Assembly: GCA_002104935.1 (NCBI GenBank)
Contig: MCGT01000019.1
Span: forward strand, 62,001 to 126,000
Direction: 5' to 3'
Length of the DNA: 64,000 nt
DNA from: Hesseltinella vesiculosa
Lineage: Eukaryota; Mucoromycota; Mucoromycetes; Mucorales; Cunninghamellaceae
Under the pieces are notes generated by a model. It was not told the origin of the DNA, did not search any database, and worked only from the letters and a program-made list of their open reading frames with translations. A program made the translations under genes and the position numbers. Positions 1 through 64,000 of this stretch are shown here, one piece after another. Position 1 is the first letter of the stretch. Each line of letters begins with the position of its first letter.

Positions 1-368
1 TATGGCGAGAAATGACGTTACAATTATTAACATGACCTTGATGTAACCTTCTCACTTGACATTAATTTGGGGGATTTCCTGGCTTGTTCGCCCGCCAAAT
101 TATTTATTCACGACTCAAACAGCATCCTGATCGCTGCCGAATGATTTCGGGTAGCTCTGCATAAAATCAAAAGCCACAGGAGGTGAGGAATTTGTATTCT
201 GAGAGCAAACAGGGGCGAAAGAGGATAGGATTTAGACTTTACTCGTGCGAAGAGGAAGTTCCCTAAAAAAAAGCACGTCCAATCCAATCATGACGCGCCA
301 TTTTTTTTTTTTTGTGATTTACGAATTGGAATGGCACTTCCTCATGAGCAACGCGTACCTTCCTTCAC

Positions 369-377
369 ATATAAAAC
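369..377 (+). promoter_or_regulatory. Putative TATA-like element of the first secreted-protein gene
   Basis: An ATATAAAAC string lies about 60 nt upstream of the ATG at 436. The second copy of the gene has the matching context CCTTCACATAAAAA at about 3449, again about 80 nt upstream of its ATG. Conservation between the two otherwise diverged upstream regions supports a promoter role. This is inference from position and conservation only. Confidence 0.35.
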
Positions 378-435
378 TGACGCTCCACAAAAAAAAAGCT
401 TTTATTTTCTCCACATACCACACCAAAAAAAAAAG

Positions 436-840
436 ATGCGCTTTCTGCTTTGCTTCGCCTTTTGCTTTGCGACACTTGTTTCGTCTGCACTTGGCCAATT
501 TGCACAACTGACTGGGTACCTTTCTGGCCAAGGCAGTCAATTCACAATCACCTTTGATACTCTCCCCAAGACATTCGTAGGCGAAAATGGCCGACCATTC
601 TTTCAACCCAGTTTCAAAGTCGAAGTGACAGCCACTCTCGGGGTTTCAGTAGAAGCATTGGATGGTGATGGTTCGTTCTACATGGCCAGTAACGTCGCTC
701 CTGGGATGTCTCTTATGGCGATCTTTCAAGGTGGAGTAGAAGCTTTGGATGTTCTTATTCCAAATTCAGTGGCTGCCCAATTCACCACTGGATCTGGCCA
801 ATTCGTAGAATCAACGTCAGCGACTATACTCGACAAATAA
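436..840 (+). CDS. Small secreted protein, tandem copy 1
   Basis: Encodes 134 aa without introns. Residues 1-21 are a clear signal peptide (MRFLLC... hydrophobic core ...SSALG, cut before Gln). The mature part (~113 aa) has no cysteine and is predicted soluble; it contains FTITFDTLPK, SFKVEVTA, SNVAPG and VLIPNSVAA stretches that suggest a small beta-rich domain. I recognise no family. The start at 436 is chosen because it opens the signal peptide; an upstream in-frame ATG at 331 would bury it. A paralogue lies at 3534-3983 on the same strand and shares the upstream region, so the pair arose by tandem duplication. Extracellular role unknown. Confidence 0.75.
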   Translation: MRFLLCFAFCFATLVSSALGQFAQLTGYLSGQGSQFTITFDTLPKTFVGENGRPFFQPSFKVEVTATLGVSVEALDGDGSFYMASNVAPGMSLMAIFQGGVEALDVLIPNSVAAQFTTGSGQFVESTSATILDK

Positions 841-1262
841 TAGGCAGAGCTCTGCTTTGGTTTTGCGCTGGTCATACCCTCGTTCGTTTTTGGATATCGC
901 AGATTAAAAGATACCTGGATTCTTCGACCATTTAGCTCTAAGTCAGATTTTAGGGGGAAAGCGAATCGGTGTAACCTCGGTTCTGAGAGAGAAAGAGAGG
1001 GTGAGAGTGACAGAAATGGATCTTTTTGTCATGTCAAGCCAAGGAGAGCGACGTCGGAACGAGAAATACATGGCGTTGAAGAAATCAGCGGCGTCGGAAA
1101 AATGTGGAAATCACAGGGCTGCGCTGTGATAAATGCTAGCCCTGTGTCTGGACAATGCTAGATGCTGATCATCGAAGGTGGAGCGGGCGTTATGCATGTT
1201 TTTATACCAGAATCTGCAGGTAATCAAATGGTCTTGGGAGATGGTTATTTTTCTATAAGAAT
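841..1262. other. Intergenic, nothing recognised
   Basis: Follows the first secreted-protein gene. I see no coding exon, RNA gene or repeat here before the fold-back element. Confidence 0.5.
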
Positions 1263-1803
1263 AGAGTGCGCTCATCCCGAAAAAAAAAAAAAAAAACTTG
1301 CCTCCAGGATACGCGTGAAAAGCGTCAAAGTCTGAAAAAGAAATTGCGAGAACGGAAACCAAGTCATCCCGAGTTCGAAAAAAAACCCATATTTAGACAT
1401 AGCAAGAAAAAGGTCCAGTTTAAGCAAATACCTGCCTTCAATGGTAATTTAAATAATTGTGAGCGATATATTTTTCTTTATATGGGTGGTGGATTTTTTG
1501 AAAAAATACTTTCTAAAAAAGTAGCAATTATACTATTTTAGAAAGTATTTTTTCAAAAAATCCACCACCCATATAAAGAAAAATATATCGCTCACAATTA
1601 TTTAAATTACCATTGAAGGCAGGTATTTGCTTAAACTGGACCTTTTTCTTGCTATGTCTAAATATGGGTTTTTTTTCGAACCTGGGAACGATGAATTGGT
1701 TTCCGTCCCCGCAATTTCTTTTTCAGACTTTGACGCTTTTCACGCGTATCCTGGAGGCCAGTTTTTTTTTTTTTTTTTTTTTTTTTCGGGATGAGCGCAC
1801 TCT
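1263..1803. repeat. Long imperfect inverted repeat (fold-back element)
   Basis: Left arm 1263-1518 and right arm 1536-1803 are near-complete reverse complements around a ~17-nt loop. The outer ends read AGAGTGCGCTCATCCCG and its complement. Inside each arm are the same landmarks: a poly-A or poly-T tract, CAAATACCTGCC, ATATGGGTGGTGG and TTTCTAAAA. The arms differ by scattered substitutions and a small indel near 1360/1690, so they have had time to diverge. No transposase is encoded. It could be a fold-back MITE or the template of a long hairpin RNA. An assembly or library inversion is less likely given the differences between the arms. Confidence 0.85.
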
Positions 1804-2030
1804 GTCCTTAAAACAACGTTCCCAAGCTTAACCCAAGTGAACTAGAGCAGTTTTTTTTTGTACATAATTTTTCCTTTCAGATTTTTTCTAGGAGCAAAGA
1901 GAAAGGCCCTGTTAGTAATCTAGGCAGAAAAACCGCTCACATCACTGGTGATGCATTTTTTTTTCTTTTTTTTTGCGTGATCTGTTGGGAGGCGCCAATC
2001 ATTTTTCAAGTACATGCTAGACCTCTGGCT

Positions 2031-2440
2031 CGTCTCTCCGCAGTCTGTGAGAGTTGTAATTTTAATCCGCGTCATTCCTCGCAATTTTGTACATATATGC
2101 AAAATTTGGAGTGGATCTCTTTAGTGCAATTTTGTACCGGGAGGTTTGACCAGGTCACCTTGGGATCCCCTGGCGAAAATGCCCGATATTTCAAATTTTT
2201 AAGCTGGTGAATCGGAGTTGTCAAAATGAATTGGATCAATTGTTGGCTGGTCGACATTGGTAGATCGACCTGATTTTTTCGGTACCATCATGATTCATGC
2301 ACGCGAGCACTGATACAGAATTTCATCGCAATCGCATCACTCGAAAGGGCTACAAAGCCTTGACTTTATATTCTTGAAAAAAAAAAAATGGATGGCCAGA
2401 TTCAGCGTCCGCTCGCTGCTGCACGCAGGTTAATGAATAT
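2031..2440 (+). repeat. Dispersed repeat family R1, copy a
   Basis: Non-coding repeat recognised by comparison within the window. It shares GCAAAATTTGGAGTG, GGGATCCCCTG, a CTGATTTTTTC block and a terminal GCACGCAGG-like block, in the same order, with 45385-45820. The copy is about 400 bp. Reverse-orientation copies lie at about 2815-3070 and 21480-21790. No ORF is conserved, so it is likely a MITE- or SINE-like element of unknown class. Confidence 0.65.
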
Positions 2441-2814
2441 GAAGTGAAAGTGTGGAGTTTACCGTCCAAGCTTCTCCAAAGCTATAGAAAAACCTAGAGT
2501 CCCTATTTGATGAAAGGTGTACATGTCGTCAGCACCTTAGATCAATGTCGCCCTAGTGAAGTTATCGATTTGGTGAGGGCCTATTGCCAGCGCCTTGATC
2601 CATGCCGTATTTACAGAAAGTGACACCACTTACTCAGTATACGCCTGCTTTAGTTCATTACAGTACCAATGGCCATTCGTGCACGGCCAGGGATTATGTA
2701 CAGGTACTACATATGCGTGTGTTATTCTTTTAGAATCCATTTCTTTTTTATATCTATTTTGAAAAAAATAAGTGATAGGCTGCACAGTACTTTTGAGTGA
2801 TTGGTTCGATGCAA

Positions 2815-3075
2815 GATTTTCCACAAGTAAGCAAATGCGTGAATGATGATAGAGCTGAAACATTCAGTCGATTGGAGAAGGTTACCCAGCCAGCTTTTGA
2901 TCAGTTGCGGTTTGGCACCTTAAAAAAAAAGGGAGAGGGGGAATCAGACATTTTCCCCAGGTGATCCTAGCGCAAAATTGTTTTAATTAAATTCAACCCA
3001 CATATAGCACATGAGTACAAAATGATGAGAAATGACGTTGATTAAAATTCTAACTCTCTCTGACATCGGAGGAAA
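2815..3075 (-). repeat. Dispersed repeat family R1, copy b (reverse, partial)
   Basis: Reverse-complement match to copy a: GCGTGAATGATGATAGAGCTG, then CCCAGCCAGC, then GAGTACAAAATGATGAGAAATGAC, in the order expected for the opposite orientation. The last block also occurs at positions 1-30 of the window, so the upstream region of each secreted-protein gene begins inside an R1 end. The repeat was therefore probably part of the duplicated unit. Confidence 0.55.
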
Positions 3076-3533
3076 GAACGAGAAAGTGGCAAATTTCTAC
3101 TCAAAATGATTTCGCAAGCGCTTAATTTTTTTCTTTTGCTCGCACTTGAAAACTGATTAATCCGATCGCTCGGCTTGTGTGCCAAAAATACTTATTCGTG
3201 ACTCAAAGAAACACATGGCAGTGATGGTGGATGCTAGGTAACTCAGGATCACGACTGTGGACCCTGATCCCTGGTGCTCGTTACCAACAGCCATGTGCAG
3301 GATTAAATAGCTCTATGATGTGACACTTTTGTCTTCTGAGAGTTAACAGGGGCGAAGGAGGATGGGATTCTGACGTTATACAAGGGAGCAGGAAATTCCT
3401 CAAGAAATACATGAGCGTCCAATCACGGCCCGCTTTTTTTTTATTATTCCTTCACATAAAAAGCTAATGCTAGAAAAAAATAATTTGATGGTTTTATCCA
3501 CATACCCACAACAAAAAGAAAAAAAAAGAAAGA

Positions 3534-3983
3534 ATGCGCTTTCTGCTTTGCCTCGCCTTTTGCTTTGCAACACTTGTTTCGTCTGCGCTTGGCCAATTTG
3601 GACAGCTGACAGGATACATGTCAGGTCAAGGCAGCCAATTTACGATCAGCTTTGACACTCTGCCCAAGGTGTTTGTTGGTCAAAATAGACGCCCTTTCAT
3701 AGAACCCAGCTTTAAAGTAGAAGTGACAGCTGGCCTCTCAGTTGCGGTTGGAGAATTGGGCTCTGGTGATGCCATGTTCTACGTGATTGCTAACGTTGCG
3801 CCTGGGAGGTCTCTCATGACAATCGTTCAAAATAATATAGAAGCTATGGTAGTCCTTATTCCAAATTCTGTGGCGGCCGAATTAACCGCAGGACAAGGTC
3901 AGTTTGTAGAAGCACAAAGTCAATCTGGTGAATCACAAGACCAGTCTGGTGAAGCACAAGATCAACCTGTAGAAGCACCATAG
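3534..3983 (+). CDS. Small secreted protein, tandem copy 2, with acidic Gln-rich C-terminal repeats
   Basis: Encodes 149 aa without introns. The signal peptide (residues 1-21) is almost identical to that of the gene at 436, and the mature domain aligns along its whole length (FDTLPK, PSFKVEVTA, ANVAPG, VLIPNSVAA, GQFVEA). This copy has about 20 extra residues at the C-terminus, made of short repeats of the type SGE-QDQ. The mature protein contains no cysteine. The repeats look like recent slippage, which often diversifies secreted effectors or surface proteins, but I cannot name a function. Confidence 0.75.
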   Translation: MRFLLCLAFCFATLVSSALGQFGQLTGYMSGQGSQFTISFDTLPKVFVGQNRRPFIEPSFKVEVTAGLSVAVGELGSGDAMFYVIANVAPGRSLMTIVQNNIEAMVVLIPNSVAAELTAGQGQFVEAQSQSGESQDQSGEAQDQPVEAP

Positions 3984-5312
3984 GGCGGAATAAAAGGTCA
4001 ACGCATGTTTAGTTTTTAATTTTTGTCTCAAGAGATCAGACCCGTCAAACGTCAGAAGATCAAAAAAAAAAAAAAAAAAAAAGTAGCTGTTTCAGCTATG
4101 AGATTTTTGGCGGCAAGGTTGCTCAACAGGGACTTGGACATGGCATCCGAACCACGTTTGGATTTCAATTTAATGTGAAAAGACAAGGAAAAAGTGAGCT
4201 GAGTAACAAAGACAAAAACAGAAGGTTTTACCCAAACTCATTGCTGGCTTCAACTTACCACTGTGGTTAACCATTCGGCCTGACTTTTTCAATATCGCAT
4301 TTGCGCTCCCAAACAAAGTGTCACATCAATCCTAATCTATCAATTTCAAACTTGATAAAGTCTCGATTTGGTGAAGAAATGATTTCAACACTTTGTTCCA
4401 AGTCGCCGTTGTCGAAAGTAGGTGATGGTGGTGCGGTATTGGAACGAGGTTCGCTGGTGGGGTCACTTGGCATTGGTGGCAACCACATGTGCAGGTGATG
4501 GTGGATGGGTGACGCTGGTGGGCTTCCTGCTAATGACAGGGAATTAAATTTCTTGCTGTTGTATATGGCAGCCTTGCCAGTGTTCAATATGGCTGACTTG
4601 ACTTCAACAGTAAAAGAGCCCAATAAAAATCTTTCTGCTTGCACCTGTTAAAAAAAGCGGATACCGGGAGATGCCAGCTACATTGAAAAGTGCAACTGAA
4701 CAAAATGTAAAAAATAAGAGTGTTGAGCTTAAAGAGAGGGCGGAGCCTGAATACGACATGGGCAATGGTGGACTCCAGCAAAAGGCAACCGTGACACTGG
4801 GAAAAGGTGTTTTTTTTAAAAAAAAAAAAAAAAAGAAAAGAAAAAGAAAACCAGCACAGTACAATGCTCTCGACCAATAAAAACTGAGTTCGTTGACATG
4901 GAAACCTCAGGTAGAGAGTTTCCACCATCATTTGGCGAGAATCAGCAGGCAAACTAATCGGACAAACTGCTAAATTATTTTCAAATGCGCGCGAGAGTAA
5001 AATCAAGTGCATGCAAGTCAGATTTTATCTTTGCGGCTAGGTGAATCGCAAGAAAAAGACGAGGATATGTAGAAAGGGAGCTGTTGGAATTTGGACAGGC
5101 TGGCGCTGCTGGATATTGGACAGATTGGAGAGCGACATGGAGCGGTCTCAGTGTCAAGCAGCCGGGCAACCTCAGTCTTTCACTGACCAATTTAGACTAC
5201 TTTTTTTTTTTTTTTTTTTTTTTTTCAAAAGTGAAAGCACATATTACACGTATGATGAAACTTGTTTATTGGTGTGCTGTATGCCAGCATATGCGAGGTA
5301 GGGGATTGGCAG
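3984..5312. other. Intergenic region with homopolymer tracts
   Basis: Contains A-runs at about 4062-4081 and 4817-4833 and a T-run at about 5202-5225. Apart from the doubtful ORF at 4321-4644 I see nothing coding. The right part is the 3' flank of COQ8. Confidence 0.5.
4321..4644 (-). CDS. Doubtful ORF, possible terminal exon of an unknown gene
   Basis: A 107-aa open frame with protein-like composition: Pro/Ser/His-rich middle, acidic C-terminal third. It is preceded by a good acceptor (TTTTTTAACAG at about 4649). I could not connect it to a convincing upstream exon and recognise no domain. It may be a 3' exon of a lineage-specific gene or chance. Confidence 0.2.
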   Translation of the reverse strand: MQAERFLLGSFTVEVKSAILNTGKAAIYNSKKFNSLSLAGSPPASPIHHHLHMWLPPMPSDPTSEPRSNTAPPSPTFDNGDLEQSVEIISSPNRDFIKFEIDRLGLM

Positions 5313-7353
5313 CTACAAAGTGATGTGGGGCTCAACTTCTTGTTGCCAGAGTGTTTTGGTGTCAAATTGGCTACCGAGCTTGGTGCAGAGCAAAAAGGCA
5401 CCAGACAGTTTTTTGTGAAGGCCGTAGGTTTCGTCGGGTGGTGGGGTCAAGCGGTGCTGGAGCATGACTGGGATGGTGTCTCGGATGCGCTTGGTGATGG
5501 TCTGGCCCGAGAAGTCGTAAACATCGGGAGCGTCGTCATGGAAAGGCTCGCCGAGGACCATGACACTGTTAATATGGGCTTGCTTCATGACGTCCGTTTC
5601 ATAGCCGGTGACAAAGCCAAGCTGCTTCGAATGCTCCCACACGCCATCACGGTCTCCACGAGCGGCCGACACCAGGATCCGGCCGTACACGTCCAAGAAT
5701 GGCCGAGGGAATTCGCGACAGGCGCCAAAATCAAGCAATTCGACTTGGCCCGTCTGTCTGTTGTAGAAAAAGTTGGACCAGTTGGGATCCGTTTGCATAA
5801 ACCGGAAGCTAAACACTTCACGAAGGCACAGACGCAGCAGACTCTCACCCAACTACCAGTCAATGGAAGATCGGATGAAAACGACAAATCGAAGGTTAGT
5901 GTCCTGGAAGGTTGTGTTGCGCAGGTAAAACTCGCTCCCTTTACCTTGTTGCGTAGGTGTTGAGATTCATCGACGGCTTTACTGAGGACTTGGCCATGCA
6001 GGCGCTCGCTGACAAGCACTCGGTCAGAGCAGAGTTCTTTGAAAACCTTGGGCACCTTGTAGCGAGGATCGCCAGCGAGGAGCTGGCCGAAACGTTCGGC
6101 ATTGCTGGCTTCGCGCAAGTAATCGCATTCCCATGCAAGCTCTTCTTTGGTGACACGGATGGTATTGTCGAGGTACAATCCCTTGGGCAGCAGTTGGCTG
6201 AAAGTGACCAAGGCCTTGAGATTGCTGAGATCGCTGTCAATAGACGATGCCACGCCAGGGTACTGGATCTTGATCACCACTTCTTCACCGGTTTTCAACG
6301 TGGCTGCATGTACTTGGCCGATGGACGCAGCAGCCATGGGTATAGGATCAAATTCAGCAAAATGCGACCGCCAGTCTTCACCAAGTTGAGTCGACATGGC
6401 TTTCTACGAGTGGGTTGGTAGCAGAAGACAGAGGCGTGAGCTGAGATCTGGTCTTCACCCATCGTTTGTCTACCATGCGCTGGTGTGTCTTACCTCCATC
6501 TGGTGTCGAGGCATATAGTTGGCACTGTCATGGACACGAAGCAGGACCTGTTCTAATTGAGGAGGCAGGGAGCCCGACCCATCACCAGCGGCTTGAATCC
6601 CTTGAATGCTCAGCATTTGGCCCATTTTCAGCGCGGCACCTCGCATTGTTGACAGCTTTTCCACCAGTCGATCGATGTTCTTTTCACTCAGCAGGACAGA
6701 GCCTGAAGGAGAGACAGGAAGATTAAAAAATATATAAAAAAAAGGGTAAGTAAGAGGTGAGGGCATTCTAGGGGATTCGACTGCATGCCTTGAGACTGTT
6801 GGGAGATGCCAGTGGCTCGTTTGAAGGATTCGTTCAATGCACCAAGACCCATGCCGGTGGCCAGGGTGCCATAATGCCAGAGACGACCCACGCGGGTGGT
6901 AGGTATCCTTGCTTCCTTCAAGACTTTGCGCGCAGTGGGAGCTGGCGTAGGGGCTGGAGTGGGAGCTGGAGTGCGTGAAGGCGCGTGGTTGACATCCATC
7001 GTCGAAGAGGCAGGAACTACATGGCTGGACGATGGTGGAGGTGAATGCGAAGCATTGTCAGGGGCAAGCGATGGAGTCGATAAAGCGTCATCTTGTGCAA
7101 GGCTGGTAGGATCAAAAGGATCAATCCCTGGGAAAGGGCTGGAAGTTTCTACTGATGTGGTAACGACGGGATCTTCTGGGGAAGGATCCAGGGGAGGCAC
7201 GACGGGAGAGATCATGGGTGTAGGATTCAAAAGGCTGGACGTTTTGATATGAAGCTGAATGGCATTTGCCTGGGTAGCAGCCACCCCGTATGTAACTTTA
7301 GCACCAGCATGGACAACACCAAACACATCAACCAACACTCGTGCTATCGACAT
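5313..7353 (-). CDS. COQ8: COQ8/ABC1 (UbiB-family) atypical kinase, ubiquinone biosynthesis
   Basis: Four exons: 7353-6789, 6702-6494, 6403-5945, 5852-5313, giving 590 aa. COQ8 is a mitochondrial atypical kinase/ATPase that supports the coenzyme Q synthesis complex. Visible family features: the KxGQ motif (AALKMGQ, about residues 214-217), the alanine-rich nucleotide loop (MAAASIGQ, about 282-289), the VVIK lysine (about 303), MQTDPNWSN and the LDFG metal-binding motif. The first ~185 residues are a poorly conserved Pro/Ser/Thr-rich linker with a PAPTPAP repeat. Intron 1 (6788-6703) appears to use a GC donor (AAG|GCATGC); only this joins the frames correctly. Intron sizes are 86-92 nt. A mitochondrial presequence is not obvious by eye. 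Confidence 0.93.
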
Positions 7354-7515
7354 GTGTGCAATCGTAAAAACGAAAAAGAACCGAAAAGAGGAGCACCAAT
7401 TTTTTTTTTTTTTTGTTGCTGTAGTCTACCCCTGTTTGAACAACAGCCCAGCTGTCAAAAAGGGACATGTGATCGTGGACTTTTTTTATTTCTACAAAAG
7501 AGGAAGCAGGATAAG

Positions 7516-8719
7516 TTAAGCAGGACAAAGAAAGCCTCCGGAGGGAGGCGAAGCAACGATGGTGGATGTCCACAAAATTCCAGAATACTTGAAAACAGCC
7601 TATTTAAGCAGAAAAATATCTGAGCGGGGTTGGTGGGCTAACGCAAATAATCTTTCTTACCTTCATGTTGACATTCATGGACGGGCGGTCTTGGCCCTGC
7701 TTTTGCTGGAAACAGGCGTGGTAAAGGTCCTGATAGGTGGTGTCGGTGTCAGTGCGAGAATTGTAATGGACGTAAAAGTTAACGTTAGCAAGCATGGTGT
7801 TAGTGTGGGGTTGGATGGCCAAGTCGGCGACGCTGGCGACGGCAAATGGCTGCTGGGTAAGGCTGTCCAGCAAGGTAAAGTCGATTTTGGAAATATGGGT
7901 TGGGATCCAGTTTTCACGGTTGTCAAGTGTGATGTTCATGAGCCACTGGGCTTCCATCCAGGGCCGCTTGTCCTCGGTGTTGCCCCACTGGATGCCCTTT
8001 TGCGGATCTTGTCGCTGGGCGTAGCTGCCGATGATAACAACGGGCGTGCGGGGCCAACAAAAGAACGTCGCGATGCCGCCGAGGATGACCATTAAAAACA
8101 TGCAGTAGACTGTACAACGATGGACAGCACACCGTGGTGTCTGGGAGGAGCAGCAGCAGCAGCAGCCTCCGCCGGTGCGCCGTCGTGGTTTTAGCGGACG
8201 GATCGTGGCCTTGGTGACAGATCGTGGTCTTCTAGTGTCGTGCTGTTTTGTTAGGCGCCAAGGATATTCTGAAATGGGCAAGTGATCGTCGTCCAGCATC
8301 CATGCTTCCTGCAGGTCGGCTTTGGTGATTCCACTGTCTTGGAGCTGGTTGTTTGGGTTGCAGAAGGGAGGGGAAACACTGGCCATCATGGTGTTGATGG
8401 AGGCATTGTCCCTTTCGTCATCGACTGGGACACTAACATGCTCACAAGAAGGATGAACATGATGATGGTAGTTGTGATATGCGTGCGGGTGAGCAGCCAT
8501 TGACGAACAGTCGCAGCACGAAGAGGATGAAGCAGAAGAACAGGACGACGAGGATGAGATGGTATCGGACGAGGAAGAGGTCGCTAGGTGACGAGGTGCC
8601 TCTGCAGAAGTGGAGGAGGAGGCTTCGCAATCAGACGAGTGATCGTGACATTGTGTACAAGACAGGTCGGTGGTCGAGGCTGGTGAAGAGAAAGATTCGC
8701 CGGCTGTTGCAATCGACAT
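7516..8719 (-). CDS. Single-pass membrane protein with LEA2-like external domain
   Basis: Two exons, 8719-7661 and 7599-7516, giving 380 aa. The N-terminal ~190 residues are low complexity (Ser, Cys and His clusters) and presumably cytosolic. Then come a basic stretch, five consecutive cysteines, and one membrane helix (CMFLMVILGGIATFFCW, about 205-221). The C-terminal ~140 residues have the look of fungal LEA14/LEA2-like domains: W-MNITLDNRENWIPT, repeated beta-strand patterns, DTTYQDLYHAC, and a final GGFLCPA after the intron. The cysteine cluster next to the membrane is a likely palmitoylation site (inference). Function unknown; possibly an envelope or vacuolar membrane protein. Confidence 0.7.
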
Positions 8720-8991
8720 TGTCCAAATTATAAGCAGAGCAGCAAGAGTGAGAGAGGGAAAAAAATAGGTGATCTCAAATAAGTTACAAATGGGTATTTT
8801 ATCAAAAGAGTGGCAAGCGGGGATGAATGCGAAAATAAAGTGCGAACCTCCTGCATGATTTGTCCTCGAATGGGCGAAAAAAAAAAGAGCCAGGAGGCGG
8901 CTGTGCTAGACAGCAAAGAAAGTTACAAATAAATAGGAGGGGTGCTGATGGGGTGTGCAGGACAATAAATAAAAAAGGAAAAGGAGGGAAA

Positions 8992-9945
8992 TCAAGAGGG
9001 TGGGGAAGGCTTGGCGCAAGATATGGTGTCATCGCTGGTGCCTGGCTGGGTGGCGGCTGTAGGACGAGGGGAAGGGTTGGGACGTTGTCTTGCAGGCTCA
9101 TTTGGCGTAGTTGACGGCTTGGTAGAGCGAAGGGGTTCCCCTGCTGGTTTGGAAGTGGGTGGCTGTCGCTTGGGGGCGGTCGGTTGGTTGTCACGTTTTG
9201 TGCGGTTGGCACCAGGTGCTTTCCACCCGAGGGCACCGTGGATCAGTCGTTGGGCTACCATGGGTGTTGACGTCGTCTGCTTGGTAAGCGCGCTGACCCG
9301 TTTCGGTACAAGGTCTTCCCAATCGGACACAAGACCCTTGTACCGCTCGATCTTGATCTGATCAGGACGTTTCACTTCATCCAAAGCACGTTGGGCTAGC
9401 CGGCAAAAATAATATAAAAAGGGAGGCATCAGCAGCTGTTGCCTGAACAGGATAAGCGGGAGGTATCCTTGTTTACCTGTGGTGACATGACCAAACCGAA
9501 CAATGACGCGATGATCATCTAGTAGCTTCAAAGCAAACCCACCACGCATACTGGCAAATCGTTCTAGCAAGGCGTGTACCTGTTTTTCTGTCAAGATTTC
9601 GTCTTTGGATGTGCATACCAGAACAGCTTCTTCATCACCTTTGGCAGCATCTACAGAACAAATAGCATGAGTCTTAAAGACCAAGCTGAAGAAAAGAACA
9701 ATCTACTTTGTTTGACGTGTGGACGATCGATCTTGGGTCTTGGTTTGATATCGGCGATCGGCTTGTTGTCCTTGGGAGCATCGGGCTAAGGAGCGATTTT
9801 ATGAATCAATGGTTAGAAACGGTGGGCATAACCCTCTTTCTGTATGGTATACATTGGATGCTGGCGCCTTGAATGCTCCCCGTCCCCGGCGGACCGGTTC
9901 CACAGTGTTCGTTCTATCGTTGCCTGGTGATGAACTCGCGGCCAT
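8992..9945 (-). CDS. Putative RNA-binding protein, R3HCC1-like
   Basis: Four exons: 9945-9853, 9785-9707, 9650-9477, 9395-8992, giving 249 aa. The middle (about residues 70-140) has the pattern of the degenerate RRM-like domain of R3HCC1-type proteins: TEKQVHALLERF, a glycine turn, HRVIVRFG, then ALDEV and an IKIERYKG strand. The N-terminus is Arg/Gly rich (RRGRG); the C-terminal ~80 residues are a disordered Pro/Thr/Arg-rich tail. The first intron uses GTATAC as donor, chosen because it alone yields a plausible exon 2. The domain call is by pattern, not by search. Confidence 0.5.
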
Positions 9946-10250
9946 GGATGCAGAGAGAAAATAAGAAAAAGAAAAAAAAGTGAAACCCAGCAAATGCGCA
10001 TGCTTTTTTTTTTTTCATGGCAACGGACAGAGATCGAGATAGAGATTTTTTTATTTACAGCATTGAAGATTGGATATATATTGTAAACATGGAAAGGGAG
10101 GACACAGACACTTTTTTTAGGCAGCTGAATGTTTTCTTTTGCACCGACATTTTTTTTTCTTTTTTGATCCTTGTTCCCAGCAGGCTATTTTCTTGGTTTC
10201 ATCGCCGTGATTTCAAATCGTCCTCTTTTTTCCGCATCATTCCTAGTTTT

Positions 10251-11169
10251 CTAGTAAGGCGCATAGTACATGCCACGACCCCTACCTCTTTTGTAGCCAA
10301 ATATTGTGTTTTCAGTAATCTTTTAGCTATTTTCTGCGCTCTTTTGCCCAGCACAACAGCCAACAGCTCTTTGGATATGTATTTACCTTCCGCGGTAACC
10401 ATAGCTAGGCGTATGGCCATAGTAAGGACCAGGAGCATAACCACCATAAGCGCCACGACCACGACCACGGCCACGACCACGAGCAGCAAAACCGGGCACG
10501 TTGGTGCGCTTGGGAGTCACCTTCAACAAACGACCACGGAACAAACTTTCGTTCAAGGACACAGCATTGTTGACAAAAGACGATTCGGCAAATTCAATAT
10601 AGGCATACCTATCATAACAAAAAAAAAAAAGGAGACATGAGCCTTGCTCGATCGTTTCGGTTCATTTTCCTAGCTTACCCTTTAGGATGACCAGTGAATT
10701 TATCACAGAGAATGGTCACACGGTTAATAGTCCCACACGATTGGAAGTGAGCTTGTAGTTCTTCAGGCGAAGCACCATAGTCCACTTGGCCAACGTACAC
10801 CGAACGGGAATCAATAGTTTCCTTATCTATCAACCCAAAAGAAGTGCAAAGAGGTGAGTCTGGTGCCCATTCATTTGCTCATTGGTTTTTTGTACCTTCT
10901 TCTTGTTGAGCAGGGAACATGGACTTTTCAACTTCGGCTTGCATATCGCGCAATTTGGCAGCTTCCGATTCCATTTCTTGCACACGAGCCTTCATGGCTT
11001 CCAATTCCTGAGAGACGAGGGGATAACGTCAGCAATGATGGCTAGGTAGTCCAATTTCTGTTTTTACCTGGTCAACAACGTCATCGCTGGTCTGTTCCGT
11101 AGTGACTGGTTCCTTTTCAATAACACTGTTTTCAATGGCAGCGGTTTGGTTCTGTTCAGCGTCGCTCAT
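10251..11169 (-). CDS. PAB2: PABPN1/Pab2-type nuclear poly(A)-binding protein
   Basis: Five exons: 11169-11068, 11007-10896, 10826-10679, 10608-10387, 10287-10251, giving 206 aa. Order: acidic N-terminus (1-34), a coiled coil ([20 protein letters not shown], about 36-70), one RRM with RNP2 VYVGQV and RNP1 KGYAYIEF, then an RGG tail (GRGRGRGRG ... YYAPY). This is the PABPN1 layout: binding to poly(A) tails in the nucleus. Exon 4 would reach a stop at 10383, but splicing at AAG|GTAAAT to a small last exon (10287-10251) restores the typical RGRG...YAPY end, so I prefer that. A diverged paralogue follows immediately downstream on the same strand (higher coordinates). Confidence 0.88.
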
Positions 11170-11664
11170 GTTGGATGATGATGGAATAAAAAAAAAAAAA
11201 AAAAGAGAGACCAACAAAAAACAACAGAAAAATTTTTTATTTGGATGGATGCCGGAGAATGAAATGTCCTTTTTGCACACCCGCTCCAGGTAGAGAGCAG
11301 AAAAAACTGGCCGCCAGCATGAGAAAGGTAAATGAGGACCGGTCTTTCAGGTCAAAATTATCAACTATTTGCAGTGAGAGTACGAGTGGCCATAATAGAA
11401 GCATATGCATCATTTTGGCTGCCGTTTGGCAATCGCCCAAGAGGAAAGCGTGGCATGATTCTAGGGAAAAGAGGGCAGAATGAGAAAGGAACCTGTCTGT
11501 AGAAAAAAAACCATTATGCCGGGAAAACCAGGGAAGACGCGAAGATCCATCTGGGATGCGGCTGCCCTTACTGGTGCGGGGCAGTGTTTTTGAAGAGGCT
11601 GCATGGGGATGAATTTCCTTGGTGATTGCCACTTTTTATTGCATGGGAAGAACGCGAATAATCA
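11170..11664. other. Spacer between the two poly(A)-binding-protein genes
   Basis: Holds the 5' flank of the PAB2 gene and the 3' flank of its paralogue, including a poly-A run near 11190. No further gene seen. Confidence 0.5.
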
Positions 11665-12598
11665 TTATAAAGGACTATGAGGGCTGCACAAGTCAGAAAA
11701 TAAAGCGTCAGAAATGTGGTAACATTTGGGCGAGACGTACCTTCCAGATCCAGGAGATCCGACAGGATGAGGTTGCTGATTCGACTCGGGCATGACATAA
11801 GCATAGGGGTAATAGGGTGCCATATTTTTTGCAGCATAAATGTAGCCGGGAACATTGGTACGTTTAGGTGTGACCTACGTAATAAAAAAAAACAAGGTTC
11901 CCTTCTTTTCAGCCTCGGCGGGTTCCCTTTCTCCCACCTTCATATTTCCCATACCTTGATATGACGACCACGAAAAGAAGTTTGATTCAGTGTTAATGCC
12001 TGCGATACAGATTCAGGGTCTTTGAATTCAATAAAAGCATACCTGGAAAAAAAAAAAAAGGTATATGACGCGCTCACCGCACCTAAACTGAAGACCTTTT
12101 ACCCCTTTGGACGGCCGGTTCGTTTATCCGATAAGATGGTGACCCGGTTAATGGCTCCACAGGGTCGAAAATAAGCTTGGAGTTCGTCTGTTGTAGTACC
12201 ATAGTCAACCTGACCTACATACACTGACCTTGTATCTACCTCGGATCTTGGTGCTGAAGGTACCAAATCCAAATTGAAGAAAGTTAAAAAAAGGCCCGTT
12301 CACTCGGTTCCTTTTTTTTCCCTGTGTAGTTTTGCTACTTACATAAACCCACATAGGCAGCACCATTAACGACTTGGGGATAGTAAAGCATATGTTGCTG
12401 AGGTGCACTAGGTGAAGATGACGGAAGAGACGAAAGCGGCTGCGATTGCTGAAGACGGCAACGTGAAGAAGGTCAGTCCTGGGTAAACATATCCACAACA
12501 CGGGGCTTTTTTCATTCAGGTTAATGGTCAATTACCATGGTGTATGGACTGGAAGTCATTGTAGGATATTCATAATATTGAGAGTTGGTAGTTTCCAT
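11665..12598 (-). CDS. Second PABPN1-like RRM protein (tandem paralogue)
   Basis: Six exons: 12598-12536, 12448-12343, 12253-12103, 12042-11955, 11874-11741, 11683-11665, giving 186 aa. The RRM ([38 protein letters not shown]) aligns closely with the neighbour, and the intron splitting RNP1 is at the identical position and phase. It lacks the coiled coil and the RGG tail; instead the N-terminus is Tyr/Ser/Pro rich and the C-terminus Pro rich. The last intron (57 nt) is divisible by three and free of stops, so retention would simply add 19 residues before the same stop codon. Likely an RNA-binding protein of the PABPN1/Sgn1 type. Confidence 0.8.
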
Positions 12599-13437
12599 TA
12601 TCGCTGTGCTTTGTAAAAGGAAAAAATTAGAAAGAAGAGCAAGAAGAAAAAAAAAAGCTTTATTATTCTTTTTGCCACAAATAGGGAAAATTGGGCAAGC
12701 CATCAGAAAAAAAAAATACTCAACCTTTTTTTCACCTAGATCAGTGCTTCTCCTTTTTTTTTTTCATTTGAAACTTGAAATCACAACTCCTAGGAAATGT
12801 TTGTGGGATGTTGGGGTTCACAACATTCCGTAGGGTTTGCCGATGATAAAAAGAAAAGCTGGCGTTCAGTAATAAACAAAAAGGTCATCCCCTTTTTTTT
12901 ATACCCAAGTTGCATCTTTTTTAAAAATGCACACACAAAAAGTGGGCTGACACAGAGATTTTTTCTTTACGTGCCCCAACCAATAAAAATACCAGCTTTA
13001 TACTCTCTCGCTTTTTTTTTTTTTTCGTCATTGGCATAAAGTGAGAGGTTCTTGCCATTCCCTTTTTCACGCTCAATGCGCATGAACTGACAAAGGTGGA
13101 GATTCAATTTCGATGCTTCATCCGTGAAGACCACCTCGGCCATTGTCATGGCAACCAAGGATGTCGGGAAACGAAAAATATAAACTTCGGCAATAAGTTT
13201 GGTAGCCCTTTCCTCTCATCCTCATTATCATTTCAATCCCGATGTGATGCTTGCCCATCCTTTCCATCAAAAAAGTCATCATTGGCTTGAAACCGTCGTT
13301 CATTATTGGGTAATGGACGAGCGCTTTTAAGGTTTTGTCGGAATATCGGGCCGTGCCACCGTGAAAGGTATATTGCGGAGGAAACAGCTGTTTTAGAATT
13401 GTTATTTTTATTTTACAGTGTATGAAGAGGCTGCCGA
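12599..13437. other. Intergenic, nothing recognised
   Basis: AT-rich stretch with several A/T homopolymers (about 12649, 12757, 13013). Short ORFs here lack splice context or protein-like composition. It is the 5' flank of the RRM gene and the 3' flank of the RidA gene. Confidence 0.5.
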
Positions 13438-13891
13438 TTATTGAGCGGCAATGCATTCGATTTCGACCAAGCAATCCAAAGGAAGTCGAGCAACTTCAAC
13501 GCAAGTACGAGTAGGCTTGGGATCAGGGAAGTAAGTCTAAAAAAAAAGAAGCGGTCAACAGTCTCATCCTCGTCAGAAAGATGTCACTCACAGCATAAAC
13601 TTCGTTCATAGCCTTGAAGTCTCCCATGTCCTTGATAAACACATTCACTTTGAGAACCTTTGCCATGGAAGAGCCACAGTCTTCAAGAAGGCCAGCAATG
13701 TTCGTGAGCACTTGGTGGGTTTGGGCCACAACATCCTTTTCGGCAATACCAACGTGGTTGCCTTCAGGATCCACAGCGCAGGTGCCAGATAAGAAGATCA
13801 TACCATTGAACTTGATGGCTTGGCTATAAGGAGCACCAACAGGGGCAGTCTTTTTGGAAGAAACAGCGACTTTTTGACCAGGAGCAGACAT
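13438..13891 (-). CDS. RidA/YjgF/YER057c-family imine deaminase
   Basis: Two exons, 13891-13592 and 13536-13438, giving 132 aa, the usual length. RidA proteins hydrolyse reactive enamines/imines, above all 2-aminoacrylate released by PLP-dependent serine dehydratases. Family features: APVGAPYSQAIK near the N-terminus, IFLSGTCAVDPEG, the NIAGLLEDCGSSM helix, VFIKDMGDF, and a C-terminal PTRTCVEVARLPLDCLVEIE that holds the substrate-binding Arg (PTRT). No mitochondrial presequence is evident, so it is probably cytosolic. It is divergent from the D-serine dehydratase gene, with 251 nt between the start codons. Confidence 0.93.
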
Positions 13892-14142
13892 TGTATATTT
13901 TTGTATATTTTTAATTTGAAAAAAGAAAAAAAAAAGAAAAGGTTGAAAACGCCAAATCTTTATAACAAGGGGGGGGGGGGCCTAAAAACTCAGAATTTTT
14001 CCCCACGCTGCTGAAGCCGAAAAAAAATGCCCGGTTTCCAGGTTGCACAATCTTGATCCCCTTTTTATTTTTTTATGGGCACGTTTCATTTTTTTTCCCT
14101 ACTTTTCACTCTTCCCCTCGATTATTAATCAGTGCATTAATA
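13892..14142. promoter_or_regulatory. Shared divergent promoter, RidA / D-serine dehydratase
   Basis: The 251-nt spacer lies between two divergent start codons. It contains a run of 10-12 G (about 13969-13980) and several A/T tracts. The products act in sequence (2-aminoacrylate is made by the dehydratase and removed by RidA), which makes co-regulation likely; this is inference. Confidence 0.5.
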
Positions 14143-15521
14143 ATGTCTTTTGATCTTCCTCCTCAAACAACTACGCCATTACTTGGTCTCGGGTTCTCTG
14201 TGCCTGACAAGCAATCTCTGGCCGATTACTATGTTGGCAAGTCTTTGAATCAAGTACGCACACCGCGCTTGGTGGTGGACCGTGCCGTGGTGAAACGCAA
14301 CTGCGAACGTCTGGGTGCCATTGCCAAGAGACAGAATGTCAAGGTCCGTGTGCATGTCAAGACCCATAAGACCATTGAAGCCACGGCCATTGAACTTGAA
14401 TCAGCCAACACCGATGCTATTGTGGTTTCCACGCTCGCCGAGGCTTTTTATATGATTCAATCCGACCTGGTCAAGTCTGGTCTGCTGAAGGACGTCCTGC
14501 TTGGCCTGCCCATCAGCCCAGACAAATTTGACGATCTCTTTACGCTGGCGGACCAAGTCGAAACCATCTCTATCTTTATTGGTAATGCGGGACCGAGCCA
14601 AACGTTAAAAAAAATTAACACTTTGCCACCTCGTGTCAATTAGATCATGATCAAACCTTGGATGCCTTGGAAACTTATTATCGCCAGCGCTTCGGAGAAG
14701 ATACCAATGTCAAGGTCAATGTCTTCTTCAAGGTGGAATGTGGCAATGCGTAAGCCACTCCTGCCGTTGTTGATTCTCTCATCTCACACGTTTCTGTCTT
14801 TTTCTGGCGGGTGCTTCGCAGCCGTGCTGGTGCTGCGATCCATAACGAAGACTCTTTGGCACTTGCTCGTCGACTGGTGTCTTCACCGATCCTGAACGTC
14901 AAGGGTCTTTACACACATGCTGGTCAGTCGTATGCCTGCCGCGACACCGAGACCGCCATTGCGGCCCTCCAGAGCGAACGTGATGCTGCCATTGCATACC
15001 AGGCCTATCTCCGTGAGAACGGCATCCAAATCGAGGCTTGTTCCATTGGTGCAACCCCCACTGTCATGGCTGCTGGCTTGGCTGATCCCTCTGTTCTCCA
15101 AGGCGTCACAGAACTGCATGCTGGTGCCTTTGCCTTTATGGACCGCCAGCAAGTTGCCACTTCTCTGGCCGCTGACGCAGATGTCGCCATCACCGTTGCT
15201 TCCCGCATTGCCTCGCGCTACCCTGAGCGTCGGTCCATTTTGCTGGATGCTGGTGCCTTGGCCTTCTCCAAAGACCCTGCGCCTCAAGGTGGATTTGGCG
15301 AGATTGTGGGCAAAGAACACTGGAAATTAAACAAGGTTGCCCAAGAACACGGCGTAGTCACTGAGGTTCCTCTGGAAGACTTTGCTGACGCGCCTGTTGG
15401 CAAGCTGTACCAAGTGCGACCCAATCATTGCTGCCTGACTGCTGCCTGCTATGAATTCTTTTTGGTGGTGGAAGGTGGCGAGCAGATTGTAGATGTCTGG
15501 GTGCCTGTGCGAGGCTGGTAA
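14143..15521 (+). CDS. DSD1: D-serine dehydratase (D-serine ammonia-lyase), fold-type III PLP enzyme
   Basis: Three exons: 14143-14581, 14644-14749, 14822-15521, giving 414 aa, close to yeast Dsd1 (428). It converts D-serine to pyruvate and ammonia through 2-aminoacrylate. The alanine-racemase-like barrel begins near residue 40 (TPRLVVDRAVVKRN), and the PLP lysine is K73 in VHVKTHKT. The C-terminal D-serine-dehydratase-like domain carries the zinc ligands H384 and C386 in RPNHCC, as in the eukaryotic Zn-dependent enzymes. Both introns preserve frame (GTAATG...TTAG and GTAAGC...GCAG). Probably cytosolic. RidA lies divergently upstream and a COG3964-type amidohydrolase convergently downstream (124 nt). 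Confidence 0.93.
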
Positions 15522-15645
15522 CATCCCCATGCCCACGCTTTTTTTTTGTAGATCCCTGAATCCGCTTAATAAAATGAGCCATTGAATGAAAATGTATAAA
15601 ATTTATAGGCAAAATGGTGCGAGAGAAAGGGGTATGACTGACTGG

Positions 15646-17091
15646 CTAACAGCACTCTTCTTTTTCATCCAACGCAGCGACGGTGGCAAGATCGCGGATG
15701 ACCCAAGGATGAGGGGCAGATTCTTGTTGAGAAGTCGACAGGACCTGGCCGTTAACCATGGTCAGGGTGTTGACCAGCATCTTGTCAGCCACACGCTCTT
15801 GGTTAGTCGCATCTTTGAATGAGTAGGATCCTTGTGCTAACCTGAAGCAGGCAATGTCAGCTGGCCCACCCACCTTTAGCACCCCCAATTCCGGCTCATT
15901 GATGATTTGAGCAGGTCGATATGTCGCCTTCGCAATAACGGTGGCCAGAGGTACGCCCATCAGCAGATATTTGGAAAGGGTGGTTGGCAGGTCAAACACA
16001 TTCACTGATCGAGAAACTGAAAAAAAAAAAAAAAAAGAAATGACGATGAGCGTCCGGCGGCGTAACAGCGCGGTGCCTTACTTTGATGGAGGTCGCTGCT
16101 GAGGACGTCGGGGAGGGCGCTGAGTTTGGCCATAGCCTCAGCCGACGTAAAATTGAAACTACCAGACCCATGGCCAAGATCCAACACCACCCCTTTCTCT
16201 TTCAAAGCATGGTATACTGGCAAAAGCTGGCCTTGACTGTCGACTAGTCGATTCGACAAACCGGTGCAGCAATGGGTCAGAATGTCACCTTGTTTTAGAT
16301 AGGGTAGGAGATCGGACATACTGGGCGGGGCCAGGCCGACGTGCACCATGACTGGCAGACCTGTACGATCACCGAGCTGCCGCGCACGCTGCATTCCTCT
16401 TAGGCCAGTCTTGTTGGTTGCATCCCGGTCCATGCGAACCTTGATGCCCTTGATACGATCTCGGTTGGCCTCGATGGTGGCAACGGCCATGTCCACGTCT
16501 ACCATTTCGTCGTGTGTCAATTCATACGTGCGGCCGGTCAGTCCCAGCGCGCTGATGTGCAACAGTGAAAAGATCCGCACCTTGGACCTTTCCATCACAT
16601 ACCGCCGAAAGCCAGGGAAAGTGTACGCCCCCGCACTCCCTGCATCCACCCACGTCTAATGAAAAAAAAAAGTGTTTGGTCAATGATTGTTATCCCCTTT
16701 TTTTAGTTATCGCCTCTTCCTTCACCTACTGTGACACCTGTATGGGCACCAATGGGATCGGCCTCGATGCCCCAGTAGGTTGACCCCCAATAAACATGCG
16801 TGTGCATATCAATCAGCCCAGGGCAGACGTATTGGCCCGAGGCATCGATGATTTGACAAGTCGCAGGCGAAGGAACGTCGATTTGTGGCTCAATGGCAAC
16901 AACTTTGCCTCCTTTGACAGCAACATCTGCCTTGAACTCCACTTCACGTACGCTATCAATCACCGTTCCATGCTGAATCACAATATCATAGTCTGCTGCT
17001 GCTGCGATAGAGAACAGGTAAGCCCATTTTTTTTCGGTCACGGGAATTCCCACTCTAATGACATACTTGTGATTTCGGAGTGAGACACCAT
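15646..17091 (-). CDS. COG3964-type amidohydrolase (amidohydrolase/deacetylase family)
   Basis: Four exons: 17091-17067, 17001-16730, 16655-16082, 16016-15646, giving 413 aa. It is a metal-dependent TIM-barrel hydrolase. Metal ligands in order: H75 and H77 (DMHTH), K171 (GIKVRM, carboxylated lysine), H204 (VMVHVG), H227 (LTHCC), D287 (SSDLH). The pattern GVTTWVDAGSAGA is typical of the bacterial COG3964 group, where characterised members act on acetyl esters or N-acyl substrates. The exact substrate here is unknown. The start was placed on a short first exon (8 codons) that joins cleanly to a CAG-repeat acceptor (four consecutive CAG, so one to three alanines may vary). It ends 124 nt from the D-serine dehydratase stop. 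Confidence 0.87.
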
Positions 17092-17744
17092 CCTTGTATT
17101 ATTTTTTTTTATAGAGTGGACGAAAAGGAAAGAAAATCGAGATGGACCACTTGAAATATAGAAATGAAGGGGAAAAGGCGTCAAAAAAAGTCGCATCCGT
17201 TCCCACACGACACGGAGCTACAAAAAAATCTCCTCGTGACACAAAAAAATGCGAAATGGTGAGCCAATTAAAAACGCTGTAATATTGATAATACTAGAGT
17301 GAGGAAGCGCGATTAAACCTACGAGACGAGGTACAAAAATACTATGAAGATTAGCACTGAGAAAAGAAAAAAGTGAGAGTTGCTGCATGCACTTTTCCTT
17401 TTTAAGTTCGCATTCAATGGGTTATATTTATCATCAATACAAAAATGAATACTTTCCACTTCAAACCTGTTCAAGTTACCAAACTGGATATTCGTCGTTT
17501 GACTTTTCATCTCGTAATCTGGAAGTACCATGCTCTACTTATTCCTTGTATTCTTGAAGGTTGAAAAGGTAGTAAATAAACAAATCCTTCCTACAGACTT
17601 TGCAGGAGAGAGAGAGAGGGTGTCAGAGGCAAGAAAAACAACGAGCGGGGTTTATTGAAAAGGGTGCTGCGCGTTCAAAGAGTTCTTTTTCTTTCTTTAC
17701 TTTTTTTTTTTACAACCTTGCTTCAGCATTTATTTACATTTAAA
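17092..17744. other. Intergenic, between amidohydrolase and Fanzor
   Basis: AT-rich, with small A/T runs. No exon or repeat recognised. It holds the 5' flanks of both divergent genes. Confidence 0.5.
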
Positions 17745-20700
17745 ATGGGGCGTCATATAAGAAGAAGGCAATTACGAATAGATGCAAATAAGACTTGGCT
17801 GTATAACTTGAAAATGAGGAAATATTACATTCTCAAAGGTAAATCCTATTATTGACCTTGTTTGTTTATTTTTAAAACGCGATGCTTCATGATCTCATTC
17901 TCTTCCATTAGGTTTAGAGTGTACATTGTGCCATGGATTAGGGCACAAGCGAGCAGATTGTCCTTTCAACCGTTAGTATTGATCGTCCCTACATTGCCAG
18001 TTTCTAACATTTACTTTTAAAGGTGGCAAACGAAAGTCCAAAACCCAGCTCAAAAGGGCCAACAAGCTTCTACGTAAGGCTGGCTCCATGGCCCGCAAGG
18101 AAAATCAGAAGAACCCTGATGGGAAAAAAAGGGCCAAGAAATTCAAGTTGAAGGATCTCCAGTCTCTCTTGCTTGGCACCAATTTCAAAACCCGTGTTCG
18201 CAAGATATCTCTTTGTCATGCTCTTAACATGGCCCAAGACAATATCCAAGACCAACGCCAAGCAAAGATGGACGTCCAAGAAACCATCCTCCTATGGGTC
18301 GATCACATCCGCTATGTACTTCATGTCATGTCTGAGGGTTCTGTGGTCAACGATACTGTATTCTGTAAAGACTTTTTCTATGGGATCTGCCAACTGGTGA
18401 CTGACAAGCCTGTGACCTCCCCCAACTCGAACATACCTGATCCTACATCAATTTATCACCATTACCAGTCTCTCCTGGGTGACTACCGCTTCGAATTATA
18501 TTGGATCAAGGGTGCTAGTAACATGATTTCTGAAATGGCGGATGAGTTAGCCCAAATCAATCTCTTGGCTGTGACTGAACGTTTTGAAGAAAAGTGTATC
18601 AAGTATATTCGCTTTCGCTTGATCAACACCCTCAAGGATCAGCTGTCTGACGGCCAGGTCAGTAAGAAAGAGAGAGAAAATAAGAAGGCGCGAGTTGCTC
18701 ACTTTTTTTTGACATAGGAAATGCCAAAGTCCGGTTATATTATGAACGCATGCCAGAATATTTACGACACTGTCACCCGTCAAGAAAAAGTTGAACCACT
18801 GTCAGAAAATAGCCCCGATCTCTTGCGAACGATCGTCTCAACATTTATCTCAACCCTGAACTTTGGTCCAAGTCCAGTTACGCTGAAGGAACTTACTGCA
18901 AGTCCCGGAACATATTTGCAAGTACTTTACCGATTACTGCAAGAAATGGAACAAGGCAACGACCTGGAACCATATGAGAGGGGGCATGATGATGTACATG
19001 ATCAAATGGACACAATCACCATGAAGCTCTTACTATCGTCTAACATGGACTATCAGGTGCTGCCTCGTCGCTGTCGCCAAAGAGTATTCAAGGGCATAAT
19101 GCAATTGCTGGAGCACCCAGACAATCCAATTGACATCCCCTGGAGTCTACCGGAAGAATTTAAGACCTGGCTGTCAGATCTCGTCCTTGGCCTTCGTGTA
19201 AAGTTGGCAAACTCCAAGGCAAAACTGGCTGGCACTGACATATCAGCAGACCTTTGCTTCTCCTCCTCCACCATGAGGCAATCCAAGTCAACAGCCCTCT
19301 TTTCCCTTGTGCCGACTCTGTCCTTTCGTCGCCGGTTTATCACTTTGGATGCCTGCTCACTTCGGTCAATTCTCAAGCAAGCCGGTATAAACGTGACTGT
19401 GCCGCCGGGTGACCATTCCCATCCTTATATCCGCCTTACTCGCGATGCCACTCTCTTTTTCACCTACCTGGACTTTCAGAAGGCTCGCCTTCGAAAATGG
19501 TAACTGAGTAACTTTGTGATGGCAGGAATCGTGACTGATTTTTTTTTTAGTCGCATTTTTGCATTATCCAACGCTCACTGAAACTGACAGCGACAGCGAT
19601 GATGACGCTGGTGGTGCTGATCCCGATGCTGACAACGGTGATGCCGAAGATGATAGTGGCAGTGTTACTGATGGAAATGCTAATGACATCGGCAACCCTG
19701 CTGACGGTTCTGATGGTGCTCACAATACCCCATCGGAGGGCGAAAGCGACGATGGTGATCAAGATCAAGGCAGATTTACTGACGAGACAACACGCCTGGA
19801 CGATGGCAGCGATACTCAATTGACTGAAATCGATAGTAGCGATAGCGATGAAGAGGAAGATGATGATCCTGCCTCCTTGGTATTTTCCAATCGTGTTCGC
19901 ACTGATGGGCTTCAATTGGAATTTATCTATGGCAAGCGCGCACCCTAAATTGAACTTCCCGATCTCGAAATGGACGACTTGCATGATGAACCACAAGAAC
20001 GTATGCAGCTGTATGGAGTCGATCCAGGACATAGTGAGCTTTACACATCTGCTCAAGAAGACAAGCACCTCCCGGGAAATGATCGCACTGCCCCTGGCAC
20101 TGAGCACAGCAGCAACAGCACCAATGGTTGGCATGGTCGGTACATGCGATTCTCGAATAATGAATGGCTATCACTCTCTGGTCGACATGGGCGCTCATGC
20201 AATCGCAAACGTTGGCTCAAAGATTCTGGCATGGATGAGATTCTCACGCGCATACCACCAGCAAAAACTAATCATCCTGACCGCTTCATTCAGCGCACCA
20301 TCTACGTATTCCAACACCTTGATGATATCACCGAACATTTTGCTGATGACTATACCCTGCATCGGTTCCTGGACTATTGTGGGGACAAGAAGATGTGCGC
20401 AGAAGTCGTCAACCACTTCGTCCATGGTGGTAACAAATACAAACACCAGAAGGATGACTATGATAGGTATGCACTACACAAAAAAAGGTGTGATGCCTGG
20501 ACTAACTTTTTTTATAGCCGCAGACTTCCAGTGATTGCCTATGGTGGTGCATTGTTTGCGCAAACCCGTAGAGGGAAAAAGTCCACTCGCTCCGGAAAAG
20601 TGTACAAAGCACTCAAAATAGCGGAAAAGCAAGGGTTACTTCTTGTTACAAAAACAAATGAATACAACACAAGCAAGGTAAATCATGAGGAGAAGGAAAA

Positions 20701-21034
20701 ATGAAGCGCAAAATGACCTTTTTTTTCTATCTCATTTTTTCTACAGGTCTGTCCAATGTGTGATGAAAAAGACCTTGAACACAAGACCGTCGGTGACCCA
20801 TTCCTGCGAGGTGCAAGCATGTCTTTGTGGTCGGTTCTACAGTGCCAACACTGTAAAATCTACTGGGACAGGGATAAGCTTGCGGCTTGGAATATGTTGC
20901 GTCTTGGCAAGACTGCCCTCCAAAGATTGCCTCGCCCAGCGTTGTTCTGCCCACCACGATCCACCTCCGCCGACCAATCATCACCACACCAACAAAATTC
21001 AGCAGTTGCTTCTTCGTCTCGGGACCCTCACTAA
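17745..21034 (+). CDS. Fanzor (eukaryotic TnpB/IS605 OrfB homologue), interrupted by one in-frame stop
   Basis: Seven exons: 17745-17838, 17912-17971, 18023-18657, 18718-19499, 19591-20466, 20518-20677, 20747-21034; frame is kept throughout, 964 codons. Fanzors are RNA-guided RuvC nucleases carried by eukaryotic mobile elements. Features: N-terminal CCHC zinc knuckle (C35-x2-C38-x4-H43-x4-C48), a long helical region, an acidic linker (~524-620), the conserved VRTDG block, RuvC-I Asp (GVDPGH, D668), E864 in TNEYNTSK, a four-cysteine ribbon (C871, C874, C902, C905) and RuvC-III Asp (WDRDKLAAWN, D912). The usual RuvC-II position reads AYGGALF, without Glu; E864 fits the relocated Glu described for Fanzors. 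Codon 643 (19946-19948) is TAA, in frame, between the linker and RuvC-I. The exon 4/5 acceptor and the 51-nt intron at 20467-20517 are less certain. Probably nuclear; probably inactive unless the stop is bypassed. Confidence 0.88.
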
Positions 21035-23086
21035 CGAACATCTTTACCTCGCTGGCCAATAAACCAGCTTATTTACGTAAGCCTGAGGCAGAATGTGAAG
21101 AGGAAATGCTGATTTTTTTTTTGGCAGGTTTGTCATGAAAATGAATAAAGTAAGTTTAGATGAAAATAATTCAAGCGCCTGATTGGCTACTAACATTGGA
21201 TTTTTTTCTGCAGTGTCGTGACACAAAAACCTTGTTTGACGGCAGGTCTGTCGGAATATCCATACCCTACCAGCCAATAAAGAATTGACCTGTTTTCTTT
21301 CCGCCTACACGCTCGCCGATGCCTTTCTTGTGAGTCGGCTCATCCGCAAGGGATAAAGGATTTTTCCAGAGCAATTTTCGTCGAGTGCAAGGCCAGATCA
21401 CGCCAGATTTTGCATACGAGTACAAAATGAGGAGAAATGGCCATGGTCGATTATAACGCTCTCAGGCAGTGGAAGAAACAGCTAAAAGGCTGAAAAATGC
21501 TGTGCACCGTCCAGGCATCGCAGGCACTGGGCGGACGTTGAATTGGCGGTCCATTGCATTCCATCATTTTGAGAAAATAAAGCGATCGCTGCACAGCATT
21601 TTTGTGATATTGGATCGATATGAAAATTCGCACGCTTGCGCGAATTCATGATTGATGATGGAGCTGAAAAATTCAGTTGGAACGGTGGAGACTGCCCAGC
21701 TAACTTTGACCAATTTCAATTTGTTAGCTCCAATCCCTCAGCTAAAAACTGACATTTTCGCCTAAGGAACCCCTGTACTTTTTACATAAAGTCATTGATG
21801 TTGAAAAAATCGCGCTGGCTGGTCAATGCTGCAGCCAGAGGTCAACTCACGACCCTGGTTTATTTTTCTTCGTCATCTAACCTTTTTATTACTTCTTCTT
21901 CTTCGCCGTAGTTGATTTGTTAGCGCGACTCGACCACCCATTCAATAAATGAAAAAGTGCTCTGCGCTCCCCACAACTTTCCACAGGCATAATGCTTTTT
22001 TGCTGCATTCAGATCCACAGACAATGCATTTTTTTTTTTTGCTCATTCCTTGAAAACTGCCAAACAGCAAAAGTGACTGCATCATGGCAACGCTCAGGCA
22101 GCCTAATTGAAGTGAGGCTTTTCACCTCCAGTCCCTTTGCTTTTGTTGCACGGAACAAAAAACACCTGCCTGTGGCTATCAGCTTTAAAAAAAGCAAAAC
22201 AACGGCAAATCTTTGTCTGGTGAGGACGCATTTTTGGGTACGCATGTCATTTGAAAATGAGCGAGTAGGAGAGTCGATGTCACGTAGAAAGTGTTTTGTT
22301 TCAAACTGCCCTGGATCTTGAAAGGAGGTAGGAAATATTTTTTTTTTTTTTTGCAGGAACAAAAAGAGCTGCAGGTTGAGAAACGTGTTGCGGCTCTGCT
22401 ATTTTTCCTGCAGGTTTGATTGAAAGCATGTTCCTCTTTTTGCCACTTCCATATACCCAATCAAAGGAACTTTTCCTGCATTGTTGAACCGGATGGCCTT
22501 GCTCACGGGCTTTTTTTTTCTTCGCTTTTTTTTTTTGTTTACAAATTGAAAAAGATCACCGGTTTTTTTTCTTCTCCGTATGCAGCTGATGAACCGAAAT
22601 CTTGTTTACTAGCCTTTTCCCTTGAACCTGCGATCAATACCATTTATTTATTTATTTTTTTAAAAAAAGGTTAAACATCGATCACCTCTTATCACCCTGG
22701 CTACTTGCGCCCCTGGAGCGCCTTTGGGTCAATTAAGGAGGAGCATTTTTGGAGATGGTGCCACACGCGTCATTTCTCGATTTCTTGGCTTCATTAGTGA
22801 TGAAGAATGGGTGAGGGGGGGAGAGGGATAAAACAGCAGCCATCTCACCTTTGCTGGTCAAGGGGAATCAAAGGAAAAAAGGGAGTTGCACCTCGTTTTG
22901 TTTCTTTTTTTGACGTTTGACGTCTGGCATTGAAAATGGTTGCTTCAAAAAAAAAAGATTCATCGTAGGGCTGCATCACTCCTTTTTTTCTCTCTTTCTT
23001 TCTTCTGATTCCACGCAAAAAAAAAAAAAGCACCTCGTTTTTTTTTCTTGCTTCTTTTTCTTTTGCATCACTCTGAGACCTTCATA
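21035..23086. other. Long intergenic region after Fanzor
   Basis: Left part (21035-21300) is the Fanzor 3' flank, with two further poly-T/CAG acceptor-like sites and a small GTGTC-GT-GACAC hairpin at 21213-21224. 21480-21790 is an R1 repeat. The rest is AT-rich with many T/A runs and no recognisable gene. Confidence 0.5.
21480..21790 (-). repeat. Dispersed repeat family R1, copy c (reverse)
   Basis: Matches the reverse complement of 2031-2440 and 45385-45820: GCGGACGTTGAATTGGC, then GCGCGAATTCATGATTGATG, then GCCCAGCTAAC, then GACATTTTCGCC. A further R1 end (GAGTACAAAATGAGGAGAAATG) sits at about 21418, out of order, so the copy is rearranged. Confidence 0.55.
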
Positions 23087-24087
23087 ATGGTGAGTAAAAA
23101 TGTTCAACGGCTAGCGTTGTCATGGCCGCTGTCGTCAGGAGCTGTCGTCATGGCAACCGTCAGCTAATATTTTTTAAACTTTCACAGGCACCTTCTGTAG
23201 AAACTGCACCTATGACATCCCAATTACCATTTCATATTCCGTGTAAGGATTTGTTCAACAACGAGGACGAGGACGAGGACGACGAAGAATTTGACCAGCG
23301 ACGCCTTGACCGAATATCTGGCATCCTTTGTACATTGATCCATGAGGCTAACGCAGCCATCCAGCACCAGCCAGTCCTGGACGATGTGACAGGCCGAACA
23401 GCCCCAGTCCAACAGCAAGAAGCCGACTTATCCTTGCCTTTGGTACCCTTGGACATCCCCCAGACCAGCTCCGACCCGTTTCCCACCGCCAGCCATTCAT
23501 CAGCCTCATCGGCGTCCTCGGTCTCTCCGCGGAAAACCAGACCGTCTCGCCTGCCACGACCTACAAAGAGAAGCTCTATCGACGACACCAAACTAGATCT
23601 GCCTCTTCTACCTCAGGATGAACAGGACGAGGATGATCTGCTCAGTCCTCGACGCTGGTCCATCCAGTCATGGTCGTCCTTGACCACAGACTCCACGACA
23701 GTGTCCGTCGCCGATGACCTTTTCTCGCCCTGTAGCCGATCAATCACGACGAGCCTGGATGACGACCAGATTTTGGACCACCCCTTGCACTTTTCGCCCA
23801 TGGGGTCTGCTGTTTCTGACGAAGATCCCATCTTGACATCCATTGAACGGCTTGATACATCGCTTGCCTTGGTCGGGTCCCTGTTGCACAGAGATCATAA
23901 CTCCCGCCGACCCTATGACACCCATCCGCCCTTGCCAGTACCATCCCAGCACCCATTGACTACCTCTGTGCAACGTGTTGCCCCATCTATGGGGTCACGT
24001 ATCCTTTATTATTCCATTTCCGTCACCTTGTTTGGTCTGATTGTTTACCACACCCTGCCTCTGTCACTCTCATCATTGGCTCCCTGA
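23087..24087 (+). CDS. Tail-anchored protein with conserved RLxRIS helix (paralogue 1)
   Basis: Two exons: the ATG alone (23087-23089), then 23188-24087; 300 aa. The start codon is followed directly by GTGAGT. The protein has an acidic run (EDEDEDDEEFD), then a predicted helix QRRLDRISGILCTLIHEANAAI, a long Ser/Pro/Asp-rich disordered part, and a single C-terminal membrane segment (ILYYSISVTLFGLIVYHTL) with a very short tail, as in tail-anchored proteins. The helix motif recurs in the gene at 33166. Starting instead at the in-frame ATG 23122 would give a poorer N-terminus. Function unknown; an ER or mitochondrial outer membrane adaptor is possible. Confidence 0.65.
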
Positions 24088-24452
24088 CCCTGCCTCATTT
24101 TCAATCTCATTTGCTCGCTTTTTTTTTTGTGGGTGTCCATCTTGTTTTATCATCTTTCACGTGTAGCATTGGTTCATCACTTGGTAAACTATCCCTTGCC
24201 TTCTCCTTATCACTCTTTGCTACTTCTTCATTTTTTGTTTGTACATTATCTCTTTTGAATAAAATTTGCCTTTCTTTCCACTGCCATTGTAAAAATCGGG
24301 TCCAAGCTGTCATTCCAAATCTTCTTTTAGCGATGATTAAAACCTGACACGCATGAACTGCATAAATTACACAAAAGCATTCCCCAGCTCCCTCCCCCCC
24401 TTCTCCCCTATTGGATCAGTGGGTCGAAAAAAAAATTGTCTGGCGTGGGTTA
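24088..24452. other. Convergent 3' flanks
   Basis: 3' regions of the tail-anchored gene and of NIT1. It contains AATAAA at about 24258. No gene seen. Confidence 0.45.
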
Positions 24453-24826
24453 TTATTGGTATTGGTCAGGGCGACGATGGGTCATCACGGGCATTTCTTG
24501 ACGAATGCGTCCCAAGTAGTCTAGATCTACCACGCCAAAAGCCAGCCCTTCTTGAGTATCTGCACATTGGCCCAGCACTGTACCCCATGGGTCCACAATC
24601 TACCGATATAAAAATGGCCAGGAGGTCAGTCAATGTTGCCCCCAACTGTTTCTCTGTTACCATGGCGTGGCCGTAGCTTGCTCGTTTGGGGTTGTGTTGT
24701 CCAATTTGAGCTGCAGCCATGACATAACACTGGGTTTCAATGGCCCTTGCTCGTAGTAACGTTTCTAAGAATGAAGATAGATCGAAGTAAGGCTCTCCAT
24801 CGCGCATTCTTTTTTCTTACGCTCCC

Positions 24827-24862
<36 letters not shown>

Positions 24863-25606
24863 CAATGGGCCATGCCTGTTTTGACAGTGAAGGCACTTGG
24901 AAAAGTCAAGACGTCAGCACCTAATCTTCTTTGAGCAATGGACAATTCAGAAAATCGGACATCGTAACAGATCTGCAAACCCACTTGGCCCAAGGGTGTC
25001 TTGACGGGAGGCACCAGAGAGTCGCCAGCAATGGTCGATTCGCTTTCCATCAAGCGCGGTCCATTCTTGATGTCCACATCAAACAAGTGGATTTTCCGAT
25101 AGTGGGCCACAACACTGCCATTGTCATTCATCACGATTTGTGTATTAAACAGTCGCTGGGTATCTTCGTGGCACTAAAGAAGGGGGTGGGTCAGTCCTGG
25201 CGCGCGTGCTGTATTCCGTTGGATTGCACCTGTTCATGGAACCCCACTGACACCCATATATTTGCATCTTTGGCTGCTTGTTGGACCCCCTGAATAAAGA
25301 CATGATTGGAAGCTAATGACAATGCTTGTTCTTTGGATTCAGCAATGAAATCGGACGCCTCTGGCAGAAACAGCATCTATTTAAATACAGTAGTCAAAAC
25401 CCTTGTATCAAGAAGGATGGGGTTACCTTTGCACCTCGTTCTGCTGCCTTTTTTATTAGTCCACAGCATATTTTTGTATTGGCTTCGACAAAAGATGTGG
25501 CACAAAACTGCCCAACTGCAGCAAGAGCCATGTCGATGGATTTAAAAGGGAAGAGAGGGAAACTGACCGATAAGCGGGCGGGAAGAGCCGAGGAACGGAG
25601 AGCCAA
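24453..25606 (-). CDS. NIT1: Nitrilase-family deaminated-glutathione amidase (NIT1/Nit3 type)
   Basis: Five exons: 25606-25427, 25376-25230, 25173-24861, 24764-24661, 24599-24453, giving 296 aa. The family repairs deaminated glutathione by hydrolysing its amide. Catalytic triad context: Glu in LPEASDFIA, Lys in [11 protein letters not shown], Cys in [21 protein letters not shown] and the end HRRPDQY are typical of NIT1. The first ~24 residues ([21 protein letters not shown]...) are basic, Ser-rich and acid-free, resembling a mitochondrial presequence. A second in-frame Met (25531) begins MALAAVGQF, where the catalytic domain starts, so two isoforms from two start codons are likely, as known for mammalian NIT1. 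Confidence 0.9.
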
Positions 25607-25894
25607 TCACGGTGGATGACTGCAAGCAGTAAGAAAGGAAGAAAAATTGTGTATCCCATGATTTTTTTTCTTTTTGAAAAAACGCGTTGAATACGGCTGT
25701 TTTTCTTTTTCTTTCACGAATTCTTTTTATCTTGAGGTTGCCCATTGACTCTCATTTATTCTCCTTTATACTCTTGATCCTGTGATAGTCTGTACCATCT
25801 AGTTTTTGCCTGATTTATTTGCCCGTTTTTTTTTTTCTTCTCGTCACATCCACTATTTATTTTTGTGTGTTTATCCTATTTTTTTTTTTTTCCT
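25607..25894. promoter_or_regulatory. Divergent promoter, NIT1 / Myb-like gene
   Basis: 288 nt between divergent start codons, AT-rich, with T-runs close to the Myb gene start. No specific site recognised. Confidence 0.35.
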
Positions 25895-28198
25895 ATGCAG
25901 CCTGCATACTATCCAAGAGACTCTTCCGCCGTATACAATCCTTCCCCTTTAGGAAGAAGAAAATCCACCACATTTACACCTTCGTCAGATCATTTGGACA
26001 AAATATTAGTTTCCATTCGCCAACAGGTATGATAAAAAAACCGACGCTCACTTGCAAGATAATGAAAATATCTGTTGACCCTGTTTTAATTTCTCTTGCT
26101 AGATTGAAAAATGGGGAACGAATGCGAAATGGAAAATCGACCTTGAACTCACTGACCCAGGTCAAGCAGCGATAGACTCTCCTTTGGCTCATCCTCAAGG
26201 CATGCCTCCCACGGCCACCCCCGCACTTTCCGACCCGCTGCCTCAAGCTTATCCTCTTGCCGTCTCCTCTGAAACACAATATCCTGTATGCCTCAAACAC
26301 TCGTCCAGCCTTCTTTATTCTAACCTCCATATTTCATAGTGGGATTACACGCCACCCACACAGGATCCTTGGAAAATGGCCACCTCAGAGGAGCAGGAAC
26401 ACTTGGTAAATATATCTTGCATGCTGAAGAGAATGGCGCTCCAACCTTTTTTATGATCCTTTTTAGTTGCGTGAAACCTTGGAACGGAATCATTACTTGG
26501 AAGGCATTGTCCGTGCCCAGTCTATTCAAATTGGTTATCAGCACCTACCTCCTGATATCACCCGTCCCATGGAAACCTTGAAACATATCTATCTAACCTC
26601 GGTAATGATGAGAGAGAGAGAAGAAAGCTGCATTAGAGAGAAACACCAAACATTGACACCCCTCATTTTTTTTTTGAAAAAGGAAAACGAACATCGACTA
26701 CGGTATAACACAGAAGCCAGGATGTTACACAATGATATTCAAACCCTCAATAAACGCATGCAACGCATGGCTCGGACTCTACACGCCATCGAAGATTTGG
26801 AATTGCCCGTCAAGGTAAAAATAATAATAATAATAACAATCCGAGAAAAATAGTCATTACCCTTCGCACCTCTCTCATTTAACGGATTTGCCTATTAGGA
26901 CACCGAGATGGATATCAAAGCCTTGTTGGAGGATCGAAAGATCTTGATGCGCAAGTTGCAACTAGCTCAGCTACGACTGAAAACACGTGATGCCGAAATC
27001 GCCTATTTGACTGACCGAGTGAAACAGACAACACCTTATCAGGCGACCTTGCGCCAGCAAACAAACCCTCCCTCAACAGCGTCGCCCTTGATGGCCAAAG
27101 CCGCCGCAGCCGCAGCCGCCCACGCTTCCTCCACCTCCTCGACTGCTCTCTCCCCAGCCACATCACCACGCTTTGCTGACAAATCGAGACCCTATCTCTT
27201 CCAGCAGCAGTATTCACCAAAGATCCGCAGTGAAATTGTACCACCCTCTCAGTCTTCGTCACAACCTTCAGCCAATGCCAATGCTGCCTCACCAAAGACT
27301 GGTGTAAGCTCGGGCACACCCACTTCACCACGCTCTGGCCTCGAGAGCCTCGGCATGCTTGCCGATCAAATGCTTAGCGATCCCGATTTCGACTCGCAGC
27401 ACCCTAACAGTGATTCGGACACCCACCCGCGCTCAAAACCAAAACGCAACCACATGTATATCCGTGACGACGTCCCAGGCGGCTCGCACTCGTTCCGGCC
27501 ATTCGAAAAACGATCCAAGCGCTCCATCGATTCCGCCAACACCCTCCTCTCCATGTTCCCCACCCCTCAAGAAGGTTAGAAGAAGAGCTCTGCGCATTGG
27601 CAAACATGTGTAAAAGTAGGGGCACTGACCAAATGTTTCTTTAATAGACGTGACAATGCAAGATGCGGATTCACCCAAGCAGCTTAAATCAAGGTTAGCC
27701 TATGTACGATGGACCCCCGACGAGGACCAACTATTACGCGACATTGTGGTAGAGCTAGGTACTGGCAACTGGGACAAGGTCGCTCAGCGGGTGCCTAATC
27801 GAAGTGGCCAACAATGCCGACAACGTTGGAGCAAGTATTTGGATACCCGGTCTCAGGGCGGTGCTGACTCGGGCCCCTCTTCACCGTTGTCTGCATCTTC
27901 CCCACAACAACACGCTCGTCATTCTCCGGCCATTGCGGCTTTGCTGAATGTCAACAACAACACCCGGCCTCCCCCTTCTGCAAGTGCCAGTACCTTGGCT
28001 GCCGCCACGTCCTCCTCAGCCTCGGCTGGTTCCATGGAATTTGCCAAACCTCGTGCACTGTCGCCCATCCGTCAATCCCCTCCTCCTCCAGACGTTGCAC
28101 CAGTACGATCCAGTGAACCCGCGGCTCTCTATCGCCCACCATCCCCCGTTGCTACACCCAAAAACCCCACTTCCCAAATCGCCGACGATGCTTCCTAA
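25895..28198 (+). CDS. Myb/SANT-domain protein with N-terminal coiled coils
   Basis: Seven exons: 25895-26026, 26103-26285, 26340-26405, 26467-26601, 26683-26814, 26899-27574, 27648-28198, giving 624 aa. Residues ~130-270 are rich in heptad-like helices (ENEHRLRYNTEARML, DIKALLEDRKILMRKLQLAQ). A disordered Ser/Ala/Pro region follows, with an alanine run. One Myb/SANT repeat (RWTPDEDQLLRDIV ... NWDKVAQRVPNRSGQQCRQRW) sits at about 459-506, with the usual three spaced tryptophans. The tail is disordered. Probably a nuclear DNA-binding or chromatin protein, possibly dimeric through the coiled coil. No closer assignment is possible. Confidence 0.82.
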
Positions 28199-28384
28199 GC
28201 AGAAAGCATGATCCCCCCCCCCACTTCTTTTTCACCTACTATCCCTCTGTCCATTATAGTTACAATTTTGTTTTTGTGTAGCTTTTATTTAGTTTTGTAT
28301 GCATGTTTTTTTATCTGTTTCATCGGTTCTTTGAGTAGACATCAAGAGTTATGATAATAAAATAAAAAAAGGAATTTATTTGAA

Positions 28385-30645
28385 TTACGATCGGTCTGTC
28401 AAGGGTTTGATATATCGTTCAAAATAAGCAGGCACGCCAACGACATTCGGGGCTTGTAACACAGTTTCGAAATAAGCTATGCAGCATAAAAGCATAACAT
28501 GGAAGAAATCATAAGCAAAGGAGCTTGCTGGTTTTTTTTTTTTTTTACCTGTGTAAATGTCGCCATTGTGTTTGCCCAAGGGTGATTTGAGGAGGAAATC
28601 CGGATAGTCAAAACCATCTGAAAAAAAAAGATATGCCAAGCTGCGATGAGAAAAGAAACGTTTTTTTTTTTTTTACCTGTCAAGCCGATCAATTGGTAAC
28701 GCAGATCTTTGCATAACTACCAAGTGATCAAGGGAAGGAAAAAACCAGTTTGTGTGAGTATTTCTGGGATGGGGCGGGCACGTCTTTACCTTTTTGTACA
28801 GCTGATCAGCTGCATTGACGTGATTGGCGTGCAAAAAGTGCTCACGAATACCTTGATCGGCATACTTGATGAGCACGTAAAGACCCCATAGGCCGGTAAG
28901 GCGGTGGAGGATGCTGGCGGCGCTGGCTTCCAGGGTGTGGGGCTTGGTGCGGCCGAAACGTTCGGCATTGTCCTCGAATAAGAACAGGGCCGCGAATAGC
29001 TCGGCCACTCGCACCGAGTCCATCAGCATGTCATCCTCACTTGCACCTTTCTTCACAGCTTGTTCAATGGTATGAAGCTATTAATTTTTGACACAAGGCG
29101 AGATAAAACACCAAAGAAAGAAGATAAGCGGTCAGCACTCTTTCATCTGATCCAGGAGTAGCAAGGTTACCCGTTTGATGATGATGATGTGCAGGGCTTG
29201 GGTAAGGATGGAAAAGTCCTTGAGGCAGTCTTGGAGATGAGCTGGATCCACGTCCCATTGAGAGACGGCGAGGTATTTTTTGGCGTGCTGAATGAAGTGG
29301 GCTGAGCTCTTGAACTTGAATTTGGGCGAGATGCCTCTGTCCAATTGCTGGACAAGACGGAGACGCAGCACACGAGCAGTCTGCTGCAGCAAAGGATAGT
29401 GGTCACCTCCGCCGGTGGTGAAGACACCCCAGTCGCCAAGAGTATGACCGATGGCATTGTAGGCGCTGTAGGCGTGGCCGCCCATGGATCGTCGACAAGT
29501 CTCGAGAATGTCGGAGCAGTGCCATCCCACCATGCTCTTAAGCGCTGCACTAAGCGCATGCAAGTCGCCCATGTGGTTCAGATACGTTGCTTCATCCATG
29601 TTGCCGCCGCTTGTCAGCACTGCGAACTGATCATCCAAGGTCTCAAACGACGCCTTGACCATATACATGAAAGAAACAGCAGGCAGTAGCTGGGTGTAAT
29701 GAGACTGATAGTCCATGATCTGCTGATTCTTGTGTCCTTGACGTCGCACCACACCGTACCGCGTTGCAATAGTCACTGACTGTGACACCATCTGAATCAT
29801 GGCTATAGAAAACGTTATGAATGGATGACGTGATTGGAGAAACACTTACTGACAACCAGGCCAATTCGTTCAGGGATCAGCGTGCCATACATGACGGCAG
29901 GGTTGGGGGCTGGATGAAAGGTGCCGTTGCGCTCCAATTGGACCCATTTCGACAGCATCTGGGAGCGAGGCACGCGTGTCTTTCGAAATTGGATCCAACC
30001 GTTGTCGACGCCTTGATGGCCTGTTCAAAAAAAAGGGTAAGTGGCATCATCGGTGTGGATCTTTGCTACTAACCAACTTTGGATCCAACATCACCAGCCA
30101 TGACATTGGGCATCAGTTCACCGGTCTTCAGGTCACGCAGCTGCACAATAAACCAGTTCAGGCCGCAGTGTTTGCCTTGCACAGTCGTCTGAGCGATCAC
30201 CACCGTGTGCGTGGCAGTGTGGCCGGCCATGCCAATCCACCATTTGGACGACGTGATTGTTGGAGACTCGATGATAAATTCGTCTGCCTCCATATCGTAC
30301 GTGGCGGTGGTTTCTAGCCCACGCAATGCTGAGCTATGACCCAGTTCTGTCTTTTTTTTTTAAAGAAATATGAGCTGGCGTGTTTTTCAGCACCGCTGTG
30401 TTTCCTCTCACCATGGCAAAGCAACCAATGATGCGCATATCATCCACCAAAGGCATCCAATGTTTCTTCTGATCGTCATTGCCTAGCATGCTGACCACGT
30501 TCCTGAACAGTAACGTATGGACGCCGATTCTCATGGAGAAGCTTTCGGAATAGATATCAACCGCACGCAACACCTCGGACGCCAGAGTCTTGTCTTCCAG
30601 CTGCCTGGTGACCTCGGCCATGCGGCACACCTGACCCATCGTACT

Positions 30646-30677
<32 letters not shown>

Positions 30678-31127
30678 CGCATTCAGTTTCAAGCCTGGCG
30701 GTTTCTCGTTTTGCCCCTCCATACCCAGCATGCTTACAACTCGCGCATTTCTTCTCTTGACAGTTCCAAAAAATTCCTTGGAGGTTGGACAACCAATTCT
30801 GGATCGGTTTGAATCAATGCATAAGCCTTTCTCTAAAGGATGAAAAGAAAATGTTGCATTCATTAGCTGCCCTAGCTTTCCTGTTTTCGTTTTGTTTCCT
30901 TTTTTCTTTTACTTTACCTTGAGCGCCAGTTTATCTTGACCACCAGCCCAAAACTTGGCGACCTCTTCAATGTTGAAATCTGCTGCTTGTCGTTCTCGTG
31001 TCATATCTTCGGTCGTCAGCTTCGAGTTGGGTGACGCGGCAAAGCTCAGCTGGCTCTTGAGTTGGTTTAGTCGTTCCAACGCGGCTTTGGCATGAGGATC
31101 CGTTGAATTGGAGGGTGGAATGGTCAT
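28385..31127 (-). CDS. Acyl-CoA oxidase-like flavoprotein
   Basis: Ten exons: 31127-30918, 30832-30738, 30643-30412, 30350-30074, 30020-29850, 29802-29171, 29077-28790, 28716-28677, 28617-28549, 28476-28385, giving 701 aa, the normal acyl-CoA oxidase length. Acyl-CoA oxidases carry out the first step of peroxisomal beta-oxidation, yielding H2O2. The N-terminal helical domain, FAD-binding middle domain (TELGHSS, ITSSKWWIGMAG) and two C-terminal oxidase domains are present. Two oddities: where ACOX enzymes have the catalytic Glu (T-x-EG-D/E-N before LLQ-TAR) this protein has TTGGGDHYPLLQQTAR, so Gly at about 460; and the C-terminus ends LTDRS, not a PTS1. It may be a specialised or non-oxidase paralogue. 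Confidence 0.88.
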
Positions 31128-31829
31128 TTTAAATAAAAACTAAAAAAAATAAAAATAAGAAAGAGAAGAAGCGACGTGGGACAAAGAAAAGGGGGCGGGG
31201 AAGAACCTTTTTTTGCGTGATCGCTTGCATCAACGAACCGGTCAAGTTCTATGGTTGGAAACCCCTGGATAAGTTTCCACTTACGTCTATCCAGTCCTGG
31301 ATCGACTGCAAGCACTGTAGACTCACCCTCGAACATGGGCAATATTGTTTTTTGTGCCATCCTCGTCTCCAGATCTTGAGCTGCTCATTGGATGAAAACT
31401 CGCTTGGATAACTGGACCCACATTCTCCTTTTTTCACTATCGTCTCACTGTGTAACCGGGGCCTGGCTCCCCCACCACCATCTTGAAATCGTTTGAAGTA
31501 AATTTTTTTATTTAGAGGTCAAGAAAATCATATTTGGCAGTGATGTAGCTGAGCAAGGGGGGGGGGGGTGACAGACGGGCTTAAAAAGACTTGTTGTTGG
31601 TGGCGAAGATAGAGGTGACGGTGAAAGAGCTCGGCCATAGGCATAGCGTCAGTGAGTCAATCACATGGTGGGAAGCTGTAATATGAAAGAGAAACACGAA
31701 AAAAAGGCGGCGCCTGAAGGCCGATTTATCGATTCAATTATGGTTAAGGTGGACGGCTCAGTTAACGCGATGCCAAGGAAGCACGAAAGAGAGAAAAAAA
31801 GTACAATGGCTGTCGTAGGCAAGGCTGGA
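31128..31829. other. Upstream flank of the ACOX-like gene
   Basis: Contains a run of about 10 G (31559-31568). Short ORFs are present on both strands, but none has a recognisable domain or splice context. Confidence 0.4.
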
Positions 31830-32340
31830 GCAGAGTCTTGCTTGATGGTCCCTGGTTGCACCGCTCGACAGGCACGGTCAAAGCTGTCCAAGACCTTGAG
31901 AACATCAGATGCCATGCGAATCAGCCCTGGTAAGTCGCTATGCTGTTTGGAACGTTTATTCGAGTTGGCCAGGCGGTTCGTCCAACAATTTGTATGGCTA
32001 GAACTTAGTAAAACAGCCGGGTGTCGAGAACATTCTTACATACACTGGTCTTCTGATCAGATCTCTGGAAACAACAAAGTGATCCTCGCCATGTATGGAA
32101 GGTTTGGCCTCACCCTGGCCAGAGTAGCTACCCCACTGGATGCCAGCAAGACTCGGTGACATTCAAATTGACGTGAACCTGCTGTTTACTTGTTTTAGTC
32201 TCCAATGTGGATTCGTCCAGCCAATGCAGGTAGACCCCAGATCATGTGCTCTCCAAATGTTGTCAACCAACAAATGCTCGTCCAACGGCTGATCACGAGC
32301 CATGCCATCAAAAACTGAGCCTCAGCGGAGCAGCTTGCCG
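31830..32340 (-). pseudogene. Degraded copy of the PD-(D/E)XK-like family
   Basis: Translating the minus strand in pieces gives, in the right order, segments homologous to the 484-aa protein at 49003: QPLDEHLLV (cf. SPLGEHLFA), GVYLHWLDESTLET (cf. GVYLRWTDETTLTA), GQGEAKP (cf. AYGEAKP), HFVVSRDLI (cf. HLVVNKDLV), IQIVGRT (cf. IQVIGRT), VPNSIA, DLPG and VLKVLDSFDRAC (cf. LLKVLDAFDRLC). The frame shifts repeatedly, and the N-terminal half is largely deleted. A relic, not a functional gene. Confidence 0.7.
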
Positions 32341-33165
32341 TGTTTAAAGCCGCTGTTGATGGTTTTTGGAGGCACGCGAAGGAGCGATTCTTTTTGAAAT
32401 ATAGGAATGAGTGAGGCCAAAAACTAGCGATTATTTCTGAAATCAGGAGAGTCTGAGAAGGAAGAGATGCAATCGAACCCTTGAACTGCTATTATTCTCC
32501 CTCTTCTATGCGTTGAAAGTTGTCAAATGCACCATTTTCATATGCTCGTAGGCATCCATCGCCATGGCCGTAGCATCATTACCTTGCTCATCATGACTTT
32601 GCTATCTTCAATCAAACGTATGACAGGGAACACTATGCAAAGAGAGAGAGAGAGAGAAAAGGGGAGAGTGCTTGTCTGTTGCGAGAAAAAACCAAGAACG
32701 AAAAGGCATTATTTTTCATTATGTCAGGGTGGATAAACGTGGAGACACATGCCGAGGAAGTGAAAATAAAAAAAGCGACAAGAATCACCACTTTGGTTAC
32801 CATAAACACAAGAAAATGTTTGGTGAGCAGAATTCCAAGCAAAAAAAGGAACAAAAGCCGATTTGTCAAAAAAAGAGAGGGGTGAAAATAAATTGGCTGA
32901 GAGCGCTTTGACCCTCCTCCAAACGCATTAGCCCAAAGGACAAGAAAAAAGACACCAACCACGTTTTTTATATTTTTATTATGTTGAAGATTGCCATGTG
33001 AAAAGGTATCAGTATGATTTGGAGTTACACGACCAATATGATGACTGGGCAAAATTACAAAAATTGACATTTTTAAAAATGCACTTCAAGCTGCGCTCAG
33101 ATTTTCAACTCTTTCTTCTCCACTTTTTTATTATTTTTCTACAACCTTTTTATTACATACTAACT
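32341..33165. other. Intergenic, nothing recognised
   Basis: Has a GA microsatellite (about 32640-32656) and A-rich stretches. A 145-aa minus-strand frame here is hydrophobic low complexity and I do not accept it. Confidence 0.45.
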
Positions 33166-34285
33166 ATGATGGACACAGATATGACCCTTTATGAAGCGCC
33201 CCCACCATACAACGAGGTGATCATCAAGAAGAAACAAGACCCAATCAAGCGAGTAAGCCCCACCTTCCTGGTATTCCATCCTTTGATCCTGACTTTGCCC
33301 CTCTTTTTTTTTTTCCCAGAAATCCTTCCCCCTTTATGACCATGCAACCAAGAAAAACACTTCTTCCAAGCAACCCTCTGCTTACTTGTAGGTTTAACCT
33401 CTCCACTTTTTCACCCTTCCTTGTCTCACTCACTCTTTTAACGATGCTGACAGGGAGGAAATGCTACGAGCAAAAACCAGCACCAGTGATGAAGAGCCAT
33501 TCAACCATCGATTGGAGCGGGTGTCGTCATGTCTTCAGCAGATGATTGACGAGGCCAAAGCCAGTCTCATCCATGGAGACCAGAATCAGAAGCTGCAGTA
33601 CGAACAAGACTTGGCTGTGCCAAAGAAAAAAAAGCGACGCTCTAAAACCCCCAGCAAACGACGCCGCTCCCTTTCCTCCTCGAAACCCAAGATGGATGAG
33701 CAAGGCACGAACGACAAGCCAAGGCAACTACAGAAGCGCCGGTCACGTCAGCGCCTGCGTGAAAGCCAGTCCAAGCTGTCGGCAGCTTTTGACCAGCTCA
33801 ATTATTCACTAGCCTACCATATGCTAGCCTCAAAGGCTGTGCCAGCTTCGCCTGCCGAAACCAGTCCTTCTCACGCCACTTTACCCAACATACCCACCTG
33901 CACCTCACCTGAGCCTGCACGCACTCCATCACCCACCATCCAATACCACCACCACCACCACCATCATCACTATTACCACGAACCGCAGCTCTCCCGCCCT
34001 TCTTCACCAGTACTACCTCTAAGCCCTCGACCCTCTTCACCAGAGCCATGCAAGAAGACATCCCCAAAGACGCCACGACCAACACTTGCCACTGTCCAAG
34101 CCCTGGCCGGCACCACGCTCATCTACTCAACGCTACATCACGTCTGTGAACTGTCCAAGACCTGGTCCGTGCTCTTCTCTCTCGCGTGGCTGCTGACCTG
34201 GCTCTCCGGCAAGAAAAAATCGTCAAGCCTTCGTCAACAGCTCCTTTCGTATTATTCCTCGTTGCTCCTCCGTTTCCGTTTCTAA
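33166..34285 (+). CDS. Tail-anchored protein with conserved RLxRVS helix (paralogue 2)
   Basis: Three exons: 33166-33252, 33320-33387, 33454-34285, giving 328 aa. It starts MMDTDMTLYEAPPPYNE, a PPxY-type sequence that could bind WW domains. Then comes a helix NHRLERVSSCLQQMIDEAKASL that matches the gene at 23087, a strongly basic stretch (KKKKRRSKTPSKRRR, a possible NLS), a Ser/Pro-rich region with eight consecutive His, and a hydrophobic C-terminal part (about 275-305) before a short basic tail. Probably a membrane-anchored protein related to the one 10 kb upstream. Function unknown. Confidence 0.65.
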
Positions 34286-34592
34286 AAAAAATATTCACTT
34301 TTTCCCCATTTTTTCCCATCTACGTCATGCCACTTCTTAATTTATGCCCTTTTTTTTTGATATCCCATAAATCCTTCATGCCCATTCCACTTTATGACCT
34401 TTTTTGTGTTACGTATGCTCATTCGTATATAAACTTTCCAGATATCCAGTATTTTTGTCTCCAAGCCTAATAAAGGTTCCAATTTTAGTTAATTATATGT
34501 ACACAAAAGAGTGGAAATAATAGGTACAGTCAAAAAAAAAAATCTGCAAAAGGGAAAAGGGGAATCATAGAAAGAATAAGGTGGGAGGGGTG

Positions 34593-36662
34593 CTAGTGGT
34601 CCATCAGAGAGTCTTGGTCGTCCAAAGGCTTTTTACCGAGGATGCCTAGCCGCAGAGATTCGACGGGCCCCAATTGATTTTGATCACGGCGCGAGCGGCT
34701 AGGTGAGGAGGTAAATGGTTGTTGTGAATCGTCAATGTCTTGCAAATGAGTCGGCAACAATGGTTTATCGGTTTCTTTGATGCTGGCAAGGGATGCGTCT
34801 ATGACAAAACAGGCCATGAGCCAACGTCTCTCACTTCCACACTGTCTTCTTTTGCATGGCTTTGGGCTTACCGTGGGGCAACCAGTAGGTTTTTTCATCG
34901 ACTTCGTCCGAGATATCGGGTTGGCCAGCCATGGTCAGGCTGGCCAGAGATTGTTGACGTATGGATTTACGAAGACGCATGGACTTGGATCGCGTGGTGC
35001 TGGCGTAGCGGCCAATGCCGCTAAAGGGTGCCGAGAACAGTTCCCCAGGGCCCGGGAGATCCTCGCCTGCATGGATACGGCTGTTGTCGTCTTGCACCTC
35101 GACCTTGGAAAATACGCTGAGGATGCTCTTGCTGCGGCGCATTTGTGAGGAAGAGCTGCTGTCGTAGCCGGAGGCCGAGAGGGTTGCATCCTTGTCGTCG
35201 TCGTGGCTGTCCTGATCATCCTCATCCTTTTTGTTGGGTGCGGCGGAAGAGTGGTGGAGCAGGGTGACACCGGAACAGATGCACACAAAACCTAGGCAGC
35301 AGGTGGCAATGTCGGTGCCCGAGGCACTGAAGCCTTGGAACAAGACCACCGAGCTGACGATGGTAAAGGTGGTGAAGACGACATAGTAGGTAGGCGTGAC
35401 CAGCGCCGTATTGTAGATGTTCAAAGCTTTGTTCAGATACACGATTTCCAGGATCAACGTCACCACAAGCACGCCCAGCATCAGATAGATAAACCAGTTG
35501 GTAAATTGGTTGCTGGTGGTGATCGAGTAAACCACCGCTGTACCAAATCCTTGGGTGAACACGACCGAGATGGAGCCGATCAACGAGCAAATAAAAATAT
35601 ACACTAGCATGTTCTTGTTGCCCCACTTTGGACCGGCATAAAAGATGAGCACGAGAGATATCAGCACAATCAAGCCCGCATAGATCAAGAACCCTAGGAG
35701 TTGCCAAGGAGAACAAAATCATGTCAGTGGGCCAGTGTAGGCCGAAAGAAAAAAGGGTAGGTCGTCATTTTACCTAGTTTTAGCACCAATGACTTGAAGC
35801 CGTCCACACTAGAATCGGCACTGGAGGTGGAGGGTGCGTGTAGGACAATGATGACAGCGCCAATAATGCATTGAATGCAGCCAACCCAACCATGAAAAGT
35901 CAATCGTTCATTTAAAAAGATAGACGACAGTATTGCACTAGAAATTGGAAAAAGGTCAATGACCATTCTTGCCCCTTGACCCGAATTTTTTTGTTTCCAA
36001 AAATAGGAGGGTAGAGCCAAGACCCTTTAAACTCTTTACCTAATGACCACCGAAGTTGCACCAATAGGCTAGGTTTGGGAAATAAAAAAAAAAGGAAAAG
36101 CGTTAGCAGTCGAGGGGGAACCATCCTGTTTTGTCCTCTGCCTTACCGTCACCAGGATTGCTGGAGCAAAACAATAGGCTACAAAGTTGCACGCTTCTCC
36201 AAGAATCACTAGTGAGTGTTGTTAAGAAAGGAAAGGTGTATTTTTAGCAAGCAATTCTTAAACGTCGTTGGGTAAACCCGGCGGACTTACTTAGAATCAT
36301 CCCAGACCACCAAGTGATTGATTTGAGGTAGGCATAACCTTCGCCTGCCAAAGCACCTGTCAAAAAAGTACGGGTTGGTTACGATGAGCTTTGAAGCATT
36401 CCTTTTTTGCATGTTTCTGATCTGTCTTACCAGACTTTTCCGTCGATTGCAACAGTCCCTTTTTTTTGAATACAAAACTGGTGCCGATCAGGAAACCTAA
36501 CAAGAGCAGAATATCCCATTCAGTAACGGAATCACTGCCGCGCAAAAAAAAAAAAAAAACCAGTTATCTCTGTCCATGTTTCCTACCACTGCCAATGGCT
36601 AGAGCTGCACCAATGCCTTTATATAATGCACCTTCTCCACCACTTGTGATTGGATTGCTCAT
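34593..36662 (-). CDS. NIPA-family magnesium transporter
   Basis: Eight exons: 36662-36587, 36496-36431, 36356-36291, 36208-36147, 36068-36040, 35937-35774, 35693-34835, 34782-34593, giving 503 aa. NIPA (DUF803) proteins are Mg2+ transporters with nine helices of the drug/metabolite-transporter fold. Visible signature: YKGIGAALAIGSG, IGTSFVFKKKGLL, ALAGEGYAYL, LGEACNFVAYCFAPAILVTPIGATSVVI, FLNERLTFHGWVGC and further helices up to about residue 320. The last ~170 residues are a cytosolic Ser/Asp-rich tail, absent from the core fold and likely regulatory. Final splice: donor TGGAA|GTGAGA to acceptor GCCAG|CATC, the only frame-keeping choice. Very short exons (29-76 nt) at the 5' end. Confidence 0.9.
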
Positions 36663-37054
36663 AATGCTGTGAAGGTTGAATTCAAATTGGAAAAAAAAAG
36701 TGAGAAAGAAAGGAAACGAAAAAAAAGGCATTTTTTTTTCTTGTGGCGCCCTGTGGCACAAACATCCTTCCCAATAGAGTGGGCTTGCACCGCTTCAAGA
36801 CATCGCCGATGTCATTCTATGCAGCATTGAAATAAATGCCGATGAATCTACGCCATTGAAAAATAGGACCATGAGAAAACAGCACAGCATCAACAAAGTT
36901 GGGGCGGATGGGCCGGGTAGAAAAAATCAAAATTGGAAAATGCTGAGAAGTGCTGAGATCCGGGCTTTCAACGTGGCACCTTGACCATCAAACACAACAG
37001 TACGAATCCGGATATACTTGCAAATGCTCATCTAACCATCATCAACTTGTAATC
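36663..37054. other. Upstream flank of NIPA gene
   Basis: AT-rich, no gene recognised. The sequence passes into the duplicated repeat block. Confidence 0.4.
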
Positions 37055-37398
37055 AAAATCTGGCCGCCAGCAGTTTATTCAAGAGCAATCTGTCGGACTT
37101 TGAATGGGGCTGGAGGGGGTTTTTTTTTTTTTGACTGATGGAAAGTTGGCTGGGCAACCTTGGCGGATCGATCAGGTTTTAGCGCGTATGATCATCACTG
37201 GTGATTCATTGCATTCATGCCAAACTTCACCTCGATCCACTCGCTGAGAAATGCTGTGTAAGGTCGTTTTTTTTTTCAGAATGGCCTGTGACCCTCCAGA
37301 TGACCTGGGTAAAAATCATCCTATTTCCAACCTCGACATGATTTTTTCAGTGTCACCATCCATAGTTACGCTTCATTGCATTCATTTGATTTTATTTT

Positions 37399-37425
37399 CA
37401 TATTAATCAGGAACTGATTAATATG
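37399..37425. repeat. Perfect 12-bp-arm palindrome, spacer GAA
   Basis: CATATTAATCAG-GAA-CTGATTAATATG. The same palindrome in the right unit (38588-38614) has spacer TTC, the reverse complement. Confidence 0.9.
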
Positions 37426-37506
37426 ATTTTCGGTATATTATTTTTGGCTGAAAGGTATGACAAGATGGGGTGGTGTGGGTGACTAATGACTAGTATACGC
37501 ACGATG

Positions 37507-38082
37507 TTTCCTGGGTCAGGTAGGTGACGGTATTTCTGAGATTGCACTGTCATCCAAAGATTTTCGCTTGTGGGCTGTTGGAAGAGGTTCGGGGAGGGGT
37601 GAACACCAAGCATGGAAACAATTCACAACGGACAGAAGATCGTCGTCACAGGCAAGGAACTGCGAAAGGTCGTTGAGGGAAGCTGGTATGGTGAGGGTGC
37701 AAAGTTCAACCTTGATGTAAAGACCTTCAGCAAGCAGCGTACTAAGAAAAAATGTCATTTTGAACCCAACCACTTGGATTGTGAGACAGCCCTTGAGATT
37801 GTTTTGGTCAATTGAGTTTTTTGAAAAAACACCAAGGCGACCAAGTCCTTCGCAGCAAAGCAGGTTGACGTATTCGTCGTTGGCTTCATTCGGCAATACC
37901 CAATGACATTCCAAAGTATAAGCCGTCTATGCTTGTAATCAACGAATCTGGTCGAGCTGCTGTCAGGGTGTTGTCATTCTTGGCTTCACCATTAATAGCA
38001 GAGGTCCTAGGATGTGAAACTTCAGTGCCTTGCCAGTAGTACTCTAGCACTTACCATCGAAAGTTTTCGGGGTGTTCTGAGT
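37507..38082 (-). pseudogene. Truncated duplicate of the 3' end of the PD-(D/E)XK-like gene
   Basis: Corresponds to the last exon and a scrap of the preceding one of the gene at 38672-40868. It retains DLSQFLACDDDLLSVVN and GVFSKNSIDQNNLKG almost unchanged. A one-base deletion near 37893 (CGGCAATACCC against TCGGCAAAACCC) breaks the frame upstream, and the 5' exons are absent. Produced by the 1-kb tandem duplication; probably non-functional. Confidence 0.8.
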
Positions 38083-38239
38083 TTCTTCTTGTATATGAAT
38101 ACTAGACACCTTTTATTTGGGATAATCAATTGTTAGAATATATATATCAATATTGTAAAAGAATGAAAAAGCCTACCAAATCCTTTTCGGTGTCTTCCTA
38201 ATCAACTTCAGAAAAAAAAAGAAAAAGCAAAAAAAAAAA

Positions 38240-39265
38240 AATCTGGCCGCCAGCAGTTTATTCAAGAGCAATCTGCCGGGGCTGGAGGGGTTTTTTTTTT
38301 TTTTGATCCCCTTTTTGGGTGACTTGATGGAAAGTTGGCTGGGCAACCTTGACGGATCTATCAGATTTTAGCGAGTATGATCATCACTGGTGATTCATTG
38401 CATTCATGCCAAACTTCACCTCGATCCACTCGCTGAGAAATGCTGTATAAGGTCGTTTTTTTTTTCAGAATGGCATGTGACCCTCCAGATGACCTGGGTA
38501 AAAATCATCCTATTTCCAACCTCGACATGATTTTTTCAGTGTCACCATCCATAATTACGCTTCACTGCATTCATTTGATTTTATTTTCATATTAATCAGT
38601 TCCTGATTAATATGATTTTCGGTATATTATTTTTGGCTGAAAGGTATGACAAGATGGGGTGGTGTGGGTGACTAGTGACTAGTATAAGCACGACGTTTCA
38701 TGGATCGGGTTGGTGACACAATTTCTGAGAATGCACTGTCATCCAAAGATTTTCGCTTGTGGGCTGTTGGAAGAGGTTCGGGGAGGGGTGAACACCAAGC
38801 ATGGAAACAATTCACAACGGACAGAAGATCGTCGTCACAGGCAAGGAACTGCGAAAGGTCGTTGAGGGAAGCTGGTATGGTGAGGGTGCAAAGTTCAACC
38901 ATGGCATAAAGACCATCGGCAAGCAGTGTAGTGAGAAAAAATGTCATTTTGAACCCAACCACTTGGATTGTGAGACAGCCCTTGAGATTGTTTTGGTCGA
39001 TTGAGTTTTTTGAGAAAACACCAAGGCGCACCAAGTCCTTCGCAGCAAAGTAAGTTGATGTGTTCGTCGTTGGCTTCATTTCGGCAAAACCCAATGACAT
39101 TCCAAAGTATAAGCCGTCCATGCTTGTAATCAACGAGTCTGGTCGAGCTGCTGTCAGGGTGTTGTCATTCTTGGCTTCACCATTAATAACAGAGGTCCTA
39201 GGATGTGAAACTTCAGTGCCTTGCCTGCTATTTCCATCACACTTGTACGCCAGCACTTACCATCG
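38240..39265. repeat. Tandem segmental duplication, right unit
   Basis: Second copy of the block at 37055-38085, offset about 1.18 kb. It includes the intact 3' end of the family gene. The two units are separated by about 155 nt of AT-rich sequence. Confidence 0.85.
38588..38614. repeat. Perfect 12-bp-arm palindrome, spacer TTC
   Basis: Same arms as 37399-37425 with the three central bases inverted. Confidence 0.9.
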
Positions 39266-40868
39266 AAAGAACACGTCATTTTCGGGGTCATCGAAGAGCC
39301 CACTAAGAATAGGGTCAACGAATCGAGCACAATGCTCCGCTTCTTGAACGGCATCCTTGAAATTTTCCTTTGGCAATTTTTCAATACTAGGCATAAAATT
39401 GAATTAAAGAATGAATTTGTAGTTGTAATAAGGAATGACTTTTGATTAAAACCTACAGTTTGGCTATGACCCCAACGACTTTTGCCTCCGCCAATGACAG
39501 GCTTCGACAAAGAATATGCAAATCAATGACAGCATCCCGTCTTTGAATTCGACCATGTTTGATATCCTAGTTGCCATTGTTAATCAGCTTCAAATTCCAT
39601 CAAGTAACAAAAAGTAAATAAATACCTTGACAACCTTAGACACTTGTTTCATCGGTTCCAAGGGAAACTCTTTTCCATGGGCACCAACAGAAAACATTTG
39701 ATGCATATGGTCCACAACATCGTTGACCACGTGCCGATCAAAAAGGGCGATGATGTCAGGGTGGAATCGCTCTTTCTGTACAAGGAAGATGGAGAAGAGC
39801 GATCTACGGAAAAAAAAAAAAAAAAAAGTCAGCATTCTGTCATAAATTTCTGTCACCTATCCTACTCCCTCCTTCATCATCCAACCACGTACAGAATATG
39901 ATGAACATGGCTTTCTAAAAAAAACTGATTGCCTACGCTGATTGCTGCTGCCGCCTGGAAAGCATAAAACAGAACTGATATATCGACACCGTTTAGGATG
40001 AATCTGTTTGCAGGTGCCGGAATCTTTATTGCCGGGATGGCAATTCCAAGTTCACTGTAGAAACGAAACCATGTCAACATCTGAATTACATCACTGTCTA
40101 CGAATTACTTATTTCTTCGGCCGTCTTCAGATAACTGTTGGGGTAAGTCAGCTTCGCTAAAAAGCCAAAGGGGAACATTAGTGCAGCTCAGCGGCATTCC
40201 AATCAGGGAGCAGTAGCAGAGTTGAGAAACATACCTGCTGTTCATTTTGGTATTTTCCTTGTCAGTTCTTTGGCTAGTGGAGGGTGAATGGCTATCATAA
40301 GTACAATGAAAAAAAAAGGTGATGAAGATATTATAACATGTGTCACACATGGCAGAGCCAGCAACAGCATACCTGGTGGTCAGCGATTGGATAAGCTTGC
40401 CTCCGACTACATTGCTGACTTCGTTCAACACGGATAGACCTTGCAATTTGAAAGAGTTGCGGCAAGAAATCTATTGAATTAAGACCGTTAGTTTGACATG
40501 GCTTGTCAAGCATTTCTTAGTAAACATACGATGCCTTTCGTTTCTTCATAAAGAAAAGTCCAAATCTCTTGGTCGTACTTGATACTAGAAGAGGGAAAAT
40601 ACAGTATAATTATAACAACATGCACGTACAATTAGAAGAATAAGAAATTTAAGAAGTCTGCATTTTACCGGTCTGGTCGATCGTTGCGCGATGAATTCCA
40701 CGATTGAATGAATCGTTTCTTCCAAACAGAGTACAAGTTGCTTGGGCTGTTGGTGCTCAAACTTGATGACCAGACGGCCATGTTTTCAGTATAGGATTCT
40801 AGGAATCCTTCAAACGAAGCATCTCTTTTCATAACATACTCTGCTATTTCAATGCTGCCAGGAAACAT
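38672..40868 (-). CDS. PD-(D/E)XK-like family protein, intron-rich member
   Basis: Ten exons: 40868-40669, 40584-40530, 40470-40373, 40291-40235, 40156-40109, 40054-39893, 39803-39626, 39566-39457, 39386-39261, 39197-38672; frame is kept at every join, 519 aa. The N-terminal half is unknown. From about residue 300 it aligns with the protein at 49003: SLSLAEAK...LIEKLP, CARFVDPILSGLFDDPEND, FRWT, then RPD (D365) and FAEMKP (E384, K386), then KDLVRLGVFSKNSID, IQVVGFKMTFF and IPASLNDL. PD-x18-ExK followed by a K/D-rich helix is the pattern of PD-(D/E)XK nuclease folds; that fold is my inference. Similar proteins are, to my knowledge, abundant in Mucorales genomes and unnamed. A basic tail (KRRAY) ends the protein. 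Confidence 0.72.
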
Positions 40869-41106
40869 AATGACGATAAACAGAAAAAAATCAAGAAAGA
40901 AAGAGATAACGGCTCACGCGCACTGATAAAAAAAAAAACGCAGTAACGCAGTTTGATTGGACAGGCCGGATTTCCCACAAAACCAGTTCCCTCCATTTCA
41001 CTTTTGTTCCTTTTTTTCTTTTATGGATCACATGCTTGCCAATAGATTGAAATTCGGATGCCTACATGCCCATACTATGGTCAGTAAGCTCCCTGTTATC
41101 ATCGAT

Positions 41107-41755
41107 CCATCTCTTACTCAAAGACAATGGCAAGTAATAGAAACGATACTCTTTAGTGATGTTTAACTGACCCTTTTTTTTTGTTCTTTTGTTTTTGGGT
41201 TTATCCTAGCCCTGGGGGTGACTGCTTGAACCGTATTACGGCGCTAGAGTTACCCCGAGTGAAAGCGTACATGCTTGCTTTGCCCATATCATGGTCTTTG
41301 AAGCTGTCGTTAGTAGCGAACTCGTTCTTTTGTGATGGCCAGGGACGACTACTTGAACCGTATCACGGCGCTTGAGCTGTCCCGAGTGAGAGCAAGTGAC
41401 GCTGCATTGCCCATATCATGGTCTCTGAGGTCCTTGTTAGTAGCACCGAGCCATCTCTTACCCAATGACAATGGCAAGTAATAGAAACGATACTCTTTAG
41501 TGATGTTGAACTGACCCTTTTTTTTTGTTCTTTTGTTTTTGGGTTTATCCTAGCCCTAGGGGTGACTGCTTGAACCGTATTACGGCGCTCGAGTAACCCC
41601 GAGTGAAAGCGTACGTGCTTGCTTTGCCCATATCATGGTCTTTGAAGCTGTCGTTAGTAGCGAACTCGTTCTTTTGTGATGACCAGGGACGACTACTTGA
41701 ACCGTATCACAGCGCTTGAGCTGTCCCGAGTGAGAGCAAGTGACTCTGCATCAAA
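41107..41755. repeat. Nested tandem repeat, period about 344 bp
   Basis: Units 41107-41450 and 41451-41755 both begin near CATCTCTTAC and share CAATGGCAAGTAATAG, a T-run, GTTTTTGGGTTTATCCTAG, TGAACCGTATTACGGCGCT and CATATCATGGTCT. Inside each unit the last ~110 nt occur twice (TGAACCGTATYACGGCGCT, YCCCGAGTGARAGC). It has no coding potential. Confidence 0.8.
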
Positions 41756-41983
41756 CTATTACTGGGACCCTCGATCATAATCACTCCACGCATCCCATAT
41801 CCACTGTATCTGCCTGCCATCTGAAATTGGTGTAAGCCGGTTCCTCAAGAACACCGAGGCACCTGTGGAAAAGCAATATGTTCATCGCCACTGTCCTGTT
41901 AAAAAATTACCATTCCCCAGAACCGCCATCTTGGATACCACTGATATAAAGTGCAAATAAAGTAGCCTTGTCTGACTTCCTAT

Positions 41984-42360
41984 GACTTCTCTAATCCTCA
42001 TCGATTTTCAATGAACGTCGTCGGAACAGCGAGACTTATTTCTACGTATGTGAACCTTCCAGTCCGTCGAGTGACATCGCAATTCAACAATATTGTGCCT
42101 GTCCTTGCTGTAAGGATCATTTTGCCGAGTCAACCGACCTGAGCACACAAAGAATACTTCGGTCACCAATCCCAAGAGCAATTAGATCAGCAACACGAAG
42201 AAAATGTACCGAGCTGGTCGCTGTCAGTTGATTCTTCTATACCTACCAATACGTTTGCCATCGCCTTTGAGCACTCCGCCAAAGCTCCGCCAAAAAAAAA
42301 AGAAACTGGCAGGCATGCCATGGGCTCTTTTGGCATAAGTGCAAGTGATATGTTTATTTT
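41984..42360 (+). pseudogene. Internally deleted copy of the zinc-finger PD-(D/E)XK-like gene
   Basis: 41984-42240 matches 49110-49364 of the gene at 49003 (TCCTCATCGATTTT, CGTCGAGTGACRTCG, TGCCTGTCCTTGCTGTAA, GAAAATGTACCGAGC). Then 42271-42355 matches its 3' flank at 50475-50560 (GCTCCRCCAAAAAA, GGCATG, TTTTG-CATAA). About 1.1 kb of coding sequence is missing between the two parts, and the N-terminal part is frameshifted. It resembles a deletion derivative of a mobile unit or of a recombined gene copy. Confidence 0.75.
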
Positions 42361-42392
42361 TGTATATATATAATTGAGTGAAAAGAGGGAGA

Positions 42393-44022
42393 TTAGAAGA
42401 ATGGAGAATGCTGTTGATGAGAGGTGTTGTGCGTCGAGGTGGTGCGCAGGGTGCTGGATGGGCCCAGGGTTGAAGGGTGGGGCGAGAAGCTGGCGGCATG
42501 GCTGTCGACAGGTGACATGGTGGCCTGATCTTCATTGGTCCAGGCGTCATAGGCTGCAGGTTTCTCTAGAGAGTCGTCCCACATGAGGTCATTGTTCATA
42601 AAGGAGGAGGTGTCGATGGCAGGTAGGGCTTCGCTATCGGGGCGTGGCCGAGGCGATGCGTGGCGTGGAGAGGCGTATCGTGGCTGGGCTTGGGCAAGGT
42701 TGGGAGAGGCGACGGAGCCCGAGGGCGTCAAGGTGCCAAAGCCGTGATCCATCATAACCATGGGAGGAGGTGGACTATCGTTGACAGCCCGGGGTGACAA
42801 GGGGCGGGGCTGCAGGGCAGTGATGGAGGCACCGCGAGCTTGGCGGGTGAAGGAGGTGGTGGCTTGGGCCATAGAGGGAGGGTCAGCGTAGTCGGAGAAG
42901 TCCATGGCATAATCACTGGAGGAATTAGAGATGGGGCGGCGGTCGTGGCCGAGGTAGGGGGAGGCGGCAGAGGAAGCCAGGTCGTGGCTGATGGTGTGGG
43001 AATGACCGCTGATCATGAGCTGTTCGTCGGATTGAAGGGCCAGTTGATCCTTGCTGAGCATCTGGGCCAAAAAGTTGTATTTGGACGCACGCTTGCCCTG
43101 CATCTCGGTGAAGGAGTCATTGAAATCTTGAGCATACAATTTCAGGTTGCGCTGTTTCCGGTGTCGGCGTTGGCAGTACCAAAAGACGGCGGCGAGTAAG
43201 CCTAGAGCAGCAAGGGCGCCCACGACAATGCCGGCAATGGCACCGCCCGAAAGTGCATGTTGAGAGGCACCGGACGGACGGCCTTGACAGGTGCCTACGC
43301 AGTAACCCGAGTTGCACTGGAAATCAGCGGCACATACCGTGCCGTCAAGGGCTTTGGCGATACACACCTTGGAGGCGGCGTTGCAGTACATGGAGGAAGG
43401 ACAGGAGCCGTCGGATTGGGCTTGGGGATCCGAGGCACATTCGTTGCTGCCGAGCATAAGGGTGGCGTTGACGGACGTGGCTGTCGATTCGATAGAGTAA
43501 GGCGGGCTGGTGGTGGAGACATAGAGAGTGGAGGAATACACGGTGGATGGCTGGAGAGGAGTGGGGCTAGATTGGGTGGGGTTGGTTTGGATAGGCGTGG
43601 TGGGTGGTGGGTTTGGCGTGGTTTGAACAGGAGTGGTATGTGGAGGTTCTGTGGTTGTTGGTGGAGGGGGAGGGTTGGTGGTGGGTGGTGGTGGTGTAGT
43701 GGCAGGAGGTGTGGTAGGTTCAGGAGTGGTGGTGGGTGGTGGCGAGTTGACGGGAGGAGTGGTGGGTGGAGGGGCGCCTGAAGAAGGCGCAGGGTTGGGC
43801 TCTGATGGAGGATTAGCAGAAGGGCTGTCGGTGGTGGAATCAGCACTAGCATTCGAGTTGGGGGATATACTGGAGGGTGGGTTATCAGCAGATGGCTGTG
43901 ATGCCTGTGTGCCTGAGGAAGACGAACCTTGTCTTGCCTGTAACTTTGCTGAAAGCAAAAAAAAAAAAAGTCAGCTTGGAGGAGAGGTTGCTGAGTCGAC
44001 TGGGCTTACCTGATACGCTCAT
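42393..44022 (-). CDS. Mucin-like single-pass membrane protein with Cys-rich module
   Basis: Two exons, 44022-44010 and 43948-42393, giving 522 aa. About residues 20-150 are Pro/Thr/Ser repeats (PPPTT, TTPP) typical of O-glycosylated stalks. A compact module with eight Cys (CASDP...CPSSMYC...CIAK...CAADFQC...GYC..TC) lies at about 180-230, then one membrane helix (AIAGIVVGALAALGLLAAVFWYC) and a ~240-residue cytosolic tail rich in Ser/Pro. The layout suggests a cell-wall or plasma-membrane sensor. The hydrophobic stretch encoded just upstream in frame looks like a signal peptide but contains no ATG, so a missing 5' exon is likely. Confidence 0.72.
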
Positions 44023-46306
44023 GAAGATATTAAGACTAGATACAAAAATTAACGATGGAACTATGGTTAAGCAACCAAAATACGAAAAAGAAAGAGGAAA
44101 GACAAAAAGCAAAAAAAAAAAGCTTTTTTCTGTTATTTTTGGATGACGCGGGGTTCAACCAAATGGAATCAATTTGAAAAACTCAATTCAAGGAAAATCT
44201 TGTGCACAAACACCATCAAGCAAGTTTTTTATCCTCCTATCACAGCCACGATCATATGATCAACTGATCTGTCACTTTATCTTGACAGAGACTAAAAATA
44301 AAACAATATAAAATACGACATCTTTTATTTTTATTTTGCTATGCTTCAACAAGATCGACATCATGCCATTGAATCAGGGCCATTGCTGTAGGGTTACATG
44401 TTGTAACCAATGGTATTAAAAATTAGAACATGTTATTTTTTTCAAATGTGATGCAAAATACGGGCGAACCATTCACAGCAGCTCGTGCAACCTGTTTGAA
44501 TTGAACTCTATTTCGCCTCTGTCCCAAACAATGAATTGCAACGTCAGCTTTGATTGACACAGTAAAGCGGCACAATAACGACGCTACCTGCGGTCAATGG
44601 AAGTAGCCCAAACGACAATGTAAACCATGACATTGGCCAAGGCAAATAACAAAAACGAGGCTGAATTGAGCACTGTCAAAAAAAGCCAAACGATCTTGTG
44701 TCACCAAAGGGTTTTCGACCTCGAGGAAAATATGGTTTTTTTTATTATTTTAAATAAGCTCAAAGGCTCCCGGGAAATAGAAGACATGTCCGTGTTAGTG
44801 ATGCCTTCCATTTTTTTCTCCGTGTTTATATATATACTTTCCACCATGTAAAGAGTCGTGCACAAAAAAAAAAAAAAATGGGCTCAGGGTCTGGATGTCA
44901 CTGAGAGAGGGCCTTGTAGCTGGTTACCAAAAATTTGACTTGACCCACCCACTTGTGTAACGTCAATGCACCCGTCCACTAGATTTCTTTTGTTCCTGTT
45001 TTTGGACTTGAAGATGCCACCTTTCTTTCAGTTTTGTCACTCATCCTCGCTCTTTTTTTCGCTCGCTCATGCCAAATCGAGCCATTCTCTTATGATATTC
45101 CCTTTGTCAACGTCAGCATCGGAAATCCTGACCCTCCTGACTTTCCTCGAGGACAACAAAATGAAAACAAATGAAATCTGGCTTTTGAGGCTATTCCTAT
45201 TTTTTTATACTTTTTGCACTCCACCGCAGATCATCTCTTCGTCTTTCTGAGACGAGGAACGAGAGTTTGGTAAAGTTCATTTTTGACGATCGACATCGGC
45301 TGTTTATGTGATTGGACAAGCAATGCAAACTCTAGTGCGTGCAAAATCATTCCCAGTGCAAGTCTACCAGTCTTCTACCTCATCACTCGGCTGCCTGAGA
45401 GAGCTGTAACCTAAATCCTACTCGATTTTCATATTAAACTCTTGTGCAAAATTTGGAGTGAATCGACTTGAGCAATGCTGCTCCGTGATTTTTTGGATTT
45501 TTCATTGGATAGCCTGGGGGATCCCCTGAGGAAAATCGTCCATTTTTTCAATTTTTTAGCTGGCAGATCGGAGGTGTCAAAACAAAACCTGTCAAACGTT
45601 GGCTGGGCGACCGTTATCAATCGATCTGATTTTTTCAGCATCAGCAGCATTCATGCACTTGCGCATTCTCGCAAAATGACACATCGAACTGATCACTCAA
45701 AAGTGTTATGAAGCAATTGCTTTTTTTTTTCCAAAATGAAGAAGAGAATTTGGGTCGACAAATTCAACTTCCGCACAGGCCGTCCGCTTCCTGGCTGGCG
45801 CACACAGGGCAGATTATTCATTTTTTGAAGGAAAGATAAAGCGCTGGCAGTAGAAGGGTCAAAAATGCGAATGGCTCGCAACCTCTACCACCTACAATCC
45901 CACCTGATGAGGACACAGCACAAAGGAATGCGTGTGCTTTTTTCATGTTGCTCTCTCACCACGTTTTGCCCTGCCAATGTCGTGGCGTGGCTTAAAATTG
46001 AACTTCTCGCACAATGTTATAGTGACACTTCTACTCCAAGTGACAAGACATTGCGTTTTCTTATTGAAAATGTATACTTCCATGGCATCCCTTTATTTTG
46101 TGCAATCACTCACCAAGACTACATTTTCCCTCCCTTTTTAGAAACGGTAGGCAAGACAAGAGACAGCGACGTTGCTATCTTATTGGCTGCTGAATTTTAT
46201 TTTTTGCCGTAGTGTGGAGGACGCGCAAGCATCTTTTTTTTATTTTTCTCTCTTTACACTTTTTCCAGCACTTTTTTTTTTATTTTCGTCACCAACAATC
46301 AATACC
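44023..46306. other. Long intergenic region
   Basis: AT-rich with R1 repeat copy d (45385-45820). Short ORFs have no recognisable domains. The right end is the PRE5 promoter. Confidence 0.5.
45385..45820 (+). repeat. Dispersed repeat family R1, copy d
   Basis: Same orientation as copy a (2031-2440): TGCAAAATTTGGAGTG, GGGGATCCCCTGAGGAAAATCG, GTTGGCTGGGCGACC, TCTGATTTTTTCAGC, CATTCATGCACTTGCGC and GCGCACACAGGGCAG, in collinear order. Confidence 0.65.
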
Positions 46307-47626
46307 ATGGTAAGCATTCGCATGTTATTTGACTGTTTCTACAAAAGGGCCAGGGTCTAACAGGAACTGCCTTATGCATTGGACCATTGAACCTTACCAT
46401 TTCTTTATACTCTTGCGCTAGTTTCGAAATCAATATGACAATGATGTGTCGACCTGGTCTCCACAGGGCCGTATTCATCAAGTAGAATATGCTGTTGAAG
46501 CCGTCAAACAAGGGTCTGCTGCTATCGGTTTAAGAAATAAGGAATATGTTGTATTATTAGCCCTGAAGGTAATGAGAAAGAAAAGTGTTGTTTGGGTGCA
46601 AGACACGTCAATCTGAACTGACGTATTTTTTTTCTTCGTCTTTGCTTGCGGAATGGACATGGATCTAGCGATCTTCGGGTGAATTGGCTTCCTACCAAAA
46701 GAAACTGATCAAGATTGACGACCACATGGGTATTGGCATTGCTGGCTTGACTTCCGATGCTCGTGTCTTGAGGTACAGAAAAAGAAAATCGACATAAGTT
46801 ATTGAGTGATCCCTGACGTCACCTCTCCTTTAGTAACTTTATGCGTAACGAGGCCATGCGATCAAAAATGCTCTACGACAGACCTTTACCTGTGCAACGT
46901 ATTGTGGCTGCTATCGGTGACAGTAAGTCCAGGCGTGGCTGAAAAAAAAATAGAACCGTGACGTCTCACCACTCTTGTTTGGATCTTGGTAGAGGCTCAA
47001 GTGAACACCCAACATTATGGTCGACGACCCTATGGTGTGGGTCTGTTAGTCAGTGGTTACGACGTAAGGATTTTTTTTGTCCAATGAACAGAGACACAAA
47101 GAAGCAAGTTACTCACTCGGATCGTTTGTCAATCACAGGAAACTGGCCCTCACTTGTTTGAATGCTCGCCTACTGGGACCATTTTTGAATACCATGCCAT
47201 GTCCATTGGTGCTCGATCGCAATCCGCCAAGACATATCTGGAAAAGTATTATGACTCCTTTGCCGATTGTAAGTGTGGAAAAGTCGATGTTTATGTGAAG
47301 TGACAAAGCCAAAGATCTCACATTGCCACCTCTCCTTTCTTTTTTTGTGCATGGCAGCATCTTTGGATGAATTGATTCGCCATGGTCTGCAAGCCCTTCG
47401 TGACACATTGCAACAAGACAAGGCTCTGGACATCCACAATACATCTTTGGGCATCGTTGGTAAGGACAAGGATTTCGAGATCATCGAGGGTGATGCTCTG
47501 CAAAAATACCTGGACATGCTGGACGACACTGGCCGGCCTCAAACTGGCAATGTGTTGGAAGAAATGGATACAACTGGCCCTTCTGAAGATCAAGGTGGCG
47601 CCTCTGCCATGGATACCGACAACTAA
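46307..47626 (+). CDS. PRE5: 20S proteasome subunit alpha (PSMA1/PRE5 type)
   Basis: Seven exons: 46307-46309 (ATG only), 46422-46568, 46669-46772, 46834-46922, 46993-47063, 47139-47268, 47358-47626, giving 270 aa. It forms part of the outer alpha ring of the 20S proteasome. The N-terminus [24 protein letters not shown] is the alpha-subunit gate signature, specifically like PSMA1 (FRNQYDND). [32 protein letters not shown] and [15 protein letters not shown] follow in order. The C-terminal tail is acidic ([14 protein letters not shown]). The start codon sits alone on exon 1, followed by GTAAGC. Confidence 0.95.
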
Positions 47627-47873
47627 ACCTTGGCCATCGCTTCAGTCTCGGCCAAGCAATAAAAAACCAGATCATTTTAAACACGTTGGAGGAAGAGGAA
47701 AAGAACGAATTGGCTATGATGAAAGGATGCAAGGCATTTTTACGAGCTTCTACATTGTGAAGGGAAGAGGCGATGATGAATGGGTAAGTGTTGATTTAAC
47801 AGGGCTAGCTCCACCGGACAGCCACTGTTCCTCCACACTTGAACGTCCTGGCCACCATGTTGGTCACTTCGTT

Positions 47874-48202
47874 TTAGCCAAGACTACTTCCACCTTCGAC
47901 ACAACAGTCACTGGCCAAGGCAAGGCTCATCACTCGGTAGGCGGCTAGGACGGAAAAGACTCCCAAATTTGACAAGCAGGCCACAAGCGAAGCCTCTGCC
48001 AATGGCATGGCCTGAAAAAAAAAAAAGACCACCAAAGGTGACCTTTCATGCGACCTACTTTGGTTTGTAGGGCGAGATGGATACATACTTGTCGCACTTT
48101 GTCCTGCTCATTCACGCAGTGATTCAGGTCGGGCTACTTTAAGCCATCGCCAGCACTTCTTTGCTGCAGCTGCTCTTGTACCTGTTCCTTTCGCTTGGCC
48201 AT
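47874..48202 (-). CDS. Possible small membrane protein, three short exons
   Basis: Tentative model: 48202-48182, 48103-48089 (15-nt microexon), 48011-47874, giving 57 aa. It has a charged N-terminus (MAKRKEQDKVRQ) followed by a largely hydrophobic segment (ASLVACLSNLGVFSVLAAYRVMSLAL). All splice sites are canonical and keep frame, and the spacer lies between two real genes, but no homologue comes to mind. The microexon makes the model uncertain. Confidence 0.35.
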
Positions 48203-48381
48203 GCTTTTGATCGATTGGTCCTTTTCCCCACTACCGACGTCAGATTAGATTGATCTCTATATGAATGCACCTATGCGAGTCATTTTATTGGTTCCAAGCA
48301 AGTTGAAAGCGATGAGGTGAGGCTGGACAGGAGGAGGAGGGAGGGAATATGTTACAGATTGATGAGGGAAAGGACAGAGGC

Positions 48382-48839
48382 TCACTTTTTGGCCTTGCCT
48401 TCCAAAAATTCCTTCGCTTCGTTGATCTTCGTGGCCATGTACGGTGAGCCGCCACGATCGGGGTGATTGAGCAACATGATCTTACGATGAGCTTCCTTGA
48501 TTTTGTTCTTTGTCGCTTGCGATTCCCTGTCATCGTTGGAAAAAAAAGTAAGTGCCAGGGTACTTGTTTTTAAAACGTAGATCGGTTACCTCAAACCAAG
48601 GATCAGAGCAGCTTCTCTTTTGTTCATCTTAGCATCGAAACCGCCTTTGTAAAACTTGGACATGCGAGGTTTCTTGGGCATCTTTTGCCAATGCTCAAAG
48701 GCTTTCATACCAAAGCGAGCAGCTGTGGCAGCACCGGCAACAGCAAAACCAACAACAACCGCTGAAGACTAAATATGCAGAGAATAGTATTAACATAAAG
48801 GCCACCTACTCTGATTCATTTGTAATGGAGACCTACCAT
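48382..48839 (-). CDS. PAM18: PAM18/TIM14, J-protein of the mitochondrial import motor
   Basis: Three exons: 48839-48837 (ATG only), 48768-48590, 48526-48382, giving 108 aa. Pam18 stimulates mitochondrial Hsp70 at the TIM23 channel. Residues 2-22 form the inner-membrane helix ([20 protein letters not shown]), then [30 protein letters not shown] and the J domain with HPD at about 82-84 ([24 protein letters not shown]). Length and layout match the family. The start codon is alone on exon 1, followed by GTAGGT. Confidence 0.95.
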
Positions 48840-49002
48840 GTCAATGAATAGGGATATACTGGAATAAAGGGAAACAGAAGTCTTTTTTTTTTGTTTTTTT
48901 TTTAAGAAAACCCGGGCGACCAATCAGGATGCTTGAGAATCACCCAAAAAAAAAAAAAAAGAGTGTCTTGCTTTTTCTCTCCCCCTCTCATTAATCATAT
49001 CA

Positions 49003-50457
49003 ATGCCAACTGCCGTATTCCTTGTCCACCGTTGTTTTATAAGTAGCTCATGCATGAGCAAATTTACCACGGCTGGAAATCTGCGACGTCATCTCACTAC
49101 TCAGCATGGCTTCTCTATTCCTCATCGATTTTCCATTGAACGCCGTCGCAACAGCGAAATTTATATCTACGTTGGTGAACCTCCGTCGAGTGACGTCGAA
49201 ATTCAACAACATTGCGCCTGTCCTTGCTGTAACGATCATTTTGCCGAGTTAACCAGCCTGAACTGCCATTTCTTCGGTGCACACTACGAGTATGTCGGTC
49301 ACCAATCCCAAGGAGAATCAGATCAGCAAGACGAAGAAAATGTACCGAGCAGCTCGCTGTCAGTCACACCAAACAGCACTGGTCAGAAGCGAAATTACGA
49401 TGAGGCACTGTGCTTGGATGGGATAATATTTGATAGTCCACTTGGGGAGCATTTGTTTGCCAAGAACTTTGATGTATCAAATGCATTCGGTGCAATGAAA
49501 GCTTCGTTGGCGACGAACAAGTCGAAGCTGTCCCTGGAAGACAACTTATTTCTAGCCCTTTCATCAACCTCAATACTTCTCTTGCAACCAAACAAATATC
49601 CTGACGAAGTACAACCCTTTTTCAGCTATGATGACTGGCGGGAAGCCAGCGAACGAATTCAACTGATGTTCAAAATCAAACGCCTGCCCATGCCCATCGC
49701 AACAACCATGCAATTCATTGAAATCACCGACAAGCTACGGAGCAAAAGTATCAGTCGAGTTGGAGCAGTGATCAGACTGAAATCATTAACATTACAAGCC
49801 CAGGAAAAGAAGCTGGCCAAGGCATTCGCTGGTATGATCTCAAAGCTTCCATTTGTTGCATTGGACGAGGATATGCATGAGATGGAACGTTGCTCTCGAT
49901 TTGTTGATCCCTTTTTGTCCGGGCTATTCGATGACCCTGACAACGGTGTTTATCTGCGCTGGACTGATGAGACCACTTTGACGGCGACCAAATCATGTGG
50001 TGTCAAATGGGGAAGTAGCCTTGCCTATGGTGAAGCAAAGCCGGCAACGCAAGTTGACAACCATTTGGTGGTAAACAAAGACTTGGTCAAGGTTGCTTTG
50101 CTCTGCAAAGAAGCACTGGACAATCAATTGTATGAAGGAATGTTGGGCATCCAGGTGATTGGAAGGACCGTGGCGTTTTATGTTCTAACTTTACCTGCAC
50201 AAAGCTTGTACACTCTCATCCCCCTCGCCCAAATCGAACTTCCTGACAGCCTCCAAGACTTGCCCAGTTTCGCCACCGAGACTCCCTCCCTCCTGAAGGT
50301 CTTGGACGCCTTCGACAGACTTTGTGTTCCTGCTGCTCACCCTGAGGTCACCCGTCAACGACTTGCACCAACCCTGACCATGTCAAAAATCCTACAGCTC
50401 TTCTCCGAATCAAAAGGTTGCAAACGTCCGTGTAACCTCTATCTTCGATATAATTGA
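49003..50457 (+). CDS. Intronless C2H2 zinc-finger protein with PD-(D/E)XK-like C-terminal domain
   Basis: One uninterrupted ORF of 484 aa. Two N-terminal C2H2-like fingers: a first with irregular Cys spacing (C11, C17, F21, L27, H30, H35) and a regular second (C73-x2-C76-x3-F80-x5-L86-x2-H89-x4-H94). The rest aligns with the intron-rich gene at 38672-40868: SRFVDPFLSGLFDDPDNGVYLRW, TTLTA, YGEAKP (E344, K346), NKDLVKVALLCKEALD, IQVIGRTVAFYV, IELPDSLQDLP, ending KRPCNLY. The position of the family's conserved Asp (RPD) reads KSCG here, so a nuclease, if that is what the fold is, may be inactive. No introns where the relative has two in the shared part: a retrocopy or a transposon-like gene. 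Confidence 0.7.
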   Translation: MPTAVFLVHRCFISSSCMSKFTTAGNLRRHLTTQHGFSIPHRFSIERRRNSEIYIYVGEPPSSDVEIQQHCACPCCNDHFAELTSLNCHFFGAHYEYVGHQSQGESDQQDEENVPSSSLSVTPNSTGQKRNYDEALCLDGIIFDSPLGEHLFAKNFDVSNAFGAMKASLATNKSKLSLEDNLFLALSSTSILLLQPNKYPDEVQPFFSYDDWREASERIQLMFKIKRLPMPIATTMQFIEITDKLRSKSISRVGAVIRLKSLTLQAQEKKLAKAFAGMISKLPFVALDEDMHEMERCSRFVDPFLSGLFDDPDNGVYLRWTDETTLTATKSCGVKWGSSLAYGEAKPATQVDNHLVVNKDLVKVALLCKEALDNQLYEGMLGIQVIGRTVAFYVLTLPAQSLYTLIPLAQIELPDSLQDLPSFATETPSLLKVLDAFDRLCVPAAHPEVTRQRLAPTLTMSKILQLFSESKGCKRPCNLYLRYN

Positions 50458-50789
50458 CTGACTTTATCGCAGGCTCCTAGCGCACTGCCAGAGCTCCACC
50501 AAAAAAAAAAAAAAATAGCCGGCATGTCACGCGTTCTTTTGACATAAATACAAGCGATACGGTAAAGAAAGGAAAGGCATCGTATGCTTACTAGAAATGC
50601 TTGACAATCTACGTCAAGCTGATGGCCTTCATTCAATAGATCTCTTGCCGCAACTCTTTCAATTGGCAAGGGCTATCGTGTTGAAGGAAGTGTGGGGAGT
50701 GCTGTAAACAAAGTGGTGGCTAGGCGGTTGACTTGGAAAATCGAAGTGAGTTAGTGTAGCTGCAATCACAAACAAAGGGGAAATGCTAG

Positions 50790-51062
50790 TCAATGACATC
50801 TTCGCTGTTGAAGGAAAAAGAAATAAAAAAAAAAATTGCAAGGACGTTTACGATTTTGAGATGTGGAAAGAAGTTGACCGAAGATGGAGCTGCTTAGCAA
50901 AACGTCTGAAATATCGGAGACCAGCTTTGGTAAATCATACAGGCAATCTGGAATCTTGATTTTGGCAAATTCATGCATCATATACAGGCCACTTGAAGGT
51001 AATACCAAGATATAATAGGTGATTGTACTACCAACGATCTGTAAACCCATAACTCCCATCAT
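50790..51062 (-). pseudogene. Fragment of the PD-(D/E)XK-like family, opposite strand
   Basis: Encodes GLQIVGSTITYYILVLPSSGLYMM, FAKIKIPDCLYDLPKLV and a terminal KRPCNFF, matching the C-terminal ~120 residues of the protein at 49003 (IQVIGRT, LPAQSLYTL, IELPDSLQDLP, KRPCNLY). The upstream coding part, including the ExK motif, is absent. It faces the intact gene tail to tail. Confidence 0.75.
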
Positions 51063-51234
51063 TTAGATCAGTTATGTTTTATGCTTTCCAAGTGACGTCA
51101 GCAAACAACATGCGCAATGACAATTTTTTATTTATTAAAATGTTGGTCAGTTTAATACAACAACGGACATGAAAAAGGGGAGGATGTACAATGATGTCTA
51201 TGCAGATGAGTAGAGGTAGAAAAATGTTGCAGGC

Positions 51235-52922
51235 TTACTCGGCCAACTTCTTTTTCTTGTTGATCCGTTTTCGTTCACCAAATTTGCCGTCATGCATAGC
51301 CTAGTCGGAGTGAAAGATACGGGGGTTAAGTTAGGTTGCCTTAGTATGATATCAGCTTACCATGGATGCCATTCGCTTGGCGGTGGTAACATCGTTCAAG
51401 TTCTCCAGCACCTTGTTTTCATCCAGTGTGTATTCTTTCATCTTGGTATCTAGATGAGGCAAAGTGAAAGGGTAAGTGTCCGCTGCTGCATTTTCTTTTT
51501 CACGCTTACTTGTCTTGGCTTCAATGTTCTGTACGAGTTTGATGTCTTTTTCCGACACGATGGCAATGGATTGACCACCACGACCGGCACGAGCTGTACG
51601 ACCAACACGATGGATATAATCTGTAGGATCTCTTGGGATATCAAAATTAATGACCCATTCGACGGACGGGATATCCAAACCACTAGAAATAGAGAAAAGG
51701 TGAGGCTGACTGGACTAGCCCACTTTTTTTTTGTTTTACCGACTGCCAACATCGGTGGAGATCAACACCTTGACGACTTCAGCACGGAATTTTCCCAAGG
51801 AATCCAGACGTTGTTGCTGTGACATTTCCGAGTGAAGGGCGGTGCATCGGATGCCGAGTTGCTTCAGCGTAATGGTGATGGTCTCGGCAGTGGAGCAGCG
51901 ACCACAAAAGATGATGGCGGACTTGTTCTCGAAATCGGGGCTCTGCAGCAGGTGGTTCAGGTAAAGCATTTTGACTTGGGTGGGGACAAACAGGTAGTGT
52001 TGGTCAAGAGTAGCGACCGTCTTGGTGTCTCCTTGGCATACATGGACAAAGGGCTTCTTTTTGGTATCTTCCAAAGCAAGGATGGAGTCGGTCATGGTGG
52101 CTGTGAACAGCAGTGTTTGGCGTTGCTCAGGCATAGCATTGAAGATCACGCCGAGCTCTTTGGCAAACGTGGGTGTCAGCAATCGATCCGCTTCGTCAAG
52201 CACCAAGTGCTTCACGCGCGACAAGTCTATAGCACCAGAGCTGCTCTGCAAATGGTCTCGTAACCGGCCGGGTGTCGCAATCACTACGTGAGGCCGCTTG
52301 CCCAATTCCAGAGCTTGGGTCATCATATCTACATCACAGCGGGAAGAAAGCGTTAGTATGGACATGCTGAGCGTATGTCGGGTATCTTACCCATGCCACC
52401 AACAATCACACACTCCTTTATGCCGATGCCCTTTCCCAAAACTCGAAATTGCTCTGCGATTTGATAGGCTAGTTCTCTGCAGCACAAGCGGAGACGAGGA
52501 AGTCATTAGTCACGTCCGTGCACATGGAGCTGATACGCTTACCTGGTTGGTGTCAGAACCACGGCAAACACACCATAAGGATCTTCTGAAAGCCGTTGAA
52601 TGATCGGCAGGGCAAAGGTGGCCGTTTTACCCGACCCAGTTTTGGCACCACCAATCACATCTCGCCCTAGCGAATGAAGAAGAAGAAAATAAAGTCAGAG
52701 ATAGATTGTAGCATGTTGACTGGGATTACCTGCAAGAATGGGGGGAATACAAGCTCGCTGAATCTCGGTTGGTTGCTTGATCTGCATGACTTGCAGAGTC
52801 TCAACTAGCCACGGATCTATACCAATGTCGGTAAAAGAGGCGGTGGAAGGAGCGATCTTTTTAGCAGCAGGTGTTGTCTGCTTCTTTTTAATCGATGCTG
52901 CAACTCGTCCAACAGTGGCCAT
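51235..52922 (-). CDS. DBP8: DEAD-box ATP-dependent RNA helicase DBP8 (DDX49 type)
   Basis: Seven exons: 52922-52730, 52666-52543, 52476-52391, 52328-51740, 51682-51510, 51449-51361, 51300-51235, giving 439 aa. Dbp8 acts in the nucleolus in 40S ribosomal subunit maturation. Motifs in order: Q motif ([15 protein letters not shown]...QPTEIQ), Walker A (AKTGSGKT, about 72-79), [29 protein letters not shown] (about 179-182), SAT-equivalent [30 protein letters not shown]. The C-terminus is lysine rich. The DMMTQALEL and [10 protein letters not shown] blocks point to DBP8 rather than other DEAD proteins. Divergent from PA2G4. Confidence 0.94.
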
Positions 52923-53324
52923 CGTTTCAATTGTGAAGGAAGGGGGAAAAAAAGAAAAAGGCTTCTCTTTTTTTTTTTTTTTTTTTTTCGTCCAAATGGC
53001 GGAGTTTGAGCGTGCATCATGGCCAATAAGAGTGAGGTCATGCAACCATGGCAACGAGGACTTTCGTGAAGGAAACAAAAAAGGGGGGACAAGGACCTGA
53101 TGAACAGCACAAGTAGGTTCCGTTTTTATGTTGTTAGAAAGGTGGCCTTGAAAAGCAAGCACGTCATCAAGCAATACGCTTTTCCTTGGTATCTTTTTTT
53201 TTACTTGAGCGGCATACCATCCGCAGTGTGGCTTTGCCCCGATTTTTTTTTTTCCCTTTTTCTCCTCGTCTCTTTTTTCCTTTGTCTTGTTTTTTTCTTT
53301 TCATTACTTTTTCTCTTATACACC
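52923..53324. promoter_or_regulatory. Divergent promoter, DBP8 / PA2G4
   Basis: 402 nt between two divergent genes that both act in ribosome biogenesis. It contains a long T-run (about 52970-52989) and pyrimidine tracts close to the PA2G4 start. No specific binding site identified. Confidence 0.45.
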
Positions 53325-54732
53325 ATGTCCAAGAAAGCCACCACCACTCCTGAAGTTGATACTTCCATTGCCAACCCCTCTGCTTTGAACAAATACAAGG
53401 ATGCCGCTGCCATCACCAACAGTAACGTCATTTTAAAAATAAAACGTCATGGGAAGAAAGACACTGACGTTTGATTTATTGTTTTCTTCATGTAGACGTC
53501 CTCGAAAAGGTGATTGCTCTCTGTGTTCCTGGTGCCAAGGTCTTGGACATCTGTGTCGAAGGTGACAAGTTGATCCGTGAAGCTACCAAGGCTACCTACA
53601 CAAAGGCCAAGTTCACCAAGGGTAATAATAAAACAGCGTCGTGTGAACATTTTTTTTTACTGATGCGCGCGTTTTTTTTTCCCTCTTTCTTATTATTCAA
53701 CTTAGGTGTTGGTTTCCCCACCACTGTGTCTTTGAACAACACTGTTGCTCACTTCTCTCCCATTCCTTCGGATCCCGAAGCTGCCACCGTTTTGGCCGAA
53801 GGCGATGTTGCCAAGATGTATGTCTAAAGCCGAGGCTCCCAGACAATGGCTCACCCACTTGCTTTTTTTTTTTTGAACCTAGTCAATTGGGTACCCAAAT
53901 CGATGGCTACTGTGCCACCGTTGCCCACACCTTGGTTGTGGGTGCCTCTGCCGAAAAGCCCGTCACCGGTGCCAAGGCCGATGCCATCCAAGCTGCTCAC
54001 ACTGCTCTCGAAGCCACCATCCGCATGATCCGCCCCGGTAACAAGAACATGGAAATCACAAAGGTTGTTGATCAAATCACCGAAGCCTATGGTACCAAGG
54101 CCGTCGAAGGCATGCTGTCTCACCAACAATTGCAAAACGTCACCGATGGCGAAAAGCAAGTAAGTGGACTCCCAGTCGACAGCAGTATCGGGATGGCTAA
54201 TGACCTATCTGTCTTTGAATAGATCATCTTGAACCCCATGGAAGCCCACTTGAAGGACTTCAAGCGCATTGAATTTGCCGAAAATGAAGTGTACTGTGTT
54301 GATATCCTCGTGTCCACCGGTGATGGCAAGGTCCGTCCCTCCACTGCCCGCACCACCGTCTACAAGAAGACCAACACCCGCTACCAACTCAAGATGGCTG
54401 CTTCCCGCCAAGTGCTGAGCGATATCCAAGCCAAGGCCGGTAGCTTCCCCTTCTCCCTCCGCGACTTGGAAGACGAACGCAAGGCCCGCATGGGTATTGT
54501 CGAATGTGCCAAGCACCAAACCGTCTTGCCCTACGACATTGTCACCGAGCGTGAAGGTGCCGTTGTTGCCCAATTCCTGACCACCGTCCTTGTCACCAAG
54601 AAGGGCAACGTTGTCATCTGTGACCCTCGCTTCAACGCCGCTGTCGTCAAGTCTGACAAGTCTGTCAAGGATGAAGAAATCGTCAAGTTGCTTGCCACCG
54701 AATACGCTCCCCCCAAGAAGGCTACCAAATAA
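53325..54732 (+). CDS. PA2G4/EBP1-like protein (methionine-aminopeptidase fold, inactive)
   Basis: Five exons: 53325-53421, 53496-53621, 53706-53817, 53883-54159, 54223-54732, giving 373 aa. Homologues (EBP1, fission yeast Cdb4, yeast Arx1 relatives) bind ribosomes and pre-60S particles near the tunnel exit. The pita-bread fold is visible: NPSALNKYKDAAAITNNVLEKVIALC, GVGFPTTVSLNNTVAHFSPI, GYCATVAHTLVVG, HLKDFKRIEFAENEVYCVDILVSTG. The metal-binding set of true MetAPs is not conserved, in line with a non-enzymatic role. Strong codon bias towards C-ending codons suggests high expression. The C-terminus is basic (PPKKATK). Confidence 0.93.
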
Positions 54733-55591
54733 GCTCTTTTGACCCTTTAAGCATCCCCACCCCATGACAGCACTTTTCTTCTATTTTTTTATTCTCCTGT
54801 TATTTATTTAAAAAAAAAAAAAAAAAGTGCCGTTGTTTTTTTTTGCATTCAAAACCTTTTTTTGTACTTTGCTTGCCCACTTGACCTTGTATAATAAAAA
54901 AAGTTCAAAAAAACATGAGAAGGCAGCGATGACGATGAAACCCACATTTCCAACCTCCGCTGTATTGATCTCCGATGACCCATTATCCTTAATGAGTCTA
55001 TGGTCAGAGAGTACAGCTGGTGCTTTGACTGGCATGAACCTTTGAATGAAATTGGCACTTAACTGGAGGCTTGGTGGGCAATATCATAGGTTTCTTGGGA
55101 CAAGATATTGTGCATGGGGCAGCCAGCAGGATGGGTCATCCTGGGCAAGGTTACTAAAGCTTGCACGGCTTCTAGCTCGGCACCGCGTTGTATACACGTC
55201 TTGCTCTTGTGACGAGCAACCGATCTCCTCAAGTACAAGCCTGGTGACAAATTTGGCATGAATCAATGGAGGTGATAGCCTGATGATTTGATTGCACCCT
55301 TAGGCTTCATTTTTAAATGAACGCGGCGTTTCAACGGCGACCAGCAGCTTCTCAACCAACTGACTCTGCAACCTCCAAATCGCAATCAAAATGTAATTTA
55401 CATTCTTCTTACATCACCAATGGGCGTGCATGAGGTGATCAATGATGATCACCTGCCCATGTCCTCCAAAATGATGCCCATAGGCAGTGCAATACCTTGC
55501 TTTAGGGAAAAGTCAGCTGACTTGAAAAATGCGTGGAGAAAAGCGCAGTGTTTGCTTCTCTCCTTTTTTATTATTTTTTTTTGACAACACA
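54733..55591. other. Intergenic, nothing recognised
   Basis: Begins with PA2G4 3' sequence (poly-A run about 54811-54828, AATAAA at about 54894). Both strands have short open frames without recognisable domain or splice support. Confidence 0.45.
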
Positions 55592-57359
55592 ATGAATCTA
55601 GACCAAGAGATGATACATGTCGTTGTACGATTACCGTTCAAGCGGCCTCCTGACTTTGTTGAACCAACACCTGTAAGTATTCATATTAATATGCCCCCAT
55701 AGCTCTATGAGCTGAATGAAGTAGGGGCCATGATGTAACAAAAAAAAAAAAAAAAAAAAAAAAACTGAACATTGATTTCTTATTCTTTGGAACAAAGGTA
55801 GTATGGACAGATGAAATGGAACAGCAGCTGTGGAAATACCTCTCTCAGAAGCCTGCCGATTGGCATGAGATTGCTGACAAGCTCGGTGTGCCACCAGTGT
55901 ACCTTGCGCGCCATGCAGCCTTCAAATACGAAAAACAACTGCGGGATATTCTGCGTCTTGGCAAAGTCACCAGTATACCCATCACACCATCCACACCCAC
56001 ATCACCCCCTGTGTCATCTTCCAGCTATGTGCAAAGAACGCCAAAGATGAATCAGCGTCCAGGTAACAACAATCACCTGACCCCAGGCTCAGACACTTTC
56101 CTATACTGACCTTTTTTTTTCTAGTTTCAACATCGTCTTCCATTCGTTCGACTTTTATGACATCAACTGTGAATGCTAACCAGCCAGTGGAACAGGGTAC
56201 CAGCTCATCAACAGGACCTCTGGCCGATACATCCATGGCAACCGCAACGGCGGCCGGCATCACATCCAAGCAGAGCCCCTCGCCGCCACATATGCTACGC
56301 GCCACTCCATCGCCATCCCATCCAGATGACGCTTCCTCCATGATGCTCTCAACCATCTCAACCATCCTACCAAGACAAGAGCAGCCTGCCTCCAGCATAC
56401 ATTCACCCTTGATACCACACAGCCACGTGCCTTCACGGCACCACAGCCCTGCGCGTTCAGACGGAACCAGCATGTCCGTTTTTCACGATACTGCCAGCGC
56501 AGGTACGCCAAGTTCAGGTCACTGGCCAGGAACAGATGTTCACTACCAACCCAAGGACCAACCAGAAGAAAGCCACGAGAACGCTGCTGCCGTGGACGAC
56601 AGCGATTTTCACGATCAGTTTGCTAAGATGCAACTGGCCATGCAAGAAGAGCCTGCATTTTTGCCGTCTCGGAGATCTACGGATGGATCGTTTTTGCTCA
56701 ACAGTCTGCGTCTTTCCTCCTCAACCACGACATCCGGTACCCCCGACACATCCTCCCGTGCGACTCCGAACCTGCAACACAGCTCCCGCCTCAGTTATCA
56801 ACAGACAGCCAGCAGTGAAGATGGTCGGCCTTTGTTGACCCAGCCGTCGTCCTCTTCGATGGCCAGCAGCAACACCGTCACCACCAATCCCGCCACCTCC
56901 TCCGCAGCACCGGCCATCGGCATCATCCCATCACCCAATGAGCACATGGCATTGTCACTGCCTGCATTAGCACCTATGCGCACCGACGATTCACTCGCCC
57001 ATCAGTCCTCCTCCCAGAACCAGCGCCGACCATCCTCCTCCGCGTCACAGCCTCCTGGTAAGCAAAAGCAGGTGCTTATGCTTCACACACGCGATGCCCA
57101 CCTGGCCTCCGGGAGCCAAGCCAACAGCGGCAGCAGTCAGAACAGCAGCGCTCTGAATTCCATGTCATCCTCTTTCAGTGACCTTTCCGGTAGGAAAAAG
57201 AAAAATCTGCAAGCATGTTGGCACTCACTGTAGTTTCTATTCTTTTTTCCACTGTTAGACTCATCCGTCACTAGATCTGCCATGGAAGATGCGTTTCTGT
57301 CCAAACTGAACCATGGTTCCAAGATGTCATCGCTAGCCTTTTCCAGAAAATACAACTGA
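55592..57359 (+). CDS. ATG29: Autophagy-related protein 29 (ATG29)
   Basis: Four exons: 55592-55672, 55798-56062, 56125-57189, 57259-57359, giving 503 aa. Atg29 is part of the Atg17-Atg31-Atg29 scaffold that starts autophagosome formation. The N-terminal ~85 residues match the Atg29 domain: HVVVRLPFKRPPDFVEP, VVWTDEMEQQLWKYLS, DWHEIADKLGVPPVYLARHAAFKYEKQLRDI. The remaining ~410 residues are disordered, rich in Ser/Thr/Pro and probably phosphorylated, much longer than in budding yeast (213 aa in total). The conserved C-terminal end AMEDAFLSKLNHGSKMSSLAFSRK sits on the small last exon. Confidence 0.9.
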
Positions 57360-58637
57360 TTGCTTTGATTCAGCTATTAGCAACATGAATAATGGTTATA
57401 ATAAAGAAACACGCGCCATGCCTTGGCCAAAGCTGCTTTTCACCATGACATGCCGTTAGCCATCTTCTTGGTCCAGCGGAGATTGTGTAACTGAGAATAG
57501 GAAGTTGAGAAGAAAAAAAAAGAAAGCAGCCATTGGTTTCACCATGACACCCCATGACCCACCTGATTGTGCAAATCACCTAGGATTCATTTTTTCACAC
57601 ACAACACTTTTTTTTTCCTGGCCCTTGGGATTTGAGCTAATCAATGTCACCTCTGGTCTGTTCATTTCAAGAGGCGCAAACCTTAAAAAAGAGGAGGATT
57701 CTACACTGATACTCCAAATCTTTAAGTTTCGATGCTGATCTTTTTTTTTCTTGTGTATCAACACTTAAAATTCATAATAAATCTTGATCCGGCGGCTATA
57801 ACAAAAACTGAAAGTAATCAATGAAAAAGGACGACGTTTGACGTTTGGGAACCGAGGACAAGAACGTCATTCAGAAATGCTGCGGGGTAAAGTGCGCATG
57901 ACTTACCGAATTGGATGATCTCCCACTGACAGAAACGAGGCGCAGGAGAAAAAGAAGAAAAATAGTCATCTAGCCTCCACCAGTGGGAAATCATGGATTT
58001 TTTTTTTTTTCAAAAAGGAACTTTTTTTTTCTCAATCACTAATCTGAGACCGAGGAACGATGTGTGCTGTAGTCTCGGGCGCGTCCATGAATTCAGTTTA
58101 TTAATTTTTTTGACCTTTTTTTTTCCACGGTTACAGTAGCCTGGAGCCTACCCGACATACTGGTCAGTAAGTATCGCACTGGAGCCTATCGAATCCATGA
58201 TCTTGCAACACAAAAAAAAAAAAAAAAAAAACTCGGACTTCCCACCTTCCACTTCGGCCCTGAAAAAAAGGCACACGCTATGCGAGCATGAACGGGATTT
58301 GTCAATGGGTATTCTTTACTTGATCTGTCATTCTAATTCCTGTCTTTCAGAAACACATGTCTTAATATGGCCTCAGCAATTTAAAGTGCTTCCATAGCAA
58401 CCTCTGTCTTGTCAGCCCTGGGATACGTGCCTTTGCCTTTGGAGAACTAGATAAGAAGCAGAAAAAAAGATAGAACGATTACCATATTAGGAATAAGGTT
58501 TTTTCTTGAGATCTTGTGAACACGAAAAAATAGCCATGAACCGAACTTCGCATGAGTATAAAATAAAAATAAGGAAACGTAGTTCACTCGTTGTCATCCT
58601 TTTCTTCAGCTTTTTGTTTTTTTTTTCTTCGCCAAAA
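57360..58637. other. Intergenic, nothing recognised
   Basis: About 1.3 kb with many A/T runs (for example 57998-58010, 58211-58230). No exon, RNA gene or repeat recognised. The right end is the promoter of the transporter. Confidence 0.5.
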
Positions 58638-60570
58638 ATGTCAAGTCTCCAAAAGGAAACAAGTTACGATGAGGACGTCAAAGCTAAAGTTGAAGAGGTG
58701 GATCTTGAATCCAAGCAAATCATCAAGCATGGTCATGTAGCATTTGAATATAGCCCTGCAGAAAAGCAGCTGAAAAGGAAAATCGACATTGCTTTCCTAC
58801 CCTTGATCGTTTTTATTTTGTTCATTCAGGTACATCAGCAAGATGACAAAAAGGCAAGAATTTCCGCTCACCTTTCTTCTTCCCCACCCGTCTAGTTCGT
58901 GGACAAGACAGCACTGAATAATGCCAATATGCTAGGGGTTAAAAAAGACACTGGTCTGGATACTGACAAATTTGGCTGGTTGGGTGCCTTATTTTATATC
59001 GGTTATCTTGCTGGTCAAGTAAGAATGGGAGCAGAGGATCGCCAATGACTCACACATGGTTTTTGCAGGTTCCTAATAACTTTTTGGTACAACGACTGCC
59101 CATCAGTAAATATATGGGTGTGGTGCTTTTACTCTGGGGAACCACATTTATGGCGACTGCTGCTGCAAAGTCCTTCCCTGGCTTGGCTGTCTCCAGAGTG
59201 GTCCTTGGTTTGTTTGAAGCAACGACGTAAAATATGCCTTTCAAAGAAGAAATAACTCCGCACTGTTCCACTCACTTTTTTTTTTTAATTAGGTACCCAT
59301 GCGTGTTCATTTTGATCAGTATGTTCTACCGTCGACATGAGCAAGTATTCTACATCAGCTACATGTTTTTGGCCAATGCGTGTGCTGTGATGGTGGGTGC
59401 ATTAATTGCCTTTGCCATTGGTGGGCTGCAAGGTGTGAACGGGCTGTCAGCCTGGCAATACCTGTACCTGATCTGGGGCTCTGTCACTTTCTTCTTGGGC
59501 ATCCTGTTCTTCGTCTTTCTTCCTGACCGACCAGAATCCCGTTGGTTCAAGCTGACCGAGGATGAGAAGCTGATTGTGGCCGAGCGCTTAAAGGACAATG
59601 GTCAGAAGGAAAACACCACATTCAACAAAGCCCACATCCACGAAGCCCTCCGAGAAGGTCGCTACTATGCCATCTGTGCCATCTCGTTCTTCTGCAATTT
59701 ACAAAACGGCTGTACCACCACCTTTAGTACTCAGATCATCAACGAAATGGGTTTCTCGGTAAGTGAGCAGGCCACTCTGAAAAAGACAGGAGCTCACTCC
59801 TTTTCTCCTGCTGTCTCTCGTAGACCTTGCAGAGCATCTTGCTGAATATCGCCAACGGTGCCACAGGTGTGCTGCTGATCAGCATCACCATGTTTGCATC
59901 AAGACGCTACAACGAGATCTGCTACGTGGGCATGGGCATGGTGGTGGTGGCCTTCCTTGGCGTCTTGCTGCTCACTGTGATTCCTTCTGGTCCCGTGCGA
60001 CTGTTGGGTATCTTTTTGACCTATGGTGTCACTCCGTAAGTGGGTCTTCAGGTAGAAAAGCGGCAGAAGTGTCCAATGCTTTTTTTTTTTTCAGTGTGTA
60101 TATTTTGGCCCAGACACTCATCAACAACAATGTCAAGGGCTTCTCCAAGAAAGCGTTTTACACCTCATCTCAGGTAAAAAAAAAAATCGACGAAAAGTAA
60201 AAAGTTGTTCTCATCTCCAACTTGTTTCTTTGAACCTTGTAGCTGGTGTCCTACTCCCTGGGCAATTTCCTCGGTCCCTTGTTTATCCAAGCTGTGAGTG
60301 ACTTTGGCAGAGCGACGGACGGGCACAGGCGGCTGACTCCCAATTTTTTTTTTTTTTTTTCCATTTTGACAGAACACGGCCCCAAGATACCTACCAGCCA
60401 TGATCACTTATGACATTGCCAACGTCATCCAGCTCTTTGCCTTTATCTATATTCGTTGGAGCCTCGTGCGTGATCAACGCCGTCGTTCCAACACTGCCAT
60501 CCCTGGACAGCATGACAGTATCAATGACTTGACGGACAAGGAAGACCTCACCTTTGCCTACCGTCAATAG
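58638..60570 (+). CDS. MFS transporter, anion:cation symporter (ACS, Dal5/Tna1-like) family
   Basis: Eight exons: 58638-58829, 58896-59018, 59069-59226, 59293-59758, 59824-60035, 60095-60173, 60243-60293, 60373-60570, giving 492 aa. The 12-helix MFS topology is visible. Family features: KRKIDIAFLPLIVFILFIQ (helix 1), FVDKTALNNANMLG, GWLGALFYIGYLAGQ, SRVVLGLFEATTYPC (helix 4), FLPDRPESRWFKLTEDEK in the central loop, and VKGFSKKAFYTSSQLVSYSLGNFLGP. The family imports small carboxylates and vitamins (allantoate, nicotinate, pantothenate and others). The substrate cannot be told. The N-terminal ~45 residues are charged and cytosolic. Confidence 0.92.
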
Positions 60571-61035
60571 TTTTGTACCATAATAAAAAAAAATTGAAAC
60601 CTGTTTTACTTTTCATGTGCCTGAGTGGACCAAGGCCAACACCCCCAATTTAGCCATCAAGCTCCGATCCTCCATATCCTCCCTGGGTCTAGCCTCAGGC
60701 TCAGGCCGACAGTTGGTTTTTCTTCTGACGATGATGCCCCCCACAAAAAAAGAAAAAAACATTGGATCAACCCCACATCCTGGCAAGTGATTTTGCAAAG
60801 GTGAGCATTGGCCAAGTGAAAAAGGAGGATTTCTCCTTGCAAAGAAATAAAAAAACAAGCAACGGAGGAAACCCTTTTTGTTATTTGCACATGGTGATGA
60901 CACATTCCTCTACATTTTCCAACGGAGTCGAGAACTTTAAATAACACTCTATGCTAATGCGATTTCATTTATTCAGTAGGGACTATACAAGAAAGGGGGG
61001 TTATGTTGGAGATGATGATGGAATTGAGGAGGTTT
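60571..61035. other. Convergent 3' flanks
   Basis: Between the transporter stop and the citrate synthase stop. AATAAA occurs at 60582. No gene recognised. Confidence 0.45.
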
Positions 61036-62851
61036 CTAGTTGGCACCGACCAACTTCTTCAAGGCAGCGGTGGAGAAGGACTTGGGACGTTCCAAGGGCA
61101 AACCAAGAGCACGATCCCAAATCAATTGAGCAGTGACACCCAAAGCACGGGAAACACCGAACCTAAAAAGAGTAAACAAGGTCAGTCAAAAAGATAAAAA
61201 AATTTTTTATCAATCACATTCATCTTTGGGCAATCCCTTATTTTCAAACCCAGGGTCCCGTCACAACACCAACCCCTTGCATCCCCTCTAAAATAACAAC
61301 TTACAAGACAGTGTAGTAATCTTGTTCCTTCAAGCCGTAGTATTGCAACAAAACACCAGAGTGGGCGTCGACTATATAAACGAAAAATTAAAATTCTGGT
61401 ATCTGTCTCGTGAAGGGGTTTCATTTCTGCAGGCTTACCGTTAGGCCAGGGGTTCTTGGTCTTGCCGTGTTCGGTCAAGACACCGGGGATGATGTGGTAG
61501 AGGCGAGACACCAAGTTGAAGAGAGGGTCTTCGGGCAAGTGCTTCAAGGCGAATTCGCGTTGAGCCATGTAGCGAGGATCGGTCTTACTAGAAACCCCAA
61601 AGAAAAAAAAATTGTCAGTCTTCCATGTTTTCCAAAAAAAACAATAATAATATTACCGAAGGACAGCATGGCCAAAGCCGGGAACAACACGGCCACCGTT
61701 CAAGGTATCCCACAAGTACTTCTTGATATCATCGTCAGAGGCATCGATGCCGACGTTGTCCTTCAATTGGAGAGTCCAACGCAAGACTTCTTGGTTGGCA
61801 AGACCGTGGAGGGGACCGGCCAAGGCGTTCAAACCGGCAGCGTAGGAGAGATAAGGATCAGACAAGGTGGAGCCAACCAAGTGGGTGGTGTGGGCAGAGG
61901 CGTTACCACCTTCGTGGTCACTGTGGATGACCAAGTACAGGCGCATCAATTCAACGAATTCCTTGTTGTCAGCGAAGCCCAACAGCTTGGAGAAGTTGTA
62001 AGAGTAGTCCTTGTCTTGTTCCAAATCGCCGTGCGTGGCACCGTTGTGATAGACGTTTTGGTAGATACGGGCAGCAATCTTGGGGAGCTTGGCGATCATG
62101 TCCATGGAGTCTTCAAAGACGGGGTCCCAGTACTTGGACTTGTGGATGCCGTTGCTGTAAGCGTTGGCGAACTTGGAGTCGTGTTGCAAGGCGTTCAAGG
62201 CCAAGGAGAATTGGGACATGGGGTGCAAGGTCTTGGGGCAGTTGTCCAACATGTCTTCAACAAACTTGGGAAGGTTACCACGGGCAGCCCAGTCTTCGGA
62301 CAAAGCCTTGGTTTGTTCGGCAGTGGGCACTTCACCGGTCACCAACAACCAGAAGAGAGCTTCAGGAAGAGGTTCACCACCTTCGATGGCGGAGGGCAAG
62401 GCCTTTTGGCAGTCAGGGATGGTCAAACCACGGAAACGGATACCTTCTTCAGCATCCAAAACGGAACCTTCGTACACCAAACCCTTCACACCACGCATAC
62501 CACCTAGAGTAAAAGAAAGTCAGCCTTGGTCACTCTACTTTTTTCCTTTTCGCTTACCATAAGCTTGGTCAATGGTGACTTCACCGAGGACATGGTTACC
62601 ATATTCCTTCTTGAAGGTCTTGACTTCTTCTTGCTTTTCAGGGATCAGTTCAGCAACACGTTCCTTCAAAGACTGGCAACGAAATAAAAACAAGACAAAA
62701 TGAGCGGCATGTCCAACAGCGGAAACGCGGGATGGTGATGTCAAAAACTTACCTTGACTTGGGAAGCATAAGAACGAGCAGCAGCGAAACGGAAAGCAGG
62801 TTGGCGAGAAGCCTTGACAAAGGTAGAGGAGAAAGTGCGAAGAGCAGACAT
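61036..62851 (-). CDS. CIT1: Citrate synthase, mitochondrial
   Basis: Six exons: 62851-62753, 62672-62558, 62503-61657, 61587-61439, 61371-61305, 61162-61036, giving 467 aa. It condenses acetyl-CoA and oxaloacetate, the first TCA step. The presequence ([30 protein letters not shown]) is basic and ends in an RSYAS-type cleavage context. Catalytic residues are in place: His in [10 protein letters not shown], His in [15 protein letters not shown], Asp in NVDAHSG. The C-terminus does not end in a peroxisomal signal, so this is the mitochondrial form. The long exon 3 shows strong codon bias and a long antisense open frame, which is an artefact of that bias. Confidence 0.96.
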
Positions 62852-64000
62852 GTTGAAAAAAAAAAAGTTGAATGAAAAGAAGAAAAGCAGAAAAAGAAAA
62901 AAAATTTTCAAGGCGGGAAAAATGGGGAATTGCTTAAATACAAAAATGGAAACCCAGCCGGAAAAACGTTGCTCGGAGAAGCGTCGCTTTAGTGCCATTG
63001 TTTCCTCTCCCCCAATTTTCAAGCTTTGTTGGCCAGGTGTAACATCTTGACGTAACCGAATAAAGTTTTAATGCCTTGTCTGTCTTTTTTTTCTACTCTT
63101 GATGATGAGGCAATCATTTATTACAACGATGCTCTACACGTGAAATGACCTTTTTGTTTTTTTTCCAATCCTCCTTTGTCGCCAAGGCAACAATTCGCCC
63201 CCCCTTTTTTTTCGATATCCTCTTTTTTTTATTTACGCATGACCAATTCCATTAAAATTGACCTTTGCATGTAGACCCTTTTTTTCAAACACTCCATCTT
63301 CCCCTGACTCGTTTGATTCCCAGCGTCATTTCCCCCTTTTTTCCCCTCCAATGGCGTCTCTTTGGAACTGTGTCAAGAACGCTATCGTTTTGAAAGTGTG
63401 AGAAAAGACCTTCTTGCTGATCAAAAGCAGTGTCGTCATATGTTGGGGGATGGACCTCGAGGCAGAAAGAAATCAGATGCATAATAAAGTTTGACAAAAA
63501 TGCAACCAGAGCCAAGTTCCCAAAAAAAGCTGATAAAGCACAAAGACTTCCTATTCGCCGGAATCCCGGAACCGACGTTTTTGATGACAACTCTTTTTTG
63601 CCTGATCGTCAGCGCCGACTCAACAAAAGGCACAGGTAAAAAAAAGGAGAGGAAAACGTCAAAGCCTCTCTCCTTTATTTCTTTGCCGGACAGAAAAAAA
63701 GTTTGTCCGAGGCCCAGTCTCTTTTTGGAGAAGGTGAACTGTTGAGCAAAAAAAGGAAATCAAGCCGAAATCGCCAGTTTTTGAAAAGTTTGGGGCAAAT
63801 ATCAAAAGAGATAACTGCACAATAAAAAGAAAAAAGTTAAGAAGTAGAAAAAGGAGTGAAGGCCCATGTTGGGAGCGAAAAAGTTGGTTTTGTTGACTTT
63901 TTCTTATAATACACTAATTTGAGCCAATCGTTTGCTTTTCTTGTGCTCCCACCCAACACTGCATTGATTGGCTTCGAAACCCATCCACTCATCATTGGCC
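62852..64000. other. Upstream of citrate synthase, nothing recognised
   Basis: AT-rich, with T and A runs and an AATAAA at about 63060. Short open frames on both strands show no domain, splice context or homology to genes in the window. Confidence 0.5.

Follow-up and report, generated by a model that had tools for sequence, protein, structure and literature searches.

A decayed mobile element of Hesseltinella vesiculosa with a probable Fanzor1-type gene and an N-terminal zinc-knuckle-like module

Relation to described Fanzor1 enzymes

Fanzors are eukaryotic relatives of the CRISPR enzymes and are candidate genome editors. The window analyzed here, a 64,000-nucleotide stretch of the H. vesiculosa genome (C11:62001-126000; genome 27.05 Mb in 85 contigs), carries a locus that can be compared with several described systems. 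SpuFz1 of Spizellomyces punctatus (PDB 8gkh) resembles the window's family in its RuvC-II and RuvC-III Glu and Asp residues, its C4 ribbon and its status as a mobile-element gene (PMC10432273), but it did not align over the knuckle-bearing N-terminal region of the family. GtFz1 of Guillardia theta (PDB 9cer) aligned at the RuvC-I DPG and across the ribbon region, yet not over the knuckle, and it has R-N at the last catalytic position where the window's family has R-D. Most Fz1 proteins are 600-700 residues long according to PMC11423790, whereas the window's family reaches approximately 990 residues and includes a long acidic linker. The same paper describes PpFz1 of Parasitella parasitica, another fungal Fanzor1 that carries an extra domain; its FRI insertion, however, lies inside RuvC and binds cyclophilin, whereas the module reported here is N-terminal and knuckle-like (PpFz1 was outside the 19 chains discussed below). 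The unclassified Mucor circinelloides elements MCi-2 and MCi-5 are also multi-copy Fanzor1 elements that lack recognizable terminal inverted repeats, but they are flanked by 6- to 12-bp target-site duplications, as given in PMC3627910, in contrast to the absence of a consistent duplication here. That paper also describes the N-terminal halves of Fanzors as highly variable. AIR2, a retroviral nucleocapsid and LIN28 share the CX2CX4HX4C spacing and sequence flavor of the window knuckle but are otherwise unrelated, and here a single knuckle is placed on a nuclease and scores under the PF00098 cut-off.

The locus is likely a decayed fungal mobile element of approximately 4 kb, the sole recognized gene of which would encode a Fanzor1-type RNA-guided DNA endonuclease of approximately 990 residues. 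A sequence-only reading had proposed a Fanzor gene at this site, and the profile searches agreed with that placement. The C-terminal piece of the window gene scored 34.8 bits against PF07282 (C4 zinc ribbon; cut-off 26.3), a profile that was matched by all four Fanzor families of the genome tested. A profile (A2) was generated from four of the Fanzor families of the genome, with the exon joins of two chosen by eye, and was compared to the PDB. SpuFz1 (E = 1.2e-8) and GtFz1 (E = 1.4e-5) were the top two of 19 matched chains and ranked above the TnpB and Cas12 chains; no Fz2 chain was recognized among the 19. The PF07282 score above the cut-off, together with the profile matches to Fanzor1 structures, assigns the window gene to the TnpB/Fanzor superfamily. 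The NCBIfam guided_TnpB profile matched three of the four families; the window's family gave only a sub-threshold match to IS607_TnpB (0.089).

The C-terminal hallmarks described in the sequence-only reading were all found in place on the plus strand, as are all gene features given below. Motif searches located GVDPGH at 20015..20032, NEYNTSK at 20657..20677, the two CxxC pairs of the ribbon (CPMC from 20750 and CQHC at 20843..20854) and DRDK at 20867..20878. The DPG that contains the RuvC-I Asp codon (20021..20023) aligned with GtFz1. The Glu of the family, which had been described as relocated, fell on E541 of SpuFz1 and its last Asp on D606, with one constant offset (394) counted by hand along the alignment; the corresponding window codons lie at 20660..20662 and, in RuvC-III, at 20873..20875. 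Both SpuFz1 residues coordinate metal, according to PMC10432273. The Fanzor/TnpB motif D-X(125,275)-[TS]-[TS]-X-X-[C4]-X(5,50)-RD, as it appears in PMC3627910, could be traced by hand in its entirety in the intact copy L038 (D693, 198 residues, T892 S893, C896/C899/C927/C930, 5 residues, R936 D937), while in the window copy the parts of the motif are present but no single open frame connects them to the N-terminus. Two Fanzor traits listed in PMC10711439, DPG in RuvC-I and an alternative position of the Glu, are both present, as GVDPGH and as a Glu six residues ahead of the first ribbon Cys. The search pattern used in that paper, which is not a definition of Fanzor1, is DPG x(120,160) E and CxxC x(12,18) CxxC; the spacings here are 193 and 27 and fall outside it. 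The ribbon spacing of SpuFz1, taken from the alignment, is also longer than in this pattern. By sequence, the family has a RuvC D-E-D triad, a C4 ribbon and a constrained N-terminal knuckle on an exon of its own, and we classify it as a Fanzor1 variant with a genuine N-terminal zinc-knuckle-like module, the role of which we infer below.

Searches for relatives outside the genome returned no homologue of one intact protein at E <= 1e-3 among 5,809 candidate proteins and none of alignment A2 among 6,767. None of 43 stretches from viral contigs or 84 from prokaryotic genome contigs was confirmed as a relative, and a DNA-level search of plasmids gave no match. Because no relatives were found outside the genome, the conservation of the knuckle described below is conservation within one genome. 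In the PDB, the intact protein alone and an N-terminal profile (A3) had no match, and the N-terminal piece of the L050 family had one chance-level match. The piece from L007 gave 90 matches, the top ones designed ankyrin proteins (best 9e-4), which were judged spurious; SpuFz1 appeared among its results at 0.17.

A multi-copy element and a broken window copy

The genome was searched at the DNA level with the element, which returned 21 matches. Fifteen of these were near-full-length, the window's included, two copies were each in two pieces, and two rows belonged to one decayed fragment (L028, C23), giving a count of 17 copies. The 14 other near-full-length copies were 94-96% identical to the window copy, and the pieces 95-98%. 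To judge by these near-identical copies, the element was recently active. From the extent of homology across the 17 copies, the window copy was placed at 17247..21217 on the plus strand. Its right end is sharp at 21217 and its left end less exact, with approximately 14 further nt common to other copies. The sequence-only reading had reported neither a multi-copy element with this sharp end nor the frame breaks described below.

No gene other than the Fanzor was recognized within the element, and no canonical inverted repeats were seen at its ends. The two ends bear a faint likeness to one another by eye. A consistent target-site duplication was not found among the 12 copies with both ends, in which the longest word shared by the two flanks averaged 6.25 nt, compared to an average of 4.84 nt and a maximum of 11 when the pairs were crossed between copies. 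Comparison of the flanks of the window copy identified a 13-nt direct repeat, TCGTGACACAAAA, at 17234..17246 and again at 21216..21228 (unstranded), the right copy overlapping the right end of the element by 2 nt. No repeat of this length was seen in the 11 other both-ended copies, in which the longest was 10 nt (a T run). Four places in the genome match only the left end of the element and are candidates for an autonomous partner.

Intact frames were found in six copies (L030, L031, L032, L033, L037 and L038), which have no internal stop, have GT-AG borders at all introns and encode 989-991 amino acids; of these, L030 lies at C26:226491-229824 and L038 at C1:73295-76621. The other 11 of the 17 are broken or incomplete, each decayed in its own way, which indicated that decay is common among the copies.

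The locus had been described as a seven-exon Fanzor gene. Exons with GT-AG borders do exist, but the locus does not encode the whole protein. Exon 1 (17745..17838) opens with an ATG at 17745 that, together with the donor, is kept in 17/17 copies. Exon 2 (17912..17971), which contains the zinc knuckle, has GT-AG borders in every copy and the same intron phases as in L046, a locus of a second family. The N-terminal region continues through exon 3 (18023..18657), which is followed by exon 4 (18718..19499), exon 5 with the acidic linker and RuvC-I (19551..20466), exon 6 with NEYNTSK (20518..20677) and exon 7 with the C4 ribbon matched by PF07282, RuvC-III and the stop (20747..21034). Exon 3 is 36 nt shorter than in the other copies, owing to an in-frame deletion at 18312..18313 of bases that all 16 other copies have. 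The exon 4/5 junction (19499..19551) is out of phase, and immediately within exon 5 the window copy is 5 nt shorter than the 15 others with this part. Ahead of RuvC-I, the window copy has an in-frame TAA at 19946..19948. All 15 other copies with sequence at this site have CAA, and the 17th (L045) has lost the site to a deletion. The first stop is reached at codon 534, after the phase break, and the knuckle and nuclease do not lie in a single open frame. As sequenced, the window copy (C11:79745-83034) is a pseudogene and could yield no more than 533 N-terminal residues, a fragment that has the knuckle but lacks the nuclease.

The N-terminal knuckle and its possible role

The CX2CX4HX4C knuckle CTLCHGLGHKRADC is encoded at 17920..17961, with four ligand codons that are identical in all 17 copies; in the intact protein the ligands are C35, C38, H43 and C48. 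When the residues of an intact sister protein were shuffled 20,000 times, this spacing appeared in 7 of the shuffles. Across residues 1-56 of the 17 copies, decayed ones included, seven codons vary only silently and six with an amino-acid change, and the ligands are untouched. Among the six intact copies, the overall dN/dS was 0.29. It was lowest over residues 1-56 (0.06) and next lowest in the C-terminal part (0.15), was 0.30 and 0.33 in the two stretches that follow residues 1-56, and reached 0.93 in the acidic linker. These values were drawn from 15 non-independent pairs, with few events in residues 1-56. The near-neutral evolution of the acidic linker suggests that it is probably a spacer. 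All Pfam scores of the knuckle were under the curated cut-offs (zf-C2H2_10, 4.2e-4; zf-CCHC_4, 0.049; zf-CCHC, 0.059), and against zf-CCHC (PF00098) it reached 13.9 bits compared to the 20.8 required. A scan of the genome gave 43 PF00098 places, and the knuckle was not one of them. Since the PF00098 cut-off was missed, we call the module knuckle-like and do not file it under PF00098. When the knuckle peptide was compared to the PDB, 18 matches were obtained at E <= 10, the best to AIR2 (0.0026), followed by a nucleocapsid (0.0054); the matches include several RNA-binding proteins, LIN28 and TUT7 among them.

A second family, represented by L046 and two further places on C12 and C41, is 33% identical to the window's family in alignment. 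In L046, the gene model of which was built by hand, GRVPCPRCGGSNHNNARSRLCPFNR (CX2CX4HX7C) stands where the window's family has GL[E/K]CTLCHGLGHKRADCPFNR, the E being found only in the window copy, and the flanking introns are phase 1-1 in both. The presence of the knuckle in 17/17 copies, its counterpart on a matching exon with matching intron phases in a family that is 33% identical, and the low dN/dS together indicate that the N-terminal knuckle belongs to the Fanzor gene, and to this extent the earlier description of a CCHC knuckle opening the protein held. No Fanzor with a CCHC or zinc knuckle was found in the literature searched (main texts, largely open-access). The long N-terminal region is not confined to this protein, as three further Fanzor families in the genome can be aligned to it.

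The genome contains at least 46 PF07282 matches, 42 of them above the cut-off and none in the 17 copies. Of four of these loci that were read, three have a different N-terminal CxxC...H...C motif, and the fourth was seen in part: the N-terminal DNA of L047, L048 and L050 encodes CPTC...THSRS.S..CP, and only the THSRASSHRCP half was seen in L049, where the stretch began inside the motif. In addition to its knuckle, L046 has a degenerate CQRC...CLHH...CHAH at the position of this second motif, where the window's family has a lysine-rich stretch. We read this arrangement as two zinc-type modules and take the window's family to have retained the one on exon 2. Because CxxC...H...C also occurs near the N-terminus of other Fanzors of the genome, the knuckle appears as one form of a wider N-terminal theme.

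By analogy with characterized Fanzor1 enzymes, the encoded protein would be loaded with an omega RNA from the 3' part of the element and would cut DNA that matches the guide, and this cutting may favor the persistence or spread of the element. The most likely role of the knuckle, together with the lysine/arginine-rich stretch that follows it, would be an additional contact with single-stranded nucleic acid, with the omega RNA as the first candidate and a DNA strand as the second. We further propose, quite tentatively, that a fungal Fanzor1 lineage holds or loads its guide RNA through interchangeable N-terminal zinc modules (the exon-borne CCHC knuckle in some families, the longer CxxC...H...C motif in others, and the two together in that of L046). 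If true, zinc-knuckle RNA recognition would be built into an RNA-guided nuclease. A knuckle family with intact copies and a sister family with both motifs would permit a direct test of N-terminal additions in guide loading or DNA unwinding.

It is possible, though somewhat unlikely, that the knuckle contacts DNA rather than guide RNA, whether the target, the non-target strand or the ends of the element, and for example aids unwinding or tethers the enzyme to the element. Some proteins use zinc knuckles to bind DNA, a TAF1 knuckle reportedly among them, and in the linear sequence the module is well separated from the C-terminal nuclease and precedes the region that can be aligned with other Fanzors; the RNA binders LIN28 and TUT7 among the structure matches of the peptide argue weakly for RNA instead. 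We consider it improbable that the knuckle is a neutral remnant that does nothing for the nuclease, left by an exon captured from a Gag-like gene or from a host gene for an RNA-binding protein. The motif is indeed small, it scores under the Pfam cut-off, other Fanzors of the genome do without the knuckle exon, and at least 43 PF00098 places could have served as donors. A neutral exon, however, is hard to reconcile with ligand codons kept in every copy, with the contrast in dN/dS between residues 1-56 and the linker, and with the presence of a knuckle-like exon in the corresponding position of the L046 gene.

Exons 1 and 2 are short (94 and 60 nt) and were modeled from sequence alone, so that they might lie outside the gene and have been joined to unrelated pieces in the sequence-only reading. 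This is very improbable, as the ATG, the GT-AG sites and the frame are kept in the copies, the splice sites around exons 1-3 in 17/17 of them, six copies read through all seven exons, and L046 has the same phases. We give equally little credence to a functional window copy with breaks that are assembly errors or are bypassed by alternative splicing. Intact copies elsewhere make such errors conceivable, and the 36-nt deletion keeps the frame, but there are two separate frame-breaking lesions, splicing to the one upstream AG that is left (in GGCAG) would shrink the intron to approximately 26 nt and would not remove the TAA, and decay is frequent among the copies.

The 3' non-coding region and the exon-7 hairpin

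The 3' non-coding region between the stop and the right end (21035..21217, plus strand) is the expected place of the omega RNA and was assessed by fold and conservation. Its fold was not unusual (z of -0.1 to 1.0), and its 183 nt, with a mean pairwise difference of 0.030, did not exceed the exons in conservation. No stand-alone copies of the right end were found in the genome, where the 3' region occurs at 16 places, all within copies of the family. As the region is neither unusually folded nor specially conserved and has no stand-alone right-end copies, no omega RNA was identified in it. Rfam and tRNA scans of the window likewise gave no matches.

A very stable hairpin was found on the transcript strand within exon 7 (20800..20893, plus strand). 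Compared to dinucleotide shuffles its z was -6.3, the lowest of 78 sliding segments tested, and none of 300 synonymous recodings was equally stable. Its energy across the 17 copies ranged from -37.4 to -45.5 kcal/mol. The hairpin was considered as an omega RNA but is kept only as a lead, since L046 has no comparable standout at that place and the changes in the stem are one-sided, each in one copy. In the L007 family, a segment with a z of -4.5 was observed in the ribbon region.

A stable hairpin and low variation near the coding end

Fold energies and z scores identified a very stable hairpin within the coding part of exon 7 (window positions 20800-20893). In the window copy the hairpin had a fold energy of -41.7 kcal/mol and a z score of -6.3, the lowest among 78 windows of 100 nt across the element. 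None of 300 synonymous recodings reached this low energy, and the energy of the hairpin ranged from -37.4 to -45.5 kcal/mol in all 17 copies of the element. Where the coding sequence ends (20894-21031), only one of 30 fourfold-degenerate sites varied among copies; in exons 3 and 4 together with the RuvC-coding stretch of exon 5, the corresponding figure was 42 of 287. This difference hints weakly at some overlapping constraint on 20894-21031.

Termini of the element

The base that follows the TC of the left end was compared by eye with the base just right of the right end, and the two agreed in 8 of 12 copies, one of which required a one-base shift. The three copies with G at the right were the same copies that carried G at the left. 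Such agreement may be the trace of a target duplication of very few bases, yet some matches are expected because 10 of 15 right flanks begin with A. Four other places in the genome (C34:291544, C29:176466, C39:166818 and C45:785647) matched only the left 77-267 bp of the element, and these could be other elements sharing this terminus. On the minus strand next to the window copy is an amidohydrolase-like gene (16706-17098; PF07969, 1.1e-7), with its 5' end toward the element.

Other Fanzor loci in the genome

The genome is rich in Fanzors: not counting the window's family, it contained at least 46 matches to PF07282, the C4 zinc ribbon model. Several of these matches clustered in groups of near-identical score, which suggests that several Fanzor families were active recently. 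Loci L003, L005, L007 and L008 carried long Ala/Ser/Pro-rich insertions with AIAIA runs, located after a GGxKY motif inside the RuvC region, perhaps at the same site as the FRI insertion of the Parasitella parasitica Fanzor1, PpFz1. A decayed relative of the window's element (L028, C23:370945-371238) lay approximately 1 kb past another Fanzor ribbon match (C23:369853-370023).
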